In this document: positions 1 through 64,000 of the stretch, piece after piece
Layout of the letters: each line of letters starts with the position of its first letter
Numbering within the stretch: the stretch's first letter is position 1
Origin: Echinicola pacifica DSM 19836
GTDB lineage: Bacteria; Bacteroidota; Bacteroidia; Cytophagales; Cyclobacteriaceae
DNA length: 64,000 nucleotides
Reading direction: 5' to 3'
Assembly: GCF_000373245.1 (NCBI RefSeq)
Contig: NZ_KB890738.1
Coordinates: forward strand, 124,001-188,000
Translations under genes and position numbers: made by a program
The notes under the pieces: model-generated
Database searches by the model: none
What the model saw: the letters and a program-made list of their open reading frames with translations, nothing else
Told to the model about the DNA's origin: nothing

Positions 1-1079
1 AGGTAGATCATACTCGACAGGCCTGTGATCAGAAAGAAATCCGCACGTGATTTATCGACCAACTTATATTTCAAATTGATGGGGATATCCAAGCTAGAAT
101 ACCGGAAAGTATAATCAGATCCTAAATAGTTATTCGTAAACCCTACACCAAGGCTATTGAAATCTGAACGTACAGTCATCGATTCGGGAAGCTCCGCGGG
201 ACTGTCACTGTGGATATTCTGCTGCTGTGCATAAGTCACTCCAACATCAAGCTTCAATCGCTTACTAAAGGAAAATTCTGATACGAGTCCTCCATTAAAC
301 TGCATGCCCGATTCTGAGTTAGCGACGGTCTGGGGACCGCCTATGATCCCTAACCTGAATGGCATATCTTCAGATTTATCGGATTGATTCATTATACTTG
401 CGGTATTTTTCTCAGCGCCAGTGCCTGTGTCGCCTTTCCATTGATCAAGGTATTCTTTAGCCTGCTGCTCATCCATTACAGCTTGCTCGGATGCCATCAT
501 GCTGGATTTCAAACTTTGATTAGTGGCTAGGGATTGACGATTTACTTGGCCAGGAGCAGCTTTTGAGCTTGGAGACTCCCCTAGAATAGCAACCTCACCT
601 AAATAGTCGGCAATCATAGCCTCATCGTAGGAATCCATCCTTGGCAGGGATTCCAATGCATCACTATCTGTTCTTGGCTGAATTGATAGCGTCTCAGGAA
701 CAGCCATAATTTCAATACTATTGGAAGATTGAATAACTGGTTTGGCCTCTGCCAGTTGCGGCCCTGTATCCTCCTTGGAGGAATCTATTGGGGCCTTCAG
801 GAGTTCCTCGATATCCTTGCTTTTATTAGCTATGGTCCCCTTAAAGGTCGAGACACCTTGTTCGATTTCTTTTTCGTATGGAAAGAAAACCAAAGCTAAA
901 ATCACGGCCGCGGCAATTCCAGAAGCCAGATATGGCCATACAGCCCAACGTTTCTTAGTTGGTTTATTAAAATATACCTGGGAAAACTTATCCCACTCTT
1001 GCGGGTCAAAGGGCTCCTCATATTCTGCGAAGGAGTCCCTGATCTTCTCCACCAGCCGTTTATCGAATTGCTCCTTCAT
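1..1079 (-). CDS. Outer-membrane beta-barrel/anti-sigma-like membrane protein, C-terminus cut by the window edge
   Basis: The reading frame starts at the ATG at 1079-1077 and stays open to base 1, so about 359 residues are visible and the C-terminus lies outside. Seen: a charged N-terminus of about 45 residues with a FDPQEWDKF motif, one membrane helix at about residues 47-63, a Ser/Gln-rich linker, then alternating sheet-like sequence with aromatic residues resembling an outer-membrane barrel. It overlaps the sigma factor gene upstream by 20 bases, so the two are almost certainly co-transcribed and translationally coupled. In Bacteroidota, ECF sigma genes are often followed by such proteins, whose N-terminal part is taken to be the anti-sigma region. 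The role as anti-sigma factor is inference; the family of the barrel is not certain. Confidence 0.75.
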   Translation of the reverse strand, partial: MKEQFDKRLVEKIRDSFAEYEEPFDPQEWDKFSQVYFNKPTKKRWAVWPYLASGIAAAVILALVFFPYEKEIEQGVSTFKGTIANKSKDIEELLKAPIDSSKEDTGPQLAEAKPVIQSSNSIEIMAVPETLSIQPRTDSDALESLPRMDSYDEAMIADYLGEVAILGESPSSKAAPGQVNRQSLATNQSLKSSMMASEQAVMDEQQAKEYLDQWKGDTGTGAEKNTASIMNQSDKSEDMPFRLGIIGGPQTVANSESGMQFNGGLVSEFSFSKRLKLDVGVTYAQQQNIHSDSPAELPESMTVRSDFNSLGVGFTNNYLGSDYTFRYSSLDIPINLKYKLVDKSRADFFLITGLSSMIY

Positions 1080-1608
1080 CTTTTATTTTATTTAACTCTA
1101 TTATTTTTTCTCTTAGTCTCTGCTTGGCTCTAGCCAAATAAGTACGACAGGTACTTGCCGGAATATCGAGTGTTTCTCCAATTTCTTTATGACTAAATCC
1201 CTCGATCTCATACATATTAAAGATGATTCGCATCACCTCTGGAAGTTCTCTCATGGCTCCCATGATATCATCTCTGGATAGCTCATCGATAATATTGGGA
1301 TCCAAGGTCTCTGCATGAGCCTTTTCTATTTCCATAACCGCATAATGCTTGACATTTTTACGGTAATAATCAATGGAAGTATTGATCAGAATCCTACGAA
1401 ACCAAGCTTTGAAAGAACTGCCCTCATTATATTGATTCATACGGTCAAAAGCTTTCATAAAACTGTCATTAACAATTTCACAGGCTTCCTCGCGGGAATT
1501 GGAGTATCTTAGCGAAATGCTCATAGCATAGCCATAGTAATGCTTATACAGCATTTCAAAGGCTTTGGGGCTACCACTTTTTGCTTCTTTGATAAGATAC
1601 TGGTCCAA
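1060..1608 (-). CDS. ECF-type RNA polymerase sigma factor
   Basis: A sigma-70 family protein of 182 residues. Region 2 covers about residues 15-85 (core binding and -10 recognition; the segment EACEIVNDSFMKAF is typical) and region 4 covers about 115-172, with a helix-turn-helix in GFSHKEIGETLDIP followed by the RTYLARAKQRLR recognition segment. Length and two-domain layout are those of extracytoplasmic function sigma factors. Its stop codon lies inside the next gene (1-1079), a membrane protein that is the likely regulator. The target genes cannot be told from the sequence. The ATG at 1608 gives a full region 2 without extra residues. Confidence 0.93.
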   Translation of the reverse strand: MDQYLIKEAKSGSPKAFEMLYKHYYGYAMSISLRYSNSREEACEIVNDSFMKAFDRMNQYNEGSSFKAWFRRILINTSIDYYRKNVKHYAVMEIEKAHAETLDPNIIDELSRDDIMGAMRELPEVMRIIFNMYEIEGFSHKEIGETLDIPASTCRTYLARAKQRLREKIIELNKIKDEGAIR

Positions 1609-1697
1609 ATGAATGGGCTTTATTATGTATTGCTTTTCGTCTAGACGGTAAGAGTAAAAAAAACGCTACAAACGATAAAAAAAAATAAAACTAATTG

Positions 1698-1741
1698 CTG
1701 GACTATTTCCTTTCAGTCAGGTCCAAAAGGAAATAGTCCAG
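1698..1741 (-). terminator. Intrinsic terminator with 16-bp perfect stem, downstream of the osmC gene
   Basis: Bases 1698-1713 and 1726-1741 are perfect inverted repeats (16 bp) around a 12-base loop. Read on the minus strand the stem is followed by a T-rich stretch (1697 down to about 1672). It lies 36 bases past the osmC stop and upstream of the ECF sigma gene, so it separates these two minus-strand units. Confidence 0.8.
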
Positions 1742-1776
1742 GGAAAATAGCTGTCAATGCAGTAGCTTAAGAAAAA

Positions 1777-2181
1777 TTAAAAATTAAATTTCAGCACTTG
1801 ATTAATAGCCGGATCAAGACTCAGTGCTACAGGGCAGGTTTTGGCTGCATTTTTTAATTTTTGTCGAAATTTCTCGTCCTCTAAAGGATTTTCCCAAAAG
1901 AATTCAACAATAATTTCTTTAATTTTTCTTGGCTGACTTTCCATTACTTTAGTGACTTCCCAGCTTAGGCCTTCCAATTCTATTCCATCACGATCGGCTA
2001 CGATGCCCATAATCGTCACCATACAGCTTCCTAAGGCTGCTGCGACCAGGTCAGTAGGTGAAAATGCCTCACCCTTGCCATTATTATCGACAGGTGCATC
2101 CGTTATTATTTTAGAGTTTGACTGAAGGTGAACCGCCTCAGTTCGAAGATTTCTCAGGTAGGTACTTTTAATAGTAGGCAT
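1777..2181 (-). CDS. OsmC family peroxiredoxin-like protein
   Basis: A protein of 134 residues of the OsmC/Ohr superfamily, cytoplasmic thiol-dependent peroxide reductases. Seen: the family core AFSPTDLVAAALGSCM, with the first cysteine at about residue 53, and the second at about 116 in KTCPVAL, the two positions used as redox pair in this superfamily. It resembles the YhfA/OsmC-like branch more than Ohr, but I cannot separate subfamilies reliably. It is a single-gene unit: a strong terminator follows and the gene at 2250 is divergent. Substrate (organic hydroperoxide or other) is not shown by the sequence. Confidence 0.9.
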   Translation of the reverse strand: MPTIKSTYLRNLRTEAVHLQSNSKIITDAPVDNNGKGEAFSPTDLVAAALGSCMVTIMGIVADRDGIELEGLSWEVTKVMESQPRKIKEIIVEFFWENPLEDEKFRQKLKNAAKTCPVALSLDPAINQVLKFNF

Positions 2182-2220
2182 AAACCTTTATTTTTATTTG
2201 TAATTTACTAACATTAACGA

Positions 2221-2228
2221 CAAAATTA
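2221..2228 (-). promoter_or_regulatory. Possible -7 promoter element for the osmC gene
   Basis: On the minus strand the sequence TAATTTTG fits the Bacteroidota -7 consensus TAnnTTTG and lies 40 bases before the osmC start. No clear TTG/TTTG -33 element is seen 18-20 bases further upstream, so this is a weak call. Confidence 0.35.
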
Positions 2229-2249
2229 GCGTTAAATTCCTTACCATAT

Positions 2250-2984
2250 ATGAAAAAAGGAGCAAAATATCTAACATCCGTCTTACTCATTTTTATCTTT
2301 CCACTCATCGTAATGGGGCAAGGCAGAGAGGCGGGGAATTACGATTATGATAAAGAAGTATTTTTTGGGATCAATAAAAACTCTATTGGAGGCCTTATAG
2401 GAGGCTTATACCTAAAGTTAGGGTCGAGAATCACCGAAAACACTTTTCAATTTTTCTCCTTGGAGCTCGCAAACGTAAAGAATCCAAAAGAAGCTCGGTA
2501 CAGCACCTACCTTGGAAATAGCTTCATTTATGGTAAATCCAATTATCTCTATAGCATCCGACCACAGTATGGTCGGGAATTGATATTATACAGTAAGGCG
2601 CCTCAGAAAGGGGTTCAGGTATCTGTACTCACGGCCATTGGTCCTTCATTAGGGATAATAGCCCCTTACTATATAGAATATGCCGCATCCAGCTCCGAAA
2701 GCAGTAGAGCACAATATGATCCTGACATTCACCAGTCAATGAATTATATTATGGGCCCAGGAAGGTTGTTTGAAGGATTAGGAGAATCTGATTTTGCCCT
2801 TGGCGCAAATGCCAAAGCGGCCTTAACCTTTGAGTTTGGATTATTCAAATCAAATGTAAGCGGATTGGAACTAGGCTATGAATTAGAGGGTTTTACTAAA
2901 GAAATCGTCCTGATGCCCACCACCGAAAACAAGCAAATATTTCAATCGGTTTACTTTACCCTATTCTATGGCTTCAGGAAATGA
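2250..2984 (+). CDS. Secreted protein of unknown function, probable outer-membrane barrel
   Basis: A protein of 244 residues with a signal peptide (residues 1-23, ending VMGQG) and no other membrane helix. The rest is rich in alternating hydrophobic/aromatic strands (for example SNYLYSIRPQYGRELILY) and ends in aromatic sequence SVYFTLFYGFRK, as expected for an outer-membrane barrel protein. I do not recognise a named family. It lies directly upstream of lipA but the lipA promoter sits in the 59-base gap, so the genes may be separate units. No function is proposed. Confidence 0.75.
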   Translation: MKKGAKYLTSVLLIFIFPLIVMGQGREAGNYDYDKEVFFGINKNSIGGLIGGLYLKLGSRITENTFQFFSLELANVKNPKEARYSTYLGNSFIYGKSNYLYSIRPQYGRELILYSKAPQKGVQVSVLTAIGPSLGIIAPYYIEYAASSSESSRAQYDPDIHQSMNYIMGPGRLFEGLGESDFALGANAKAALTFEFGLFKSNVSGLELGYELEGFTKEIVLMPTTENKQIFQSVYFTLFYGFRK

Positions 2985-2993
2985 CCAGTAAAT

Positions 2994-3023
2994 TGGTTTT
3001 GCTCGTGCAAAACCTTAATTTTG
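2994..3023 (+). promoter_or_regulatory. Promoter of lipA (Bacteroidota type)
   Basis: TTG at 2994-2996 and TAATTTTG at 3016-3023 are separated by 19 bases, matching the Bacteroidota -33 (TTG/TTTG) and -7 (TAnnTTTG) elements. The lipA ATG follows 20 bases after the -7 element. Confidence 0.6.
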
Positions 3024-3043
3024 CGATACGATAAGCAATTGAG

Positions 3044-3922
3044 ATGATAGAACTACCCGTAATATCCGAAGAATCCAAAAAGCGAAAAAAACCAGACTGG
3101 CTTCGTGTAAAACTTCCCGTTGGGAAAGAGTACGCCAAAGTCCGGAAGCTTGTGGATCAACATAAATTACATACCATCTGTGAAAGTGGTAACTGTCCAA
3201 ATATGGGGGAATGCTGGGGTGCCGGTACCGCCACCTTTATGATCTTAGGCAATGTATGCACTAGATCTTGCTCCTTCTGTGCGGTGGCTACAGGCCGTCC
3301 GCCAGAATATGATCTGGACGAACCTAGGAGAGTGGCAGAGGCGATCCAACTGATGGGAGTAAAACACGCCGTACTCACCTCTGTAAACCGTGATGAACTA
3401 AAAGATCGTGGGGCAGAGATTTGGTACCAAACCGTGATTGAGACCAAGAAACTCTCCCCGGAGACCACCATTGAAACCTTAATCCCAGATGTGAAATCTT
3501 CCTGGGATGCGCTATATAGGATGATCGATGGAGGTCAGGAAGTGGTTTCTCATAATATGGAAACAGTGGAAAGCCTCTATAGAAGAGTCAGACCTCAAGC
3601 CAAATACCAACGATCGCTGGAGCAAATTAAGCTGACTAAGGAGTATGGTAAAAGGACTAAGACCGGTATCATGCTCGGTCTTGGAGAGAAAAAAGAGGAA
3701 GTTTATAAAGCAATGGATGACCTGGCAGCCCATGGTTGTGACATTCTTACGCTAGGACAATACCTCCAGCCTACCAAAATGCATATTGAGGTAGCAGAAT
3801 TTATCCATCCTGATCTGTTTGATCATTATAGAGAAGAGGGACTAAAAAGAGGGTTAAAATACGTGGAATCAGGCCCACTGGTAAGATCTTCATACCATGC
3901 GGAAAGGCATGTGAATGTATAA
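3044..3922 (+). CDS. lipA: Lipoyl synthase
   Basis: A radical SAM enzyme of 292 residues that inserts two sulfurs into protein-bound octanoyl groups to make lipoyl cofactors of the 2-oxoacid dehydrogenases and glycine cleavage system. Both iron-sulfur clusters are visible: the auxiliary cluster cysteines at about residues 46, 51 and 57 ([12 protein letters not shown]) and the SAM cluster CxxxCxxC at 72, 76 and 79 (CTRSCSFC). The C-terminal RSSYHAE segment, which carries the conserved serine that ligates the auxiliary cluster, is present. Length is normal for the family. No lipB gene is adjacent. It has its own promoter and terminator, so it is probably monocistronic. Confidence 0.98.
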
Positions 3923-3940
3923 TAAATAACTTATTAAAAA

Positions 3941-3976
3941 AAAGACTTGGTTATCACTAACCAAGCCTTTTTTTAT
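3941..3976. terminator. Bidirectional terminator after lipA
   Basis: A hairpin of about 13 bp (3941-3953 with 3958-3970, one mismatch, 4-base loop) is preceded by A-rich and followed by T-rich sequence, so it can work on both strands. On the plus strand it ends lipA. Confidence 0.85.
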
Positions 3977-4036
3977 GGGGATTCATTCATTTTTTCCCGA
4001 ATAAGAAGGGTCTAAAACTGGAAAAATATAGGCACA

Positions 4037-4067
4037 AAAAAAACTCATCTTTTGAAGGATGAGTTTT
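4037..4067 (-). terminator. Terminator of the ATP synthase operon
   Basis: A 10-bp stem (4040-4049 with 4058-4067), followed on the minus strand by a run of eight T, lies 29 bases beyond the atpG stop codon. It closes the minus-strand unit atpB-E-F-H-A-G. Confidence 0.85.
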
Positions 4068-4095
4068 AATATAGGACTCTTAGAGTCAGTAAGTC

Positions 4096-4971
4096 TTAAT
4101 TGCCACCAAGTGCTTCTGCACCAGCCACAATCTCGAGAATTTCATTCGTAATGGCTGCCTGACGAGATCTGTTATATAGCAGTCTAAGCTCTTTCAGGAG
4201 TTCGCCGGCATTTTCTGTAGCTTTCTCCATGGCAGTCATTCTGGCGCCATGCTCAGAAGCATTACTTTCAAGTACCGCTTTATAGAATTGAATTTTCAGG
4301 GAAGTAGGCACCAATTCCTGGATAATATATTCTCTGGAAGGTTCCATGATATAATCCACATTGGTAGCAGAAGGCTCCACTGATTCAGTTTCCTTTTCCA
4401 TAGGGAGGAACTGCTCATTCCGAACCACCTGAGTGGCCACGTTTTTAAATTCATTATAAACGAGGACTACTTTATCGTAGGTACCGTTTACAAATCCATC
4501 CATGGCATATTCGGCTGCATCTTTGACATGGTCAAAGTTTAGGTCCAGGAATACCTTATAATAATCCCCTATTACGGGAAAATCTCTTTTTTGGAAGGTC
4601 TCAAAAGCTTTTTTACCTAATGGTAGAATAGAGACATTTTTCCCTGCATATTCAGTATTGATAGCAGCCATGGTAGCCTTAATGACGTTTGTATTAAAGG
4701 CACCACATAAGCCTTTATCAGAAGTAACAGGGACAATCAACACATTATTGATTTCTCTTTTTTCTGAATAAACCAGATCACTGCTTCCTTCACTCCCAGC
4801 AGAAACGTTATTAAGAATGGCAGTTAATTTCTGAGAATAAGGGCGCATCTGGACGATTTTGTCCTGAGCTCTTCTTAGTTTGGCTGCAGCCACCATTTTC
4901 ATTGCTTTGGTGATTTGCTGCGTAGAAACTACAGAGTTGATCCTTTCTTTTACTTCCTTTAGGTTAGCCAT
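4096..4971 (-). CDS. atpG: F-type ATP synthase gamma subunit
   Basis: The central rotor shaft of the F1 sector. Seen: the N-terminal helix MANLKEVKERINSVVSTQQI and the C-terminal helix RLLYNRSRQAAITNEILEI, the two most conserved parts, which form the coiled coil inside the alpha/beta hexamer. I place the start at the ATG at 4971 (291 residues) because the family starts MANLKE; the frame is open nine codons further upstream. Last gene of the operon; the terminator at 4037-4067 follows. A 7-bp hairpin lies just before the gene, between it and atpA. The beta and epsilon genes (atpD, atpC) do not follow and must lie elsewhere. Confidence 0.97.
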   Translation of the reverse strand: MANLKEVKERINSVVSTQQITKAMKMVAAAKLRRAQDKIVQMRPYSQKLTAILNNVSAGSEGSSDLVYSEKREINNVLIVPVTSDKGLCGAFNTNVIKATMAAINTEYAGKNVSILPLGKKAFETFQKRDFPVIGDYYKVFLDLNFDHVKDAAEYAMDGFVNGTYDKVVLVYNEFKNVATQVVRNEQFLPMEKETESVEPSATNVDYIMEPSREYIIQELVPTSLKIQFYKAVLESNASEHGARMTAMEKATENAGELLKELRLLYNRSRQAAITNEILEIVAGAEALGGN

Positions 4972-4992
4972 GTTATAAATAGAGAATAAGAG

Positions 4993-5019
4993 CCTCACCC
5001 TCCTTAATGGAAGGTGAGG
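4993..5019. other. Intercistronic hairpin between atpA and atpG
   Basis: CCTCACC at 4993-4999 and GGTGAGG at 5013-5019 form a 7-bp stem in the gap before atpG. No T-run follows, so it is more likely an mRNA processing or stability structure than a terminator. Confidence 0.4.
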
Positions 5020-5026
5020 AAATTAA

Positions 5027-6604
5027 TTATTTTGCGTACTTAGGTGTCAATTCTTTAGCTGCTTTCTCTAGCAATTTACCAGCAGTATCCAAATCACCTT
5101 TAGCTATAGCTGTAAGAGCATCTTGGTACTGAGTAGTAAGCAGGGTATAGAAATCTTTTTCAAAAGCTCTAGCTTGTGAAACAGGCACCTCATCCATAAG
5201 ACCCTTAGTGGAAGCATAGATGATAGCGGTCTGCAGCTCTACCTTTACAGGAGAGTACTGAGCTTGCTTAAGGATTTCTTGGTTTCTACGACCTCTTTCG
5301 ATGGTTCTCTTGGTAGTTGCATCCAGATCAGATCCAAACTTGGCAAAAGCTTCCAATTCACGGAATTGAGCTTGATCAAGCTTCAAGGTACCAGATACCT
5401 TTTTCATGGATTTAATCTGCGCATTACCACCTACTCGGGATACAGAGATACCTACGTTAATCGCAGGACGAATACCTGAGTTGAAGAGGTTAGTTTCCAG
5501 GAATATCTGACCGTCAGTGATGGAGATCACATTGGTAGGGATATAGGCAGAAACGTCACCTGCCTGAGTTTCGATGATAGGCAGTGCGGTAAGAGATCCA
5601 CCACCTTTAACCAAAGGCTTAAGAGACTCAGGAAGGTCATTCATTTCTTTTGCGATCGCATCAGAAGAATTCACCTTAGCGGCTCTTTCCAATAGTCTGG
5701 AGTGAAGGTAGAATACATCACCAGGATATGCTTCACGTCCTGGAGGTCTTCTTAGAAGAAGGGAAACTTCTCTATAGGCAACGGCTTGCTTGGAAAGGTC
5801 ATCATAAACCACCAAGGCAGGACGACCAGTATCACGGAAGAATTCCCCGATAGCAGCACCAGTAAATGGAGCAAAGAACTGCATAGGAGCAGGCTCAGAT
5901 GCTGGAGCAGCTACAATAACAGTATAAGGAAGGGCACCGCCTTTTTCGAGAGCAGCGACTACACCTGCCACAGTAGAGGCCTTCTGGCCAATGGCTACAT
6001 AGATACAGAATACAGGCTCACCTTTTTCGTAAAACTCCTTTTGGTTAAGGATGGTATCGATGGCTACAGCGGTCTTACCCGTCTGACGGTCACCAATGAT
6101 CAGCTCACGCTGTCCTCTACCGATCGGAATCATGGCATCAATAGACTTGATACCTGTCTGAAGTGGTTCATTTACTGGCTGACGATAGATTACACCTGGA
6201 GCTTTACGTTCCAAAGGCATATCATATAAGTCACCTTCGATAGGGCCTTTGCCATCAATAGCATGACCCAGGGTATTTACCACTCGGCCTAGCATTCCCT
6301 CACCGGCTTTGATAGAGGCAATTTGTTTGGTTCTTTTTACGGTATCACCTTCTTTGACTCCTTGAGAGTCTCCGAACAATACTGCACCAACATTGTCTTC
6401 TTCAAGGTTAAGCACCATTGCCTTAAGTCCGTTTTCGAACTCAAGCAACTCACCAGATTGGGCTTTGGATAGGCCGTAGATACGGGCTACACCGTCACCC
6501 ACTTGTAGGACAGTTCCTACTTCTTCCAATTCAGCTTCAGTTTTGGCACCAGAGAGTTGCTCTCTCAAGATAGCCGAAACTTCATCAGGTCTTACTTCTG
6601 CCAT
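5027..6604 (-). CDS. atpA: F-type ATP synthase alpha subunit
   Basis: Non-catalytic nucleotide-binding subunit of F1, 525 residues, normal length. The Walker A motif GDRQTGKT is at about residues 171-178, the DELSEED-like region has the form [14 protein letters not shown], and the family signature [14 protein letters not shown] follows at about 380. The start at 6604 gives [17 protein letters not shown], the usual N-terminus. It sits between atpH and atpG as in most bacteria; 34 bases separate it from atpH. Confidence 0.99.
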
Positions 6605-6638
6605 TCTTTTATAGTTATATTGTTATTCCTGTATTGAA

Positions 6639-7199
6639 TTATATCTGCTTCTCGAATTGGTTATTCAAGAAGTGCAATTTAAGTGATTTCAGTTTGCTGC
6701 TCAATGAATCGTCAATCTGACGGTCATCCACTTTCAACACGAAACCACCAATAATATCCTTATCGATTTTCTCAACCAATTCTACCTTAGGCTTACCAGA
6801 GATTTCTTTTACAGCCTCAGCAAAGACTTTTCTGAGCTCATCACCAATCGGGAAAGTGGTCGTCACGACCGCCTTTTGGATACCTTCATGATCATTATAG
6901 ATGGCCAAAAATTGCTTTGCAATATCTGCCAACAGGTTTTCTCTCTTTTTACGGGAGATGATACTGTAAAACTTAAGTGTCAAATCCTGAGCAGAACCAG
7001 TAAAGATCTGATTGATGATTTTGGCTTTGACATCGGCGGTTACAATAGGGCTTTTCAGCAAAAGTGCAAAGTCACGGTTTTCCTTCACCACCTTCAGCAG
7101 TTGCTGCATATCTTGATGTACTTCATTGAGCACACCTTGTTCTACTGCTAATCCTAGCAGAGCTTTGGCATACCGTGAAGCGACTCTAGTTACTGACAT
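6639..7199 (-). CDS. atpH: F-type ATP synthase delta subunit
   Basis: Peripheral-stalk subunit that joins F1 to the b subunits, 186 residues. The N-terminal part VASRYAKALLGLAVEQG is the conserved helix that binds the alpha subunits; the C-terminal signature GGFVLKVDDRQIDDSL is also typical. It follows atpF by nine bases and precedes atpA. Confidence 0.96.
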   Translation of the reverse strand: MSVTRVASRYAKALLGLAVEQGVLNEVHQDMQQLLKVVKENRDFALLLKSPIVTADVKAKIINQIFTGSAQDLTLKFYSIISRKKRENLLADIAKQFLAIYNDHEGIQKAVVTTTFPIGDELRKVFAEAVKEISGKPKVELVEKIDKDIIGGFVLKVDDRQIDDSLSSKLKSLKLHFLNNQFEKQI

Positions 7200-7208
7200 G
7201 TGATCGTC

Positions 7209-7703
7209 TTAGTTTAGCTTTAGATCTTTTACAAACTCTTGAACCAACTCTTTCTGAGCCTTATCATCTTCAAGATTTTTACGCAACAATTTCTCAGTCA
7301 CCTGCAGGGTCAAAGTAGCGACTTGGTTTTTCACTTCCGCCAATGCTGCTTTTTTCTCTGTTTCAATTACCGCTTTCGCATCTTCGATCAACTTAGCACC
7401 AGCCTTAGAGGCTTCTGTCCTCGCTTCTTCGATGAGCTTAGCAGAAGTTTCAGTGGCTGATTTCAGGATTTGATCTCTCTCGAGACGAGCTTCCTGAAGC
7501 AGTTTTTCATTTTCAGCTTTTAGGTTGGCCATTTCGTTTCTGGCATTTTCAGCAGCTTTGAGAGCGCCTTCGATAGCGGTCTCCCGCTCATCCAATGCAG
7601 ATAAAATAGGCTTCCATGCAAATTTTCCTAGGATAAAAAGAAGTATCCCAAAACCAATAATTTGCCAAATAATAAGTCCAGAACCAGGAATTATAAGATC
7701 CAT
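7209..7703 (-). CDS. atpF: F-type ATP synthase subunit b
   Basis: Peripheral-stalk subunit of Fo, 164 residues: one N-terminal membrane helix (about residues 5-27) followed by a long Ala/Glu/Lys-rich helix (about 40-155) that dimerises as a right-handed coiled coil and reaches the delta subunit. Only one b-type gene is present in the cluster. It lies between atpE and atpH in the normal order. Confidence 0.95.
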   Translation of the reverse strand: MDLIIPGSGLIIWQIIGFGILLFILGKFAWKPILSALDERETAIEGALKAAENARNEMANLKAENEKLLQEARLERDQILKSATETSAKLIEEARTEASKAGAKLIEDAKAVIETEKKAALAEVKNQVATLTLQVTEKLLRKNLEDDKAQKELVQEFVKDLKLN

Positions 7704-7747
7704 CTGTATATAATTTTAATGCTTTTTTTGTTCAAATAGAGTAAAGT

Positions 7748-7772
7748 AGGGATGAGCCTAGCGCCCATCCCT
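7748..7772 (-). other. Hairpin immediately downstream of atpE
   Basis: AGGGATG at 7748-7754 and CATCCCT at 7766-7772 form a stem 15 bases beyond the atpE stop. Read on the minus strand it is not followed by a T-run, so it should not stop transcription into atpF. It may stabilise the atpE message, whose product is needed in many more copies than the other subunits (inference). Confidence 0.45.
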
Positions 7773-7786
7773 GTTCTTTGTACTTC

Positions 7787-8056
<270 letters not shown>

Positions 8057-8078
8057 TTATAAAATTGAACAAAGAAAT

Positions 8079-9110
8079 TTAATGATGATCATGCTCTGCT
8101 ACTGCCTGTCCGATGTACATGGCAGAGAACAAGGTAAATACATAAGCCTGAATGGCTGCTACCAATATTTCAATCAAGTTGATAAATACAACCATGACCG
8201 TACTGGCTACCCCAACAGCATACGATTCGAATACGAATATCAAACCTATGAAACTTAAGATTACAATGTGTCCTGCTGTGATGGCAACGAAAAGTCGAAC
8301 CATCAAAGCAAATGGCTTGGTAAATAAACCGATGATCTCCACCGGCACAATTACTAAAAGCAGGGGTAATGGAACGCCTGGCGTCGCAACAACGTGCTTC
8401 CAGTATTCCTTATTCCCATTAAGATTAGTCATAAAGAAGGTAAATACCGCTAGAGTAGCTGTCACCGCAATATTCCCCGTTAAATTGGCCGCTCCCGGTA
8501 CCAGACCTAGTAGGTTACCCATCAAAATAAAGAAAAATATGGTGAGTAAATACGGAGTGAACTTCCTATACTTAGGCCCGATATTAGGCTTGGCGATCTC
8601 ATCCCGCACGAATAATACCATCGGCTCCACGATCGAAGCAATGCCTTTCGGCGCCCCATGAGGATTCCTTTTGTAGTTTCTCACCGCGGAAAAAATCATC
8701 CAAAGCAATAACACAAATACTATAATCAACATGGCAACGTTCTTGGTGATAGACAGGTCTATATAAGATCTAGACTCATCAACAGCATGAAGCTTATCAT
8801 GTTCATTGATATAGTAGCCATTATGCTCTACACCAAACGCGTGCGTTTCATGATCCTGGAAATCAGTGGAAGAATACACTTCCACCCCACGATCAGCAGA
8901 GTAAATAATTACCGGCAGTGGAAGGGTGACATGGGTATGTCCAAAAGTGGCGAAATGCCATTCATGCGAATCCTTAATGTGGTGCATGATGAAACCCGTT
9001 TTGTTCTCTTCTCCTCCTTCTACTTCCGAGGAAGCAAAAGTCGCAGTTGAAAGGGCCAGCATGAATACTGACAGCAAGGTGCTTATGCACAGAATCTTAC
9101 GAAACATCAA
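8079..9110 (-). CDS. atpB: F-type ATP synthase subunit a with N-terminal periplasmic extension
   Basis: Stator subunit of Fo that forms the two proton half-channels, 343 residues. The membrane part (about residues 128-340) holds the essential arginine in FALMVRLFVAITAGH. The first 120 or so residues are not part of the usual E. coli-type subunit: a signal peptide (about 1-26) followed by a His/Asp/Glu-rich periplasmic segment. Long, signal-peptide-bearing a subunits are known from other Bacteroidota. The start could also be one codon later (second Met). First subunit gene of the operon, 16 bases after a small membrane-protein gene. Confidence 0.97.
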   Translation of the reverse strand: MMFRKILCISTLLSVFMLALSTATFASSEVEGGEENKTGFIMHHIKDSHEWHFATFGHTHVTLPLPVIIYSADRGVEVYSSTDFQDHETHAFGVEHNGYYINEHDKLHAVDESRSYIDLSITKNVAMLIIVFVLLLWMIFSAVRNYKRNPHGAPKGIASIVEPMVLFVRDEIAKPNIGPKYRKFTPYLLTIFFFILMGNLLGLVPGAANLTGNIAVTATLAVFTFFMTNLNGNKEYWKHVVATPGVPLPLLLVIVPVEIIGLFTKPFALMVRLFVAITAGHIVILSFIGLIFVFESYAVGVASTVMVVFINLIEILVAAIQAYVFTLFSAMYIGQAVAEHDHH

Positions 9111-9126
9111 CTCAATTATTATAGAC

Positions 9127-9510
9127 CTACTTAGAATGAGGGCGCAAGTTAGCTATTAAGCTGTATATATCAAACAACAAGTACAACAAATAGATCACAA
9201 AAAAATCTGCAAAAAACAGAATCTTATTGTCTATTTCAGTAAAAAGGCAAATAGCAATAAAAATAAGGCTCGCTAAAAACCTTATGATTGTTGCGCCCAT
9301 CACAATCGCTACAGAATTTTCTTCTGACTGCTTTAATAAAAATTGAATAAGTTGTCCACTTAATAACATTAAACCAAAGTAAAAAATGATAACTTGCCAA
9401 ATGCGAGAATGTATCCAGCCAGGCTGAAAATACTGTACCAGCAATGTAAGCAATACAATAGCACCAGTCACAATGATCAATGACCCAATATGAGACTTTA
9501 GAATTTTCAT
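9127..9510 (-). CDS. Small membrane protein preceding atpB
   Basis: About 127 residues with four predicted membrane helices (SLIIVTGAIVLLTLLVQYF; WQVIIFYFGLMLLSG; VAIVMGATIIRFLASLIFIAI; FFADFFVIYLLYLLFDIY). The frame is open to 9576, but the ATG at 9510 (MKILKSHIG) gives a normal membrane-protein start and drops an unlikely Cys/Arg-rich lead. Position, size and helix count suggest the slot taken by AtpI (assembly or magnesium/calcium transport helper) in other operons; the sequence itself is not clearly AtpI-like. Function inferred only from position. Confidence 0.8.
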   Translation of the reverse strand: MKILKSHIGSLIIVTGAIVLLTLLVQYFQPGWIHSRIWQVIIFYFGLMLLSGQLIQFLLKQSEENSVAIVMGATIIRFLASLIFIAICLFTEIDNKILFFADFFVIYLLYLLFDIYSLIANLRPHSK

Positions 9511-9862
9511 GAATTTATTTTTTTTACAGAAGCATTTCCCACATTCCATTCTCCTTCCCCTCTTCCCAACTACCAAAAAAACCCCGAATTATCCGGGAAT
9601 CCTTTCAGCAAACACGCTGGAATAAGAATTTGATCTGCAAAAATACAAGAAAATTTGGTAAGAACTCCAGTTTCAAAAATACCTAAGTCTTCACCAAAGC
9701 TTTTCGACTCAATAATCCTTACTTCAATAAGACTATTAAATCTTCTCGAGGGAATGCATCCTTCGTCAGCAGCTACCAACCGCTACATTATCATCATCCC
9801 TAGCACCCTAAAGACCCTATAACTATCAGCTGTGGCAGCAATCGAGGATATCGACTCAAAAA
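9511..9862. other. Gap of 352 bases in the atp cluster; one minus-strand terminator-like hairpin
   Basis: No convincing gene. At 9577-9597 the minus strand can form a short stem (CCCGGA, TAA, TTCGGG, one mismatch) followed by seven T, placed after the AtpZ gene and before the atpI-like gene. It may end or attenuate transcription entering from the M23-bactofilin-AtpZ genes. A 69-codon frame at 9570-9779 has no recognisable protein character. Confidence 0.45.
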
Positions 9863-10099
9863 TTATTTCTTCTTAAGGGAAACAAAAATACTATAAAATG
9901 CAATCACTATACTTACCAGGCAGAATAACAAAAGCCAAACTGGAAATTTCATTTCACTTCTCTCCTGAATGATATACCCCAAATAGGTTCCGCCACCAAT
10001 AATGGCGAACATCTGGAAGGCAAGGCCGATATATTTTATATATTCAGGATACTCAGTCGGTGAGGACTTCTTTTCCGGATTGTTTTCTTGCTTCTTCAT
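9863..10099 (-). CDS. atpZ: AtpZ/AtpI family membrane protein
   Basis: A protein of 78 residues with two membrane helices: YIKYIGLAFQMFAIIGGGTYLGYII and WLLLFCLVSIVIAFYSIFVSL, joined by a short polar loop. This AFQMFAIIGGGTYLG pattern is the signature of the AtpZ/putative F0F1-ATPase subunit family, thought to act with AtpI in c-ring assembly or divalent cation transport. It overlaps the bactofilin gene upstream by 47 bases and heads towards the atp genes. Confidence 0.85.
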   Translation of the reverse strand: MKKQENNPEKKSSPTEYPEYIKYIGLAFQMFAIIGGGTYLGYIIQERSEMKFPVWLLLFCLVSIVIAFYSIFVSLKKK

Positions 10100-10502
10100 C
10101 CTTTAACTTCAGTTCTTTTTTAGGTGTCACACTTTCGGTGGTCACTTCAGTCATTTTGCAGGTCCCATTAAAGACCGCTCCATTTTCGATCACTATTTTT
10201 TTAGTAAGAATATTGCCATGGATCACCGCAGTTTTCTTTAAAAATAAAATCTCATGGCAGCGGATTTCTCCTTCTACCTGTCCTGCTATCTCAGCTTCTT
10301 TGGTGTCAATATTCCCTTTGAGAAAGGCTGATTCTCCGATGACGATCTTGGTCTGAGAGCTTAGGGTACCGTCAACTTTACCCTCTATACGGATATTCCC
10401 AACGGTGATAATGTCCCCTTTTATGGATGTTTCTTTGGCAATTACATTGCTCGAATTCACCATCTGGGCTACTGATTTTTTTTCTTCTCCTTTATTAAAC
10501 AT
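10053..10502 (-). CDS. Bactofilin
   Basis: A cytoskeletal beta-helix protein of 149 residues. The central part (about residues 20-115) has the repeating hexapeptide-like pattern of the DUF583/bactofilin fold (IKGDIITVGNIRIEGKVDG, LKGNIDTKEAEIAGQVEG, IHGNILTKKIVIENG). The ends are polar and disordered, as usual. The gene starts two bases after the stop of an M23 peptidase gene, and bactofilin-M23 pairs are common: bactofilins recruit peptidoglycan hydrolases that shape the cell. It overlaps atpZ by 47 bases. Confidence 0.93.
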   Translation of the reverse strand: MFNKGEEKKSVAQMVNSSNVIAKETSIKGDIITVGNIRIEGKVDGTLSSQTKIVIGESAFLKGNIDTKEAEIAGQVEGEIRCHEILFLKKTAVIHGNILTKKIVIENGAVFNGTCKMTEVTTESVTPKKELKLKDEEARKQSGKEVLTD

Positions 10503-10504
10503 AT

Positions 10505-11383
10505 TTAATCGAAGGTTATAAATTCTTGGGGATTAAGGGGATTCCCTTTGTACCAGAGTTCAAAATGAAGGTGCTGTCCGGTAGTCTGCTCTCCTGTGTT
10601 ACCCACTACCGATATTACTTCACCCCCACTTACCGATTCACCAATTGTCTTCAATAATACTGAATTATGCTTATATATTGAAATCAATTCGTTGGAATGC
10701 TGAATGGCTATGACGTAGCCTGTCTCCAGGGTCCAACTCGAAAAAAACACCGTTCCTTCCGCTACTGCTTTTACAGGCTCATTTTCCTCTGCCACCAGGT
10801 CCACACCCAAGTGATCCTTGGCCAGATCAAAACTTCCAGTTACCACGCCTTTGATAGGACTAAAGAAATAAGTTTCGGTAAAAGAAGTGGAGCTGAGTCG
10901 CTGATAACTGGCCTCATCCGGAGGGCTTGCTTGAAATTCATCAATGATACTTTGTGTTGCCTCCCCTTTTTGGTAGAGTTCCTCACTGCTTGGAGAATGC
11001 CTTGCTTGGCCAGCGTCCACGGCTGCACCCATCGTGGATGAGCTATCCGAACCATAATCTCCTGAAATAATGCGTTGAATATTACTTACATATAAGTCCT
11101 TTGCTTCCACCTCCAGCATCAGTGAATCTACCGCCTGAGACAAGGTGTAAATCTGCTTCATATTCTCAGTCTCCTGATAGGCCGGATCAAACCAGCTGGC
11201 AAGCAGGGTCTTCGAAAGCACTAAAGAAAGTATAAAAAAGCATACGAGGGTAAAAAAAAGAATCAATCCCACCCTAAATTTATTGATACTTAAAGAGGTA
11301 ATCACTGAAAAGTCCTCCTCCCGCCTGATGACGAAAAGATATTTATTATCGATCCAGTTTCTTATTTTTTGGTTTAAGCTCAA
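10505..11383 (-). CDS. M23 family peptidoglycan endopeptidase (LytM-type), membrane-anchored
   Basis: A protein of 292 residues: short cytoplasmic N-terminus, one membrane helix (about residues 35-57), a periplasmic linker and a C-terminal M23 domain (about 175-290). Zinc ligands are all visible: HLGVD, and HLHFELW near the C-terminus; the domain is therefore probably catalytic. Expected reaction: cleavage of peptide cross-bridges in peptidoglycan. It overlaps nothing but is two bases from the bactofilin gene and likely works with it in cell-shape control. First gene of this minus-strand group. Confidence 0.92.
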   Translation of the reverse strand: MSLNQKIRNWIDNKYLFVIRREEDFSVITSLSINKFRVGLILFFTLVCFFILSLVLSKTLLASWFDPAYQETENMKQIYTLSQAVDSLMLEVEAKDLYVSNIQRIISGDYGSDSSSTMGAAVDAGQARHSPSSEELYQKGEATQSIIDEFQASPPDEASYQRLSSTSFTETYFFSPIKGVVTGSFDLAKDHLGVDLVAEENEPVKAVAEGTVFFSSWTLETGYVIAIQHSNELISIYKHNSVLLKTIGESVSGGEVISVVGNTGEQTTGQHLHFELWYKGNPLNPQEFITFD

Positions 11384-11520
11384 AATGACATTTTTTTCTT
11401 CCTAATATCTATTATTAATTAGCCAAATGGCGATATTGCTCAGGTCCATTATTTTTCATTTCCAGAACATGGGCCTCCAATATGCATAAAATGGTTAAAC
11501 ACAAAATTACAAGATTAAAC

Positions 11521-11532
11521 GTAAGCGTTTAC
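11521..11532. promoter_or_regulatory. LacI/cre-like operator half-palindrome upstream of sprE
   Basis: GTAAGCGTTTAC (imperfect palindrome with central CG) resembles LacI-family operators of the GTAAnCGnTTAC type. It lies 36 bases before the sprE/porW start and in the spacer shared with the M23 gene. GTAAGCGTT also occurs at 58025-58033. Whether a regulator binds is unknown. Confidence 0.3.
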
Positions 11533-11567
11533 ATTATTGGTTCAAAAACACTAATTTGTGGACTTAA

Positions 11568-14222
11568 ATGATCCATATTATTCCCATAGTGAAAAAAAAT
11601 ATTTACCTGTGGATGGCTCTGGCCGGTCTAATCCTATCCTGCTCATCAGAAAAGGACACTTTTACTAACCGTCTTTACCATAATGTCACGGCAAAATACA
11701 ATGCTTATTATCTGGCAAAAGAAAAAATAAGCGAGGCTGAGCTGGATTTTATTCAGTCATATCAGGAAGATTACTCCCAAGTGCTCCCCGTGTTCCCGCC
11801 CATCGACAGCACGGTCATGAAGAGTAATATGGATAAACTTGAGGAGGCCAGGGAACTAGCCGCCATGGCCATTGACTATCATCGTATTTCGCAGTGGGTG
11901 GATGATAGCTATTTTCTTATTGGCCAGATTGATTATTACGAAGCCAATACCGAGGAAGCCATCAATACCTTCAAATACCTCAATGTCAATAGCAAGGATG
12001 ATAACGTTCGCCATCAGGCCCTCATCCAATTATTGCGGATATTTGTAGATCTTAAATCATTTGATGATGCCTCTTACGTCATCGATTTTCTCTCGAAGGA
12101 AGCCGAAATCAGTAAGGTTAATAAGCAATTACTCTTTAAAACCCTAGGCTATTATTATGAAGCTAGAAGGGAGACCGACGGAATTTTGGCCTCTTTAGAG
12201 AAATGCATCGAACTAACTTCTGACAAAAAGGAGAAGTCGCGATTGTATTTTATTTTGGCTCAGCGGTACCAGAGAGCGGGTTTTGATGCGCAGGCGTATG
12301 ATTATTACCAAAATGCTCTCAGCGGAAACCCTCCCTATGAACTGGCTTTCTTTTCGCAGCTTTATGCCCAGCAAGTGGCCGAGCTAGAAAAGTCCAAGGA
12401 TCTCAAAAAAGTGCGGGAATACTATGATAACCTGTATGCTGACCGTAAAAACACAGATTTCAAAGATGTCATTCTCTATGAAAAGGCATTATTTGAATTG
12501 AAACAAAATGAAACCGAGGAAGCCATACGACTCCTGCATCAAGCGGCGAGTGAGACGGGGAAACTAGATCAGCAAAAGGGCTATATCTATCAAAAGCTTG
12601 CTGAGTTATTTTTCGACCAAAAAGAAGACTTCCTGGCATCTAAATATTATGTGGACAGCGCTTTACAATATTTTAATGAAACGAATATAAATTATAACCT
12701 ACTTCTGGGCAAAAAGGAGGTATTGGACCGCTATGCCTTCCAATATGAACGAATCACTCAGAATGACAGCCTTTTACGATTGAGCCAAATGAGCCCTGAA
12801 GAGCAGAATAAAATTGCGGAGGACTATCTGGCGAAGGAAGAAAAGCGACTCATGGCCGAGGCTGCAAAGGATAGCCCGAAAAAACCGGCAAGTATCTTCG
12901 ACAATCTTCTCGCTTTTGGAGGCAGTGGCCAAGCCTCTTCTTTCTACTTTGACAACCCTGTGGCCATTCAACAAGGGCAAATTGACTTTTCTAAAAATTG
13001 GGGCAGCAGAGCACTCACTGATAATTGGAGAAGGAAAACCAATAGCTACCAGGTCACTAATACGCTCAGCAAAACCACCCCGGTGGACAGTGCTAATGTC
13101 AAAACTGAACCGCAGGAGGTATCCCTTGGGCTTCCCACAAAGGAGGAATTACTCAGTCAAATCCCCACCGACGCCACACAAGTTCAGCAGCTCCGGGATG
13201 ATATAGAGGTCTCGAATTTCGAATTAGGTAAGATCCTTTATTTTGATCTAAACCGGCCAGATCTAGCGAGGGAATACCTTCATGCCCTTATCCAGGATTT
13301 CCCCAATACCGATAAGAAGCCTGAGGCCTATTATACTCTGTTTCTGATAGAACAAAGCACTGGTGGCAACACCCAATATTACGTCAGTAAGCTCAATCAG
13401 GAATTCCCCGACTCTCCCTTCACCAAGTCGGTCAATAACCCAATCGATGCAGCAGGCAGCTTAGCGGCAAATAAGCGGGCGGCAGAAAATTACGATAAGG
13501 CTTATACTCAGTACCAGGCTGGCGATTATGAAGCGGCGATTTCCTTAGTGAATGGAACCTTAAATCAATACCCTCTAAGTACGGTAAGCGAAAAACTCCG
13601 TCTATTGCAAGCCATGTTGATAGGGAAGACCGACTCGAAGGCTAAATACCAGGAAAGCCTGGAAGACTATATCAAAACCACCCAAGATCCGGGGCTATCA
13701 AAAATGGCAAGAAATATGCTAGTAGCTTTGACTGGCGAGAAGGAGGAAGTCATCAGCCAGGCAGATAGTGTGAGCACAGCCTCAGACTCGACCAGTATGG
13801 CCCCCACAGTGCCGGCGGTGGCGAGTGCTGATTCAGTCGCTCAGGAAAAAGAGCAGATCTATAAATTAAATATGGATCAAACGCACATATTTATCTTAGT
13901 GATCAACCCTGAGCAAATCCCTCAAGCCAAAAACCTAAGCGCTGAAATGGAGAATTTCCATAGTAAGAACTTTAAAGAATCAAGATTACGGACAGGAAAC
14001 CTCTCATTTAGCAGAAGCCAAACGATACTATTGGTCAGCCCATTCCCAAATGCCGAGAAGGCCATGGCGTATCGTCAAAAGTTCCTTGAAGAATTTACCT
14101 ATCAAGATTTACCAGAGGACGCAAAAAAGAGTAGTTTTGTGATTTCAATTCAGAATTTTCAGCAATTGAATAAGAGAAAAGATATAGACGAATACAAGGC
14201 CTTCTTCAAGTCCTTCTATTAA
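11568..14222 (+). CDS. sprE: Type IX secretion/gliding lipoprotein SprE/PorW
   Basis: A large TPR-rich lipoprotein of 884 residues. Lipobox ILSC with the lipidated Cys at about residue 25, then the family start DTFTNRLYHNVTAKYNAYYLAKEKI, seen in SprE (Flavobacterium) and PorW (Porphyromonas). Helical TPR-like repeats run from about 90 to 400 and again at 550-730, with a low-complexity Ser/Asp linker near 755-780 and a short C-terminal domain. SprE/PorW is needed for type IX protein export and gliding and links the outer-membrane parts to the GldKLMN motor, whose genes lie 4 kb downstream on the other strand. It is seven bases from the PBP gene. Alternative start codons within the first ten residues are possible. 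Confidence 0.9.
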   Translation: MIHIIPIVKKNIYLWMALAGLILSCSSEKDTFTNRLYHNVTAKYNAYYLAKEKISEAELDFIQSYQEDYSQVLPVFPPIDSTVMKSNMDKLEEARELAAMAIDYHRISQWVDDSYFLIGQIDYYEANTEEAINTFKYLNVNSKDDNVRHQALIQLLRIFVDLKSFDDASYVIDFLSKEAEISKVNKQLLFKTLGYYYEARRETDGILASLEKCIELTSDKKEKSRLYFILAQRYQRAGFDAQAYDYYQNALSGNPPYELAFFSQLYAQQVAELEKSKDLKKVREYYDNLYADRKNTDFKDVILYEKALFELKQNETEEAIRLLHQAASETGKLDQQKGYIYQKLAELFFDQKEDFLASKYYVDSALQYFNETNINYNLLLGKKEVLDRYAFQYERITQNDSLLRLSQMSPEEQNKIAEDYLAKEEKRLMAEAAKDSPKKPASIFDNLLAFGGSGQASSFYFDNPVAIQQGQIDFSKNWGSRALTDNWRRKTNSYQVTNTLSKTTPVDSANVKTEPQEVSLGLPTKEELLSQIPTDATQVQQLRDDIEVSNFELGKILYFDLNRPDLAREYLHALIQDFPNTDKKPEAYYTLFLIEQSTGGNTQYYVSKLNQEFPDSPFTKSVNNPIDAAGSLAANKRAAENYDKAYTQYQAGDYEAAISLVNGTLNQYPLSTVSEKLRLLQAMLIGKTDSKAKYQESLEDYIKTTQDPGLSKMARNMLVALTGEKEEVISQADSVSTASDSTSMAPTVPAVASADSVAQEKEQIYKLNMDQTHIFILVINPEQIPQAKNLSAEMENFHSKNFKESRLRTGNLSFSRSQTILLVSPFPNAEKAMAYRQKFLEEFTYQDLPEDAKKSSFVISIQNFQQLNKRKDIDEYKAFFKSFY

Positions 14223-14229
14223 TTGAACC

Positions 14230-16542
14230 ATGAGTAATAAGAAAAACAATACTAATTCCGGAACCTTATCCGGAAAAATCATCAAGGCCATCTGGCTGAT
14301 CTTTTTCGCAGGGCTATTAGGCTTTGTGCTATTTGTATGGTCGGTGAGTGTAAATTTCCTTGGCCTATACGGGGACCTTCCTGACTTCCAAACCTTGGAA
14401 AATCCTGAAAGCGAGCTAGCCTCTGAGCTATATTCAGCGGATGGAGTTCTTCTCGGCAAGTATTTCCGGGAAAATCGATCGCCAGTCAAATATGATGAGC
14501 TTTCAAAAAACCTAATTAATGCGCTTATAGCCACAGAAGATATCAGATTTGAGGACCACTCAGGAATAGACCCTCAAGGACTTGCAAGGGTATTATTCAA
14601 AACCATCCTGATGGGCCAAAGCAGTGCAGGTGGGGGAAGTACCTTAAGTCAACAAACGGCTAAAAACCTATTTAAGACCAGAGGAGAAAATTCCCAAGGT
14701 ACACTAAGCCGGGTGCCCGGGCTTAGGATGCTCATCATCAAAACCAAGGAATGGATCGTGGCCAGCCAGCTGGAAAAGGCTTATACCAAGGATGAAATCC
14801 TTACCATGTACCTCAACACCTCCGAGTTTGGAAGTAACGCATATGGGATAAAAACTGCCTCAAAAACATTTTTCAATAAGGATCCCAAAGATTTGACTGT
14901 TCAGGAGTCAGCTGTTTTGGTAGGTTTATTTAAAGCTCCTACTTTCTATAGTCCTGTCTATAACCCTGACAATGCCCTCAGAAGGCGAAACACGGTACTT
15001 GGCCAGATGACTAAGTATGATTTCATATCAGAAACCCAATATGATTCACTTTCTTCACTCCCAATAGAGCTGGACTATAATGTGGACAGTCATAATAAAG
15101 GGCTCGCCACGTATTTTAGGGAAATAGTGAAGGCTGATTTGCAGAAGTGGGCCAATGAAAACCTTAAGGCGGATGGCCAGACTTATGACCTTTATGGAGA
15201 TGGGCTGAGAATCTATACCACTGTGGACAGCAGGATGCAGCGCTATGCCGAAGAGTCCGTAGAGGAACATATGAAGGAATTGCAGGAAAAGTTTGTGCAG
15301 GAACTTCGAGGGAGAGAACCTTGGATAGACAGTAATGGACGTGTCATTCCAAACTTCCTGGAAACGATGATCAAGCGTACGGAAGCTTATAGAGTCGCCG
15401 TAAAAAAATATGGAGCCAACTCAGATTCGGTAAATATTAAATTAAATGAAAAGAGGCAAATGAAGGTTTTCTCCTGGGAAAAAGGGGAAATCGATACTTT
15501 GATGAGCAGCATGGACTCTTTAAGGTATTATAAGACCTTCCTTCAGGCGGGTTTTGTATCCATGGATCCACAGAGTGGTCAAATCAAAGCATGGGTGGGT
15601 GGCCTCAACCATAAATTCTTTAAATACGACCACGTACGTGAAGGGAAACGCCAGCCAGGATCCACCTTCAAGCCATTTGTATATGCTGCAGCTATAGAAA
15701 ACGGCTATGGCCCTTGCTATACAGTGGTGGATCAGCCAGTGGAAGTCAATATCCCTGGCCAGCCTGCCTGGAGCCCAAGCAATGCTGATGGCAAATTCAC
15801 CTATGAAAAAATGACCATTCGTCAAGCCATGGCACAATCCATAAACTCTGTTACCGCCTATATGATGAAGCAAATCAGTCCGGAGGTAGTCGTAGAAACG
15901 GCCCATCGACTGGGTATTACGAGTGATTTGGATGCGGTCCCAGCCTTGGCCTTGGGTACCAGTGATGTATCCGTTTTAGAGATGGTGGGAGCAATGAGTA
16001 CCTTCGTGAACTTAGGTGAGCATATACAGCCCTATTATATCGATAGGATCGAAGATAAAAACGGCAACGTGCTTCATCAATTCCCAGCTAGAAAGCGCCC
16101 TGCCATGAAGGAGCAAGATGCTTACTTGATGCTACATATGCTTCAAGGAGGTTTTGAGGAACGTGGTGGGACTAGTCAGGGAGTTCCGATGAACCTGAGA
16201 CAAGGAAATGAGCTAGGCGGCAAAACCGGAACGACTCAGAATGCATCAGATGGCTGGTATATGGGACTTAGTAAGGACTTAGTATCTGGCGTATGGGTAG
16301 GTGGAGATGACCGGGCGGTTCACTTTAGGAGTTGGATCAGCGGTCAGGGAGCGAGAACGGCGAGACCGATATGGGTAAAATATATGACCAAAATATACGA
16401 TGATCCTAGCTTGGGCATCACCAGGGGACCTTTCAGGAAACCAGAGCGCCCCATCAGCATAGAATTAGATTGTGAAGAATACGCTATCCAAGCGGATGAC
16501 TATACTGATTTTGATTATGATCATCAAACCAATGATTTTTAA
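14230..16542 (+). CDS. Class A penicillin-binding protein (PBP1A type)
   Basis: A bifunctional peptidoglycan synthase of 770 residues. Membrane anchor at about 18-40; glycosyltransferase domain with catalytic glutamate in ATEDIRFEDH (about 103) and the GGSTLSQQTAKN motif; transpeptidase domain with SxxK at about 478-481 (GSTFKPF), SxN in SINSVTAYMM and KTG at about 665-667 (GGKTGTT). All catalytic motifs are present, so both activities are expected. It begins seven bases after sprE and ends in a strong terminator, so the two probably form one unit. Confidence 0.97.
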   Translation: MSNKKNNTNSGTLSGKIIKAIWLIFFAGLLGFVLFVWSVSVNFLGLYGDLPDFQTLENPESELASELYSADGVLLGKYFRENRSPVKYDELSKNLINALIATEDIRFEDHSGIDPQGLARVLFKTILMGQSSAGGGSTLSQQTAKNLFKTRGENSQGTLSRVPGLRMLIIKTKEWIVASQLEKAYTKDEILTMYLNTSEFGSNAYGIKTASKTFFNKDPKDLTVQESAVLVGLFKAPTFYSPVYNPDNALRRRNTVLGQMTKYDFISETQYDSLSSLPIELDYNVDSHNKGLATYFREIVKADLQKWANENLKADGQTYDLYGDGLRIYTTVDSRMQRYAEESVEEHMKELQEKFVQELRGREPWIDSNGRVIPNFLETMIKRTEAYRVAVKKYGANSDSVNIKLNEKRQMKVFSWEKGEIDTLMSSMDSLRYYKTFLQAGFVSMDPQSGQIKAWVGGLNHKFFKYDHVREGKRQPGSTFKPFVYAAAIENGYGPCYTVVDQPVEVNIPGQPAWSPSNADGKFTYEKMTIRQAMAQSINSVTAYMMKQISPEVVVETAHRLGITSDLDAVPALALGTSDVSVLEMVGAMSTFVNLGEHIQPYYIDRIEDKNGNVLHQFPARKRPAMKEQDAYLMLHMLQGGFEERGGTSQGVPMNLRQGNELGGKTGTTQNASDGWYMGLSKDLVSGVWVGGDDRAVHFRSWISGQGARTARPIWVKYMTKIYDDPSLGITRGPFRKPERPISIELDCEEYAIQADDYTDFDYDHQTNDF

Positions 16543-16570
16543 TTCGCCAAAAACTTATTGATCAATACAT

Positions 16571-16604
16571 AAAACAGTCCATCTCGGTGGACTGTTTTTT
16601 TTAT
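16571..16604 (+). terminator. Terminator after the PBP gene
   Basis: An 11-bp stem (16571-16581 with 16588-16598) with six-base loop followed by T-rich sequence. It lies directly in front of the uvrC start. Confidence 0.9.
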
Positions 16605-16609
16605 ATTTG
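16602..16609 (+). promoter_or_regulatory. Possible -7 element only five bases before the uvrC ATG
   Basis: TATATTTG matches TAnnTTTG. If used, transcription would start at or next to the uvrC ATG, giving a nearly leaderless message. No -33 TTG is seen at the right distance, and the element overlaps the T-run of the terminator, so chance is a fair explanation. Confidence 0.3.
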
Positions 16610-16613
16610 TTTT

Positions 16614-18425
16614 ATGGAAAGTCCTTCATACAGCCCCAGCGAATATTCGAAACTACCCGATAGTCCCGGAGTATATAAATACTATAATGAAGAGGGCACT
16701 CTTATCTATGTTGGTAAAGCAAAAAGCCTTCGTAAAAGAGCAGCGAGCTATTTCATCAAAAGTGCAAATTTAAATCTAAAGACCAAAAGAATGGTCAGGG
16801 AGATCAGAAAAATCGAGTTTACGATGGTAAACACGGAATTTGATGCACTACTATTGGAGAATAACCTCATCAAAAAAAACCAACCCAAATACAATATCCT
16901 CCTTAAGGATGATAAGACTTATCCCTATTTATTAGTCACTAAGGAGAATTTTCCACAGATCTATCCTACCCGGCGGGTGATCCCTTCGCGCGGCACCTAT
17001 TATGGGCCATTTGCAAGCGTCAAGGCCATGAATAATGTCCTTGAGCTTATCCGTAGTCTATTTACAATACGCACCTGCAAGCTGGACCTATCTCCTTATA
17101 AAATCGCTGAGCAGAAATATAAAGTATGCTTGGAATACCATATTGGAAATTGCCTTGGCCCATGTGAAGCTCTACAATCAGAGCAGGATTATCTGAGTGA
17201 TATTGATCAGGCCAAAAATATCCTTAAAGGAAACCTGGGGATACCTAAGGCTTATTTTAAAGCAAAAATGCAGGAATGTGCTGAGCAATTAGCATTTGAA
17301 AGAGCAGAAAGATATAAGGGGAAACTAGAGTTATTGGAAAAATATCAAGCTAAAAGTCTGGTGGCAAATCCGGCTATTGAAGCTCTGGATATATTCACCA
17401 TAGTTTCGGATGAAAAATATGCATTTGTTAATTACCTAAATATCAAAAACGGAGCGGTAAACACCACCAAGACGGTGGAACTGCGTAAGAAGCTCGATGA
17501 AACTGAGGCAGAATTGCTGCTTACCGCCATCGTCAGGCTGCAGGACCAATTTCAAAGTGAAGCTAAGGAAATCATCAGTAATATAGATTTAGATGGATTG
17601 GAGGAGCCCATAGAAGGGATCAACTTATCGGTGCCCAAAATTGGTGACAAGCGAAAACTGGTGGAATTATCGCTTAAAAATGCCCTTTATTATAAAAAGG
17701 AAAAAGCTTTGATCAGTGGCAAGGCGGTAGAAAAGAAAAACCGCATATTGGTACAGCTTCAGAAAGATTTGTCATTGAAAGACATTCCCGACCATATTGA
17801 GTGTTTTGATAATTCCAATATACAAGGTGCATATCCAGTGGCAAGTATGGTATGCTTCCTAGATGGTAAGCCAGCCAAAAAAGAATATCGCCATTTCCAT
17901 GTCAAAACCGTGGTAGGCCCGGATGATTTTGCAAGTATGACTGAGATCGTAGGAAGACGCTATAGACGTATGCTAAGCGAAGGTAAGCCCTTGCCTAAGC
18001 TCATAGTCATTGACGGCGGCAAGGGGCAGCTATCCGCCTCCGTAGAGGCCCTAAAGGAATTAGACATCTATGGCCAAGTTCCTATCATAGGGATAGCTAA
18101 ACGTCTGGAGGAAATTTATTTCCCTGGTGATTCATTTCCCCTTCATATAGACAAAAAATCCGAATCCTTAAGGCTCATTCAGCGCATCCGAGATGAGGCT
18201 CACCGCTTTGCGATCACCTTCCACAGAGATGTCCGCAGCAAAAATTCATTTAAGACCGCCCTGGACTCCATTGAGGGAATTGGTCCAACAACGACTGATA
18301 AGCTATTGAAGCACTTCAAGTCAGTAAAGAATATCAAGGAAGCCTCTGCTGAGGACTTGGAAGCAATAATAGGAAAAGACAAGACTGCCCGAATCCTAGG
18401 GTTTATAAAACAAGAGAGCAGGTAA
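16614..18425 (+). CDS. uvrC: UvrABC excinuclease subunit C
   Basis: Nucleotide excision repair endonuclease, 603 residues, that makes both incisions around a lesion after UvrB loading. Order seen: GIY-YIG domain for the 3' cut (SPGVYKYY ... IYVGKAKSLRKR), UvrB-interacting UVR segment at about 200-240, the RNase H-like domain for the 5' cut (ECFDNSNIQG, VVIDGG-type VIDGGKGQL), and C-terminal helix-hairpin-helix pairs (SIEGIGPTTTDKLLKHF). The ATG at 16614 is chosen because the earlier in-frame GTG at 16587 lies inside the upstream terminator hairpin. Confidence 0.97.
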   Translation: MESPSYSPSEYSKLPDSPGVYKYYNEEGTLIYVGKAKSLRKRAASYFIKSANLNLKTKRMVREIRKIEFTMVNTEFDALLLENNLIKKNQPKYNILLKDDKTYPYLLVTKENFPQIYPTRRVIPSRGTYYGPFASVKAMNNVLELIRSLFTIRTCKLDLSPYKIAEQKYKVCLEYHIGNCLGPCEALQSEQDYLSDIDQAKNILKGNLGIPKAYFKAKMQECAEQLAFERAERYKGKLELLEKYQAKSLVANPAIEALDIFTIVSDEKYAFVNYLNIKNGAVNTTKTVELRKKLDETEAELLLTAIVRLQDQFQSEAKEIISNIDLDGLEEPIEGINLSVPKIGDKRKLVELSLKNALYYKKEKALISGKAVEKKNRILVQLQKDLSLKDIPDHIECFDNSNIQGAYPVASMVCFLDGKPAKKEYRHFHVKTVVGPDDFASMTEIVGRRYRRMLSEGKPLPKLIVIDGGKGQLSASVEALKELDIYGQVPIIGIAKRLEEIYFPGDSFPLHIDKKSESLRLIQRIRDEAHRFAITFHRDVRSKNSFKTALDSIEGIGPTTTDKLLKHFKSVKNIKEASAEDLEAIIGKDKTARILGFIKQESR

Positions 18426-18442
18426 TGATACCTGCTCTCTTG
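18411..18442. terminator. 14-bp perfect hairpin overlapping the uvrC stop codon, between convergent genes
   Basis: 18411-18424 and 18429-18442 are perfectly complementary around a 4-base loop (ATGA). The uvrC stop TAA (18423-18425) sits in the stem top. There is no strong T-run on either side, so termination may be weak; the position between converging uvrC and gldN suggests a shared 3' end element. Confidence 0.6.
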
Positions 18443-18466
18443 ATTATTCCTAAAGCCAAAGAATGT

Positions 18467-19282
18467 TTACCATTCCCAAAGGCTATTTTCAAATTCCAAT
18501 AAATCATATTCAAACTTAAGCCCATCCAGATAGGCTTGCAGATCCGGATGGTTATCAGGATCCACCATATCTGCGATCAGCGCATCTTCAGAATTTGAAT
18601 ACTTTCTAACTACTGATTTGAATAGTCTCAAATCGAAAGCCTGACTATAAGACAAGTCTTTTGAGGTATTTGTGAAATTGATCCATTTGGCTTCAGGGTG
18701 GTTTTCGAAATACTCATAGAAATCCTTGAACCTAATGTATCCAATGCTTTTCTGACCTGCATTTGCATTGGTCTGAGAAGGCATCACCATATGGATGTAT
18801 TTCACATCAAATTTCACTTGAGAATGATGCTTATCAAATAAGAAATCCTCTTTAAAATCCAGGTAATACAAATTTTTAACGAAGATACTATCCCCATTTG
18901 CTGACATCCAAAAGTTATCTTGGAAATCGGCTATAGAAAGTGGAGTCGTAAAGGTCTCATCAGCAAACACCTCCAGAGCATTTTCTTCAACGACCGCCTT
19001 ATAGATACTGTTGATGATACCATTTCTCTTGGTATCTCCAGTGCCATATAGCGGATGATTAAACTTCTCTCTAAGGTCAATTCTACGCCACACTCCGATT
19101 TGATACATTTTGTCATCCTCTCGAATATTATGGGCAGAAAACACTGTATCCACCTCAAACTGCCGATCGCCTACAGCAGTAGGGTCAACACTGGTAGCGC
19201 CCTGAGCCAATAGCTCTGCGGGGCTAAGAAGCACCGCTAATACCGCTAAGATTCCCAGGCATGATTTCTTAAGTACCTTCAT
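18467..19282 (-). CDS. gldN: Gliding motility/type IX secretion protein GldN
   Basis: Periplasmic partner of GldK in the ring under the outer membrane, about 271 residues. Signal peptide about 1-26 ending ELLAQG; family text includes MYQIGVWRRIDLREKFNHP and the KNLYYLDFKED segment. The frame is open to a TTG at 19306; ATG starts at 19291 and 19282 are more likely, the last giving MKVLKKSCLG and a standard signal peptide. Last gene of porP-gldK-gldL-gldM-gldN; its start is 47 bases after gldM. Confidence 0.93.
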   Translation of the reverse strand: MKVLKKSCLGILAVLAVLLSPAELLAQGATSVDPTAVGDRQFEVDTVFSAHNIREDDKMYQIGVWRRIDLREKFNHPLYGTGDTKRNGIINSIYKAVVEENALEVFADETFTTPLSIADFQDNFWMSANGDSIFVKNLYYLDFKEDFLFDKHHSQVKFDVKYIHMVMPSQTNANAGQKSIGYIRFKDFYEYFENHPEAKWINFTNTSKDLSYSQAFDLRLFKSVVRKYSNSEDALIADMVDPDNHPDLQAYLDGLKFEYDLLEFENSLWEW

Positions 19283-19329
19283 TTCTATCATCTTTATCAT
19301 CTCCAACTTAAAGCCCCCGCAATAGCGAA

Positions 19330-20931
19330 TTATTTGATCGCTATACGGATAATTTCATTTTGTGGGCTTTTTATTTTATTGCCTCTAAAATTAGTCCTGG
19401 TCACCTCGGTGACTTGGATAATAAGGGCATCTCCACTTTTAGCAGCCGCCAATAGCTGACGGATACCGATATTTTCACCAGTGATATTCACCTGATCCCT
19501 TGGAACTTCATTTCTCAACAGCTTCACCACACCTGCGGAAACCTCAAATTTGGCATCCTTAGCCATTGTACGGCCAAATGTTGGCTCCGGAATGGCCTTG
19601 ATCATCAGCTGAGAAGGCCCAGGAGTAGGATATGGCTGGCTTAGGTCGATTTCACCTCTACCATCAAATGGCTTAATAGTCGGCGCCGGAACAGGCCGTA
19701 TATCGTAGGTTTTGGTACCGATTTTGGTTCCTCCACTGCTTACTCCAATATTCACTTTTCCAGAATTCCCTGGTATGATAGTCACATCTCCCGGGTTACT
19801 ACCTTTGATAGACTGACCGTTACTTACGGTAAATTCAGGTGCATAACTATTGCCTAGGGCTGGAACTTTAATTTTCAATTCATTGGCACACTCAGCATAT
19901 AGCTGTTGAATCGACTCTGCAGTCACCTCAATGGTAGGGTTGGCTACATAATAGTCATAGTCAACAGACAGCACGCTATCTTCACCGGCAATATTTACAA
20001 TTACATCCCCTTTAAATGTTCTCTTTGCTAATCCACGGTCATCATAACTTCCTGCTGGCTGCACTGGAAAGCTAATCTGGCCAAAGCCTTGTTCTACCGG
20101 GATTTCCTTACCGTCCACAGACATTTTAGGCTGAGTAGATGAGGAAGAGGAAGCGATGAACAGATTTCCTTCAAATTTGGTACCTGCGGCCACAATATTA
20201 GAGTTGGCAGAAACCATTGCTTTGAAGATATCAGACTTGAAGTAAAATGAGCCTAAGGAGTTTGCGATTTCAGAGAGTGATTCACTTTCTATATTAAGAA
20301 CCTCATTTTGATATTGGGAAATAATCGCCAAAACAGCTCCTACAGGAGACTTCACAAAATTCAGGTTTACAAAATCCTTATAGTTTACATCTGCATCGTC
20401 TTTAAACAGGTCTATTTCACTTGCGTCTTTGGCGATTTTTTCAAATTTCAATGAAATCCCCAGCTCGCTAAGAATGCCTTCTATTGCAACAGGATAGGCA
20501 TTCAGCTTCTCCTGCATTTCATATCCCTTTTTATTATTATTGAAAATATTTCCAGGGACATCTGTATTCTTCAAGGCACTATTTTTGAATTGTCCAGATT
20601 CATTTTTCGCATTTGATTGCGTAATCAGTTCTTGTTTAAGTCCTTCCAAATAGGTAAAAACCTCTACAGTAGTTTCTCTGATTTTCTTTGCAGCCTCCAC
20701 TTTCGGAAGGTCCTTTATATTTCCACCCTGCTGCTCCACCTTACCTTGAATAGAGCTTACTGTAAATTGATTTTTTTGAATGTAATTCTTAGAAGTTCTT
20801 TCCAAGCCATCATTCAGCAAAATGAATTTTTGCAGGATTTGATTACTTACTTGTAGTGCCAAGAGCGCGGTGAGAACGAGATACATCATCCCGATCATCT
20901 TCTGCCTTGGCGTTTCTTTTCCACCGGCCAT
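19330..20931 (-). CDS. gldM: Gliding motility/type IX secretion motor protein GldM
   Basis: Inner-membrane protein of 533 residues with one N-terminal helix (about 12-28, MIGMMYLVLTALLALQVSN) and a large periplasmic part made of four domains in known homologues, dimeric and reaching the GldKN ring. With GldL it forms the proton-driven motor of the type IX system. Start MAGGKETPRQKMIGMMYLVL is the invariant family N-terminus. It lies 35 bases after gldL. Confidence 0.97.
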   Translation of the reverse strand: MAGGKETPRQKMIGMMYLVLTALLALQVSNQILQKFILLNDGLERTSKNYIQKNQFTVSSIQGKVEQQGGNIKDLPKVEAAKKIRETTVEVFTYLEGLKQELITQSNAKNESGQFKNSALKNTDVPGNIFNNNKKGYEMQEKLNAYPVAIEGILSELGISLKFEKIAKDASEIDLFKDDADVNYKDFVNLNFVKSPVGAVLAIISQYQNEVLNIESESLSEIANSLGSFYFKSDIFKAMVSANSNIVAAGTKFEGNLFIASSSSSTQPKMSVDGKEIPVEQGFGQISFPVQPAGSYDDRGLAKRTFKGDVIVNIAGEDSVLSVDYDYYVANPTIEVTAESIQQLYAECANELKIKVPALGNSYAPEFTVSNGQSIKGSNPGDVTIIPGNSGKVNIGVSSGGTKIGTKTYDIRPVPAPTIKPFDGRGEIDLSQPYPTPGPSQLMIKAIPEPTFGRTMAKDAKFEVSAGVVKLLRNEVPRDQVNITGENIGIRQLLAAAKSGDALIIQVTEVTRTNFRGNKIKSPQNEIIRIAIK

Positions 20932-20966
20932 ATATCCAGTTATATTTTTGTTCTACAAAATTTTAA

Positions 20967-21782
20967 TTAACCCTTCATGGCGGTAAGCATACCACCATAA
21001 ATACTGTTAAGGGAGCTCACATTTTTGTTCAGCTTAGCCAGTTCTGTCTTGAATGTTTCGGTTTCTTTACCTGCTTCATTCAAGCTTTCCATGGTAGCAG
21101 TAACATTTGAGTAGAACTTATTAAGTACTTTCACATGACTGTTGGCATCCTGCAGTTCCAGCTCATACACTGAGTTCAGAGCAGAAAGGTTTTTGGTAAC
21201 CGATACCACCTGATTTCTATAGTCTTTGGCTTCCTGAGAGGCGTTAGACATATCAGAAAGTGCTGCTGCGGTTTTGCTATAGGACTGGTTGATATCTACC
21301 AGCGTTTTGGAAGCTACTTTCACATTATCAGCATATTCGGAAGTGGCAAGGGCAGCGTCAGCCACAGTTCCCATTTTCTGGGTAGAATCTGCTAGATTTT
21401 TCAATCCTCTACCAAGGTTTTCGATAAGATCAGAACCGATATTGGCATCTTCCAGCATTTTATCAAGTTTCTGAGAGGTATTATCAGTAGGCGCAGCCGC
21501 TACAGCAGCGGTACGTCTAGGTGTCACCGGGGTGGCTCCTTCGTTTAGTTCAGGATATACTCGGCTCCAATCCACTTCTTTGGATTTTGGCTCAAAAGCA
21601 GAAAGAAAGAAGATGGCTGCTTCGGTAGATAGTCCGACACCGATCATTAGAGAGGCGCCTTCCCAATCCAGGATTTTGAACATGGCTCCGAGAATAACTA
21701 CAGCCGCACCGATCCCATAAATCATTGGCATGATATCGCCATAGAACTTATGGATAAATGAATTTTCGTTGTTTGTTGACAT
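20967..21782 (-). CDS. gldL: Gliding motility/type IX secretion motor protein GldL
   Basis: Inner-membrane stator-like partner of GldM, 271 residues. Two N-terminal helices (about 14-34 and 41-61, with FKILDWEG between them) form the pentameric proton channel in characterised homologues; the glutamate in LSTEAAIFFLSAFEP matches the conserved charged residue of helix 2. The rest is a long cytoplasmic, helical, coiled-coil-like region. It lies between gldK and gldM. Confidence 0.96.
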   Translation of the reverse strand: MSTNNENSFIHKFYGDIMPMIYGIGAAVVILGAMFKILDWEGASLMIGVGLSTEAAIFFLSAFEPKSKEVDWSRVYPELNEGATPVTPRRTAAVAAAPTDNTSQKLDKMLEDANIGSDLIENLGRGLKNLADSTQKMGTVADAALATSEYADNVKVASKTLVDINQSYSKTAAALSDMSNASQEAKDYRNQVVSVTKNLSALNSVYELELQDANSHVKVLNKFYSNVTATMESLNEAGKETETFKTELAKLNKNVSSLNSIYGGMLTAMKG

Positions 21783-21825
21783 AGGTTGTAAAAGTTGGTT
21801 TTTTTTAAGTGTGTGTTATGCTTGG

Positions 21826-22917
21826 TTAACGTCTTCTACGGGTGGAGCTCACATCCATGGAACCTGATCGACCGATGAAGGTCATTACAGTTCTAAAACC
21901 GATATGTGCTGTTTTCACATCCTGGTATTCGTAGGTACGGGTACTTGTTTCGAGATAATGGGCAATGTCTTTCCAAGAGCCTCCACGAACGACTTTTCTC
22001 GATTCATTATCATCCTCATATTTAGGATCGAGATCCCATATAAGTGCGCTGGCAGCGGGATTATAGGCATCAGCTACCCATTCTGCTACATTTCCGGACA
22101 TATTATAGATCCCAAAGGTATTGGGAGCATAAGCATCTACGGGAGCAGTATAGGCAAAGCCATCATCGATATAGTTTCCACGTCCAGGTTTAAAGTTAGC
22201 CATCAGGCAACCGCGACGATTTTTCAGGTACGGACCTCCCCAAGGATACTTGGCGATTTCTTTACCTCCTTTAGCGGCATATTCCCACTCTGCTTCTGAA
22301 GGCAGTCTAAATCGAGGCATATCATACTCCGACTTATCATTTGCATTCATATGGTAGGATTTCCACTCACAGTATTTCTTAGCCTGCTCCCAGCTTATGC
22401 CCACCACAGGGTAGTCATCAAATGCGGGGTGCTCAAAATAATATTCCATTAAGGGGTCTCCATAATGGTGTGTAAAGCTCTGAGACCAAACGGTGGTATC
22501 AGGAAGCAATTCATCTATATTAAATTGTGGGGGATCCTTAAGGGTCGTAGGAGTAGAAAGTGCAAGATCTCCCATTCTAACCGCCTCCAAAAACTGACGA
22601 TATTTATTATTGGACACTTCATATTTGTCCATATAAAATTCAGAAATAGTCACTTGCTTATTCATAGAGGAATTACTTGCAGCAATATCCTCATCAGCTT
22701 GTCCCATCCAGAAAGTACCAGCTTTTACGGGCACCATTTCATGAGGCAGAGTCTGTTGCCAGCCGGATCGGTTGGGCACTCCGGTTACTTCACCGGAACG
22801 GTTGGCTTTTTCGCTTGCAGAACCCTTGCTACCAAACAGCCCACAACCTTGCACCAGCCCCATTACCAGTAGCATCACGACCCCTGTCAAAAATCGTGAG
22901 TTCATTTTCGTGTACAT
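21826..22917 (-). CDS. gldK: Gliding motility/type IX secretion lipoprotein GldK
   Basis: Outer-membrane lipoprotein with a formylglycine-generating-enzyme-like (FGE-sulfatase) fold that builds the periplasmic ring with GldN. Lipobox GLVQGC, then the fold from about residue 55 to 345 (VPVKAGTFWMGQADED ... RGGSWKDIAHYLETSTR ... HIGFRTVM). Enzymatic activity is not expected in this branch. The frame opens at a TTG (22938); ATGs at 22917 and 22905 are better starts, both giving a normal lipoprotein signal. Confidence 0.94.
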   Translation of the reverse strand: MYTKMNSRFLTGVVMLLVMGLVQGCGLFGSKGSASEKANRSGEVTGVPNRSGWQQTLPHEMVPVKAGTFWMGQADEDIAASNSSMNKQVTISEFYMDKYEVSNNKYRQFLEAVRMGDLALSTPTTLKDPPQFNIDELLPDTTVWSQSFTHHYGDPLMEYYFEHPAFDDYPVVGISWEQAKKYCEWKSYHMNANDKSEYDMPRFRLPSEAEWEYAAKGGKEIAKYPWGGPYLKNRRGCLMANFKPGRGNYIDDGFAYTAPVDAYAPNTFGIYNMSGNVAEWVADAYNPAASALIWDLDPKYEDDNESRKVVRGGSWKDIAHYLETSTRTYEYQDVKTAHIGFRTVMTFIGRSGSMDVSSTRRRR

Positions 22918-23033
22918 AAAAGACAATTTTGTTGACAATTCCTTATTTCCTCGATTAACGTGTATTTTCCAGGTTCGAAATTTAAGAGAAAATGTTATAA
23001 CAACGTAAAAAAACCAACAAAATTAATGGTTAG

Positions 23034-24011
23034 TTAAAATCGAAATCTTGGTGTTCGTTGTATTATACTCTCTATTTTTTTCGAAACGGAAGGCAAATTA
23101 TACGTTAACATAAACTCGTGAGAGGTCGGAGACTTCGCCTCATTCCCATTCACAACTATATCAAATGCATACCCAATTCTAAGGGATCTATCTCTTAATA
23201 ATTTATATCCAAATAAGACCGAAACAGATTCTTCGCCCCTATAAGACAATCCTCCGCTAATTCGATCGTTGTGTGTGGCTATAACGCTTAGGTCATAAGA
23301 AAAATTATCAAACCCTTCACTTTTTAATAGAAAACTCGGATCAAAAGTGACTTGAGCAAATGTTTTAATCTTATACCCTACCATTAAATAACTGTGATTG
23401 ACCAGCTGATTTTCAAAGCTGTCCTCCCCAAACTCAAACGTAGGCTCATTGACATGACGGCTACTTAGGGAGATATAATATTTTGGTGCTTCATACATTA
23501 AGCCTGCACCAAAATTTGCGGTCATCTGGGTTTCATCTCCATTGCTGGGGATGGTCGGATCAGGGTTGACCACATCAATTTCGTCAAAGTTTATGGTATT
23601 TGAAAAAAATCCACCAGAAACTCCTAAACTTAAATGTCCTCTACGCATCTTAAGATGATAGGCTGCCGATAGATTAAGCTCCTGGCTAGTCACAGGGCCA
23701 ATATCATCATTGACAAATGAAAAACCCCAACCAATGGACTTGCCGGGGATCCTTCCAGTGGCAGTAACCAGCTGGGTGGTGGGCGCTCCGCCCTGTCCGC
23801 TAGTGGTCGAATAACCTAGCCATTGGGAGCGGTGGAGTGCACTGAATTGGTATCCGTCCTCCCGACCAGCATAGGCGGGATTATAATACAATCCATTATA
23901 CATATATTGAGTAAACTGGGCATCCTGCTGAGCATACAGCTTGGAGTCTGTAGCAGCCAGCATTAAAATCCCTGTCAAAAAAGTAAATATAAGGTAAATT
24001 CTTTTTTTCAT
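23034..24011 (-). CDS. PorP/SprF family type IX secretion membrane protein
   Basis: An outer-membrane barrel protein of about 325 residues. Signal peptide at 1-27 (MKKRIYLIFTFLTGILML... ending LYAQQ), then the family hallmark QDAQFTQYMYNGLYYNPAYAG and strand-rich sequence to the C-terminal aromatic end. PorP/SprF proteins anchor cargo or adhesins of the type IX system and here the gene is the first of the gldKLMN group, as in many Bacteroidota. The ATG at 24011 is preferred over the ORF start at 24053, which would put 14 extra residues before the signal peptide. Confidence 0.93.
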   Translation of the reverse strand: MKKRIYLIFTFLTGILMLAATDSKLYAQQDAQFTQYMYNGLYYNPAYAGREDGYQFSALHRSQWLGYSTTSGQGGAPTTQLVTATGRIPGKSIGWGFSFVNDDIGPVTSQELNLSAAYHLKMRRGHLSLGVSGGFFSNTINFDEIDVVNPDPTIPSNGDETQMTANFGAGLMYEAPKYYISLSSRHVNEPTFEFGEDSFENQLVNHSYLMVGYKIKTFAQVTFDPSFLLKSEGFDNFSYDLSVIATHNDRISGGLSYRGEESVSVLFGYKLLRDRSLRIGYAFDIVVNGNEAKSPTSHEFMLTYNLPSVSKKIESIIQRTPRFRF

Positions 24012-24091
24012 GCGCCTCAAAAGTATATCAATTTTAATATAACTATTGTACACAATAATAACAGAATTTACCTTATAAATGTTGATATTTT

Positions 24092-24865
24092 TTAAAGGTT
24101 ATTCACTTTTTTGATGTACAACTCTAACGCTCCCGTCATACTAGGGGCATTAGGCATAGGTGCCTCGATATCCAGAATCAAGTCTTGATCCAACACACTC
24201 TTGGAAGTCGTCGGTCCAAAAGCGGCGATACGAGTAGGCCCCTGCTCAAAATCCGGGAAGTTTTGTATCAGCGAAGTGATCCCTGAAGGGCTAAAGAAGG
24301 CCAATATATCATATTTGATATCCTTCAGATCAGATAGGTCCGCTGCCACCGTATGATAAATGATCGCCTCAGTATAATCAATACCGTTCTTAGCCAAATA
24401 ATCAGGAATATCATTTTTCCGAATATCTGAACATGGGAACAGGTATTTTTCACCTTTATGTTTTTTGAAATAATCAAATAAATCCGCTGCAGTACGTACA
24501 CCAACAAAAAGCTTACGCTTTCTGATAACGATATATTTCTGTAAATAATGGGCTGTCTGCTCAGAAATACAGAAATACTTCATGTCTGCAGGCATCTCAA
24601 TCTTTAGCTCCTGGCAGATTTTAAAGAAATGATCAATGGCATTTCTACTGGTAAAAACCACCGCAGTATGCTTAAGAATGTCAATTTTCTGCTTCCTAAA
24701 TTCACGAATAGAAACGGGCTCGACCTGTATGAATGGTCTGAAGTCAACTTGAAGATTATACTTTTCCGCCAACTGAAAATAGGGGGATTTCGCGTCGGAA
24801 GGGCGAGGCTGAGAAACCAAAATACTCTTTACCGGCCGAAATCTGTCCTTGGTAGATTTTGTCAT
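24092..24865 (-). CDS. hemD: Uroporphyrinogen-III synthase
   Basis: Two-domain cytoplasmic enzyme of 257 residues that cyclises hydroxymethylbilane with inversion of ring D in haem synthesis. Family features: VVFTSRNAIDHFF, the KYFCISEQTAHYL segment, and DILAFFSPSGITSLIQ followed by RIAAFGPTTSKSV. Overall conservation in this family is low, but these segments and the length fit well. It lies downstream of a DUF4271 gene, a pairing frequent in Bacteroidota. The cluster also has hemW and hemH in the window. Confidence 0.93.
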   Translation of the reverse strand: MTKSTKDRFRPVKSILVSQPRPSDAKSPYFQLAEKYNLQVDFRPFIQVEPVSIREFRKQKIDILKHTAVVFTSRNAIDHFFKICQELKIEMPADMKYFCISEQTAHYLQKYIVIRKRKLFVGVRTAADLFDYFKKHKGEKYLFPCSDIRKNDIPDYLAKNGIDYTEAIIYHTVAADLSDLKDIKYDILAFFSPSGITSLIQNFPDFEQGPTRIAAFGPTTSKSVLDQDLILDIEAPMPNAPSMTGALELYIKKVNNL

Positions 24866-24907
24866 ATGCTCTATTATCTTCTATTATTTTCCCTGATGTT
24901 TCCAGAA

Positions 24908-26035
24908 CTAGCCCATTACCAACTTAACGATAATTAAAAAAGGCACTAATTCGGAACTGCAAAGGTACGAAAATAAATGGTAACTTTTAAATGGTACTTT
25001 TTTTATCATTAAGTAAAACAGCCTCAAAAGCCCTAATAGATACAAAGACAAAAATATACTCAATAATATCTCAATCAATCGGTCCATCTGAGCATAACCC
25101 TGAAGATAAAACCCTAATAGGACCACAAATAAAATTAGTAAAGCCATCATCAAACCTCTCACCATATAGAAAAACTGGCTGAAGTCAGTTTTGTCCAAAT
25201 GATATATTGCAGAGAAAATCTTTATCCATATATACTTAAGATAACTAAACCCCATAAACAGCACCGCCATGGAGAGCCAAACCAGCAGGAATCCATTTAG
25301 GTCCTCAGGTTGAATCGCCTCGGGAATGGGCAATTTCATAAAATGAATACCTGCCATTGCAAATAAAGCCAATAACATACTGAACACGAGCAAGGTGAAT
25401 AATACATCGGAAGAAAATACCCTAACACCACTAGGCCCATCCGAATCCTCCACAAATACCGTAACAGGACGCAGGGACTCCTGAAAAACTATTGGGTAAG
25501 TCACCTTAAATAAGGCCACCAAACTAAGAATCACCACAAAGGCCAAAATAAGGAAATCCTTAAAATCATCCTTCGCCCTTAATGCCTCCTTGCTGGGCTC
25601 AGCTCCTCTAGGCAGATCTGAAGCACGAGTCCACACCCCTTTTTTGATATCCAAATCCTCTCTCGAGATGCCTTTCTTATAAATCGTAAGTGCTAAGGAT
25701 GCCGTACCAGTGGCGTTAGCATAAGTGGCTAGCTCCGCCATACTCACCCTGATATTGGTATCTGATTGGGCATAAAACCACAAACGGTCTGCTAAAAACA
25801 CGGCAGACTTATCCGGGAAGGACATCCTGAAGGAAGAATTGGGAAAAGACCCTATATTCAAATCAACACTAGCCTCCACAGCTGAGGGTACCAGCTCATA
25901 CTTTTCCTTGATCTGGATCTTGGGATTATAATTCTCCAACACCTGACCATAGGAATAAGTCAAGCCCGCCAAAAGGACCAATAAGGTGCTGACGATATAC
26001 CTATGCACTTTCCTAAAATCTTCCAATATATCCAA
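24908..26035 (-). CDS. DUF4271 family integral membrane protein
   Basis: About 375 residues: a signal-peptide-like N-terminus (ending LTYSYGQ), a periplasmic part, then about six to seven membrane helices from residue 160 on. The membrane part matches the DUF4271 family, usually found next to hemD; function unknown. The start is uncertain: the longest frame begins with TTG at 26035, inside the end of the BamA-like gene (23-base overlap), while a GTG at 26008 would start just after that gene and directly at the signal peptide. Confidence 0.85.
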   Translation of the reverse strand: MDILEDFRKVHRYIVSTLLVLLAGLTYSYGQVLENYNPKIQIKEKYELVPSAVEASVDLNIGSFPNSSFRMSFPDKSAVFLADRLWFYAQSDTNIRVSMAELATYANATGTASLALTIYKKGISREDLDIKKGVWTRASDLPRGAEPSKEALRAKDDFKDFLILAFVVILSLVALFKVTYPIVFQESLRPVTVFVEDSDGPSGVRVFSSDVLFTLLVFSMLLALFAMAGIHFMKLPIPEAIQPEDLNGFLLVWLSMAVLFMGFSYLKYIWIKIFSAIYHLDKTDFSQFFYMVRGLMMALLILFVVLLGFYLQGYAQMDRLIEILLSIFLSLYLLGLLRLFYLMIKKVPFKSYHLFSYLCSSELVPFLIIVKLVMG

Positions 26036-27713
26036 AATGTATCTTCCCGTAATTAAACCCTATTTTCTGATCTGCCGATCGCCCCACACCATACAAAAAC
26101 CGGAACATCCCACCCTGAGTGCTTAAATTTAAGCCTGCGCCAAAGGAGATTACCTGATCATTTTCGCTCTTAGTGGTAATGGACTTGGACCCTAAAAGCC
26201 CCATATCAGTGAAGAGCAAGAAATAAGATTCGTTTTCAAAATAAAACCTAGGTTCAAAATTAGCATAAACATATCGGTTTGTAAAAAAGAAATTCTCATT
26301 AAAGCCTCTAATTGTCTGTAAACCTCCTAGACGGAACATATCATTTCTCAGCAAATTGTTTCCTTCAATATATCCACCATGAAGTCCAATATAAGCGCTA
26401 AGCTGAGGTCTGAGTTGACTATAGAAATTAAAATGTACCTGTGAATAGGCCTGAATAGCCTCCTGATCTACCCCCTCGTAATATTCCTCTGGGATCTGCG
26501 TGTTTTGAAGGATTTCCTTATTTCCTATTCCCGCCTCCCCCTCCAGGCTTATTCCTGAGCGAGGCAAGATCCTATTGTCCAGTCGCACGTAACTAAGCTT
26601 CAATCCATAATTATGATACCGATAATCTAAAATATCGGGCAGGTCCATGCTATCCGTAATCTCTGGTACTGACAATAAATCCCCTGACTGCCACCGGCTA
26701 AAAAACTCAATCGTCGCATTAGCATATAAGGGATATCCAAATGAAAGTATAAAATCTCTATTGATAAAGGTGGTATCCTGCTTCAGCAAACCAAAATGAA
26801 TGGATAAATCAATGGGGGTCTTGAAAATCATGGGCTCTAGCGCGTTTATTTCCAAGGTCTGACTGTATTGGCTGAGACGCTGCCAGTGCAGCGCATACTC
26901 CCTACCCCTACCCGTCGGGTTATAAATCTCCAAGTCAAACTGACCTGTGATGAGCATTTTATTTTCCTCGGTCTCATTTGGCAAGAAACCAATAATACCA
27001 TCAATGGTGTTGATCCTTCGGTTATTTATTGGCAAATAAAGTGTGGCTTGAGAATTCTGAAAACTGCGCTGTATAGGGCCTTGAAGGACAAAATAAGGTT
27101 TATTATTCAGCTGAGAAGCGGCTTGATTGACTTTCTGCTCACTATAAGGATCCCCATACTGCAGGCCTAGTCTTCTCGACCAGGCGCTTGTCTTGATTCG
27201 GGCATTACCATTCACCCGCAGGGAATCAAAAGTAATCTGAGGTCCAGGGCTCAGGTCAAAGCTAGCCTCCAAAGAATAATCCTCCTGCCGGATACTATCT
27301 AATGCGATGCTCGCAAAGGGAAAGCCATGATTATCATGCCAAGCGAGGAGCTTCTCATATAGACTCATAAATTGCTCATAATCCAGCGGCTGCCCGCGAA
27401 AATCATACGCTTTATAGCCTATTGCCTCTAAAATCCCTTCAGGCACATTGCCGGGTTCCAGCGCCAGCCACTTCAATGGAGACCCTGTCGAGATATCAAT
27501 ACTCTCCCCATTCACCGAAATCGAATAGGCAAAATATCCCTCCCTCCATAACCTTAAGCGTATAACCTCCATCATGGCCAGAGAATCCACTTGGTCAAAA
27601 CGCCCCTGCTCCTCATACCCTCCTTTGATCGAATAACTATAGCTTATACTGTCCTGGCAAAAGCCCTCAGCAGTAAGGCAAAAAATAATCAGTATGAGCA
27701 GTACTTTTTTCAA
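26013..27713 (-). CDS. BamA/TamA-like outer-membrane protein
   Basis: A protein of 566 residues with signal peptide (1-19, ending GFCQ), an N-terminal part with one or two POTRA-like domains (SLRVNGNARIKTSAWSRRLG at about 165-185) and a C-terminal 16-strand-type barrel (bacterial surface antigen fold) with the RGF motif in LGGLQTIRGFNENFF. It is much shorter than the canonical BamA at 59874-62570 and probably has a special client or lipid role. The stop overlaps the DUF4271 gene, so the two are coupled. Confidence 0.88.
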   Translation of the reverse strand: MKKVLLILIIFCLTAEGFCQDSISYSYSIKGGYEEQGRFDQVDSLAMMEVIRLRLWREGYFAYSISVNGESIDISTGSPLKWLALEPGNVPEGILEAIGYKAYDFRGQPLDYEQFMSLYEKLLAWHDNHGFPFASIALDSIRQEDYSLEASFDLSPGPQITFDSLRVNGNARIKTSAWSRRLGLQYGDPYSEQKVNQAASQLNNKPYFVLQGPIQRSFQNSQATLYLPINNRRINTIDGIIGFLPNETEENKMLITGQFDLEIYNPTGRGREYALHWQRLSQYSQTLEINALEPMIFKTPIDLSIHFGLLKQDTTFINRDFILSFGYPLYANATIEFFSRWQSGDLLSVPEITDSMDLPDILDYRYHNYGLKLSYVRLDNRILPRSGISLEGEAGIGNKEILQNTQIPEEYYEGVDQEAIQAYSQVHFNFYSQLRPQLSAYIGLHGGYIEGNNLLRNDMFRLGGLQTIRGFNENFFFTNRYVYANFEPRFYFENESYFLLFTDMGLLGSKSITTKSENDQVISFGAGLNLSTQGGMFRFLYGVGRSADQKIGFNYGKIHFGYIGRF

Positions 27714-27872
27714 TAGTTTAAATCCTTATTTCTACGAAATAAAATGAAACAGATAGACCGGTCAAAATTAATCAGCCCCAGCCCGCCATATTTATGGCAT
27801 AAATATAAGAGTAAAGAAGTTCCTTTTGATGAGCACTGTCCCGTATCAGGATAGAGGCTATTCTTATTTTCT

Positions 27873-27880
27873 TATCTTTG
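27873..27880 (+). promoter_or_regulatory. -7 promoter element of hemW
   Basis: TATCTTTG followed by CA matches the Bacteroidota -7 box and lies 22 bases before the hemW start. No clear -33 TTG is seen. Confidence 0.5.
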
Positions 27881-27901
27881 CAGGAGTAAAACTAACCCAT
27901 T

Positions 27902-29023
27902 TTGGCAGGAATTTATATTCATATCCCCTTTTGCAAACAAGCATGTCATTATTGTGACTTCCACTTCAGTACCAACCTGAATAATAAGGACACATTAGTG
28001 CAGATGATCAGTAAAGAGCTGGTACTTCAAAAAGATTATCTAAAAGATGCTCCTATCAGCACCATCTATTTTGGCGGAGGCACGCCTAGCTTGCTTGAGG
28101 CCAGAGAGCTCGAACTAATATTAGACACCATCCACCGCCACTATGCTGTCAGCCTGAAGGAGGTAACCATCGAAACTAACCCGGACGATCTTCATGAGCA
28201 AAAAATCCAGGAGTTAAAGCTATTGGGCTTTGATCGCTTGAGCATTGGCGTCCAAAGTTTCAACGATGAGGTGCTGAAATTCTATAACCGTGCTCACAAC
28301 TCCAAGGAATCCATCAGCTCCATAGAGAAGGCCCGGGCCTATGGGTTTACGAAGATGTCCATTGACTTGATGTATGGTTTTCCTTCCGAGGACCATATGA
28401 TATGGAAATCGGATTTGGCACAGGCCATTCTGCTGGATCCAGGTCATATCAGCAGTTACTGTCTCAGCATAGAGGAAGATACGGCACTGGGACGCTGGAC
28501 CAAAAAAGGGACTTTTGCACCTGCCACGGAGGACTTTGCTGCTGAGCAGTTTGAGCTATTACAGTCGGAGTTAGGACAAGCAGGATATATCCAGTATGAA
28601 ATATCAAACTTCGGTAAGGAGGATGATTTTGCTGTGCACAACACCAATTACTGGAGAGGCACCCCCTATCTGGGAGTGGGGCCAAGTGCTCATTCCTTTG
28701 ATGGGAAAAGCAGGCAATCCAATATCTCGAATAATGGAAAATACATCCGCTCCCTGCGGGAGTCTCAAGTCCCCTATACCTTAGAAACGCTAAGTGCCCA
28801 GGATTTGACCAATGAATACATTCTCACCTCACTTCGCACCGTATGGGGGGTGGACTTACAAGTCCTCCAAAACCGCCATAACATCGATTTGGAAGGGGAA
28901 AAGAGGCTGGAAATAGACCAATTTATAAATCAAAAAATGATGGTGAAGCAAGGGGATTTCCTTATCCTTAGTCCTCAAGGAAAACTTTTGGCGGACTATA
29001 TTGCCGAAAAATTATTTGTGTAG
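27902..29023 (+). CDS. hemW: Radical SAM haem chaperone HemW
   Basis: A protein of 373 residues related to oxygen-independent coproporphyrinogen oxidase. SAM-cluster cysteines at about 11, 15 and 18 (CKQACHYCDF). The residue two after the third Cys is Phe, not Cys, which marks HemW rather than HemN; HemW binds haem and inserts it into target proteins. Other motifs: IYFGGGTPS and RLSIGVQSFND. The start is a TTG at 27902, giving MAGIYIHIPFC, the expected beginning; no ATG is available nearby. Confidence 0.93.
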   Translation: MAGIYIHIPFCKQACHYCDFHFSTNLNNKDTLVQMISKELVLQKDYLKDAPISTIYFGGGTPSLLEARELELILDTIHRHYAVSLKEVTIETNPDDLHEQKIQELKLLGFDRLSIGVQSFNDEVLKFYNRAHNSKESISSIEKARAYGFTKMSIDLMYGFPSEDHMIWKSDLAQAILLDPGHISSYCLSIEEDTALGRWTKKGTFAPATEDFAAEQFELLQSELGQAGYIQYEISNFGKEDDFAVHNTNYWRGTPYLGVGPSAHSFDGKSRQSNISNNGKYIRSLRESQVPYTLETLSAQDLTNEYILTSLRTVWGVDLQVLQNRHNIDLEGEKRLEIDQFINQKMMVKQGDFLILSPQGKLLADYIAEKLFV

Positions 29024-29046
29024 GAAATACTACTTACCTTTATACT

Positions 29047-29361
29047 ATGAAAAAGTATCCTGACTATACGCCACGCAAAAAAGAAATGACACCGCTGAAG
29101 GAAGCGTTTGAAGAACTCTTGCAAGCTTATCGACTCAAGGATAAATTTAACGAGAGGAAAATCATCAGTTGCTGGCCTGAGTTAATGGGAAATTCCATTG
29201 CAACCCGTACCACCTCTCTCTATGCACGAGAGAAAAAACTCTATGTAAAACTTAGCTCATCCTCCATCAAAAAAGAGCTGATGATGAATAAATCAAAAGT
29301 ATTAAGTATTATTGAAGAGCGATTTGGCAAAGGAATTATAGAAGATATTATTTTCCAATAG
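29047..29361 (+). CDS. DUF721/DciA-like protein
   Basis: A basic protein of 104 residues with the DUF721 pattern: MTPLKEAFEELLQAYRLKDKF, the KIISCWPELMGNSIATRTTS segment and the strand-rich C-terminal half. The family includes DciA, the ancestral loader of the replicative helicase DnaB. It lies 23 bases after hemW. I call the family with confidence and the DciA role as inference. Confidence 0.85.
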   Translation: MKKYPDYTPRKKEMTPLKEAFEELLQAYRLKDKFNERKIISCWPELMGNSIATRTTSLYAREKKLYVKLSSSSIKKELMMNKSKVLSIIEERFGKGIIEDIIFQ

Positions 29362-29475
29362 TTGTTTTTTTGGATTCGCTAAATATAAGCGTTGACCACT
29401 ATTTTCTTTCTCCATGTCTCTTCCATTTAGACCCTATCCGATTCATACACTATGCACCAATGAAAATTGTAAATC

Positions 29476-29488
29476 ACCAGAAACTGGT
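29476..29488. other. Small inverted repeat upstream of the phosphatase gene
   Basis: ACCAG-AAA-CTGGT, 41 bases before the ATG at 29529, in a 167-base spacer with AT-rich sequence. It could be an operator or a short hairpin; nothing more can be said. Confidence 0.3.
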
Positions 29489-29528
29489 AATTTAAACGAT
29501 ATAGTGTAATATTGTATAGTTATTATTC

Positions 29529-31598
29529 ATGCTAAAGTTTCCCAATATAAATATCGGAAAGATCATCCTGCTGGTGACCATCCTCACTTGGTTGGGATTG
29601 CTTTTTGTAGATTTATTGAGGCTATTTGGCACGGTAAACAGGATGCAGCTAGGGATAGCCAATGAAATCACCTGGACCTTAGAGATCATATTTTTTATAC
29701 TGGTGTATCTTTTCTGCAATCGGTCCATAGAGCGCAGTGAAAACAGCGATTTCATCCATTTCATATGGCGAGCAGCCTCCACGGGGCTTATTGTGATCGC
29801 AGCCGCCATTGTCATCCGGTTATTTTATTTGGTATTAGATGATACCCGGCTCAGCACGGACCCCTTATTAGCCAATTTCTTTTATCATATTAATTTTGGT
29901 CTCACCACGATATTCCTGATATCCTGTGGACTGATCTGGAAGAAGCTGATATTATATCAAAAGAGTAAAACCTCTGTCCAGCAATGGCAGATATTCGAGG
30001 TGATGCTTTTGGTGAGTATGTTTTTTGTTTATTTCAATCAAAACACTTTCACCTTCACCTTTTTATTTGGCTTAGTGTTTTTACTATTATTTGGGGTCAT
30101 CATATCAGTCAACCTCAAGTGGATTCCATATTTGACCTTCAAGGACAAGTGGAAGTCGATCCTATTCTTTACTATAATATTGATCACCACTTCCTTCCTA
30201 TTTATGCAGGCGCTGAGTTACCAGTCGGCCTATGATGAGATTAATCTTATGGATAATCTCTTCTTGATGGGGCTGTTTGGTTTTGTATTTGTGTATAGCT
30301 TATTTAGTTTTCTGGTAACTTTATTTAACCTCCCCACTTCCTCAGTATTTGAGCAGAAGCTGACCGAGGCGATCAATTTCCAAAAGCTCAGCCAATCCAT
30401 ACAACCCGGGCAAAGTGAGACTCAGGTATTGGACATATTATTGGATAGCTGTATGAGCGCCTCTTATGCAGATGCAGCATGGCTGGAGCTCAGCAATGGC
30501 AGCAGCGAAGAGGTGCAGATTCTTCATCAGCGCTTCATCACCAATAAGGATCGCAAAGACATCAGAGAGCTGATGGTGAAGACCAAGCCATTTAGTGATT
30601 TCATGCATACCAATGGGCTCATCAAATCAGAGTATATAAGTGGTCCCACGGAGCATGACTTATATAAGTCGGTGCTGATCGTCCCGATCAAGGTCAATAG
30701 AGACTTGATCGGTTATACTATATTATTGAAGGAGGTAAAAAACGGCTTCAATAAGGAGATGCTGAATATCATCAACACTTTCGTGGGCCAGGCCAGCATC
30801 TCTGTTGAGAATCACCGATTATTAAATGAGGCCATCAAAAACGAACGGTATAAGGAGGAGCTCAAGATCGCCCAGAGGGTACAAAGCAGCTTATTGCCTT
30901 CAGTACTTCATCATAATGAGGACTTCGACATCGTCGGGTTTTCGGAAGCCGCAGATGAGGTGGGAGGGGATTATTATGAGACCTACCAGTTCAATGAGCA
31001 TCGATTTGGATTGATTATTGGAGATGTATCCGGGAAAGGCACCTCTGCAGCCTTCAATATGGCGCAGATGAAGGGTATCTTCAATAGCTTAGTTCAGCTG
31101 GACTTGAGCCCCAAGGAATTTCTTTCGCAAGCGAACAGCGCCTTGAGCCGATGTTTGGCCAAAAACCATTTTATCACCACTACGTATTACCTGATTGATA
31201 CAGAGGCCAGGACGATTCAGTTTAGCCGGGCGGGCCATTGTCCCACATTGTATTTTGACAGCCATAGTGGCCAGGCAGATTTCGTGAAGCTTGAGGGATT
31301 AGGCTTGGCAATTCTGCGAAACAAAAAGTTTCCCCAATATCTTCATGAGAAAACCATTCATTATCATCCTGCAGATGTATTATTAATGTACACCGATGGC
31401 ATAGTAGAAGCCAAAAATCTGGAGAATGAGGAATATGGTTATGATCGATTGAAGGAGGTATTGAACAAACATCATTTACTGACGGCACCACAGATCAAAG
31501 AAAAAGTCATAGAATCCATGCATGAATTCCTGGGTGGGGCATCCCTTCCAGATGATGATTTCTCCTTGATGGTGCTGAAATTCACACCAGAACATTAG
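29529..31598 (+). CDS. Membrane-bound SpoIIE-type PP2C phosphatase with GAF domain
   Basis: A protein of 689 residues. About eight membrane helices (residues 10-285) form a sensor; a GAF-like domain follows (about 295-435), a coiled-coil linker, and the SpoIIE/RsbU phosphatase domain (about 450-688). Metal-binding acidic motifs are intact: VGGDYYE, IGDVSGKG, LLMYTDGIVEA and LPDDDFSLMVL. Role: dephosphorylates a STAS-domain antagonist, here most likely the protein encoded directly downstream, and thereby switches the bound kinase or its target. The signal sensed is unknown. Confidence 0.93.
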   Translation: MLKFPNINIGKIILLVTILTWLGLLFVDLLRLFGTVNRMQLGIANEITWTLEIIFFILVYLFCNRSIERSENSDFIHFIWRAASTGLIVIAAAIVIRLFYLVLDDTRLSTDPLLANFFYHINFGLTTIFLISCGLIWKKLILYQKSKTSVQQWQIFEVMLLVSMFFVYFNQNTFTFTFLFGLVFLLLFGVIISVNLKWIPYLTFKDKWKSILFFTIILITTSFLFMQALSYQSAYDEINLMDNLFLMGLFGFVFVYSLFSFLVTLFNLPTSSVFEQKLTEAINFQKLSQSIQPGQSETQVLDILLDSCMSASYADAAWLELSNGSSEEVQILHQRFITNKDRKDIRELMVKTKPFSDFMHTNGLIKSEYISGPTEHDLYKSVLIVPIKVNRDLIGYTILLKEVKNGFNKEMLNIINTFVGQASISVENHRLLNEAIKNERYKEELKIAQRVQSSLLPSVLHHNEDFDIVGFSEAADEVGGDYYETYQFNEHRFGLIIGDVSGKGTSAAFNMAQMKGIFNSLVQLDLSPKEFLSQANSALSRCLAKNHFITTTYYLIDTEARTIQFSRAGHCPTLYFDSHSGQADFVKLEGLGLAILRNKKFPQYLHEKTIHYHPADVLLMYTDGIVEAKNLENEEYGYDRLKEVLNKHHLLTAPQIKEKVIESMHEFLGGASLPDDDFSLMVLKFTPEH

Positions 31599-31622
31599 AC
31601 CACACTTAGCGTATAATCTGTT

Positions 31623-31967
31623 ATGTTAACCATAGGCAAAGACAAAGTCGAAAACTATATATTAGTATCACTCGAGGGGCAGGTGGATGCCAGCAACTCC
31701 GTGGAGTTGGACGAGTCCATAAAAGAAGTCATTGATGAGGGCAATAAGTATATCCTTGTTGATGCGAGTGCCTTGGATTATATTTCCTCTGCGGGTTTAG
31801 GTGTATTTATGTCCTATTTAGATGATTTTGAAGAGCAGTCCATTCAATTTATAATTTTTGGTTTATCTGAAAAAGTATCCAATGTATTTCACATTTTGGG
31901 TTTAGACCAACTTATCACCATCAAAACTACTAAAGAAGAGGCTTTGCAGGTCATCCATGAATCATGA
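31623..31967 (+). CDS. STAS-domain anti-sigma factor antagonist (RsbV/SpoIIAA-like)
   Basis: A single STAS domain of 114 residues. The phosphorylation site lies in ALDYISSAGLGVF (Ser55/Ser56), matching the Ser of SpoIIAA and RsbV. The gene sits between a PP2C phosphatase and an RsbW-like kinase and overlaps the latter by 11 bases, giving a complete partner-switch module. What the switch controls is not visible; no sigma factor of the SigB/SigF type is next to it, and Bacteroidota lack SigB. Confidence 0.93.
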   Translation: MLTIGKDKVENYILVSLEGQVDASNSVELDESIKEVIDEGNKYILVDASALDYISSAGLGVFMSYLDDFEEQSIQFIIFGLSEKVSNVFHILGLDQLITIKTTKEEALQVIHES

Positions 31968-32373
31968 GCTAAGACTATATTGCGAAAAGAATAAGCTAGC
32001 AGACCTGCGATCATTTTTAGAGCGGGAGCTTGCCCATGCCAATCTCTCAGACATCCAGGTGCATGAGTTGACGCTGGCTGTGGAAGAGGTCTGTGCCAAC
32101 CGCATCATCCATACCCATGGCTGTGATCCCAAGAGTCATCTCTATGTAAAAGTCCTTACGCTTACCGATCGTATCACCTTTGAAATCACCGATTCTGGGG
32201 AGTCCTTTGACATCCTCAAATACGATGAGCCTGACCTCAGGGAGGTCATTAAGAGTAAAAGAAAAGGAGGACTTGGAATCAAGCTGGTGAAGAGGATCAT
32301 GGACAAAATAGAAACTGGTCAGGACCAAAGTCTGTATACCTGCAAGCTGACGAAACTTTTGAAATCCAAATAA
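31957..32373 (+). CDS. RsbW-like serine kinase/anti-sigma regulatory factor
   Basis: A GHKL ATPase of 138 residues (HATPase_c_2). ATP-binding boxes are present: N-box VEEVCANRIIHTHG (Glu44, Asn48), G1 DSGESFD (Asp79) and G2 KGGLGIKLV (about 103-111). It should phosphorylate the STAS protein encoded upstream. The overlap of 11 bases with that gene ensures coupled translation. The N-box has Arg-Ile-Ile instead of the frequent Ala-Ile-x, a minor variation. Confidence 0.92.
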   Translation: MNHELRLYCEKNKLADLRSFLERELAHANLSDIQVHELTLAVEEVCANRIIHTHGCDPKSHLYVKVLTLTDRITFEITDSGESFDILKYDEPDLREVIKSKRKGGLGIKLVKRIMDKIETGQDQSLYTCKLTKLLKSK

Positions 32374-32465
32374 TTGTTAATTCTTTTTACTTATCAAGAG
32401 TAAACCCGCACATTCTACAGTAAAATTTGTAACATTGCACTATTGTTTTTGGCATGCTATACACA

Positions 32466-34475
32466 ATGAAGACTACATACCGGTGCCTTTTGGCAATGGC
32501 GCTTTTGGCGGCCTGTTCTCCTAAGACGAAGGTCACCCAATCATCCACAACACCCGAACTCCCTCAGTATCTACTCACTGTGGGCAATGAAGATATTCCT
32601 GCAAGTGAGTTTCTCCACATGCTGTCCAAGAATCGGCAGTTTGATGAAAAAGGCGAAAAGCTCACCGAGAAGGAATTTGAAGAAAACTTCCAATTATTCA
32701 TTGACTATAAGCTTAAGGTTCAGGAAGCCGAGGCGCTGGAGATGGACCAATCGGAGGAGTTTGACAGAGAATTCTCTGCCTTCAAAGAAGATCTAAAGCG
32801 TCCTTACACCTTAGAGACCTCCCTACAGCAAGGAGAGGTCCGAAAAGCATATGGCCGAATGCATGAAATGCTTCATGCCCAGCATATTCTATTGCGCTTT
32901 CCACCAAATTCCAGCAAAGAAGACTCTTTGGCAGTATTACGAATGGCACTAAGCCTCAAAGAGAAAATTGAAAACGGTGAGGCCTTTGGTCCTTTGGCAT
33001 TAGAATATTCCCAAGACCCCTCTGTCACTGCAAATGAAGGTGATCTAGGGTATTTTACTGCCTTGCAAATGGTCCCCGCTTTTGAGGAAGCAGCCTATCA
33101 ACTAAAAATTGGGGAGGTATCCTCTCCAGTACTTTCGGAATATGGCTACCATATCATCCAACTTCTCGATAAGAAAACCAATCCAGGTCAGGTAAAAGCC
33201 AGTCATATCCTGGTGCGCCTAGACCCTTCCGATCCTGCATCTATAGATCGGGCAAGAAGAAAAATATCTGATATCTATGCCGCTTTACAAAAAGATAAAG
33301 GCAGCTGGAACGAGGTCTGCAAGACCTACTCTGAAGACACCAGTACTAAAGATCAAGGAGGCCAGCTCCCTTGGTTTGGCGTGGGAGACTTCGTCGATGA
33401 ATTCGAAAATGCCGCTTTTGCCTTGGAGGTAGAAGGACAGATTTCTGCCCCAGTACAAACCAGCTATGGCTTTCATATCCTGAAACTCGATGGCAAGAAG
33501 CCTTTGCCGAGTTTTGAGGAGATGGAAAAAAGCTTACAATCCAAGGTACTCCGAGCCAATCGCTCCCATATCATTCAGTCTCAGGTGACCGCGATCCAAA
33601 AGTCACGGTATAGCTATAGCGAAAACACCCCAATTATGAATGAGGTGAAAAAGATTTCAAGAACTGAAGCCCTAAAATCAGCCGCCTTTTATCAAAAGCT
33701 TAAGGACAGACACTTGCTGGACAGTAGCCTGTTTAGCATCATGGACTCCGCTTATAAGGTACGGCAGTTTGTGGATTTCGTGAAGGAGGATATGGTGGTC
33801 GTGAGAGAATCCAAGTCAAATGACGCATGGGTGGATAAGTATATAGAGATAAGCTTAGAGAATACGGAGGAGGCTGATCTTCTTGCCAATAACGAGGACT
33901 ATCGTCTTACCATTCAGGAATATCGGGATGGGATATTACTCTTTAACTTAATGAATGAAAATGTGTGGCAAAAGGCCCTGCTGGATACCGCAGGTACGAT
34001 GGATTACTATCGTAGCAATGCTGCAAAATACCAATGGGGAGATCGGGTGGAAGCATTGATCGTGACGGTCATCGACCCTTCCTTATCAAATCCGATCATG
34101 AAGTTTCTTCAAAATAAAAGTTATTCTCCCTCATTAAAGGATAAATTGGAGGATTATTTGTTGGACGAGAGCCCAATGAGCTATAAAATCGAAACAGGGG
34201 TCTTCGAAAAGGACTCTATTCCGGCCTTAAGGAATATATCTATAAGTCCAAAGCTTCAGAAAACTCAGGCGGGACAAAAGGCATATATTTTAGTTCTGGG
34301 AAAAGAAATTCCTGCTGGACCAAAAGTATTTGAAGAAACCCGCGGCAAGGTGATCCAAGATTATCAGGAATACCTGAACCGTTCGTTATTAGAAAAACTA
34401 AAGGAAAGTTACCTCATCCGTGTAAACGAGGATGAAAAAGAGAGAATCAAACATATCGTGGTGGCCGAGAAATAA
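32466..34475 (+). CDS. Peptidyl-prolyl isomerase lipoprotein with two parvulin domains
   Basis: About 669 residues: lipoprotein signal with Cys at about 17 (LLAACSPK), a helical SurA-N-like part, then two parvulin (PpiC) domains at about 135-245 (HAQHILLRF ... GYHIIQLLDKK) and 245-355 (KASHILVRL ... GFHILKLDGKK), and a long helical C-terminal part without known domain. Periplasmic folding helper for outer-membrane or secreted proteins. The ATG at 32466 fits the signal better than the one at 32454. It overlaps the next gene by 44 bases and starts a three-gene chaperone unit. Confidence 0.92.
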   Translation: MKTTYRCLLAMALLAACSPKTKVTQSSTTPELPQYLLTVGNEDIPASEFLHMLSKNRQFDEKGEKLTEKEFEENFQLFIDYKLKVQEAEALEMDQSEEFDREFSAFKEDLKRPYTLETSLQQGEVRKAYGRMHEMLHAQHILLRFPPNSSKEDSLAVLRMALSLKEKIENGEAFGPLALEYSQDPSVTANEGDLGYFTALQMVPAFEEAAYQLKIGEVSSPVLSEYGYHIIQLLDKKTNPGQVKASHILVRLDPSDPASIDRARRKISDIYAALQKDKGSWNEVCKTYSEDTSTKDQGGQLPWFGVGDFVDEFENAAFALEVEGQISAPVQTSYGFHILKLDGKKPLPSFEEMEKSLQSKVLRANRSHIIQSQVTAIQKSRYSYSENTPIMNEVKKISRTEALKSAAFYQKLKDRHLLDSSLFSIMDSAYKVRQFVDFVKEDMVVVRESKSNDAWVDKYIEISLENTEEADLLANNEDYRLTIQEYRDGILLFNLMNENVWQKALLDTAGTMDYYRSNAAKYQWGDRVEALIVTVIDPSLSNPIMKFLQNKSYSPSLKDKLEDYLLDESPMSYKIETGVFEKDSIPALRNISISPKLQKTQAGQKAYILVLGKEIPAGPKVFEETRGKVIQDYQEYLNRSLLEKLKESYLIRVNEDEKERIKHIVVAEK

Positions 34476-35343
34476 GGCAGTAGTCTTATTGGCTTGCATC
34501 GCACTGTGCCTGACGGGCTGTGATTTCTTCAAGATAAAAACGGAGGATCAAGGCAGCTCTGAAGACCCGGTGGTCGCTGCTGTAGATGATATTCTTCTGA
34601 AGAAATCTGACCTTGACTTTGTCACTAGGGAAACTACCAGTCTGACAGACAGCAGTAACCTGGCCAAAAGGTATATTCAATCCTGGGTAAAGAAGCAGGT
34701 AATGATCCGGGAGGCCAGCAAAAGCGTAAATGTCAGCCAAGCGGAGTTGGACAAGAAACTATTGGATTACAAATATGCTCTCATCGTATATGAATACGAG
34801 AAGGAGTATATAGAGAAAAACCTCAACAGGGAGGTAAGTGCGGGAGAAATCGAGCAGTATTACGAGCAGAACAAAGATAATTTCACCTTAAAGGAGATTA
34901 TCGTCAGGGCCAATTATATTAAAATAGAAAAGGAGCTAAACCAAAATAAGGAAGTGCAAAAACTAATGGCTAGTAATTCGGAGGGCTCATCTAGCCAACT
35001 GAGAGAGCTGGCGATTACGGCGGCATCTAATTATTTCCTTGAGGATAGCACTTGGATCAAATTTGATGAAATCACCTTAAATACTCCCCTGGCGGATCAC
35101 CAGAATAAAGTGCAGCTACTCACTAGCAGGAAGAAGCCTATTATAGTGGAGAATGAAGGGTATAATTATTATTTCAATATTTTGGAATATAAATTACAAG
35201 ATCAAGTACCTCCGGTAGATTTCGTGAAAGACGAGATTTCAGAGATTATCATCAACAAAAGAAAAGTAAATTTGGCAGAAAGCCTGCAAAATCAGGTTTA
35301 TAAACGCGCGCAGGACAATAATGAATTCAGAATATATGAATAA
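34432..35343 (+). CDS. SurA-like lipoprotein without recognisable isomerase domain
   Basis: A lipoprotein of 303 residues (LTGC, Cys at about 30) with a SurA N-terminal-like helical region: VVAAVDDILLKKSDLDFV and the YIQSWVKKQVMIREA segment, then EIEQYYEQNKDNFTLKEI, the usual lead into a parvulin domain. The expected GxHIIxL-type ending of a parvulin fold is not seen; the remaining part is degenerate. It is probably a holdase-type chaperone. It overlaps both neighbours (44 and 8 bases with the preferred start of the next gene). Confidence 0.85.
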   Translation: MKKRESNISWWPRNKAVVLLACIALCLTGCDFFKIKTEDQGSSEDPVVAAVDDILLKKSDLDFVTRETTSLTDSSNLAKRYIQSWVKKQVMIREASKSVNVSQAELDKKLLDYKYALIVYEYEKEYIEKNLNREVSAGEIEQYYEQNKDNFTLKEIIVRANYIKIEKELNQNKEVQKLMASNSEGSSSQLRELAITAASNYFLEDSTWIKFDEITLNTPLADHQNKVQLLTSRKKPIIVENEGYNYYFNILEYKLQDQVPPVDFVKDEISEIIINKRKVNLAESLQNQVYKRAQDNNEFRIYE

Positions 35344-36742
35344 GCTTACGAAGACTTTAACGATTATTTTGTGCTGCCTGGTCACTGTGATGGCCAAGGC
35401 CCAAGACACTGAATCCGGTGATAGCACCAAGCAGAAACCCACCGGTCAGGTTTTGGATAAAATTATCGCAAAGGTGGATAATTATATCATCTTGGAATCC
35501 GACGTACAACAGGCTTACCTGGAAGCTGTGGCTCAGGCCCAACAAGGCTTCGAAGCCCCTTCACGTTGTGATGTATTCGAATCCTTGATCATCAATAAAC
35601 TGATGTTGGCAAAAGCGGAAATTGATTCGGTAATTGTCACTGATGCTGAGGTGATCCTAGATGTAGAAAACAGGTTTAATATGGTGATGCAGCAGTTTGG
35701 CGGAGATGAGGAAACCCTTATCGAAGCGTATGGCAAAAATGCCGAACAGCTAAAATCAGAAATCCATACCTTAGTAAAAGAGCAAAAGATCGTTGGGAAA
35801 ATGAGGAACAATATCGTAATGGATATGTCCGTATCCCCTGCGGATGTGCGGAAGTTCTTCAATAATATCCCCACAGACTCCCTTCCTTTCTTCTCGGCCG
35901 AGGTGGTCGTAGGGCAGATCGTAAAGAAACCCAAAGCCAGCAGACAGGAGAAAGACCGAGTAATCCAGCAGTTGAATGACATCAAAGCTGATATACTAAG
36001 CGGAGATGTTGACTTTGCCAGCATGGCCCGTAAGTACTCTGAAGATCCGGGCTCCAAAGCCCAAGGCGGTGACCTAGGATTCTTCCGCAAGGGAGAGCTG
36101 GCTCCAGAATATGAGGCAATGGCGCTTAGTCTTCGTCAAGGGGAGATTGGCGATCCTGTGGAGTCTCAATTTGGGATTCACCTCATCCAATTGCTGGAAA
36201 GAAGGACTGATTCTTATAATACCCGTCATATTCTGATCAAACCTATGCCTACCGCTCAGGATCTGCTGAAGGTGGAAAAGGAGCTTGACAGCCTTAGAAA
36301 CCTTATCCAGCTGGATTCAATATCCTTTGCCAAAGCTGCCAAAAACTATTCTGATGATAGGAATACCTCTGATAATGGAGGCTTCTTCTCTGATCCCACG
36401 ACAGGAGCAAATCGATTGGCAAGTAGAACACTTGAAGATCCTATTTTATACTTCACTTTGGACACCATGAAAGTAGGCACATTGAGTCTGCCTTTGCAAT
36501 ATGAAGAGCAAAACCAACGTACTGGAGAGCCTGAGAAGGCCGTAAGATTGCTTTACTATCAAGACAGGTATCCTGCTCACCGGGCAAACCTCAGCGATGA
36601 TTATGAAAAGCTGAAGGCTGCTTCCAAAAAACAAAAGGAATCAGAGGCCTTAGAGAAGTGGTTTAAAATCGCCAAGGAAGAAGTGTTTATTGACATAGAC
36701 CCTGCATATGATCGCTGCAACGCACTGAAAGATGAAGACTAG
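35336..36742 (+). CDS. surA: Peptidyl-prolyl isomerase SurA
   Basis: Periplasmic chaperone of about 468 residues. Signal peptide ending AKAQ, SurA-N domain (KIIAKVDNYIILESDVQQAY), parvulin domain 1 (about 175-280, ending GIHLIQLLERR) and a second, more diverged parvulin domain (TRHILIKPMP onwards). It delivers unfolded outer-membrane proteins to the BAM complex. The ATG at 35336 (MNKLTKTLTI) gives a clean signal peptide; a second ATG at 35321 would add five residues. It ends the chaperone operon and is followed by a strong terminator. Confidence 0.93.
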   Translation: MNKLTKTLTIILCCLVTVMAKAQDTESGDSTKQKPTGQVLDKIIAKVDNYIILESDVQQAYLEAVAQAQQGFEAPSRCDVFESLIINKLMLAKAEIDSVIVTDAEVILDVENRFNMVMQQFGGDEETLIEAYGKNAEQLKSEIHTLVKEQKIVGKMRNNIVMDMSVSPADVRKFFNNIPTDSLPFFSAEVVVGQIVKKPKASRQEKDRVIQQLNDIKADILSGDVDFASMARKYSEDPGSKAQGGDLGFFRKGELAPEYEAMALSLRQGEIGDPVESQFGIHLIQLLERRTDSYNTRHILIKPMPTAQDLLKVEKELDSLRNLIQLDSISFAKAAKNYSDDRNTSDNGGFFSDPTTGANRLASRTLEDPILYFTLDTMKVGTLSLPLQYEEQNQRTGEPEKAVRLLYYQDRYPAHRANLSDDYEKLKAASKKQKESEALEKWFKIAKEEVFIDIDPAYDRCNALKDED

Positions 36743-36770
36743 TGAGGCTTTGCCTCTTAGGTTTATATAT

Positions 36771-36808
36771 AAAAAAGGGAGCCAGTTATGAAACTGGCTC
36801 CCTTTTTT
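36771..36808. terminator. Bidirectional terminator between surA and pheS
   Basis: A long stem, AAAAAGGGAGCCAGTT pairing with AACTGGCTCCCTTTTT around a 4-base loop, with A-run and T-run on the two sides. It can end both surA (plus) and pheS (minus, 146 bases away). The rest of the 145-base spacer shows nothing. Confidence 0.92.
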
Positions 36809-36953
36809 GATGCTTAATAATTGAAGTGTCTGGCGGGGAAGGAAAATAGTCTCTATTAATAAATCAACTTATTCGAGGTCCTGCTCCGCCATCTAAGGAA
36901 GGAACAGAACTCTTTAAAGCCAGCCTACTATAGATTTTCACTTCTAATTACGG

Positions 36954-37982
36954 CTATAATAAAGGCTTAAATTGCCTCAAAAAGCGAATATCATTTTCGG
37001 TAAATAACCTAAGATCTTTAATTTGATATTTGAGCATAGCGATTCTTTCTATCCCCATTCCAAAAGCGAAGCCAGTGAATTTTTCGGGGTCAATGCCACA
37101 ATTCTGGAGGACATTTGGATCCACCATTCCCGATCCACCGATTTCTACCCAGCCCGTACCTTTACATACGTTACAGCCTTTGCCTCCACATAGCAAGCAG
37201 GAAATGTCGATTTCGGCACTTGGCTCAGTAAATGGGAAATACGAAGGACGGAACCTTACTTTGGTTTCTTTGCCAAACATCTCCTTTGCAAAGTGATATA
37301 AGGTTTGCTTCAAGTCGGCAAAGCCTACATTGGTGTCCACATATAACCCCTCCACTTGGTGGAAAATGCAGTGAGCACGAGCAGAGATGGCCTCATTTCT
37401 AAATACTCTTCCTGGGGAAAGGGTACGGATTGGAGGTTTTTGATTTTCCATTACCCGCACCTGTACGGAAGAGGTGTGGGTACGCAAGGCGATATCAGGA
37501 TTCTTTTCGATAAAGAAAGTATCCTGCATTTCCCTAGCGGGGTGATTGATAGGGAAGTTCAAGGCGGTAAAATTATGCCAATCATCTTCTATCTCTGGAC
37601 CTTCAGAAAGGTTGAAGCCTATACGCTCAAAAATCTCGATGATCCGTTGTTTTACGCTAGTAAGAGGATGCAGCCCACCCACAGTCTGGTTAGTAGGCGG
37701 CAAGGTAAGGTCAATATCGGCGGATTTAGCACTTCTGTCTCCTGAATTTACCTTCTCTATCAATTCCTTAAATTTCGCGTCAGCAGCTTGCTTTACTGCA
37801 TTCACTAATTGACCATAGGCTTTCTTTTGGTCATTAGGAATATCTTTCATAGCGACAAAAAGATCTGCCACCACACTTTTTTTACTAATATACTGCATTC
37901 TATAGGCCTCCAGCTCATCTGCGCTATTCGCGTCAGCTGCGGCTATTTGACCTTTGATTGCTTCTATTTTATCTTGATGCAT
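36954..37982 (-). CDS. pheS: Phenylalanyl-tRNA synthetase alpha subunit
   Basis: Class II aminoacyl-tRNA synthetase alpha chain, 342 residues. N-terminal coiled coil (about 1-85), then motif 1-3 regions: HPAREMQDTFF, TEPSAEIDI and GFAFGMGIERIAML with the class II arginine. The Cys-rich insertion CLLCGGKGCNVC is common in bacterial PheS. pheT is not adjacent in this window. It lies 91 bases after the large AsmA-like gene. Confidence 0.98.
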   Translation of the reverse strand: MHQDKIEAIKGQIAAADANSADELEAYRMQYISKKSVVADLFVAMKDIPNDQKKAYGQLVNAVKQAADAKFKELIEKVNSGDRSAKSADIDLTLPPTNQTVGGLHPLTSVKQRIIEIFERIGFNLSEGPEIEDDWHNFTALNFPINHPAREMQDTFFIEKNPDIALRTHTSSVQVRVMENQKPPIRTLSPGRVFRNEAISARAHCIFHQVEGLYVDTNVGFADLKQTLYHFAKEMFGKETKVRFRPSYFPFTEPSAEIDISCLLCGGKGCNVCKGTGWVEIGGSGMVDPNVLQNCGIDPEKFTGFAFGMGIERIAMLKYQIKDLRLFTENDIRFLRQFKPLL

Positions 37983-38073
37983 ACGGAAATTCTTTTTACG
38001 AAACGCAAATCTAAAATATTATCCATAAATCTGCACGTATATCGTCCAATGGTTTTGATATAAGGCTGCATTT

Positions 38074-41000
38074 CTATTTCTCATCTTCCTCTTCTTTGCG
38101 TGCAGGCCCTGCATGTCCCAGGCCCAGGGAGCCCTTAAACCCGGACAATGAGGCTTTCCACCAATAGTTAAAAATAAATTTGCGATCATCACGCTCAAAA
38201 TACACTGGAGCTTCCACCAGTCTATTAAAGAGTTTACGAGGATTATTACCTCTGGCAGCAAAAGCATTCAGCACAAAATTAAGCATCGCCATTCTGCCTC
38301 TAGCCCGCTTTAGGGTTCTTTCGTCAAGTAGCTGCACTTTAAGGCCATTATAATACAAGCGCATACTTCCTACCGCCTTTTCGTTGTCAGCTGTAAATGT
38401 CCAATGGGAAGGCTTCACTCTCCCCTCCCGCACCTTTAGGAAGGCATTGGGAGCCATTATGGTGTTCACCACATCCAAGTCAAAGGTCCCAGTCTTTACA
38501 TCCACAAACATGGGATAAGGACTATCATAACTCATCGCCACATCCAATACCAAAGGCGCCACCCCATGAATTCTAGCTGTGGCCTTCAAAAAAGTCGTAT
38601 CGGGAAGGTAATCGGAGTCCAGCGTTTTAGCTAAGTGGAAGGGATAGATCCATGCATGCAGCGAATCAAACATGATCTTGCCAGGCACCATGCCCTTTTC
38701 GGGAAATTCCTCATAGACCACTTCTCCTCCATACATCTTAAGCGTATCCAGAGCCATGCTGATTCCTGATGACCTCATTAGTTGCTGAGGCATGGGACGG
38801 AAGATGCTATCATTAAATACTACTCTCTTATCCCTAAAGACACTGATATCTGGATCGTGGACCCACATACTTCTAGCGATCACTTCACGATCTTCGATCA
38901 GGTGGATTAAATCTATATCATTAAAGCAGATTTCAGGAATACTGGCTTGAACGTAATCCGTCTGGGACCCCATCCTGCGCATATATTCATACCTGCCATA
39001 CCGAGGTAAGAACTCAAGGTCTTTTAGCTGCATTTTATCGTGAGAGAGCACTATCAAGCCTATCTTCAGCACATTCATACTATCGGGAAGCATGATCTCA
39101 TATTCGGGTAGCTCAATAGAAAAGTCCTTATTCAGGAAAACACTCTTGTCAAAATCTGCTGCTTTGGAGAGATCGAAACTAAGATCACTTAGGGCCACAT
39201 TAAGTCCATTAAAAGACCTCACCATATGCTCAGAGTCCTTCTCATGGACGGCCACCATCCCGCGATTTAGGTGAAATTCCTCAATGTGTAGCTGCTTCAC
39301 CACCTGCTGAACAGTAGAATCCAAATTCGTAATCCCAGCTCCCTTATTTTCCTTTTGATCCAAGTAGATTTTCAGCTCTGGATCATTTAGTATCATCTCA
39401 TCGATGTCCAGACTTCCTGTTTCCTGGAAATCGGCAATGGACTGAGTCTTCAAGGTAACGAGAGGAATGAAGCCCTCAATAATGGGCTTTCCAGGGGATC
39501 CACTATAGCGATTGGGCTCCACGCGAAGATCTTGGATATGTATTAAATCACTTTTGGTGTCCAGCTCCACCTTGCTAAAGCCAAGGGTATGTATGCTATC
39601 TTGGAGGGCAAGGCTAAAATCATCAATTTCCATTGACATATTATCAAAGAAGCCAATGATATCTCCCTTATGAAGCCTTGCGGAATCCAATAGGAACCCA
39701 TAAAAACTCAGATTAATGCCGGTTTCGATAAGGTTGTGCTCGGAAGATTTGTTGCTAAAAAACACATTGAATCGAGCATTTTCAGCCTCTATAGTGTCAA
39801 TCTGAATGACATCTAAGCGCTTGGGAAGGCTTCTGGCGCGAGGTTTTTTGGCGGAACCCGTTGGGCTTTGGGATTTTTGCTCTCCCCTATCCAGAAACAA
39901 ATTCACCTCTGCATCCACCATCTTGACCTTACTCATTGCAAGGGTATTGTCAAAGAAAAAACGATCCATATCCACTCCGATAAAACTCAGATTGGAGATA
40001 TCAGCACCCAAGGTGACCTTCACTCCCAAGTCTCGGCGCGGTCTTAATCGTACATTGGACGTGATGAGCTCATCACGGCTAGAGTTATAACTGATCTTGT
40101 CGGCATGAAGGGAGTACTTCCCGTCTGCGACGTTAAACACATAGTTGTTTAGGCTAATGTCTAGCTCCTCAGCGAAAAAAGTCTCCGCATTCCTCGGGGA
40201 GATCTCCTCATCGAGCATGAAGTTCTTTATGCGAATAGAAACATTATCCTCTGCGAAAGTCTTAATACTATCCCGCACAAAATTATCATAGGCTATGGAC
40301 CCTTCCTCCAAACTCAAAGAATCAATTTTTACGGAGGAAAAATAACTGGTGGCTAAGGTATATAAATCATTGATCTCGACCTTTTCCTCATCTGCCGAAC
40401 GCGCCATATATCGGCTAAGCCTAATATCGGGAGAGGGTACTTCGACCAATTTTATTTTTAGTTCCCCATCGAAATATGCCTTTCGAATATCAATTCCCTT
40501 TAGGTAAAATTCTGGCACCTGAATATCCAAAACCGTCCTTTTCCCTAAGCGTTGCAGGTTTTCCATCACCTGATCAGGCATGAGGGGTTCGAAGCTAAAT
40601 CCATCAATTTTCAATAACTGGGCTTTGGTATCAATGAAAATTCGCTCCGCCTTCAGCAGATGAAGGTCATCAGTTAGCTTCATCGCATAGTTGTCCAGCA
40701 CCAGCTGCAGGTCTTCTGCCAAAAACATTCTAGATGAATTATTCTTTTCTGTGCGCTCATCCACTGCAAAGTTTTCCAGAATCATCGTCACCTTCTCAAA
40801 AGACACACTGTCTTTATTGGCCTGTAAGGTATTATTGAGCGTCATATCACCTTCTAGGAGTTTTAATGAGCCGATATATATACCCCGCAGAAAGTTCTTA
40901 GACAGCTCCTTGATCGTCTGTCCCTCCATCTGCTGCTCCCTTGCCTGGACATTGGTAAACTGTACGGAGGGCTTTCGGATGATGAAGTCCTTCACATCGA

Positions 41001-42405
41001 GAATATTCTCATTATATACTTTCTTTAGGTGAGCTTGCTCCAGATTAAACTCAGGAATACTCACTTCTATCAAGGTCTTTGAGCCGTCAGTTTCCCTAAA
41101 GGGCTCCATGCGAGCTCCCTTTACCTTCACCACATCCTCAGAAGAGCTGAGATACACTTCCTCACCTGTCAGCCAGTGGATCCCATCAGCTAGCACCACT
41201 TTCACTCCTTGCATATTTAGGGTGGCTTGGTCCGCATAGAAAAACTGATTTTCATTTCGAGATTCATCCGGACCGATATACACTTGCTGCATCGCAAAAT
41301 CTATCTTGGCCACCTCAATTCTATTTTTGAATTCGTCTTTTACACCTCGTTGGAGGAAATGACCTTCATCAATATTCAAATCAATGATGCTGATCGAGGC
41401 CAAAATATCCTTCATCAAAGGGTATAAGCTATAATCAGACAGGTCCTCATCCTTGGTATCAGGGCTCAATTCGGAATACACAATAAATTCTGGTCGCTTC
41501 AAATTCAAGCTACCGATATCCACATTGGTGGTATAAAAGACTCTATTGATATCTGCCTGGCTGAGCTGTAGGTTTTCTAGATGAACCTCATAATATTGCT
41601 CCCCAGGCTTGGTCAAATCAGGAGTCAAACTCAACCTGGAGGCTGAGATAATGCTGTCTAAGGAAGAAATTCTGATCTGCTCTGCATTTAGTAAATGGAT
41701 ACTATCGGCGAGGAGCATTTCAAAATTCTCCAGCTCCAAAGTAAAGCCCTCTGCGTTGAAGGGGGTTTTTAATGGTCTGTCTTTTAAAAAATGTATTTCT
41801 TTAAGTTGGAAATTGGTATTAAACGCCCGAATGGACTTTTGGCTGACAAAGTTTTCTATCAGCAAATCCGCATCGTCCAGATACAGATTGCCGATCACTA
41901 GATCTTCCAACGGGACCTGCTCCAGGGATTTTCGAAGCTCAGCTTGAAACTCATCCAACCGGCTTACCGAAGAGACGGAGTCTGTCTCCTGAAGATCCTG
42001 ACGGGTCTGAATATTAGGACCTTCAAAGCGAACCTCCCCCAATCTTAAAATCTTTTCTCCAAAATCAAAACTAAGCCGCTTGACGGAGATCTTGGGCACC
42101 TGAACACGATATATCGGTTTATCATCTTCCCAATAATCATTTCCCTTATTTGGTGAAAGGCTGAAGCCTTCAAAATAAAACCCACGCTGAAATAAGGATA
42201 GACGAAATCTATCAAAACTCACCTCGTATTTACCGTCTGAGGCCTCATCTACTTTATTCTGAATATAGCTTCTGAGCAAAAGGTCAGAGCCAAAATAAAG
42301 CAATACCTGCAGGAATAATAACGTAAGAATCAATACAGCAGAAAAGTGAATCAATCTCCTCTGTGATCTTTTCAACTTTATCTTATTTGTAGCCTTTTCC
42401 TCCAT
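38074..42405 (-). CDS. Giant AsmA-like repeat protein
   Basis: A protein of 1443 residues with one N-terminal membrane helix (about 17-41) and a long periplasmic, strand-rich body. The N-terminus (YEVSFDRFRLSLFQRGFYFE) resembles AsmA-type proteins. At least six homologous segments start at about residues 167, 336, 507, 690, 865 and 1038, with a possible seventh at 1217, each about 170-180 long: a line such as IGSLKLLEGDMTLNN, then a Phe/Leu-rich hairpin, DxLHLLxAExI, and a PEFxLxxxDI line. A different C-terminal domain (about 1240-1420) follows. AsmA/TamB-like proteins carry lipids between membranes; that role here is inference. No close named family recognised. Confidence 0.85.
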   Translation of the reverse strand: MEEKATNKIKLKRSQRRLIHFSAVLILTLLFLQVLLYFGSDLLLRSYIQNKVDEASDGKYEVSFDRFRLSLFQRGFYFEGFSLSPNKGNDYWEDDKPIYRVQVPKISVKRLSFDFGEKILRLGEVRFEGPNIQTRQDLQETDSVSSVSRLDEFQAELRKSLEQVPLEDLVIGNLYLDDADLLIENFVSQKSIRAFNTNFQLKEIHFLKDRPLKTPFNAEGFTLELENFEMLLADSIHLLNAEQIRISSLDSIISASRLSLTPDLTKPGEQYYEVHLENLQLSQADINRVFYTTNVDIGSLNLKRPEFIVYSELSPDTKDEDLSDYSLYPLMKDILASISIIDLNIDEGHFLQRGVKDEFKNRIEVAKIDFAMQQVYIGPDESRNENQFFYADQATLNMQGVKVVLADGIHWLTGEEVYLSSSEDVVKVKGARMEPFRETDGSKTLIEVSIPEFNLEQAHLKKVYNENILDVKDFIIRKPSVQFTNVQAREQQMEGQTIKELSKNFLRGIYIGSLKLLEGDMTLNNTLQANKDSVSFEKVTMILENFAVDERTEKNNSSRMFLAEDLQLVLDNYAMKLTDDLHLLKAERIFIDTKAQLLKIDGFSFEPLMPDQVMENLQRLGKRTVLDIQVPEFYLKGIDIRKAYFDGELKIKLVEVPSPDIRLSRYMARSADEEKVEINDLYTLATSYFSSVKIDSLSLEEGSIAYDNFVRDSIKTFAEDNVSIRIKNFMLDEEISPRNAETFFAEELDISLNNYVFNVADGKYSLHADKISYNSSRDELITSNVRLRPRRDLGVKVTLGADISNLSFIGVDMDRFFFDNTLAMSKVKMVDAEVNLFLDRGEQKSQSPTGSAKKPRARSLPKRLDVIQIDTIEAENARFNVFFSNKSSEHNLIETGINLSFYGFLLDSARLHKGDIIGFFDNMSMEIDDFSLALQDSIHTLGFSKVELDTKSDLIHIQDLRVEPNRYSGSPGKPIIEGFIPLVTLKTQSIADFQETGSLDIDEMILNDPELKIYLDQKENKGAGITNLDSTVQQVVKQLHIEEFHLNRGMVAVHEKDSEHMVRSFNGLNVALSDLSFDLSKAADFDKSVFLNKDFSIELPEYEIMLPDSMNVLKIGLIVLSHDKMQLKDLEFLPRYGRYEYMRRMGSQTDYVQASIPEICFNDIDLIHLIEDREVIARSMWVHDPDISVFRDKRVVFNDSIFRPMPQQLMRSSGISMALDTLKMYGGEVVYEEFPEKGMVPGKIMFDSLHAWIYPFHLAKTLDSDYLPDTTFLKATARIHGVAPLVLDVAMSYDSPYPMFVDVKTGTFDLDVVNTIMAPNAFLKVREGRVKPSHWTFTADNEKAVGSMRLYYNGLKVQLLDERTLKRARGRMAMLNFVLNAFAARGNNPRKLFNRLVEAPVYFERDDRKFIFNYWWKASLSGFKGSLGLGHAGPARKEEEDEK

Positions 42406-42866
42406 CTATTAAACAATATATATTAAAGCAGCCTCTATTTTACAATAGTAAAAAAATAGGCCCTCGTATTCTTCGTCAAACTTGTATTTATCCTTCCCTG
42501 CACTAAGCGCATTACTATAGTCTCACGACCAATAATATTACCTCTGCTCAGTCTCCATACTAAATATACACATATTAGTTCTAGTTGAATGCCTCTTAAC
42601 AAAAGTCATACCCGAAAAATCATGAAACTGGTCGAATTTCACTCTCTAATACGCCCTCACCGCTGATTCCCCTATCTCACTGCTCATCTGAAGATCTTGT
42701 CCATCAATAAAAAGACTGATTATTACAGGTCCAGTATTGATGTCATTGCTAGAAATTATAGAACCCCTTGATTTCAAAAAAACAACCCGGAGAAATTAAG
42801 TAGATGGAGGTATTTAAAATAGCTTGGCAAGCAGGATCGCAAAAGTCAGGGGTTATAAAAACAAAA
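42406..42866. other. Intergenic stretch with no recognisable element
   Basis: About 460 AT-rich bases between the AsmA-like gene and the first tRNA-like RNA. No open frame above 60 codons, and no clear repeat or hairpin. Confidence 0.5.
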
Positions 42867-42909
42867 AAGAACAATCTTAGGCTTAATATAAGCGACTAAA
42901 ATTGTTCTT
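42867..42909 (-). terminator. Intrinsic terminator of tRNA-like RNA 1
   Basis: A long hairpin: AAGAACAAT (42867-42875) pairs with ATTGTTCTT (42901-42909), and the inner bases continue pairing (TTAG/CTAA, GCTTA/TAAGC). On the minus strand a T-run follows. The hairpin starts nine bases after the 3' end of the RNA structure. Confidence 0.8.
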
Positions 42910-42917
42910 GATTATAG

Positions 42918-43041
42918 CTGTAGGAGAAGGACTCGAACCTCCACGGAGAAGTTAGGCAACACAAGAGCTCTATGTGTGCTTTATCCAATAATCTCCACCC
43001 CCGAGACAGGAGGGCTTGTCTGCCAATTTCAACATCCTACA
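42918..43041 (-). ncRNA. tRNA-like RNA 1: class II tRNA-like body with oversized variable arm, anticodon position reads GUC
   Basis: 124 bases. Acceptor-like stem TGTAGGA/TCCTACA (7 bp), U8-G9, a Leu-type D-arm (TTGAAATTGGCAGACAA), anticodon arm CCCTC-CTGTCTC-GGGGG (one G-U pair), a variable region of about 54 bases closed by GGAGA/TCTCC with an inner stem GCACACA/TGTGTTGC, T-arm GGAGG-TTCGAGT-CCTTC, and G at the discriminator position. CCA is not encoded. The anticodon reads GUC (Asp codons) but base 37 is U, which is unusual. Normal Leu/Ser variable regions are about 11-24 bases. A terminator follows at once. It could be an odd tRNA, a decayed tRNA or a tRNA-derived regulatory RNA. Confidence 0.6.
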
Positions 43042-43073
43042 ATATTTGCAATCCTTTTGATTGATTGATGCTT

Positions 43074-43081
43074 CAAAGGTA
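43074..43081 (-). promoter_or_regulatory. Possible -7 element for tRNA-like RNA 1
   Basis: Minus-strand TACCTTTG fits TAnnTTTG and lies 32 bases before the RNA 5' end. Nineteen bases upstream there is TTTT in place of TTTG, so the -33 element is imperfect. Confidence 0.4.
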
Positions 43082-43448
43082 ATAAAGTGAATTTTATTTT
43101 AAAATTTTTTCAACCAAATACGGGTATTTTTTCATTATTTTTATTTTTACCCATTCTGAAAAATTATTCGATAATTAAGCATAGATTCTGAGTATCATTT
43201 TTAACAAATCCTTAACAGCACCTTATTTATATCTGACCTAAGGCCTAATTGACAAATAAAATTTTAAACAAAATCCATAAAACCAAATTATATTACAATT
43301 GCGTATTATTTTGGAAACGTTTGCAGAATATTCAATAAGTCGCGCCAAATAAATCTTTGTAGAGATTAGAAAAATTAGTCATTCCTCCTCATTTTGGGGG
43401 AATTCACTGCTGAAAATTAGGTGAAAACCTAGTAAAATCTATAAAAAT

Positions 43449-43493
43449 ATGGCTAGAAAAACGGCGGCGCAGAAGGCAGTATTTAAAGTATAA
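43449..43493 (+). CDS. Possible 14-residue peptide ORF
   Basis: ATG to TAA, encoding MARKTAAQKAVFKV. It is strongly basic and its codons are clearly more GC-rich (ACG GCG GCG CAG AAG GCA) than the surrounding AT-rich spacer, which is why I list it. A small GNRA hairpin ends about 17 bases before it. No Shine-Dalgarno or good promoter is visible. It may be chance; no homologue is known to me. Confidence 0.25.
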   Translation: MARKTAAQKAVFKV

Positions 43494-43525
43494 TAAATGC
43501 ATTAGAAAAAAATAAGGGCATAAAA

Positions 43526-43554
43526 AAAGCTATGAAATAGAATCTCATAGCTTT
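43526..43554 (-). terminator. Intrinsic terminator of tRNA-like RNA 2
   Basis: AAAGCTATGA (43526-43535) pairs perfectly with TCATAGCTTT (43545-43554); on the minus strand the stem runs into a total of seven T. It lies 31 bases after the 3' end of the RNA structure. Confidence 0.85.
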
Positions 43555-43585
43555 AGTCAATTAACAATAAACCCAAAATAACCTG

Positions 43586-43698
43586 TTGTAAGAAAAGGAC
43601 TTGAACCTTTCAGAGCGTTGTGCTCGCCATTTGCGTCTAGCGCCTTACAATTCCTGAATCGTAAAGGAAATCTTCTACTTCCTCTTGATTACCCTACA
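43586..43698 (-). ncRNA. tRNA-like RNA 2, paralogue-like to RNA 1, degenerate anticodon arm
   Basis: 113 bases. Acceptor-like TGTAGGG/TCTTACA (7 pairs, two G-U), D-arm-like ATC-AAGAGGAAGTAGAA-GAT, anticodon-arm-like TCCTT-TACGATT-CAGGA (one mismatch; centre CGA, but A instead of U33), a variable region of about 41 bases, a canonical T-arm AAAGG-TTCAAGT-CCTTT and A at the discriminator position. Competing fold: TTGTAAG within the variable region pairs perfectly with CTTACAA at the 3' end. The promoter at 43697-43726 would start transcription inside the 5' acceptor strand, which favours the competing fold. So it may be a regulatory RNA with a T-arm rather than a tRNA. Confidence 0.5.
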
Positions 43699-43726
43699 AA
43701 GATACGGCAGTAAATCTAAAGTCAAA
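43697..43726 (-). promoter_or_regulatory. Promoter of tRNA-like RNA 2
   Basis: Minus-strand TTTG (43726-43723), 18 bases, TATCTTTG (43704-43697): a good match to the Bacteroidota -33/-7 consensus. The -7 element overlaps the first two bases of the tRNA-like acceptor strand. Confidence 0.6.
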
Positions 43727-43946
43727 AATTTTCAAAAAGTTTTAACGAATTTTTACATTTTTTTTAATGCAATCGATAACTAAATGAAAATACTTATAGA
43801 ACAATAGCCCATTATCTCCCGTAATTTGAAAACTCTGTAATCCATTTTGGGTTTCCTTTTGAAATCCCATCAAATAATAGACAGTTTAAATAACGTTAGC
43901 GCAAAAAGAAAGTTTAAATTTTAACATTTTTTAAAATTTAAAGCAA

Positions 43947-44984
43947 TCAGGTGCTAACAACATAGTTCTGCCATCTATCCAGTACTTCTTTCATATCTGC
44001 GGGAAGCTCGGTATCGAATTGCATAGGCTCTCCAGTAGCAGGATGCACAAAGCCTAAGGACTTAGCATGAAGAGCCTGTCGGGGAAGGGTTTTGAAGCAA
44101 TTGCCTACAAATGCCTTATATTTTGAAAACTGTGTTCCTTTGCGAATCTTATCTCCGCCATACATTTGATCGTTGAAGAGGGGCATATTGAGGTATTTCA
44201 TATGCGCCCTGATCTGGTGCGTTCTGCCCGTCTCCAAATTACACTGGAGCAGGGAAACATACCTTAAACGCTGAATCACCTTCCAGTGGGTAATGGCATT
44301 CTTTCCATATTCTCCTTCAGGAAATACATCCATCATCTTTCGATCCTTGGCATTACGACCTACATGCGCATCCACGGTACCTTGATCCTCTGTGGGCTCA
44401 CCCCATACCAGAGCCAAATAGGTACGTTCAATGGTATGATTAAAAAATTGCTTTGCCAGATGCGTCATGGCCATCTCAGACTTAGCTATCACAAGCAAAC
44501 CGCTAGTATCCTTATCTATCCTATGCACCAATCCCGGGCGACCGGAATTACCAGGAAGCTCCGGCAACTGATTAAAATGGTACACTAGGCCATTTACCAA
44601 AGTACCCGTCCAGTTACCATACGCAGGGTGTACGACCATTCCTGCGGGCTTATTGACCACTAGAAGATGGTCATCCTCATATAATATGTCCAAGGCGATA
44701 TCTTCCGCAATCACCTCCGTAGGCTGATGGTCTGCCTCCAGATGCATGGTGATCACGTCGCCAGGTTTGATTTTATAGTTTGTTTTGATATTCTGGCCAT
44801 TCACCTGAATACTTCCATTTTCAATGGCCTGTTGCACTTTATTCCGAGTAGCATTACCTACTTTATCAGTCAAAAACTTATCCACCCGCACTGCGGTTTG
44901 GCCTTTATCTACAGTGATTCTTAAATGTTCGAACAGGCCTTCACCTTCTTGCTCAAAATTTTCCTCGTCAAATTCCTCATTCAT
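43947..44984 (-). CDS. rluD: Ribosomal large subunit pseudouridine synthase, RluD type
   Basis: RluA-family enzyme of about 345 residues that makes pseudouridines in 23S rRNA helix 69. N-terminal S4 RNA-binding domain (VRVDKFLTDKVGNATRNKVQQAIENG), then the catalytic domain with the aspartate in GLVHRIDKDTSGLLVIAK and QIRAHMKYLNMPLFND. The start is set at the ATG at 44984 (MNEEFDEENFEQE); the frame is open 36 codons further, into the divergent gene's control region. Specificity (RluD rather than RluC/A) is judged from the S4 domain and general similarity. Confidence 0.93.
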   Translation of the reverse strand: MNEEFDEENFEQEGEGLFEHLRITVDKGQTAVRVDKFLTDKVGNATRNKVQQAIENGSIQVNGQNIKTNYKIKPGDVITMHLEADHQPTEVIAEDIALDILYEDDHLLVVNKPAGMVVHPAYGNWTGTLVNGLVYHFNQLPELPGNSGRPGLVHRIDKDTSGLLVIAKSEMAMTHLAKQFFNHTIERTYLALVWGEPTEDQGTVDAHVGRNAKDRKMMDVFPEGEYGKNAITHWKVIQRLRYVSLLQCNLETGRTHQIRAHMKYLNMPLFNDQMYGGDKIRKGTQFSKYKAFVGNCFKTLPRQALHAKSLGFVHPATGEPMQFDTELPADMKEVLDRWQNYVVST

Positions 44985-45049
44985 CCTGCAAAAATACGGC
45001 ACTAACCTGAAAGTTTTGATAATTTTATGATAATTCAACCAATAATAAA

Positions 45050-45967
45050 TTGTTACAAGGCACTTTTCATCCCAATCAAGAAATAAAATCACCCTTTTTG
45101 ACTTCCAAAAAGGTGAATCTATATATAAAGCGGCTTGACCTTATCCATCCCACGGCAGGAGGAAACAAGTACTTTAAGCTTTTATATAATCTCAAGGAGG
45201 CAGAAATCAGGTCTCATAAAACAATACTTACCTTTGGCGGAGCCTACTCCAATCATATCTACTCCACTGCAGCAGCCTGTCAGGCACTGGGGCTTCGGAG
45301 CATAGGTATCATCAGAGGGGAAGCGGGAAAGCAATTAAGTCCTACTTTGGAATATGCCAAAGAATGCGGCATGAGCCTCCACTATATGGATCGGGAGACT
45401 TACCGGAATAAACAGCAAGCGGAGGTAGTAGAGAACCTTCGTCGCCAATTTGGTTCTTTCTACCTGATACCTGAAGGAGGCACAAATAAGCTCGCCATAA
45501 AGGGCTGTATGGAAATATTGAGGGAAGAGGATCATCGCATGGATTATATCGGTGCGGCTATTGGTACAGGAGGCACTCTCACAGGATTGATCGCCTCTGC
45601 AAGAGCCTCCCAGACGGTGTTAGGCATATCTTCCCTCAAGGGGGAATTTATACATAAGGAAATTGCATGCTTATTGGAAAGCCATGCGATTGAGCCTAAG
45701 GCGAAATATGAATTATTTACGGATTACCATTTTGGCGGCTACGCCAAATACAAGCAAGAGCTGATCGAGTTTATGAGGGAGTTCACGGATCAAAACGGCA
45801 TTCCGCTGGACCCCATTTATACTGGCAAATTATTTTATGGAATATATGATTTGATTAAAAAGGATTATTTCCATGAGCATGCCTCCATTCTACTGATTCA
45901 TTCGGGAGGCCTGCAAGGGATAGAGGGCTTCAATATGCGCCATCAGGAAAACTTAAGAAGCTCCTAA
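45050..45967 (+). CDS. PLP-dependent D-cysteine desulfhydrase/ACC deaminase family protein
   Basis: Fold type II PLP enzyme of 305 residues. The PLP lysine lies in TAGGNKYFKLLYNL (about Lys40), followed by LTFGGAYSNHIYSTAAA and the phosphate-binding AAIGTGGTLTGLI. Family members act on D-cysteine, 1-aminocyclopropane-1-carboxylate or related D-amino acids; the sequence does not settle the substrate. The start is a TTG at 45050; the only later Met lies well inside the protein, and an in-frame stop stands at 45020. Divergent from rluD. Confidence 0.88.
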   Translation: MLQGTFHPNQEIKSPFLTSKKVNLYIKRLDLIHPTAGGNKYFKLLYNLKEAEIRSHKTILTFGGAYSNHIYSTAAACQALGLRSIGIIRGEAGKQLSPTLEYAKECGMSLHYMDRETYRNKQQAEVVENLRRQFGSFYLIPEGGTNKLAIKGCMEILREEDHRMDYIGAAIGTGGTLTGLIASARASQTVLGISSLKGEFIHKEIACLLESHAIEPKAKYELFTDYHFGGYAKYKQELIEFMREFTDQNGIPLDPIYTGKLFYGIYDLIKKDYFHEHASILLIHSGGLQGIEGFNMRHQENLRSS

Positions 45968-45976
45968 GCCTAGGAG
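45961..45976. terminator. Short hairpin at the convergent gene ends
   Basis: CTCCTA-AGCC-TAGGAG, a perfect 6-bp stem spanning the desulfhydrase stop codon, between two converging genes 11 bases apart. No T-run, so at best a weak terminator. Confidence 0.35.
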
Positions 45977-45978
45977 AA

Positions 45979-46503
45979 TCATTGACGATTTTTACTTAAT
46001 TCCTTCAGGATCTTCCCTCCCCTGCTTTTAAATGCTGCTGAAGCAAAAGGCATGGACTCTTCGATGATCCACTTTATTTCCGGCTGAATTTCAGGAAATT
46101 TCCTGGATAGGTTATAGACCACCTGCATCGCAAAAACCCGCACAGCAATAGCTTCATTTTTGGATTCGAAAAGGGTAAAAGCCTTATCCAGCACCTCCCC
46201 TTCATAGTCCTCAGGAATCAGCTGAAACTGCAATACCCGCAGCAGGTTTCTTTTGACGGCCACGTGTACATCCTGCTGGGATAGCATCGCTATCACCCTG
46301 GGGTAATAAGGCAGTAGCAGCTCAGGAAACTGCTCCACTACCATCCCGAAGGGCCAAGAAGCCCTTTGGGTCTGCCGGTAGTCATCGCCAAAAAACACAT
46401 CCATCAGGACTGCAAACCTGGAGGCATCATCTGCGATATAATCGGCAATCCTGCATGCCATTACTTTGGAGTGCTCCGTCCTGACTGCCTCTGCGATATC
46501 CAT
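45979..46503 (-). CDS. HEAT-repeat-like protein of unknown function
   Basis: A soluble protein of 174 residues, almost entirely helical, with pairs of amphipathic helices resembling HEAT/ARM repeats (VAVKRNLLRVLQFQ, AIAVRVFAMQVVYNLSRKFPE). No catalytic motif. It starts two bases after the DUF2179 gene, so they share one mRNA. I do not recognise a named family. Confidence 0.8.
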   Translation of the reverse strand: MDIAEAVRTEHSKVMACRIADYIADDASRFAVLMDVFFGDDYRQTQRASWPFGMVVEQFPELLLPYYPRVIAMLSQQDVHVAVKRNLLRVLQFQLIPEDYEGEVLDKAFTLFESKNEAIAVRVFAMQVVYNLSRKFPEIQPEIKWIIEESMPFASAAFKSRGGKILKELSKNRQ

Positions 46504-46505
46504 CG

Positions 46506-47108
46506 TTATTTCCTTACTCTGTCAAAAATACGTGTGGTAAATCGTGGTCTATCCTCCATGATATTAAGGTCATCTTCCGAAATACGCTTCACGCTTTCTA
46601 TAGTGTAGAATGCTTTATCATTGAGCGATTTGATCTTATTCACATATTCCTTAAGGTTCTCACGCTTCATGACGGTAAATAAAAGATTGACTTTACCGAA
46701 TCGACCCTCAGCACCAAGGCTGGTGAAGCGGTAATCTCTTTCTTTCATAAACTCTATCAATTCAGGCATAGGCTCCTTGGTAATCACTCGTACCAGCACC
46801 CTACCGAGAGCCAGTTTTTCTTCGAATACCATCCCAATATAGGTTCCTGCGCCAAAGCCGCCGGCATAAGCCAGATAAGACATAGGATTATCGATATTCT
46901 GGAAGATCTGTCCAATGGCCAAAAGCCAAATCAAGGCCTCAAAAAACCCCAAAATGGGAGCCACATTCTTCTTCCCATTCAATACGAACATAATGCGGAG
47001 CGTGTTGATAGAGACATCCCCTACACGGGCAAAGAAAATCAACAAAGGCATGATTACATAGGTAAACAAATCATCGTCCACTCCTAAACCACTAAAGAAT
47101 TCTTGCAT
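46506..47108 (-). CDS. DUF2179/DUF5698 membrane protein
   Basis: 200 residues: three N-terminal membrane helices (about 15-90, with ARVGDVSINTLRIMF, the family mark of DUF5698) and a C-terminal cytoplasmic DUF2179 domain (about 100-175, VRVITKEPMPELIEFM). Members such as YebE/YitT relatives have no firmly known function; the DUF2179 domain resembles small ligand-binding folds. It lies in a minus-strand run MFS - DUF2179 - HEAT-like. Confidence 0.88.
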   Translation of the reverse strand: MQEFFSGLGVDDDLFTYVIMPLLIFFARVGDVSINTLRIMFVLNGKKNVAPILGFFEALIWLLAIGQIFQNIDNPMSYLAYAGGFGAGTYIGMVFEEKLALGRVLVRVITKEPMPELIEFMKERDYRFTSLGAEGRFGKVNLLFTVMKRENLKEYVNKIKSLNDKAFYTIESVKRISEDDLNIMEDRPRFTTRIFDRVRK

Positions 47109-47128
47109 AACTATTACGTTTGATTGTA

Positions 47129-48301
47129 CTATACTTTAACATTTCTTCCCACTCTGGACCCTAAATAAGCGAAGCTCAGAGCACAAATTATCATCATGAT
47201 GATCAATATATTCCAGTTTTTATTCCAGTCAAATAATATCCCCACCATGACCGGTCCCAAAGCGGCTAAATAATAGCCTGCGGACTGCGCCATTCCAGAC
47301 AGCCTTGCGGTGGTTCCTCCTTCGGTGCGAAGGCCGATCAAAGTGTAGGCCAAACTAATACTGGCTCCTAAACAAAAGCCAATGAGAGTCAGTCCAGTAT
47401 ATAAGATCAGTTCATTGGAGGAGAATAAGGTCGTATATCCTACAAAATAAATCAGTCCCATTCCCACGGCAATCCTGACTTGGGAGGCGTATTTTACGGC
47501 AACCAATGGAGCTAAGAAGGAGCCTACCAAGCCTACCACTTGCATCAGGCTCATCACCAGGCCAGCGCTACCTGCGGTAAAGCCCCGATAGATCAACAGA
47601 TCGGGCAGCCAAGCGATCAAGGTATAAAACATGGTGGATTGGATTCCCATAAATAGGCTAACTTCCCAGGCTAGCCGGGACTTCCACACATTCTTCCCAC
47701 CACTCAATCCCTCATCAGCACCTTTGACCTTCTTGGTTTTGACCTGAGGAATCCAAAGGAGTATGGCGATCACTATCAAGCCTATCCAGGACAAAAGAGA
47801 ACCTCGCCAGCCCAACTCCATCGCTATTGGGACACTCAAGCCTGTTCCGACCGCCGCGAAGCCCGACATTCCTGTCGTATAAACGCTGGTCATTATACCT
47901 ATTTTGTTTGGAAGTTTTAATTTGATTAGAGGAATGATCAGCACATTACATATCACGATGCCCACTCCCGTCAATGCGGTGCCGGCAAACAATAAAAATG
48001 AACCTCCCTGTACTCTGATGACAGTACCAATGCCCAGGAGTATTAGACCCAGCAAAATCGCCCTGACATTGCCCAGGCGTGCCCCAATCCCTGAGGCAAA
48101 AAGTGAAAAAGTCGCAAATGCTATAAGTGGCAAGGTGGTCAAAAATCCAGCAAGACCATTACTTAAGCTTAGGTCCTCCCGGATCATAGGAATCAAGGGC
48201 CCCACTGATGTCAACGTAGGACGAAGACAAAAGCTAATGAGTATAATACCGGGTACCAGTAAGCGAGTAGATATATCTCTCTTGGAAAGGGCCTGATTCA
48301 T
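47129..48301 (-). CDS. MFS transporter, CynX/NimT-like
   Basis: 390 residues with about twelve membrane helices. Features of the CynX/NimT (cyanate/nitroimidazole) branch: the N-terminal FCLRPTLTSVGPLIPMIREDL and LTTLPLIAFATFSLFASGIGARLG, with the MFS motif A-like GARLGNVRAI. Substrate unknown; the branch contains both uptake and efflux carriers. It is 20 bases upstream of the DUF2179 gene. Confidence 0.9.
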   Translation of the reverse strand: MNQALSKRDISTRLLVPGIILISFCLRPTLTSVGPLIPMIREDLSLSNGLAGFLTTLPLIAFATFSLFASGIGARLGNVRAILLGLILLGIGTVIRVQGGSFLLFAGTALTGVGIVICNVLIIPLIKLKLPNKIGIMTSVYTTGMSGFAAVGTGLSVPIAMELGWRGSLLSWIGLIVIAILLWIPQVKTKKVKGADEGLSGGKNVWKSRLAWEVSLFMGIQSTMFYTLIAWLPDLLIYRGFTAGSAGLVMSLMQVVGLVGSFLAPLVAVKYASQVRIAVGMGLIYFVGYTTLFSSNELILYTGLTLIGFCLGASISLAYTLIGLRTEGGTTARLSGMAQSAGYYLAALGPVMVGILFDWNKNWNILIIMMIICALSFAYLGSRVGRNVKV

Positions 48302-48452
48302 ATTTTAATCAATTCATTCAGGCCCAAAGGTACAGGTTCAAACTCAGGGAAATAGGCAAAAACTCAATTTTTTATCCACCAAAAGAAATAATAAAGGTCA
48401 TTAATACCAAAAAGGAAGGGCATTGCATAAAGCGGCAATAAAGAGGAGTCCT

Positions 48453-48475
48453 GAGCAGGACATTCTATCCTGCTC
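48453..48475 (-). terminator. Hairpin after hemH
   Basis: GAGCAGGA (48453-48460) pairs with TCCTGCTC (48468-48475), 16 bases past the hemH stop on the minus strand. The following T content is low, so efficiency is uncertain. Confidence 0.45.
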
Positions 48476-48490
48476 TACCTGGCGATTCTC

Positions 48491-49522
48491 TTAGGAATTT
48501 TCCTCCACCAGAGCTTTTACGCAATCCACCCATACCTCGTGTGAATTTAAGCAAGGAACCAGATCCCACTGCTTACCACCGGCCTCCTCGAAGACTTCTT
48601 TATATTCTTCGCCCACCTCCACGGTGGTCTCCAGGCAGTCCGCCACAAAGGCTGGGGAGAAAGCCAACACTTTCTTCGCTCCACTAGCCGCCAGGGTTTT
48701 GATGGTTTCTTCGGTATAAGGCTGTATCCACGGATCCTTGCCTAAGCGGGACTGGAAGGAAGTATGCACCTTCTCTGCTGGCAAGCCAAGCTTCTCGGTA
48801 AGTAAGCGACTGGTATGAAAACACTGCGCACGATAGCAATATTGATTGGATGGAGTCTGACGAGAGCAGCATTTATTATTTAGCTGGCAGTAGCCGTTGC
48901 AGGAGGCTTTGGTAATCTGGCGCTCAGGAATGCCATGATAGGAAAAAAGATAGGCATCATAATCACGGTCGAGGGTGTATTCCTCCGTCACTCGCTTCCA
49001 AGCCTCCAAAAACAATGGATGATCCATAAATTTTGCGATATAACTCACCGAAGGTAGCACTTGCCACTTTCTGACGATCTCCATCACCTTCTGAATTACT
49101 GAACCATTGGTAGCAGAAGCGTATTGTGGGAATAGGGGAAGTACAATTATTTTTTTCACCTTGGCTTGGCGTAAGGCTTCCAGTCCTGTCTCTATACTCG
49201 GTGACTGATAGCGCATGGCGATCTCCACCTGATAGTCTGCGGGGCTTAGCTTTAGGCGCAGCTTATCCCGCAGGTCCTCCGTATGGTAAAGGAGTGGTGA
49301 CCCTCGATCGGTCCACACCTTGCGGTATTCCGCCGCTGACTTAGGAGATCTAAAGGGAGCAATGATGCCGTTCACCAAAAACCATCGAGAAAGAAAAGGA
49401 ATATCTATTACCCTCTCATCCATCAAAAATTCCCGTAAGTATTTTCGAACATCCGGCACTGCCGTGCTATCTGGCGTTCCCAAATTCACTAGCAATACCC
49501 CTATCTTAGCCACTTTATCCAT
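48491..49522 (-). CDS. hemH: Ferrochelatase
   Basis: 343 residues; inserts iron into protoporphyrin IX (or coproporphyrin III, if the coproporphyrin-dependent route is used) as a late step of haem synthesis. Catalytic His in LFSYHGIPERQI and acidic residue in FVADCLETTVEVGEEY are both visible; N-terminus GVLLVNLGTPDS is the family start. The Cys-rich stretch CNGYCQLNNKCC is notable but of unknown role here; iron-sulfur ferrochelatases have theirs elsewhere. Single gene with its own hairpin. Confidence 0.97.
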   Translation of the reverse strand: MDKVAKIGVLLVNLGTPDSTAVPDVRKYLREFLMDERVIDIPFLSRWFLVNGIIAPFRSPKSAAEYRKVWTDRGSPLLYHTEDLRDKLRLKLSPADYQVEIAMRYQSPSIETGLEALRQAKVKKIIVLPLFPQYASATNGSVIQKVMEIVRKWQVLPSVSYIAKFMDHPLFLEAWKRVTEEYTLDRDYDAYLFSYHGIPERQITKASCNGYCQLNNKCCSRQTPSNQYCYRAQCFHTSRLLTEKLGLPAEKVHTSFQSRLGKDPWIQPYTEETIKTLAASGAKKVLAFSPAFVADCLETTVEVGEEYKEVFEEAGGKQWDLVPCLNSHEVWVDCVKALVEENS

Positions 49523-49734
49523 TTATCTATCTCTTTATTAAATTACAAACCAAAAGTACAACCTATTGTTTCAAATTGCCAATTGATAAAATATTAGACT
49601 GATAGACAAACGCTATTTAATTAACCTGGATAAAATTTAAGAATAAAAAAAGTAATTATAATGGCAAAGAAAGGTGTACGGGCCTGATTGGCTGCTGTGA
49701 TTCTATAGTTTCTAAAAAGTCATCCTCAAAAATA

Positions 49735-49773
49735 ATGAAAAAGCTGCAAGCTCCTTCCTAGGAACTTGCAGCT
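49735..49773 (-). terminator. Terminator of the susCD unit
   Basis: AGCTGCAAG (49742-49750) pairs with CTTGCAGCT (49765-49773) with a further inner TTCCTAGGAA palindrome; on the minus strand five T follow. It lies 27 bases past the susD stop. The rest of the spacer to hemH (49523-49734) shows nothing. Confidence 0.85.
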
Positions 49774-49799
49774 AATAATTCATAGAATCAATTCCTAAT

Positions 49800-51332
49800 T
49801 TAATAACCTGGATTTTGATCTAATAATGGATTTTGATCGATCTCTGTTTGAGGAATAGGCCATAAATACTGCTTCTGGTTAAAAACTCTGTGAACCCCAT
49901 TAGGAGTCAGTTCCGTAATAGAGCCAGGGATTATTTCCTGTGGAATTAGGATATGAGCGACATTCCATCTTTTGATATCGAAGAATCTCAATCCTTCACC
50001 TGCCAGCTCTACTCTTCTTTCATGAGCGATCACCTTTCTCATTTCCTCCTGACTACTTACTCCGGCCACAGCAGGCATATTGATTCCTGGCCGAGCTCTT
50101 ACCTCATTTACTGCTGCGAGCCCTTCAGCACTTGGACCACTAGCTTCATTTAGAGCCTCAGCGTACATCAAGAGAATATCTGCATACCTTATCAGCACCA
50201 TATCCTGATCATTATTTGAGGCGGAAGATGGAGGAGTCTGATCGAGGAATAAACCTTTTTGCCAAAGGAAATTAGTAGGTTTCTCTCCAGCCTCCAAAGG
50301 CACATTATAATAGGGTCTATTTTCACCCACATGAATCACCGTAAGCTCCATGCGAGGATCCCGATTAATAAAGGGTTTTGCGGGATCATATAATGGTGAA
50401 CTCTCAATGTCTTGACCATCCACACACTCAAATTCATTCACCAGGTCCCAAAGTGGAGCGCAGGAGCCCCAGTCGCCATACATACGATCGTATTCATGTC
50501 TCATATTTGGCGCTTCAAAGGCTATAGAAAACATTATTTCTGAGTTACCTTCCTGGGATGTACCATCGAAGATTCCTGCCCAATCCGAGGCGATTGAGAA
50601 TGTCCCCTCGCTTATTATTTGTTGTCCAATTGCAGCCGCAGCCTCCCATTGTTGTTCGTATAGTAAAACGCGCATTTTCAAGCCTTGCGCACTTCCTCTT
50701 ACAGCGCGCCCCGCATACGACTCATTCGGAAGATTCTCAATTGCCTTATCCAGATCACTAATGATATAGTTCATGGTTTCTTCACGGCTGCTCCTAGGCA
50801 GATAGGCATCACTCAAGGTCACTTCCTCAGGCACCAAAACCACTCCGCCAAACATCTGCAAGAGAGTCGCATAATGCCAAGCACGGATAAACCTAACTTC
50901 TGCGACATATTTCTCCTTTAGGGTTACATCAATTTCTGGTACTCTATCAATATTGTTTAGATAATAATTACAAATGGCAATGCCCTTATACGGGATCGAA
51001 TAATAATCACGTACCACGCCGCCAGTGGTAGGGGTAATATCTCCAGACTGAGGAATATTAAAGGAACCAGGCCAACTGGCATTCCCGTACCCATCGTCAC
51101 TTAAGCCATCTATTTGGGTCCGTAAACCTCCAAAGCCAATGGTATAATTACCCGTCACGAGGGTTTGGTACACCCCGGCCAAAGCATTTTTGGCATCCTC
51201 ATCATTCCGCCAAAAAGTCTCTGAGGAAACCGCTGACAGGGGGTTTTTCTCCAAGAAATCCTCACAACTTTGAAAGCCAAATCCTAGCAATGCTATCAGC
51301 ATCACAGCTTGTATTTTTATATATCTGTTCAT
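49800..51332 (-). CDS. susD: SusD/RagB family outer-membrane lipoprotein
   Basis: Surface-exposed substrate-binding lipoprotein of 510 residues that works as lid of the SusC channel. Lipobox FQSC with Cys at about 23, then the family N-terminus EDFLEKNPLSAVSSETFW, TPR-like helices and the C-terminal RRVELAGEGLRFFDIKRW and GVHRVFNQKQYLWPIPQTEI typical of the family. It starts 11 bases after susC. The glycan or peptide ligand cannot be told. Confidence 0.96.
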   Translation of the reverse strand: MNRYIKIQAVMLIALLGFGFQSCEDFLEKNPLSAVSSETFWRNDEDAKNALAGVYQTLVTGNYTIGFGGLRTQIDGLSDDGYGNASWPGSFNIPQSGDITPTTGGVVRDYYSIPYKGIAICNYYLNNIDRVPEIDVTLKEKYVAEVRFIRAWHYATLLQMFGGVVLVPEEVTLSDAYLPRSSREETMNYIISDLDKAIENLPNESYAGRAVRGSAQGLKMRVLLYEQQWEAAAAIGQQIISEGTFSIASDWAGIFDGTSQEGNSEIMFSIAFEAPNMRHEYDRMYGDWGSCAPLWDLVNEFECVDGQDIESSPLYDPAKPFINRDPRMELTVIHVGENRPYYNVPLEAGEKPTNFLWQKGLFLDQTPPSSASNNDQDMVLIRYADILLMYAEALNEASGPSAEGLAAVNEVRARPGINMPAVAGVSSQEEMRKVIAHERRVELAGEGLRFFDIKRWNVAHILIPQEIIPGSITELTPNGVHRVFNQKQYLWPIPQTEIDQNPLLDQNPGY

Positions 51333-51343
51333 GGTTTTCTACT

Positions 51344-54300
51344 TTAGAAGTTTATGGTAAGGCCTAGAGAGTGGATTTTGTTCTGTGGGTAATTAGCCAT
51401 TGTCCCTGTGTTACTTATTCGCTCTGGGTCAAATCCATCCAAATCACTAAATGTCAACAAATTGTCCCCTGCATAATATACCCTTAGGTGATCTAAGCCT
51501 ATTTTAGCTACAATAGATTGTGGCAAGGTGTATCCAATCTGAAGATTTTGTAACCTCATGAAGGAGGCATTTTTGAGATAATAGGTAGAAGGCGAATTAA
51601 ATATCTGAGAGTTATCTTCACCTGCATATATAAGCGGCATCTCATTGGTCGGATTATCCGGCGTCCATCTATTTCTCCATTCTACAGAAGGTGGAGTTCC
51701 TTTATAGAAAGGAGCTGCGCCTTGGTTATTCAGGAATTTCTTTCCACCCTGTGAGCCATAAAACCTCGCCGAAAAATCAAAGGCTTTATATTGTAGCCCA
51801 AAATTGAAGTTATAAGTAAATGCTGGAAATGAGCCCGAGATGTGTACCCGATCATTTTGATCGATGACTCCGTCTTCATTTTGATCTTTATACTTAAGCT
51901 CCCCCGGTCTAGGCATAGGTGATTGGGTAGCAGAGGAGGCTATTTCATCCTCGCTTTGGAATATACCGATCCACTCCCACATATACCAGTCGTTATAAGG
52001 GTGACCCTCCTCATTGATCGTCACAGAACTTATCTCTCTTTCACCAAAGGAAATCAACTCATTTTTGAAAGACTGTACATTTCCTCCTACGGAGTAATTC
52101 AATTGACCCACCTGATTTCTATAATTAACCGCTACCTCAAAGCCCGTATTTCTCATCTTACCATCATTGATAATTGGCGGATTAAGGCCAATATAAGCCG
52201 GTATTTGGGCACGCCTTAGAATATTCGAGGTCTCCTTATTGAACCAATCAAAGTTTAAGGCCAATCTATCTCCGAAAAGACTTAAGTCGAAGCCTAAGTT
52301 AGTGACTGCAGTAGTTTCCCATTGAATATTTGGATTTACAAGAGCCCCAGTGGAGACTGCCGTCATTACTTCCCCATCTATGGGATAAACGCCAAATGGA
52401 AAGCTTCCATTAGCTCCGATCATCAGCACATTCTGATAGGGATAGTACCCGATATCCTGGTTGCCAAGAACCCCATGCGAACCCCTCAGTTTCAAATCAG
52501 AAAGCGCGGTAAGGTCTTGCAGAAAACCTTCCTCTGACAGTCTCCAGCCAAGAGAGACCGAAGGAAAATAGCCCCACTTATTGCCCTCCGCAAATCGCGA
52601 TGAGCCATCCGCTCTGAAGTTTGCCTCCAGGAGGTATTTGTCATTGTAGGAATAATTCAACCTACTAAAGAAGGACATCATTGACCATTCTTCGGAATTG
52701 CCAGAGGTATATTGATTGGCCGCTGGGCCTGCATCGATCTCCTGTGCTGTATTGATGAAATAGGATTTTCTCCCTAAGCCTAGATTTTCATATTTATACG
52801 ACTCCATCTGGTAGCCCCCTAATATCCTGAAATCATGGTTCCCTACATTCTTTTCATACGTCAAATGAGAGTATAAAACAGGGTATAGATCATTAAAAGT
52901 TTTAATATCTAAGGTGTTGGTATTCTCAATTTTGGACAGGTTGCCAGATTGGTAATTATAAGTGGAAAATTCCCCATCGAACGATTTCGTTTTATAATTA
53001 TTTATGTTCAGGCCACCCTTCACTTTCCATGTCAGACCTTCTGTAAGCTTAAAGTCAATAAACGCACTGGTCTGTAACTGCAGTCCTTTTTTTGCACTTA
53101 AGACTTCATTAGCCATACCATAAGGGTTGGCTTGAAACCTATTGGCATTCACTTCTTTTTCATAGGCATTCCGTGAATATCTTCCATCAGGAAGACGAGG
53201 TGCATAGTCAGGCCCGGAAGAAAGTATGGAAGAAAAGAGGTCAAAGCCTGTATCATCGGTAATATCGTAATTAATACTAGTATTCACGCCCAACTTAATA
53301 TGGTCCTTCGGCTGTGCAGTCAAGTTAATCCGTAGGTTATATTTCTCATATTGATAAGGCTTGATGGTGCCTGGCTGATTCACATATCCCAGACCTATAT
53401 TAAAGGTTGTCGTTTCGCTACCTCCACTTAATCCCAGGTAGTGATTCTGGACATAGGCTGGGTTTACCATAAAATCGACCCAATTGAAGTTGGGGTAGGC
53501 AATTTCATCTGTACTGTTTTTATAGTCACTGATTTCGCTGGAGGTATATATCGGGGAGGCTCCTGCAGAATTCAAAGCTGCCTCATTGTATAGCTCCATA
53601 TATTCCGCTGAGTCATAAATCAAATCAGGGAGAGTTGTTGGGCTATGCTGACCTATATTAAAGTCATAAGTAAATTTCATTTGACCCGACTTCCCTTGCT
53701 TCGTCGTCACCAGAATCACTCCATTGGCAGCACGAGAGCCATATATAGCGGCAGATGCTGCATCTTTCAATAAGGTGACCGACTCAATGTCATTTGGATT
53801 GATACCAGAAAGATTCCCTGGAATCCCATCTATAACCACTAGAGGATTTACCCCTGCCCCACTGAAAGTGCCGAAGCCTCTTACTAACATGGATACATTC
53901 TCCCCACTGGGTGCTCCAGAATTCTGGACTACCTGTAGTCCTGGCAGTAATCCCTGCAACATCGAAGAAGAGTTGGCAATTTTTCTTTTGTTCAATTGCT
54001 CATCACCAACTGTCGCTACCGCCCCAGTAAGGTTTGCTTTTTTCTGAGTACCATAGCCCACGACCACTACTTCATTCAGACCATGAAGCTCAGGCTCTAA
54101 TGTCACGTTTATGATCGTTTGGGAACTTACCACAATGGTCTGCTTTTCATAGCCTAAAAAGCTAAAAACTAAGCTTGCTCCTTCAGCGACATCCAGTACA
54201 AAGCCCCCGTCGATATCAGTCACCGTTCCATTGCTGGATCCGATTTCCTTCACGGCTACTCCCGGCACAGGGTCGCCCAGCTCATCTAGTACCTTTCCAG

Positions 54301-54706
54301 TAATCCTTTTCATATAGTCCTCTTCCTGGCTAGGAAGTCGTACCATAGCCCTTTTCACCTCAATACTATTATTAACCTGCCGAAATTTCAATCCTAGCTG
54401 GCGACTAAGAGTAAGAAGATAGTCCTCCACAGAACCATTTTTATTACCTAGGAGGATTTTGGCATTTTTATCGATGTCCTTTAGATCGTACACAAATACA
54501 AATGCGGACTGCTTTTCCACCTCCTTAAAAAAGGAAGCTAGTTTAAGCTCCTTTTCAGTAAAAGAAACTTGCACCTCTTCAATAGATTTATACTGCCCCT
54601 TCACAGAGTTGGCAAATACAAAATTGAAAACAAGTGTCTGGATTATAAACCCATATAAGAAATACCGGGACAACATATATATTGTCTTTTGTAATTTTAA
54701 TTTCAT
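51344..54706 (-). CDS. susC: SusC/RagA TonB-dependent transporter with STN signalling domain
   Basis: 1120 residues. Order: signal peptide-like N-terminus, STN (secretin/TonB short N-terminal) domain at about 48-108 (FVYDLKDIDKNAKILLGN), carboxypeptidase-regulatory-like domain (about 135-210, ITGKVLDELGDPVPGV), the TonB box/plug (VVVGYGTQKKANLTGAVATV), and a 22-strand barrel to the C-terminal Phe. The STN domain marks a trans-envelope signalling receptor that talks to the FecR encoded upstream. Energised by TonB; forms a channel with SusD. A terminator-like hairpin stands between it and fecR. Confidence 0.97.
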   Translation of the reverse strand: MKLKLQKTIYMLSRYFLYGFIIQTLVFNFVFANSVKGQYKSIEEVQVSFTEKELKLASFFKEVEKQSAFVFVYDLKDIDKNAKILLGNKNGSVEDYLLTLSRQLGLKFRQVNNSIEVKRAMVRLPSQEEDYMKRITGKVLDELGDPVPGVAVKEIGSSNGTVTDIDGGFVLDVAEGASLVFSFLGYEKQTIVVSSQTIINVTLEPELHGLNEVVVVGYGTQKKANLTGAVATVGDEQLNKRKIANSSSMLQGLLPGLQVVQNSGAPSGENVSMLVRGFGTFSGAGVNPLVVIDGIPGNLSGINPNDIESVTLLKDAASAAIYGSRAANGVILVTTKQGKSGQMKFTYDFNIGQHSPTTLPDLIYDSAEYMELYNEAALNSAGASPIYTSSEISDYKNSTDEIAYPNFNWVDFMVNPAYVQNHYLGLSGGSETTTFNIGLGYVNQPGTIKPYQYEKYNLRINLTAQPKDHIKLGVNTSINYDITDDTGFDLFSSILSSGPDYAPRLPDGRYSRNAYEKEVNANRFQANPYGMANEVLSAKKGLQLQTSAFIDFKLTEGLTWKVKGGLNINNYKTKSFDGEFSTYNYQSGNLSKIENTNTLDIKTFNDLYPVLYSHLTYEKNVGNHDFRILGGYQMESYKYENLGLGRKSYFINTAQEIDAGPAANQYTSGNSEEWSMMSFFSRLNYSYNDKYLLEANFRADGSSRFAEGNKWGYFPSVSLGWRLSEEGFLQDLTALSDLKLRGSHGVLGNQDIGYYPYQNVLMIGANGSFPFGVYPIDGEVMTAVSTGALVNPNIQWETTAVTNLGFDLSLFGDRLALNFDWFNKETSNILRRAQIPAYIGLNPPIINDGKMRNTGFEVAVNYRNQVGQLNYSVGGNVQSFKNELISFGEREISSVTINEEGHPYNDWYMWEWIGIFQSEDEIASSATQSPMPRPGELKYKDQNEDGVIDQNDRVHISGSFPAFTYNFNFGLQYKAFDFSARFYGSQGGKKFLNNQGAAPFYKGTPPSVEWRNRWTPDNPTNEMPLIYAGEDNSQIFNSPSTYYLKNASFMRLQNLQIGYTLPQSIVAKIGLDHLRVYYAGDNLLTFSDLDGFDPERISNTGTMANYPQNKIHSLGLTINF

Positions 54707-54793
54707 AATTTTGAAAGGTTTAGTGATTATTCATTAAGCAGCTTCTCAGGAGCATCTTCATTCCCCAATGACTTCCTCCTAGAAGCGGAAATT

Positions 54794-54824
54794 AAAACCA
54801 ACCAGCCTATGCTGGTTGGTTTTT
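54794..54824. terminator. Terminator between fecR and susC
   Basis: AAAACCAACCAGC pairs with GCTGGTTGGTTTT (13 bp, 4-base loop) and continues in T on the plus side and TTTTAATTT on the minus side. It should end the fecR transcript, so susC needs its own promoter, presumably the target of the sigma factor at 56316-56960. Confidence 0.85.
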
Positions 54825-54872
54825 ACTAGGGGCTATTTATCTGTATCATCATAATTATTTTGGGCGATATTT

Positions 54873-55898
54873 TTAAAATTTGATAGAGACCTCTTTATTC
54901 TTAATAGTATAAGTGAAATCCTCAATACTTGACATAGTCGTCAATACCGTTGACAACATCTGATTTTCAAAGGAGCCAGTAAAATTCCATGATGAAGAAG
55001 GAAGTCCTTTTTCATTTATAGAGACCCCATACCAGCGCTCCAGCTTATCTTTCACCTCTTTATAAGAGGCATTTTCGAATATCAATTTCCCCTTTCTCCA
55101 TGCTAACACTTTTTCATCGTCAAATGAGGCGACCTCCATCTTCCCCGAACCAGTCACCAAGCGGTACTCCTGTCCAGGAGCCAAGGTCTCATTTTGCGTA
55201 GTCGCACGATTAGTAATCCCCACCTTACCAGTGAATAAGGATATTCTTAAGGGACTATCTTCCCAATTGGCAATATTAAATGAGGTACCCAAGGCCATGG
55301 TATTTACCTCACCAGTGTTTACTATGAATGGCTTTTCCTTATTTTCAGCCACTTCAAAAAATCCTTCTCCATGAAGTTTTACAAAACGAATAGTCGAATC
55401 AAAAGAAGTAGGGTAAGTCAAAGAACTGCCTGAATTCAGCCAAACGATGGTGCCATCTGGCAACCTGAAATTAAGCTTCTCTCCATTATTAGTGCTCTTG
55501 GAAGTCCAGGTTTGATATACTGGAGCGGGAACATTATCGACAGTATAGAATTGAAAAATGTAGGTGAAACACAAAATCCCAAGCAGGATAGCAGCCATAG
55601 TAAACCATCTGGATCTGAAATTTGGGTTTTTATCCTTGCTTTCATTAGGCGTGGAGATCTGCTCCTGCCCATCCCCTTCCTCAAGGAGCCGATTTAGCAA
55701 ATCCATCTTTGTGGACTTATCAGCTTTATAAGGAATAAAATCTACCCTTTTAAGTATCTCACGGGCCATAAGCATATCCTCTCTTCTATCAGGATTTAGC
55801 TTCATCCATAATGTCCAATACCTATCCAAAATAGGAGAAGGATCATGGACCCATTTTATAAAATCCGGGTTACTTAAAAGGTCTTCAAACTTAGACAT
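54873..55898 (-). CDS. fecR: FecR-family anti-sigma factor
   Basis: Inner-membrane regulator of 341 residues: cytoplasmic sigma-binding part (about 1-95, FIKWVHDPSPILDRYW), one membrane helix (about 98-116), periplasmic FecR domain (KLNFRLPDGTIVWLNSGSSLTYP) and a C-terminal DUF4974 domain that contacts the STN domain of the receptor. Placed downstream of the ECF sigma gene and upstream of the STN-bearing susC, it completes a sigma/anti-sigma/receptor chain. The gap to the sigma gene is unusually long (417 bases). Confidence 0.95.
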   Translation of the reverse strand: MSKFEDLLSNPDFIKWVHDPSPILDRYWTLWMKLNPDRREDMLMAREILKRVDFIPYKADKSTKMDLLNRLLEEGDGQEQISTPNESKDKNPNFRSRWFTMAAILLGILCFTYIFQFYTVDNVPAPVYQTWTSKSTNNGEKLNFRLPDGTIVWLNSGSSLTYPTSFDSTIRFVKLHGEGFFEVAENKEKPFIVNTGEVNTMALGTSFNIANWEDSPLRISLFTGKVGITNRATTQNETLAPGQEYRLVTGSGKMEVASFDDEKVLAWRKGKLIFENASYKEVKDKLERWYGVSINEKGLPSSSWNFTGSFENQMLSTVLTTMSSIEDFTYTIKNKEVSIKF

Positions 55899-56315
55899 TA
55901 GCTAGCTTTATAGTTCTTGTAGAAGACAAAGAACAAGACCCCTCAAACAACGTCTAAATTTTTAATATTTTTTTTCAAATAGCCTATTGACAGATGATTT
56001 GGGATATTATTAAAAAATTCAGCCCTATTTATTGCCCTTTTAATCTCTCATAATAATACCAAGCACTGAATAAATCTTACCGCTCCAATGTGTGAGCAAC
56101 TAAGCGTTGTAAAGGAATACCCTTAGTCAATAAACCGGACAAAAATGAAATCCTCGGAGGAGATAAAAGCAAATGAAAAAAATATAGTTGAGGCTGCATG
56201 GATCCTAAACAGCCCTAAAAAATGAAAATTATCCAACTAGGCTAGCACAATTCGCTGGGCTATTCAAAGCAATGCTATACTTTGATGGAGATAGCAGACC
56301 TGAGCCTCATTAACC
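55899..56315. other. 417-base gap between the sigma and fecR genes
   Basis: AT-rich sequence without open frames or convincing hairpin. FecI- and FecR-type genes usually lie much closer; the gap may hold a separate fecR promoter, but no TTG-n19-TAnnTTTG match was seen. Confidence 0.4.
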
Positions 56316-56960
56316 TTAGTGGAAGGCCGAAGCAATTCCTATGATAGTAATACAGGTCATTATTTCTCTTAGGCTTTTTAAGGCTTTGTAAGCAAGGTCT
56401 CTTGCGGATTTTGGGCAAGATAAGCCCATTAACTCCTGAATTTCCACATAGCTCATTCCTTCATAAAACAGGTAAAAAATAACCTCCTTTTGCCGAGGGC
56501 TCAGTGAGTTCAATCCAAGGAGTAGCTTTTGAGCTTGTTCATTATTAAGTTGTTGATTGATCATCAATTCCTCCTGAGAAATCCCAATCTCAATAAATTG
56601 GTTAGAATCAAGGCCAGATTTTCGATTTCCCCAATTTTTCTGCTCGCGAATCAACCTCCTCTTCAAGCATCTAAATAGGTAAAACTTAATAGAATCTGTG
56701 GGACCTACTTTCGAAGCATTTTTTCTCAAATCAAAAAACACATCATGGATGGCATCTTTGGTTAAGTCATCTTTACCACATACACACATCCCAAAATTAT
56801 ATAAAGAATCAAAATGATCTTCATATATCCTGACAAAGGCGGCCTTGGAACCAGACTTAAATAAATCCCATAAATCCTTTTCAGAAGAATTATGAGAATT
56901 TGAAATTTTGGGCTCAATCAAAGTTTCAGTCGTAAATAAAGACTCTTCACTAACTTTCAT
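56316..56960 (-). CDS. ECF sigma factor (FecI-like)
   Basis: 214 residues: region 2 at about 28-110 (LFKSGSKAAFVRIYEDHFDSL; DAIHDVFFDLRKN) and region 4 at about 148-205 (LSPRQKEVIFYLFYEGMSYVEI). Its N-terminus is about 25 residues longer than the other ECF sigma in the window. By context it is controlled by the FecR encoded downstream and should drive the susCD genes when ligand binds SusC. Confidence 0.93.
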   Translation of the reverse strand: MKVSEESLFTTETLIEPKISNSHNSSEKDLWDLFKSGSKAAFVRIYEDHFDSLYNFGMCVCGKDDLTKDAIHDVFFDLRKNASKVGPTDSIKFYLFRCLKRRLIREQKNWGNRKSGLDSNQFIEIGISQEELMINQQLNNEQAQKLLLGLNSLSPRQKEVIFYLFYEGMSYVEIQELMGLSCPKSARDLAYKALKSLREIMTCITIIGIASAFH

Positions 56961-57276
56961 TGTATTTCAATTAATTGACGATACAAAAACGAAATTTTTC
57001 AATCAATATCAAAATACTTATGCATCATTACGAAAAAATTTACAATTTCTTTAAACTGGACCATTTGTTATAAAAGAATTTTAAAAGGATCGCCTGTTTT
57101 AATAATGTATTCATAATACACTTTAATGGAGGAAACCGAAAATTAGCGGAGCTAAATCAAACCGGTGAGTCAAAGTGATAAAAACATCTTTCTGAATTTC
57201 AGAAAATAGCAGTTTAGGTACTTCTTTTTTTAATAGTTATGCCCTCCTCCGCCTCCAAGATCAGAGATTGGGGCAT
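56961..57276. other. Intergenic stretch with one palindrome
   Basis: About 316 bases between the sigma gene and the next terminator. The only distinct feature is TTTCTGAA-T-TTCAGAAA at 57189-57205, a perfect 8-bp palindrome that could be an operator. Confidence 0.4.
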
Positions 57277-57306
57277 AAAAAAAGCAGGCCGAAACCTGCT
57301 TTTTTT
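57277..57306. terminator. Terminator downstream of the DUF4168-like gene
   Basis: AAAAAAAGCAGG pairs with CCTGCTTTTTTT around a six-base loop; active on the minus strand 58 bases after the gene's stop, and usable on the plus strand as well. Confidence 0.88.
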
Positions 57307-57364
57307 ATTCAACTATGATTTCCTGGAAAGAAACCTTAGTCGATTGCATTGCTCACTAAACACA

Positions 57365-57853
57365 TTATTGTTGTTCTACTTTTTTGCTGATGAGTGTGTC
57401 CACTTTCGCTTTTACCTCCTGATCCTGACTATAGGCCATGGACATCTGTTGAAATTTCTCCATAGGAAGCTCTTTTTCCTTAATTACTTCCTGCGCCTGG
57501 GTTTGCATTCCCCGTTGAATATTCATGACTTTTTGCCCCGCCTTATTAAACTTGGCGATCTCTTCTGTGTCCTCAGTCGCATCAGTGATGGTCCCTCCAC
57601 GCTGGGCTTGGGCTAATTCCTGAAAACGCTCCACTTCAAGTCCCTCCTCTTTTATCGCATTCATCATTTGGCCTTGAACCTCCTCCTGCATGGGAATCAA
57701 AGCCGCATTGATCTCTACAAATTTTTCGTATTCAAGGTCCGTAAAATCCGTTGTGCCGACTTCCTGGGCCTGTACATTAGTACTGAATATCAAGCCAAAA
57801 CAGGCCATAACAACAGACAATGATAGAAATTTGATCTCTTTTTTAAAATTCAT
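57365..57853 (-). CDS. DUF4168-like secreted helical protein
   Basis: 162 residues: signal peptide (about 1-29, ending NVQAQE) and a helical, Gln/Glu/Met-rich mature part with FVEINAALIPMQEEVQ and a repeat-like second half (IKEEGLEVERFQELAQAQ / IKEKELPMEKFQQMSMAY). This duplication and the wording fit the DUF4168 family of periplasmic proteins. Function unknown. Confidence 0.78.
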   Translation of the reverse strand: MNFKKEIKFLSLSVVMACFGLIFSTNVQAQEVGTTDFTDLEYEKFVEINAALIPMQEEVQGQMMNAIKEEGLEVERFQELAQAQRGGTITDATEDTEEIAKFNKAGQKVMNIQRGMQTQAQEVIKEKELPMEKFQQMSMAYSQDQEVKAKVDTLISKKVEQQ

Positions 57854-58173
57854 AATAGGTTGGTTTAGTTTTTTATCCTAATTAATACTTCATTACCTCT
57901 ATAACGAACTGTGACAAGAAATATTATGCTAAAAAAGTAGGAATAATTATATTTTATAGACATCCCTGAAACTCAGGCCAAAACAGAATCTGATTATTGC
58001 TATTTATTCTCAAAAAAATAAATGTAAGCGTTAATATCAATAGGTGGATAGCGAGGCAAAATAGGATCGTACCCTTTAGGGAAGGCCATTAGAAAAATTC
58101 ATTGGCTGCGGACTGAAAGATACTGTCACAAATGAAAGGTTCATTTAGAAAGGCCGCATCCGTATTCTTTAAG
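57854..58173. other. 320-base spacer between the DUF4168-like gene and trxA
   Basis: AT-rich, no gene. It holds TGTAAGCGTTAATA (58023-58036), a LacI/cre-like imperfect palindrome sharing GTAAGCGTT with the site upstream of sprE. Confidence 0.35.
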
Positions 58174-58479
58174 CTACAGGAAGCCTTTCAGGTATTTCTC
58201 CAAATCTCTTTTGGTCATCAGGCCACCTTTTCTCCATAATATCTTTCCTCGCTTGAATAGGATAAAATGCGGGATGGATCGAACGCCAAAATGTAGGGAA
58301 GCCTGCTGGTTCTTATCAATATTAATCTTAATGACTTTGATCTTACCCTCCAGCTCATCTGCTATCTGCTGGACTAAAGGGGACATGGTCTGACATGGGC
58401 CACACCAATCAGCATAAAAATCCACCAACACAGGGACATCAGAAGTCCTAATTACATCTTTAAATTTCTTCTTCGCCAT
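58174..58479 (-). CDS. trxA: Thioredoxin
   Basis: A cytoplasmic thioredoxin of 101 residues with active-site WCGPC (Cys26, Cys29), the buried Asp in VLVDFYADWCGPC and the cis-proline in RSIPHFILF. No signal peptide, so it serves general disulfide reduction. Single gene. Confidence 0.96.
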   Translation of the reverse strand: MAKKKFKDVIRTSDVPVLVDFYADWCGPCQTMSPLVQQIADELEGKIKVIKINIDKNQQASLHFGVRSIPHFILFKRGKILWRKGGLMTKRDLEKYLKGFL

Positions 58480-58733
58480 TTATCTATCCTCATTTAATTC
58501 CTCAAAAATAAGCCAATACACCCTAAGTGTACTCCCCAAAACAGCGCAACTATTGGTCCAGTTCCCAATCTATTCCCTATCCAATCATTAGAGTAAGCTG
58601 ATCATGTGGTATGCTAAATAGGTCCTGCACACTTAGAAAAACCTATAAGTCTCCTAGCAGCTATTCTCCTGCAACTCCCTTAGGCAGCTCTGCACTTGCA
58701 CAGAGAATCGAAAATAGAAGAGGCTAAAACCAA
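58480..58733. other. Spacer upstream of trxA without recognisable element
   Basis: About 250 bases between trxA and the terminator of the ompH-bamA unit; no open frame and no clear promoter element. Confidence 0.4.
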
Positions 58734-58757
58734 AAAAGCCCGGCGAGCCGGGCTTTT
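58734..58757. terminator. Terminator of the uppS-bamA-ompH unit
   Basis: AAAAGCCCGG pairs with CCGGGCTTTT around CGAG, a GC-rich stem flanked by A and T runs, 21 bases after the last ompH gene. Confidence 0.92.
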
Positions 58758-58777
58758 AGATTAAGATAGTAAGTTTC

Positions 58778-59332
58778 TTAGTTTCCTTCTTCCGGAAGCG
58801 CCTCAGGAATTTCGATTCCTAGTTTGGCAGCCACTAGTTCGGTAAACTTATCTGCTTCTTTAGTGTAGAGCAAGATCGGAGCTTGACCAGCACTTTCAGA
58901 GAAGATGTGAGTATAGTTATTTTCCGCCGCTACAGCATTGATGGCATTAAATACCTTATTCTGTACAGGCTCCAATAACTCACCTAATTTTCTTTGGTAA
59001 GAAGACTGAGCATCTTGCTGATATTTTTGAACTTCTTGTTGTAGTTTTTGTAGCTCTTGCTCTTTAGTAGCTCGAGCTTCCTCAGTCATGGTCTGAGATG
59101 CTTGTTGATAAGCGGCTACTTCTCTTTGGAAGCTTTGGCTTTTAGTTTGAATATTGGTATCTAATTGCTTTCCATAATCCTGCATGTCAGCATCGATTTG
59201 CTGCATTTCAGGCATCAAGCTTATCAGTGCCTCCACATTAGTATAACCAATCTTTACATCCTGCTGTGCATTAGCAACAAAACCAAGGCAAAATACAGCC
59301 ATAGCTGTAAGGATAATTTTCACTTTCTTCAT
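58778..59332 (-). CDS. OmpH/Skp-family periplasmic chaperone (second copy)
   Basis: 184 residues: signal peptide (1-22, ending ANAQQ), a short start strand KIGYTNVEALISLMPEMQQID, two long coiled-coil arms rich in Gln/Glu/Lys (about 45-125) and a C-terminal return strand. Skp trimers hold outer-membrane proteins unfolded on the way to BAM. Lies 16 bases after the other copy; the two differ strongly in the arms. Confidence 0.93.
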   Translation of the reverse strand: MKKVKIILTAMAVFCLGFVANAQQDVKIGYTNVEALISLMPEMQQIDADMQDYGKQLDTNIQTKSQSFQREVAAYQQASQTMTEEARATKEQELQKLQQEVQKYQQDAQSSYQRKLGELLEPVQNKVFNAINAVAAENNYTHIFSESAGQAPILLYTKEADKFTELVAAKLGIEIPEALPEEGN

Positions 59333-59348
59333 TTGTTGTTTAATTAAG

Positions 59349-59870
59349 TTATTTGTTTTCTTCTATTCCTAATTCGTCAATTACGAAATCCGAATAATCA
59401 TGAATCGGATTTGTATAAATCATCGATAAGTCTGCTGCTTTATCGAACATAATGCCAATACCATTCCGTTTGGCCACCTTATCAATAGCGTCAAAGATTT
59501 TTGACTGTAAAGGTGTCATCAACTCATCTTGTTTTTGGAAATACTGCCCATTTACACCGAAAGTTCTGGTATTAAATGCTCGGGCGGCTTTTTCCTGATC
59601 TCGGATCGCTTGGATACGATCCTTATACATGTCCTCAGTCAGCAGTACTTCTTCTGCTTTCAGGGCCTTGTACATCTCTGAGATTTCCTGTTCCAAATTT
59701 TGTGCCTCTTTTTTCCAGACATCCGCCTGTTTCTGAAGTTCTTCCTGGACCACTTTATAATCCGGATGCTTGTTTAAAATGTATTCAGAGTCCACAAAGC
59801 CTATTTTCTGAGCTTGCGCAGCAGAAATAAAGACCATAAACAGTAATACTATTTTAAGACTTTTTAACAT
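59349..59870 (-). CDS. OmpH/Skp-family periplasmic chaperone (first copy)
   Basis: 173 residues with signal peptide (1-20, ending AQAQ), IGFVDSEYILNKHPDYKVVQ and the two-arm coiled coil. The start is three bases from the bamA stop, so translation is coupled to bamA. Tandem ompH genes after bamA are common in Bacteroidota. Confidence 0.94.
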   Translation of the reverse strand: MLKSLKIVLLFMVFISAAQAQKIGFVDSEYILNKHPDYKVVQEELQKQADVWKKEAQNLEQEISEMYKALKAEEVLLTEDMYKDRIQAIRDQEKAARAFNTRTFGVNGQYFQKQDELMTPLQSKIFDAIDKVAKRNGIGIMFDKAADLSMIYTNPIHDYSDFVIDELGIEENK

Positions 59871-59873
59871 CCT

Positions 59874-62570
59874 CTATCTAAACTGTTGACCAATTGTAAA
59901 GTGGAACATCCCTCCACTAGGTTGAAACTCACCTGGCGCTGGATCAAATCCATAACCCCAGTCAATTCCGAGCAAGCCAAAAGCAGGCATAAATATCCTT
60001 GCTCCAAACCCAGCTGACTTCTTAAGGTCATAGGGGTTAAATTCGCTATAGCTGCCCCAGTTATTTCCTGCTTCAGCAAATCCTAACAGAAATATGGTTG
60101 CTGATGGATTTGGAGAAACCAAATACCTCAGCTCCATCACGTATTTATTATAAACAATCCCACCATAAGTGGTTTCAAGTCCTGCATCTCGTTTGATCCG
60201 TCCAGGTGTGATCACTTGGTTTTCGTACCCTCTAAGCCCGATGATCTCTTGACCCAAAGAGAAGTTATTAAAGGTCATCCCATCACCACCCATTACGAAT
60301 CTCTCCAATGGAATCACTCCAATCTTTTTACCATAGGATCCGAGGAAGCCCATATGGGTTCTGGCACTCACGACCATCTTGCTAGATCCAAATATAGGAG
60401 TATAGAATTTGGCATCAAACATCCACTTATGATATTCTAACCATGCATATTTCTCCTGGTCAGGAGAATCTGAATCTAAAGACTTGTTCAGTGAGGCATA
60501 CGGTGGAGTGAAGTTTACACCCAGCGATATCTCTGAACCCATCCTTGGATAGATTGGACTATCCACATTGGACCTGGACACCGTGGTATTGAAGGTAAAA
60601 CTCTTGGACTTCCCTGTTGGGTAGCTAAGACCAAAGTAATTACCATAATTATTAAATTCATAAAGCTGAAGCTGAAGGGAATTACTTATGCTGAAGTAAT
60701 CATCCGGCCAGGTGACTCTTTTGGCAAGACCAACGGTCACCCCGGTAATCTTAAAGAATCCCGTCTCATCCCCGAAATTAGTCTGACTATAGGTATTAAT
60801 CTGTCGCTGTACGGAGTGGTTAAAGCTCACGCTTAGGGCATTTGGTTTCTTGCCACCAAACCAAGGCTCGGTGAAGGAAAGGCTATAATTCTGGAAGGAT
60901 CGTCCATTGGCCTGTACTCTAAGGCTTACTTTCTGACCATCCCCAACAGGTAATGGCCTCCATTTGGAGAAATCACCGATATTCTTGATGGAGAAGTTAT
61001 TGAACACCAATCCGACGGTACCCACAAAACCATAGAAGCCACCCCAACCCCCAGACAATTCTATCTGATCATTTGGTCGCTCTTCCAATTGGAATACAAT
61101 GTCCACCGTAGCATCCTCAAAATTAGGTCTAAGGTCTGGGTTGATAGTTTCCGGATCGAAGTACCCCACTTGTGATAGTTCTCGGATCGTTCGTACCAGA
61201 AGAGATCGATTAAATTTCTGCCCAGGCAAGATTCGGATTTCCCGCATGACCACGTGATCTGAGGTACGCTCATTTCCTTCGATGGATACGCTATTTACGG
61301 TCACTTGTGGTCCTTCGAAGATCCTCATCTCGATATCGATCGAATCCTCCGCTACGTTAACCTCATAGGCTGTAACCTGAAAAAACAGGTAGCCATCATC
61401 CTGATATAGCGAGCTGATATCATCTCCTTTGGTAGGATCATAGTTCAGTCGCTTATCTTGAAGTTCCTTATTATATATATCTCCTTTTTGGAGCCCCAAT
61501 CGAGTCAGGAGCTCCTGATCATCATGGATATAGTTTCCGGTGAACGTGATATTTCTATAGTAATATTGTCTTCCTTCTTCCATTTGAAGGTCGATATTCA
61601 CATTTCTTTCATCAAAAGTATATACCGAATCACTCAGGATGGTCGCATCACGATAGCCTTTGGTTTGGTAGTAGTTGATGATATTATCTTTATCGTTTCG
61701 ATATTCTGTTTCATTAAACTTCGAGGAATTAAAAAAGTTAAGCTTGAAGTTTTTATTCATATACATTTTGACCTCTTCATCAGATACGGGATGAGTTTCG
61801 GTCAATGAGCTGGCGATATTTTCGGCGTCAGCATTTTTCACTCTTTCGAAGACATCTTTAAACACCCAAACACGAGCGTGTTCGTTGGTTTTCTTCATCT
61901 TCTTTTTGATTTTGCCATCGGCAATATTTTCGTTTCCTACGATGTCAATTTCATTAATCTTGACTTTGGATTTTTTATCGACTTCAAAGAGTAGCTTGAC
62001 GCTATTGGGGAAGGTTTCGTCTCTTTGCTGGATGATTTTCACCTCGGTATTGAGATAGCCTTTTTCGACGAAGTATCGGACGATGCTTCTTTGAGAGCTA
62101 TTGAGGACATCCTCGCGGACCACTCTACCACGGATTTGGATTTTGTCACGCAGCTCGCCTTCCTGGGTGGAGGTCACGCCGGTAAATTCGACGATGCTGA
62201 ACCTAGGTCTTTCGGTAAGATCGAGGAGCAAGAAGATCTCTTCACCTTCGATTTTGGTCACTAGTATTTTGACATCACCGATGATGCCCTGAGCCCAGAG
62301 TTTCTTCAGGGCATTGGATATGGCATCACCAGGGACGGTGATATCATCTCCTACTTTCAGACCAGAAAGGGAGATGATCGCAGTTTCATCAAGAGTAGAT
62401 AGCCCTACAGCTTTAATTTCAGCGATTTTATATTTTTTTGGTTTGGAATAATCCAGCTCTAAAATATCCACTGGTTTTTGCGTTGCATATTGGCTTTGCC
62501 CTAAACGAATCTGAGCATTTGCCATGCCGGCAAAAAGGATCAAGCATATAATAAGTATACTACTTCTCAT
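59874..62570 (-). CDS. bamA: Outer-membrane protein assembly factor BamA
   Basis: 898 residues: signal peptide (1-19, ending ANAQ), five POTRA domains (about 45-480; for example EFTGVTSTQEGELRDKIQIR and ISIEGNERTSDHVVMREIRI) and the C-terminal 16-strand barrel with the loop-6 motif LRGY (EIIGLRGYENQVI) and final aromatic QQFR end. Folds and inserts outer-membrane barrels. Longer than E. coli BamA (810) as usual in this phylum. Six bases after uppS. Confidence 0.97.
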   Translation of the reverse strand: MRSSILIICLILFAGMANAQIRLGQSQYATQKPVDILELDYSKPKKYKIAEIKAVGLSTLDETAIISLSGLKVGDDITVPGDAISNALKKLWAQGIIGDVKILVTKIEGEEIFLLLDLTERPRFSIVEFTGVTSTQEGELRDKIQIRGRVVREDVLNSSQRSIVRYFVEKGYLNTEVKIIQQRDETFPNSVKLLFEVDKKSKVKINEIDIVGNENIADGKIKKKMKKTNEHARVWVFKDVFERVKNADAENIASSLTETHPVSDEEVKMYMNKNFKLNFFNSSKFNETEYRNDKDNIINYYQTKGYRDATILSDSVYTFDERNVNIDLQMEEGRQYYYRNITFTGNYIHDDQELLTRLGLQKGDIYNKELQDKRLNYDPTKGDDISSLYQDDGYLFFQVTAYEVNVAEDSIDIEMRIFEGPQVTVNSVSIEGNERTSDHVVMREIRILPGQKFNRSLLVRTIRELSQVGYFDPETINPDLRPNFEDATVDIVFQLEERPNDQIELSGGWGGFYGFVGTVGLVFNNFSIKNIGDFSKWRPLPVGDGQKVSLRVQANGRSFQNYSLSFTEPWFGGKKPNALSVSFNHSVQRQINTYSQTNFGDETGFFKITGVTVGLAKRVTWPDDYFSISNSLQLQLYEFNNYGNYFGLSYPTGKSKSFTFNTTVSRSNVDSPIYPRMGSEISLGVNFTPPYASLNKSLDSDSPDQEKYAWLEYHKWMFDAKFYTPIFGSSKMVVSARTHMGFLGSYGKKIGVIPLERFVMGGDGMTFNNFSLGQEIIGLRGYENQVITPGRIKRDAGLETTYGGIVYNKYVMELRYLVSPNPSATIFLLGFAEAGNNWGSYSEFNPYDLKKSAGFGARIFMPAFGLLGIDWGYGFDPAPGEFQPSGGMFHFTIGQQFR

Positions 62571-62576
62571 TAATTT

Positions 62577-63314
62577 CTAAGATTTAATCTGGGCCCCAGT
62601 CTTTCCAAATCGTCTTTCCCGTTGCTGGTAATCGACGACTGCTTCGATCAGGTGCTCTTTTCTAAAATCTGGCCACAACACGTCTGTAAAATACAGCTCG
62701 GTATATGCCAGTTGCCAAAGTAGAAAATTACTTATTCTCAACTCGCCGCTGGTTCTGATCAGTAATTCCGGATCAGGAAAATCAGCGGTTAATAGTTGAG
62801 AAGATACGTAATTCTCGGTAATATCCTCTACACCAATTTGCTTGTCAGCTACTTGTTTGGCAATGTCTTTAATGGTATTGGTGATTTCCCAGCGCCCGCT
62901 ATAACTAAGCGCGAGGATTAAGGTAAGACCAGTATTGGAGGAGGTTTGATGAATAGCATCTTCCAACTTGGCTTTGCCCCTGCGGGGCAACATCGATATA
63001 TCTCCCACCAAGGTAAGCCGTACATTATCTTTCATAAGATTTGGTACTTGGTCGGTCAGGGTTTTTACCAATAATTCCATAATGGCATTCACCTCTAGCT
63101 TAGGCCTATTCCAGTTTTCGGTAGAAAATGTATATAAGGTCAGGTACTTTACGCCTAGTTCATTGGCGCCTTCTATGGTTTCCCGCACAGCGGCAATAGC
63201 ATTACGGTGGCCAAATATCCGCTTTGCTCCTTGTTCCTGAGCCCAACGTCCATTACCATCCATAATTACTGCTACGTGTTCTGGGATTCTATCCTTATCA
63301 ATCGATACCTTCAT
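62577..63314 (-). CDS. uppS: Isoprenyl transferase (undecaprenyl diphosphate synthase)
   Basis: 245 residues; cis-prenyltransferase that makes the C55 lipid carrier for peptidoglycan and surface glycans. Catalytic Asp at about 19 in AVIMDGNGRWAQEQG, the YTFSTENWNRP loop and the C-terminal RTSGELRISNFLLWQ and ELYFTDVLWPDF motifs are complete. First in the uppS-bamA-ompH-ompH run seen across Bacteroidota. Confidence 0.98.
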   Translation of the reverse strand: MKVSIDKDRIPEHVAVIMDGNGRWAQEQGAKRIFGHRNAIAAVRETIEGANELGVKYLTLYTFSTENWNRPKLEVNAIMELLVKTLTDQVPNLMKDNVRLTLVGDISMLPRRGKAKLEDAIHQTSSNTGLTLILALSYSGRWEITNTIKDIAKQVADKQIGVEDITENYVSSQLLTADFPDPELLIRTSGELRISNFLLWQLAYTELYFTDVLWPDFRKEHLIEAVVDYQQRERRFGKTGAQIKS

Positions 63315-63396
63315 TCCAATTTTTATCCTTGGCTGTTTTTTTGGAGGTACAAAAATGCCATTTCTTTTTTAATATTCTATCCCTGAGCCCAATTAA

Positions 63397-64000
63397 TTAA
63401 TAATTAAAGCATTCTATCTGGTAGAAAGAGTAGCTAAGCGTCAATCCTAAAAAATAATACCAGTCCTTATCGGCCTTATTTCCGTAATTTACCCCGTACA
63501 CTATAGCATCAGGATCGTTGGGATCTACAGGAAATCTAGGAATATAGGTTTCATTTCCCTCTATTTTGTCCAGGAAATCACTAAGTGTGGGTCTAAATCC
63601 AAATTCCAGGGAAAGGAATAGCCTATCCTGAAGCTTGTACTTGACCCCTAATCCGAAAGGTATCACGGGAGTAGAAAGGGAATAGTCACCATCATCCTCA
63701 GGAGCTAGCTCCCCGGCAAAGGTCCTGCCCTCTCCAAGGAAGAAGGTATAGCCGATACCAAAGAAGCCATAGGGTGAATACCTCACCGAGGACTGTGGCG
63801 CAAGAAAATCCAGAAAATGATATTCCATCATTAAGTGACCTTCTATCAAAGTGCCTTTGAAATAAGCATCCCGAGCCGCAGCCATGGCATCCAATGGACG
63901 AACACTGTCCGCCGCATTGATCCCCGCCAGGGCTACTCCATATCTCATACTCCAGACATTGTCAAATTTTCGTCTGCCAAACAACGTGCCTTGAAGTCCA
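63397..64000 (-). CDS. DUF6089-like outer-membrane barrel protein, N-terminus beyond the window
   Basis: About 201 visible residues; the frame is open through base 64000 (the TTG at 63984 is an internal Leu, since upstream codons read GLQGT). The visible part is a barrel: aromatic alternating strands, YSPYGFFGIGYTFF, PFGLGVKYKLQDRLFLSLEFGFRP, and a C-terminal YYFLGLTLSYSFY. Position directly upstream of uppS and length fit the DUF6089 family found there in many Bacteroidota. Function unknown. Confidence 0.8.
   Translation of the reverse strand, partial: GLQGTLFGRRKFDNVWSMRYGVALAGINAADSVRPLDAMAAARDAYFKGTLIEGHLMMEYHFLDFLAPQSSVRYSPYGFFGIGYTFFLGEGRTFAGELAPEDDGDYSLSTPVIPFGLGVKYKLQDRLFLSLEFGFRPTLSDFLDKIEGNETYIPRFPVDPNDPDAIVYGVNYGNKADKDWYYFLGLTLSYSFYQIECFNY

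Follow-up and report, generated by a model that had tools for sequence, protein, structure and literature searches.

The window analysed here, a stretch of 64,000 nucleotides from Echinicola pacifica DSM 19836 (contig NZ_KB890738.1, positions 124,001 to 188,000), encodes on its minus strand a 125-nt tRNA-like cloverleaf (43041-42917) with its own terminator downstream, just as the initial annotation had described it. The RNA belongs to a conserved family whose existence is practically certain. By its nucleotides, it joins an AspRS signature to a GatCAB signature without the features required for decoding, and it is probably a functional, dedicated, non-decoding tRNA that would act as a carrier for tRNA-dependent asparagine formation. 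The link between the RNA and GatCAB across genomes is strong but correlational.

Architecture and covariation of the RNA

The RNA comprises the tRNA positions 1 to 74 (42917..43041, minus strand) and scores 130.6 bits with R1, a covariance model that was built from 46 diverse copies. The 5' strand of the acceptor stem (TGTAGGA, 43035..43041) includes U1 and G2 and forms seven pairs with TCCTACA at 42919-42925; the pairs U1:A72 and G2:C71 are present in 113/113 distinct rows of the alignment. T8 precedes a Leu-like D-arm (TTG-AAATTGGCAGA-CAA, 43016..43032), which is followed by the anticodon arm CCCTC-CTGTCTC-GGGGG (42998..43014; 99.1% of the alignment cells paired) with G34, U35 and C36 at the anticodon position (43005..43007). 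The long variable region of about 55 nt (42943..42997) contains the stem GGAG/CTCC (42993-42996 with 42945-42948), which is paired in 99.3% of the cells and exhibits double changes at three of its four pairs, and the alignment documents a conserved internal loop GGATAAA ... CTAAC around a hairpin of variable length (42951..42986). The T-arm GGAGG-TTCGAGT-CCTTC with the loop TTCGAGT (42926..42942) is 100% paired. The 3' end consists of the discriminator G73 and an encoded C74 (42917..42918), and since C74 is also encoded in ordinary tRNA genes of the same genome (as ARAGORN prints them), its presence in the tRNA-like RNA is not special.

The gene has the appearance of an independent transcription unit. 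The candidate promoter element TACCTTTG (43074..43081) is located 40 nt upstream of the RNA and resembles the Bacteroidota -7 consensus. The pattern TAnnTTTG occurs within 70 nt upstream in 129 of 262 distinct copies of the family, compared with a mean of 10.65 when the letters were shuffled. The intrinsic terminator (42862..42909) is composed of a hairpin (42909-42867) and a U-run; it is strong (-17.9 kcal/mol, z -6.6; 0/200 shuffles equal), and the hairpin starts 7 nt past C74 instead of the nine given in the initial annotation. A simple terminator scan of the window did not report it; the only terminator listed belongs to another, decayed copy of the gene, which lies in tandem at 43585..43698 (minus strand). 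This copy retains the conserved 3' tail and its terminator (43554-43526), and its R1 score of 22.8 bits is at a level that ordinary tRNAs also reach. No ORF of at least 50 aa overlaps the RNA, which is flanked by ORFs of 1443 aa and 381 aa; the latter resembles RluD by eye.

Standard tools overlooked the RNA. ARAGORN called neither a tRNA nor a tmRNA in the window, and Rfam found nothing at the gathering score; around the RNA, it detected no tRNA even when E values as high as 10 were admitted. The two Rfam candidates RefA9 and STnc210 are sub-threshold matches on the other strand and were rejected as the identity of the RNA. Folded on its own, the window RNA is unexceptional (z -0.61; 59/200 shuffles equal), so that the comparative evidence decides.

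The structure of 29 pairs was evaluated in an alignment of 113 distinct rows (A5), in which standard pairs make up 94.5% of the cells; A5 derives from 82 hand-picked loci and was fitted to the model, and is hence biased towards it, but a plain MAFFT alignment (A2) provided the same covariation picture. Changes on both sides are found at 19 of the 29 pairs, including the three in the GGAG/CTCC stem, which bears out the covariation that the initial annotation had suggested to look for. None of 500 shuffles reached any of the five measures, and the paired cells drop to 51-62% if the structure is slid along the alignment. All cloverleaf arms covary, with 99-100% of the cells paired in each of the acceptor, anticodon, V and T stems. 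Within the variable arm, the first pair of the hairpin next to the GGATAAA/CTAAC loop varies between GC, CG and UA, and the short helix below this motif is weaker (61.7% of cells paired); the single-sequence fold of the motif is unexceptional (z -0.06). Good support in the variable arm is hence confined to the V stem and to those pairs that lie above the motif, a possible binding site for a ligand or protein.

The covariation test rules out intergenic noise. A decayed tRNA-Leu, which the initial annotation had already considered an inadequate explanation, is ruled out by the conservation of the family, the covarying arms and the number of copies, four in this genome. The layout of the RNA is class II-like with a 7+5 arrangement of acceptor and T stems, and not the acceptor branch of 12-13 bp (8/5 and 9/3 arrangements) of tRNA-Sec and allo-tRNAs, which also differ in that they decode and have other anticodons. 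The resemblance to these natural tRNAs consists in an unusual cloverleaf and a long variable arm, as far as the accessible part of PMC7609411 describes them.

Family members and identity elements

The other three copies of the Echinicola pacifica genome are located elsewhere and show 93, 88 and 83% identity with the window copy. A BLAST search with one copy detected matches in 76 of 98 relatives, the own genome included. The model R1 was applied to 395 sampled Bacteroidota genomes, 40 of which scored between 88.8 and 130.6 bits, often with several copies; this survey scored eight candidates per genome under strict filters, so that some of the genomes recorded as RNA-negative may be misses. A 77-nt match of 70.8 bits was found in G071 alone, all other scores were at most 63.6 bits, and the five weaker matches inspected are all ordinary tRNA-Leu genes. 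Nine of the 39 RNA-negative genomes used for the comparison below were rescored with 150 candidates without exceeding 52.5 bits, and a less filtered search of the RNA-free genome G138 provided matches at the level of tRNAs only (at most 50.9 bits). The exact conserved block is present in at least 119 stretches; the 80 named records listed are all titled as Bacteroidota and include Cyclobacteriaceae, Saprospiraceae, Chitinophagales and Flammeovirgaceae. The conservation in relatives that the initial annotation had proposed to look for is documented, and a widespread RNA family missed by ARAGORN and Rfam would be added to the known ones.

In total, 298 copies (262 of them distinct) were collected; full-length profile matches were required, which excludes the 77-nt member, and 52 of the 298 copies have 70-nt flanks identical to those of another locus. 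From another set of copies, ten partial or edge ones were dropped and the loci L064-L067 omitted as repeats; these loci were also left out of the count of neighbours at 184 loci. Two or more copies are present in one cluster at 55 of these 184 partly redundant loci.

Some members deviate from the common architecture. The 77-nt member (L223 2038-2114, minus strand), which lacks the long variable arm, is recognised by ARAGORN as tRNA-Asp(atc) and keeps the acceptor signature together with U35, C36, U37 and C38. This variant of G071 suggests that acceptor and anticodon loop represent the functional core of the RNA. Two copies (L015 1674-1986 and L063 1670-1838) are interrupted in the D-arm or the anticodon arm by a short palindromic CCCGATAGCTATCGGGA-type insert, possibly a small palindromic mobile repeat.

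For the count of identity elements, 96 loci provided 134 distinct copies, which had not been selected by their anticodon-loop pattern. U1, G2, C71, A72, G73 and C74 are present in all 134 copies, a count biased towards conserved ends by the requirement of full-length profile matches. Inserts disrupt three of the copies, leaving 131 for the anticodon loop: U35, C36 and C38 occur in 131/131 and G34 in 125/131 unbroken copies, and position 37 is always a pyrimidine (U 127, C 4). Position 33 is T in 90, G in 26, A in 9 and C in 6 of them, hence U33 is missing in 41/131, and position 10 is A in 70, T in 55 and G in 9 of the 134 copies, hence A or U in 125. Of the residues noticed in the initial annotation, the Asp-type G73 and G2:C71 (134/134) and C38 (131/131) are invariant; the atypical U37 is shared by 127/131 and the atypical T10 by 55/134 copies. 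The U1:A72 pair had been passed over, and the other copies are not visible from the window alone.

With the T-loop TTCNA, T8 and the GG of the D-loop, the RNA shows the cloverleaf features of an elongator tRNA, but the combination of U33 and a purine at position 37 is lacking. A73 and a Leu anticodon, as in tRNA-Leu, are absent as well. The RNA does not qualify as tmRNA, an Ala acceptor with G3:U70 and a tag-coding region, either: position 3 carries T in 133 of the 134 copies and C in the other one. In bacteria, the aspartate identity set consists of G73, G10, G34, U35, C36 and C38, with G1-C72 and G2-C71 conserved, and G1-C72 of tRNA-Asp helps to place the 3' end in the AspRS of E. coli (PMC9976931, accessible part). 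The RNA has the elements of this set in the anticodon loop and at position 73 but lacks G10 and G1-C72. Its first pair is instead U1-A72, which bacterial GatCAB recognises in tRNA-Asn according to the accessible text of PMC4206432.

A comparison with ordinary tRNAs of the same genome supports this mosaic. Among 12 tRNAs compared, the D-arm is nearest to that of tRNA-Leu(GAG) (16/20 letters), with which the RNA also shares the T-arm sequence and the class II layout; tRNA-Leu(GAG) differs by A73, G1:C72, the GAG anticodon, a short variable arm and an R1 score of 53.5 compared with 130.6 bits. The anticodon loop corresponds, with the exception of U37, to the loop CTGTCAC of tRNA-Asp(GUC), of which the genome harbors two ordinary genes. 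These have the loop CTGTCnC, G2:C71 and G73 in common with the RNA but differ by A37, G1:C72, G10 and a short variable loop. The U1:A72 pair, finally, resembles that of the tRNA-Asn of this genome. The mixed identity, which is the key to the reading of the RNA, and the rejection of a decayed tRNA-Leu are those parts of the initial interpretation that are supported by our analysis.

Co-occurrence with gatB and the proposed role

As U1:A72 is the pair recognised by GatCAB, a link of the RNA with gatB was predicted and then found. We compared 80 genomes, namely 41 RNA-positive ones (the 40 with strong R1 matches and G071 with the short variant) and 39 RNA-negative ones, which were hand-picked from the remaining 354 within the same class (the negatives of the families f23, f24, f25 and f28-f31 as well as 19 of the 40 in f26). 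The gatB gene is present in 41/41 RNA-positive and 1/39 RNA-negative genomes; since the negatives were chosen by us from one class, and the p-values ignore phylogeny, the contrast has to be read accordingly. It is also found within the families f23 and f24, where gatB is absent from 5/5 RNA-negative and present in 18/18 RNA-positive genomes. AsnRS was detected in all 80 genomes and GlnRS in 33/41 RNA-positive compared with 38/39 RNA-negative ones. The single RNA-negative genome with gatB (G138) is also the sole one of its group without a GlnRS match, and among the genomes with both AsnRS and GlnRS, gatB is present in 33/33 RNA-positive and 0/38 RNA-negative ones. The lack of a GlnRS match in 8/41 RNA-positive genomes implies that GatCAB has another job there. 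Echinicola pacifica is one of these eight; a GlnRS match with an E value of 1e-50 or lower is lacking from its genome but present in 71 of the 80 compared genomes.

The distribution of asparagine synthetases is also informative. Matches to NF006949, the AsnB equivalog, with E values of at most 1e-150 were found in 0/41 RNA-positive and 32/39 RNA-negative genomes, one of the remaining negatives (G150) having a match just under this E threshold, and AsnA in 4/41 and 8/39, respectively. Neither AsnA nor the AsnB equivalog is thus present in 37/41 RNA-positive genomes, yet 36/41 pass the TIGR01536 cut-off with an AsnB-like protein (among the matches listed, the open frames span 571-717 aa), which makes another source of asparagine possible. 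The AsnB-like protein of Echinicola pacifica has 598 aa and is encoded between HhH-GPD and glycosyltransferase genes. Five RNA-positive genomes (G412, G245, G069, G087 and G361) lack both a TIGR01536 protein and AsnA. In the RNA-negative group, G150, G114, G211, G138 and G142 lack both AsnA and an NF006949 match at the threshold. Two of the latter, G114 and G211 of the family f24, show no match to gatB, AsnA, the AsnB equivalog or the asnC-like profile; they are perhaps asparagine auxotrophs.

The asnC gene of E. coli is transcribed divergently from asnA, the gene controlled by AsnC. A gene of the AsnC/Lrp type is located near the RNA at 71 of the 184 partly redundant loci, in 70 of these 71 upstream and in divergent orientation. 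The upstream divergent asnC-like gene is present in 29 of the 41 RNA-positive genomes (families f1, f11, f13, f23, f24 and f67) with a gap of 121-213 bp, and six asnC-like loci inspected in the other 12 genomes have no RNA copy. The one neighbour tested matched the AsnC model of NCBIfam best (169 bits, cut-off 227; Lrp 55 bits). Echinicola pacifica harbors its asnC-like gene at C13:482748 (AsnC model 167 bits), where it adjoins no RNA copy. Genes of this type (E up to 1e-30) are also present in 35/39 RNA-negative genomes, mostly with weaker scores, so that only their position ties them to the RNA. A single RNA-free genome (G150) has an asnC-like gene that is divergent from AsnB at a distance of 118 bp. 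Downstream of the RNA, a gene for a FadD-like acyl-CoA ligase was found in 27 of 86 scanned neighbours, which had been chosen from 134 with preference for similar length. A SufBD-like gene lies downstream of the asnC-like gene of Echinicola pacifica (L288 4249-6438), where the RNA is no longer adjacent; its DNA is similar to that of genes beside RNA loci in other families.

The proposed function follows in its charging and amidation steps from the published identity rules. AspRS would charge the RNA with aspartate by means of the Asp anticodon loop and G73, and GatCAB, drawn by U1:A72, would amidate it to asparagine on the RNA. The RNA must not decode, because an Asn-charged GUC tRNA would insert asparagine at Asp codons, and the loss of U33 and of the purine at position 37 would prevent such misreading. 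A putative release from the RNA would supply asparagine to AsnRS and metabolism, and the AsnC-like regulator would switch the RNA gene according to the asparagine level. We give about even chances to the complete scenario, in which a non-coding tRNA is a coenzyme-like carrier for free asparagine (loaded by AspRS, amidated by GatCAB, releasing Asn, its gene controlled by the AsnC-like regulator) that stands in for asparagine synthetase across much of the Bacteroidota and was acquired by large phages. The missing Asp features G10 and G1-C72, the AsnB-like proteins of most RNA-positive genomes, the presence of AsnA in 4/41 of them and the lack of a GlnRS match in eight count against a carrier role, as does the location of the asnC-like gene of Echinicola pacifica away from any copy.

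Several other explanations have to be considered. A gene that stands alone, has its own promoter element and terminator and diverges from a regulator gene, in several copies and with a conserved internal loop in the variable arm, would also suit a regulatory RNA: without net asparagine synthesis, it would signal the aspartate/asparagine status as a sensor or decoy that binds AspRS, GatCAB or the AsnC-like protein. Such a role is nevertheless unlikely, as it predicts neither the near-absence of gatB from RNA-negative genomes (1/39) nor the lack of the ordinary AsnB in RNA-positive ones (0/41), and the acceptor end is invariant. The gatB link, the absence of AsnB and the adjacent asnC-like gene together fit a metabolic adaptor better. 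The carried aspartate or asparagine might instead be given to a non-ribosomal acceptor such as a cell-wall peptide, a lipid, a protein N-terminus or a natural product. Non-decoding aminoacyl-tRNAs with such acceptors exist: the staphylococcal non-proteinogenic tRNA-Gly is, like the proposed carrier, a dedicated aminoacyl-tRNA outside translation, but it provides glycine for peptidoglycan and involves no amidotransferase step. Apart from this precedent, the recurrent FadD-like ligase would be in agreement with a non-ribosomal acceptor; no aminoacyl transferase, however, recurs at several loci among 25 of the 46 Pfam families of the neighbours, and the absence of AsnB as well as the asnC-like gene would be left without explanation, which renders this scenario quite improbable.

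The GUC anticodon position, the normal T-loop and the location of copies beside or within phage tRNA arrays would agree with an ordinary tRNA, albeit an odd one, for the decoding of Asp codons. Such a function is highly improbable given the two ordinary tRNA-Asp(GUC) genes already in the genome, the pyrimidine at position 37 and the frequent loss of U33; moreover, the action of GatCAB on such a tRNA would cause Asp codons to be read as Asn. We attach equally little weight to a class II tRNA with G73 that is charged by SerRS, as the bacterial Ser determinants C72 and C11-G24 (PMC9976931, accessible part) are mostly lacking (A72 in 134/134, T11 in 123/134 copies) and one member of the family lacks the long arm. 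The identity elements would fit equally well to a transamidosome scaffold that holds AspRS and GatCAB together with the ordinary tRNA-Asn as substrate, and complexes of aminoacyl-tRNA synthetase, tRNA and amidotransferase are described in the accessible part of PMC9976931. A scaffold would, however, require an AspRS able to charge tRNA-Asn, and the invariant U1:A72, G73 and C74 exceed its needs, leaving it with hardly any probability.

The best comparison for the proposed asparagine carrier is the route of Bdellovibrio, Legionella, Deinococcus and Thermus, in which AspRS and GatCAB make asparagine on a U1-A72 tRNA in the presence of AsnRS and the absence of an asparagine synthetase (PMC4206432, accessible part). 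The carrier described there is the decoding tRNA-Asn, which is charged by a non-discriminating AspRS, whereas we propose a separate RNA with an Asp loop and non-decoding features. GatCAB could also act on the ordinary tRNA-Asn here, given a non-discriminating AspRS as in Bdellovibrio. Alperstein et al. listed 18 genera from several clades, Bacteroidetes included, that have AsnRS, GlnRS and GatCAB but no asparagine synthetase, and proposed synthesis on tRNA-Asn; in the accessible text of this study (PMC4206432), the tRNA-dependent asparagine synthesis described so far runs on the decoding tRNA-Asn. The RNA offers a different carrier for these bacteria. Our literature search, which covered few subscription papers, found no description of the RNA. 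The proposed role, if true, would explain the occurrence of GatCAB beside AsnRS and GlnRS in many Bacteroidota without ordinary AsnB and represent a clear case of a tRNA turned metabolic cofactor; it could also correct wrong predictions of asparagine auxotrophy.

Copies on phages

Nine predicted phage contigs or records carry the RNA, namely eight IMG/VR contigs, some of which are nearly identical, and a 636-kb record of an uncultured phage. The phage-borne copies score 103-113.5 bits and are located near tRNA genes (L301 3168-3319, L302 7301-7452, L303 6705-6848, L308 3001-3144 and others); the pieces examined contain between 1 and 14 ordinary tRNA genes each. Signs of mobile elements around the RNA were not seen, the neighbours are unrelated between loci, and the window copy has no plasmid match. 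Two phage copies were used as queries, one of which matched no phage record. Ten neighbouring proteins from the phage contigs were scanned; five match phage protein families and five match none. The presence of the RNA on phages makes its spread by phages possible. Several families and phages share a variable-arm subtype whose hairpin contains a conserved GGGTTGACCAC block (L076, L092, L106, L121, L133 and others).
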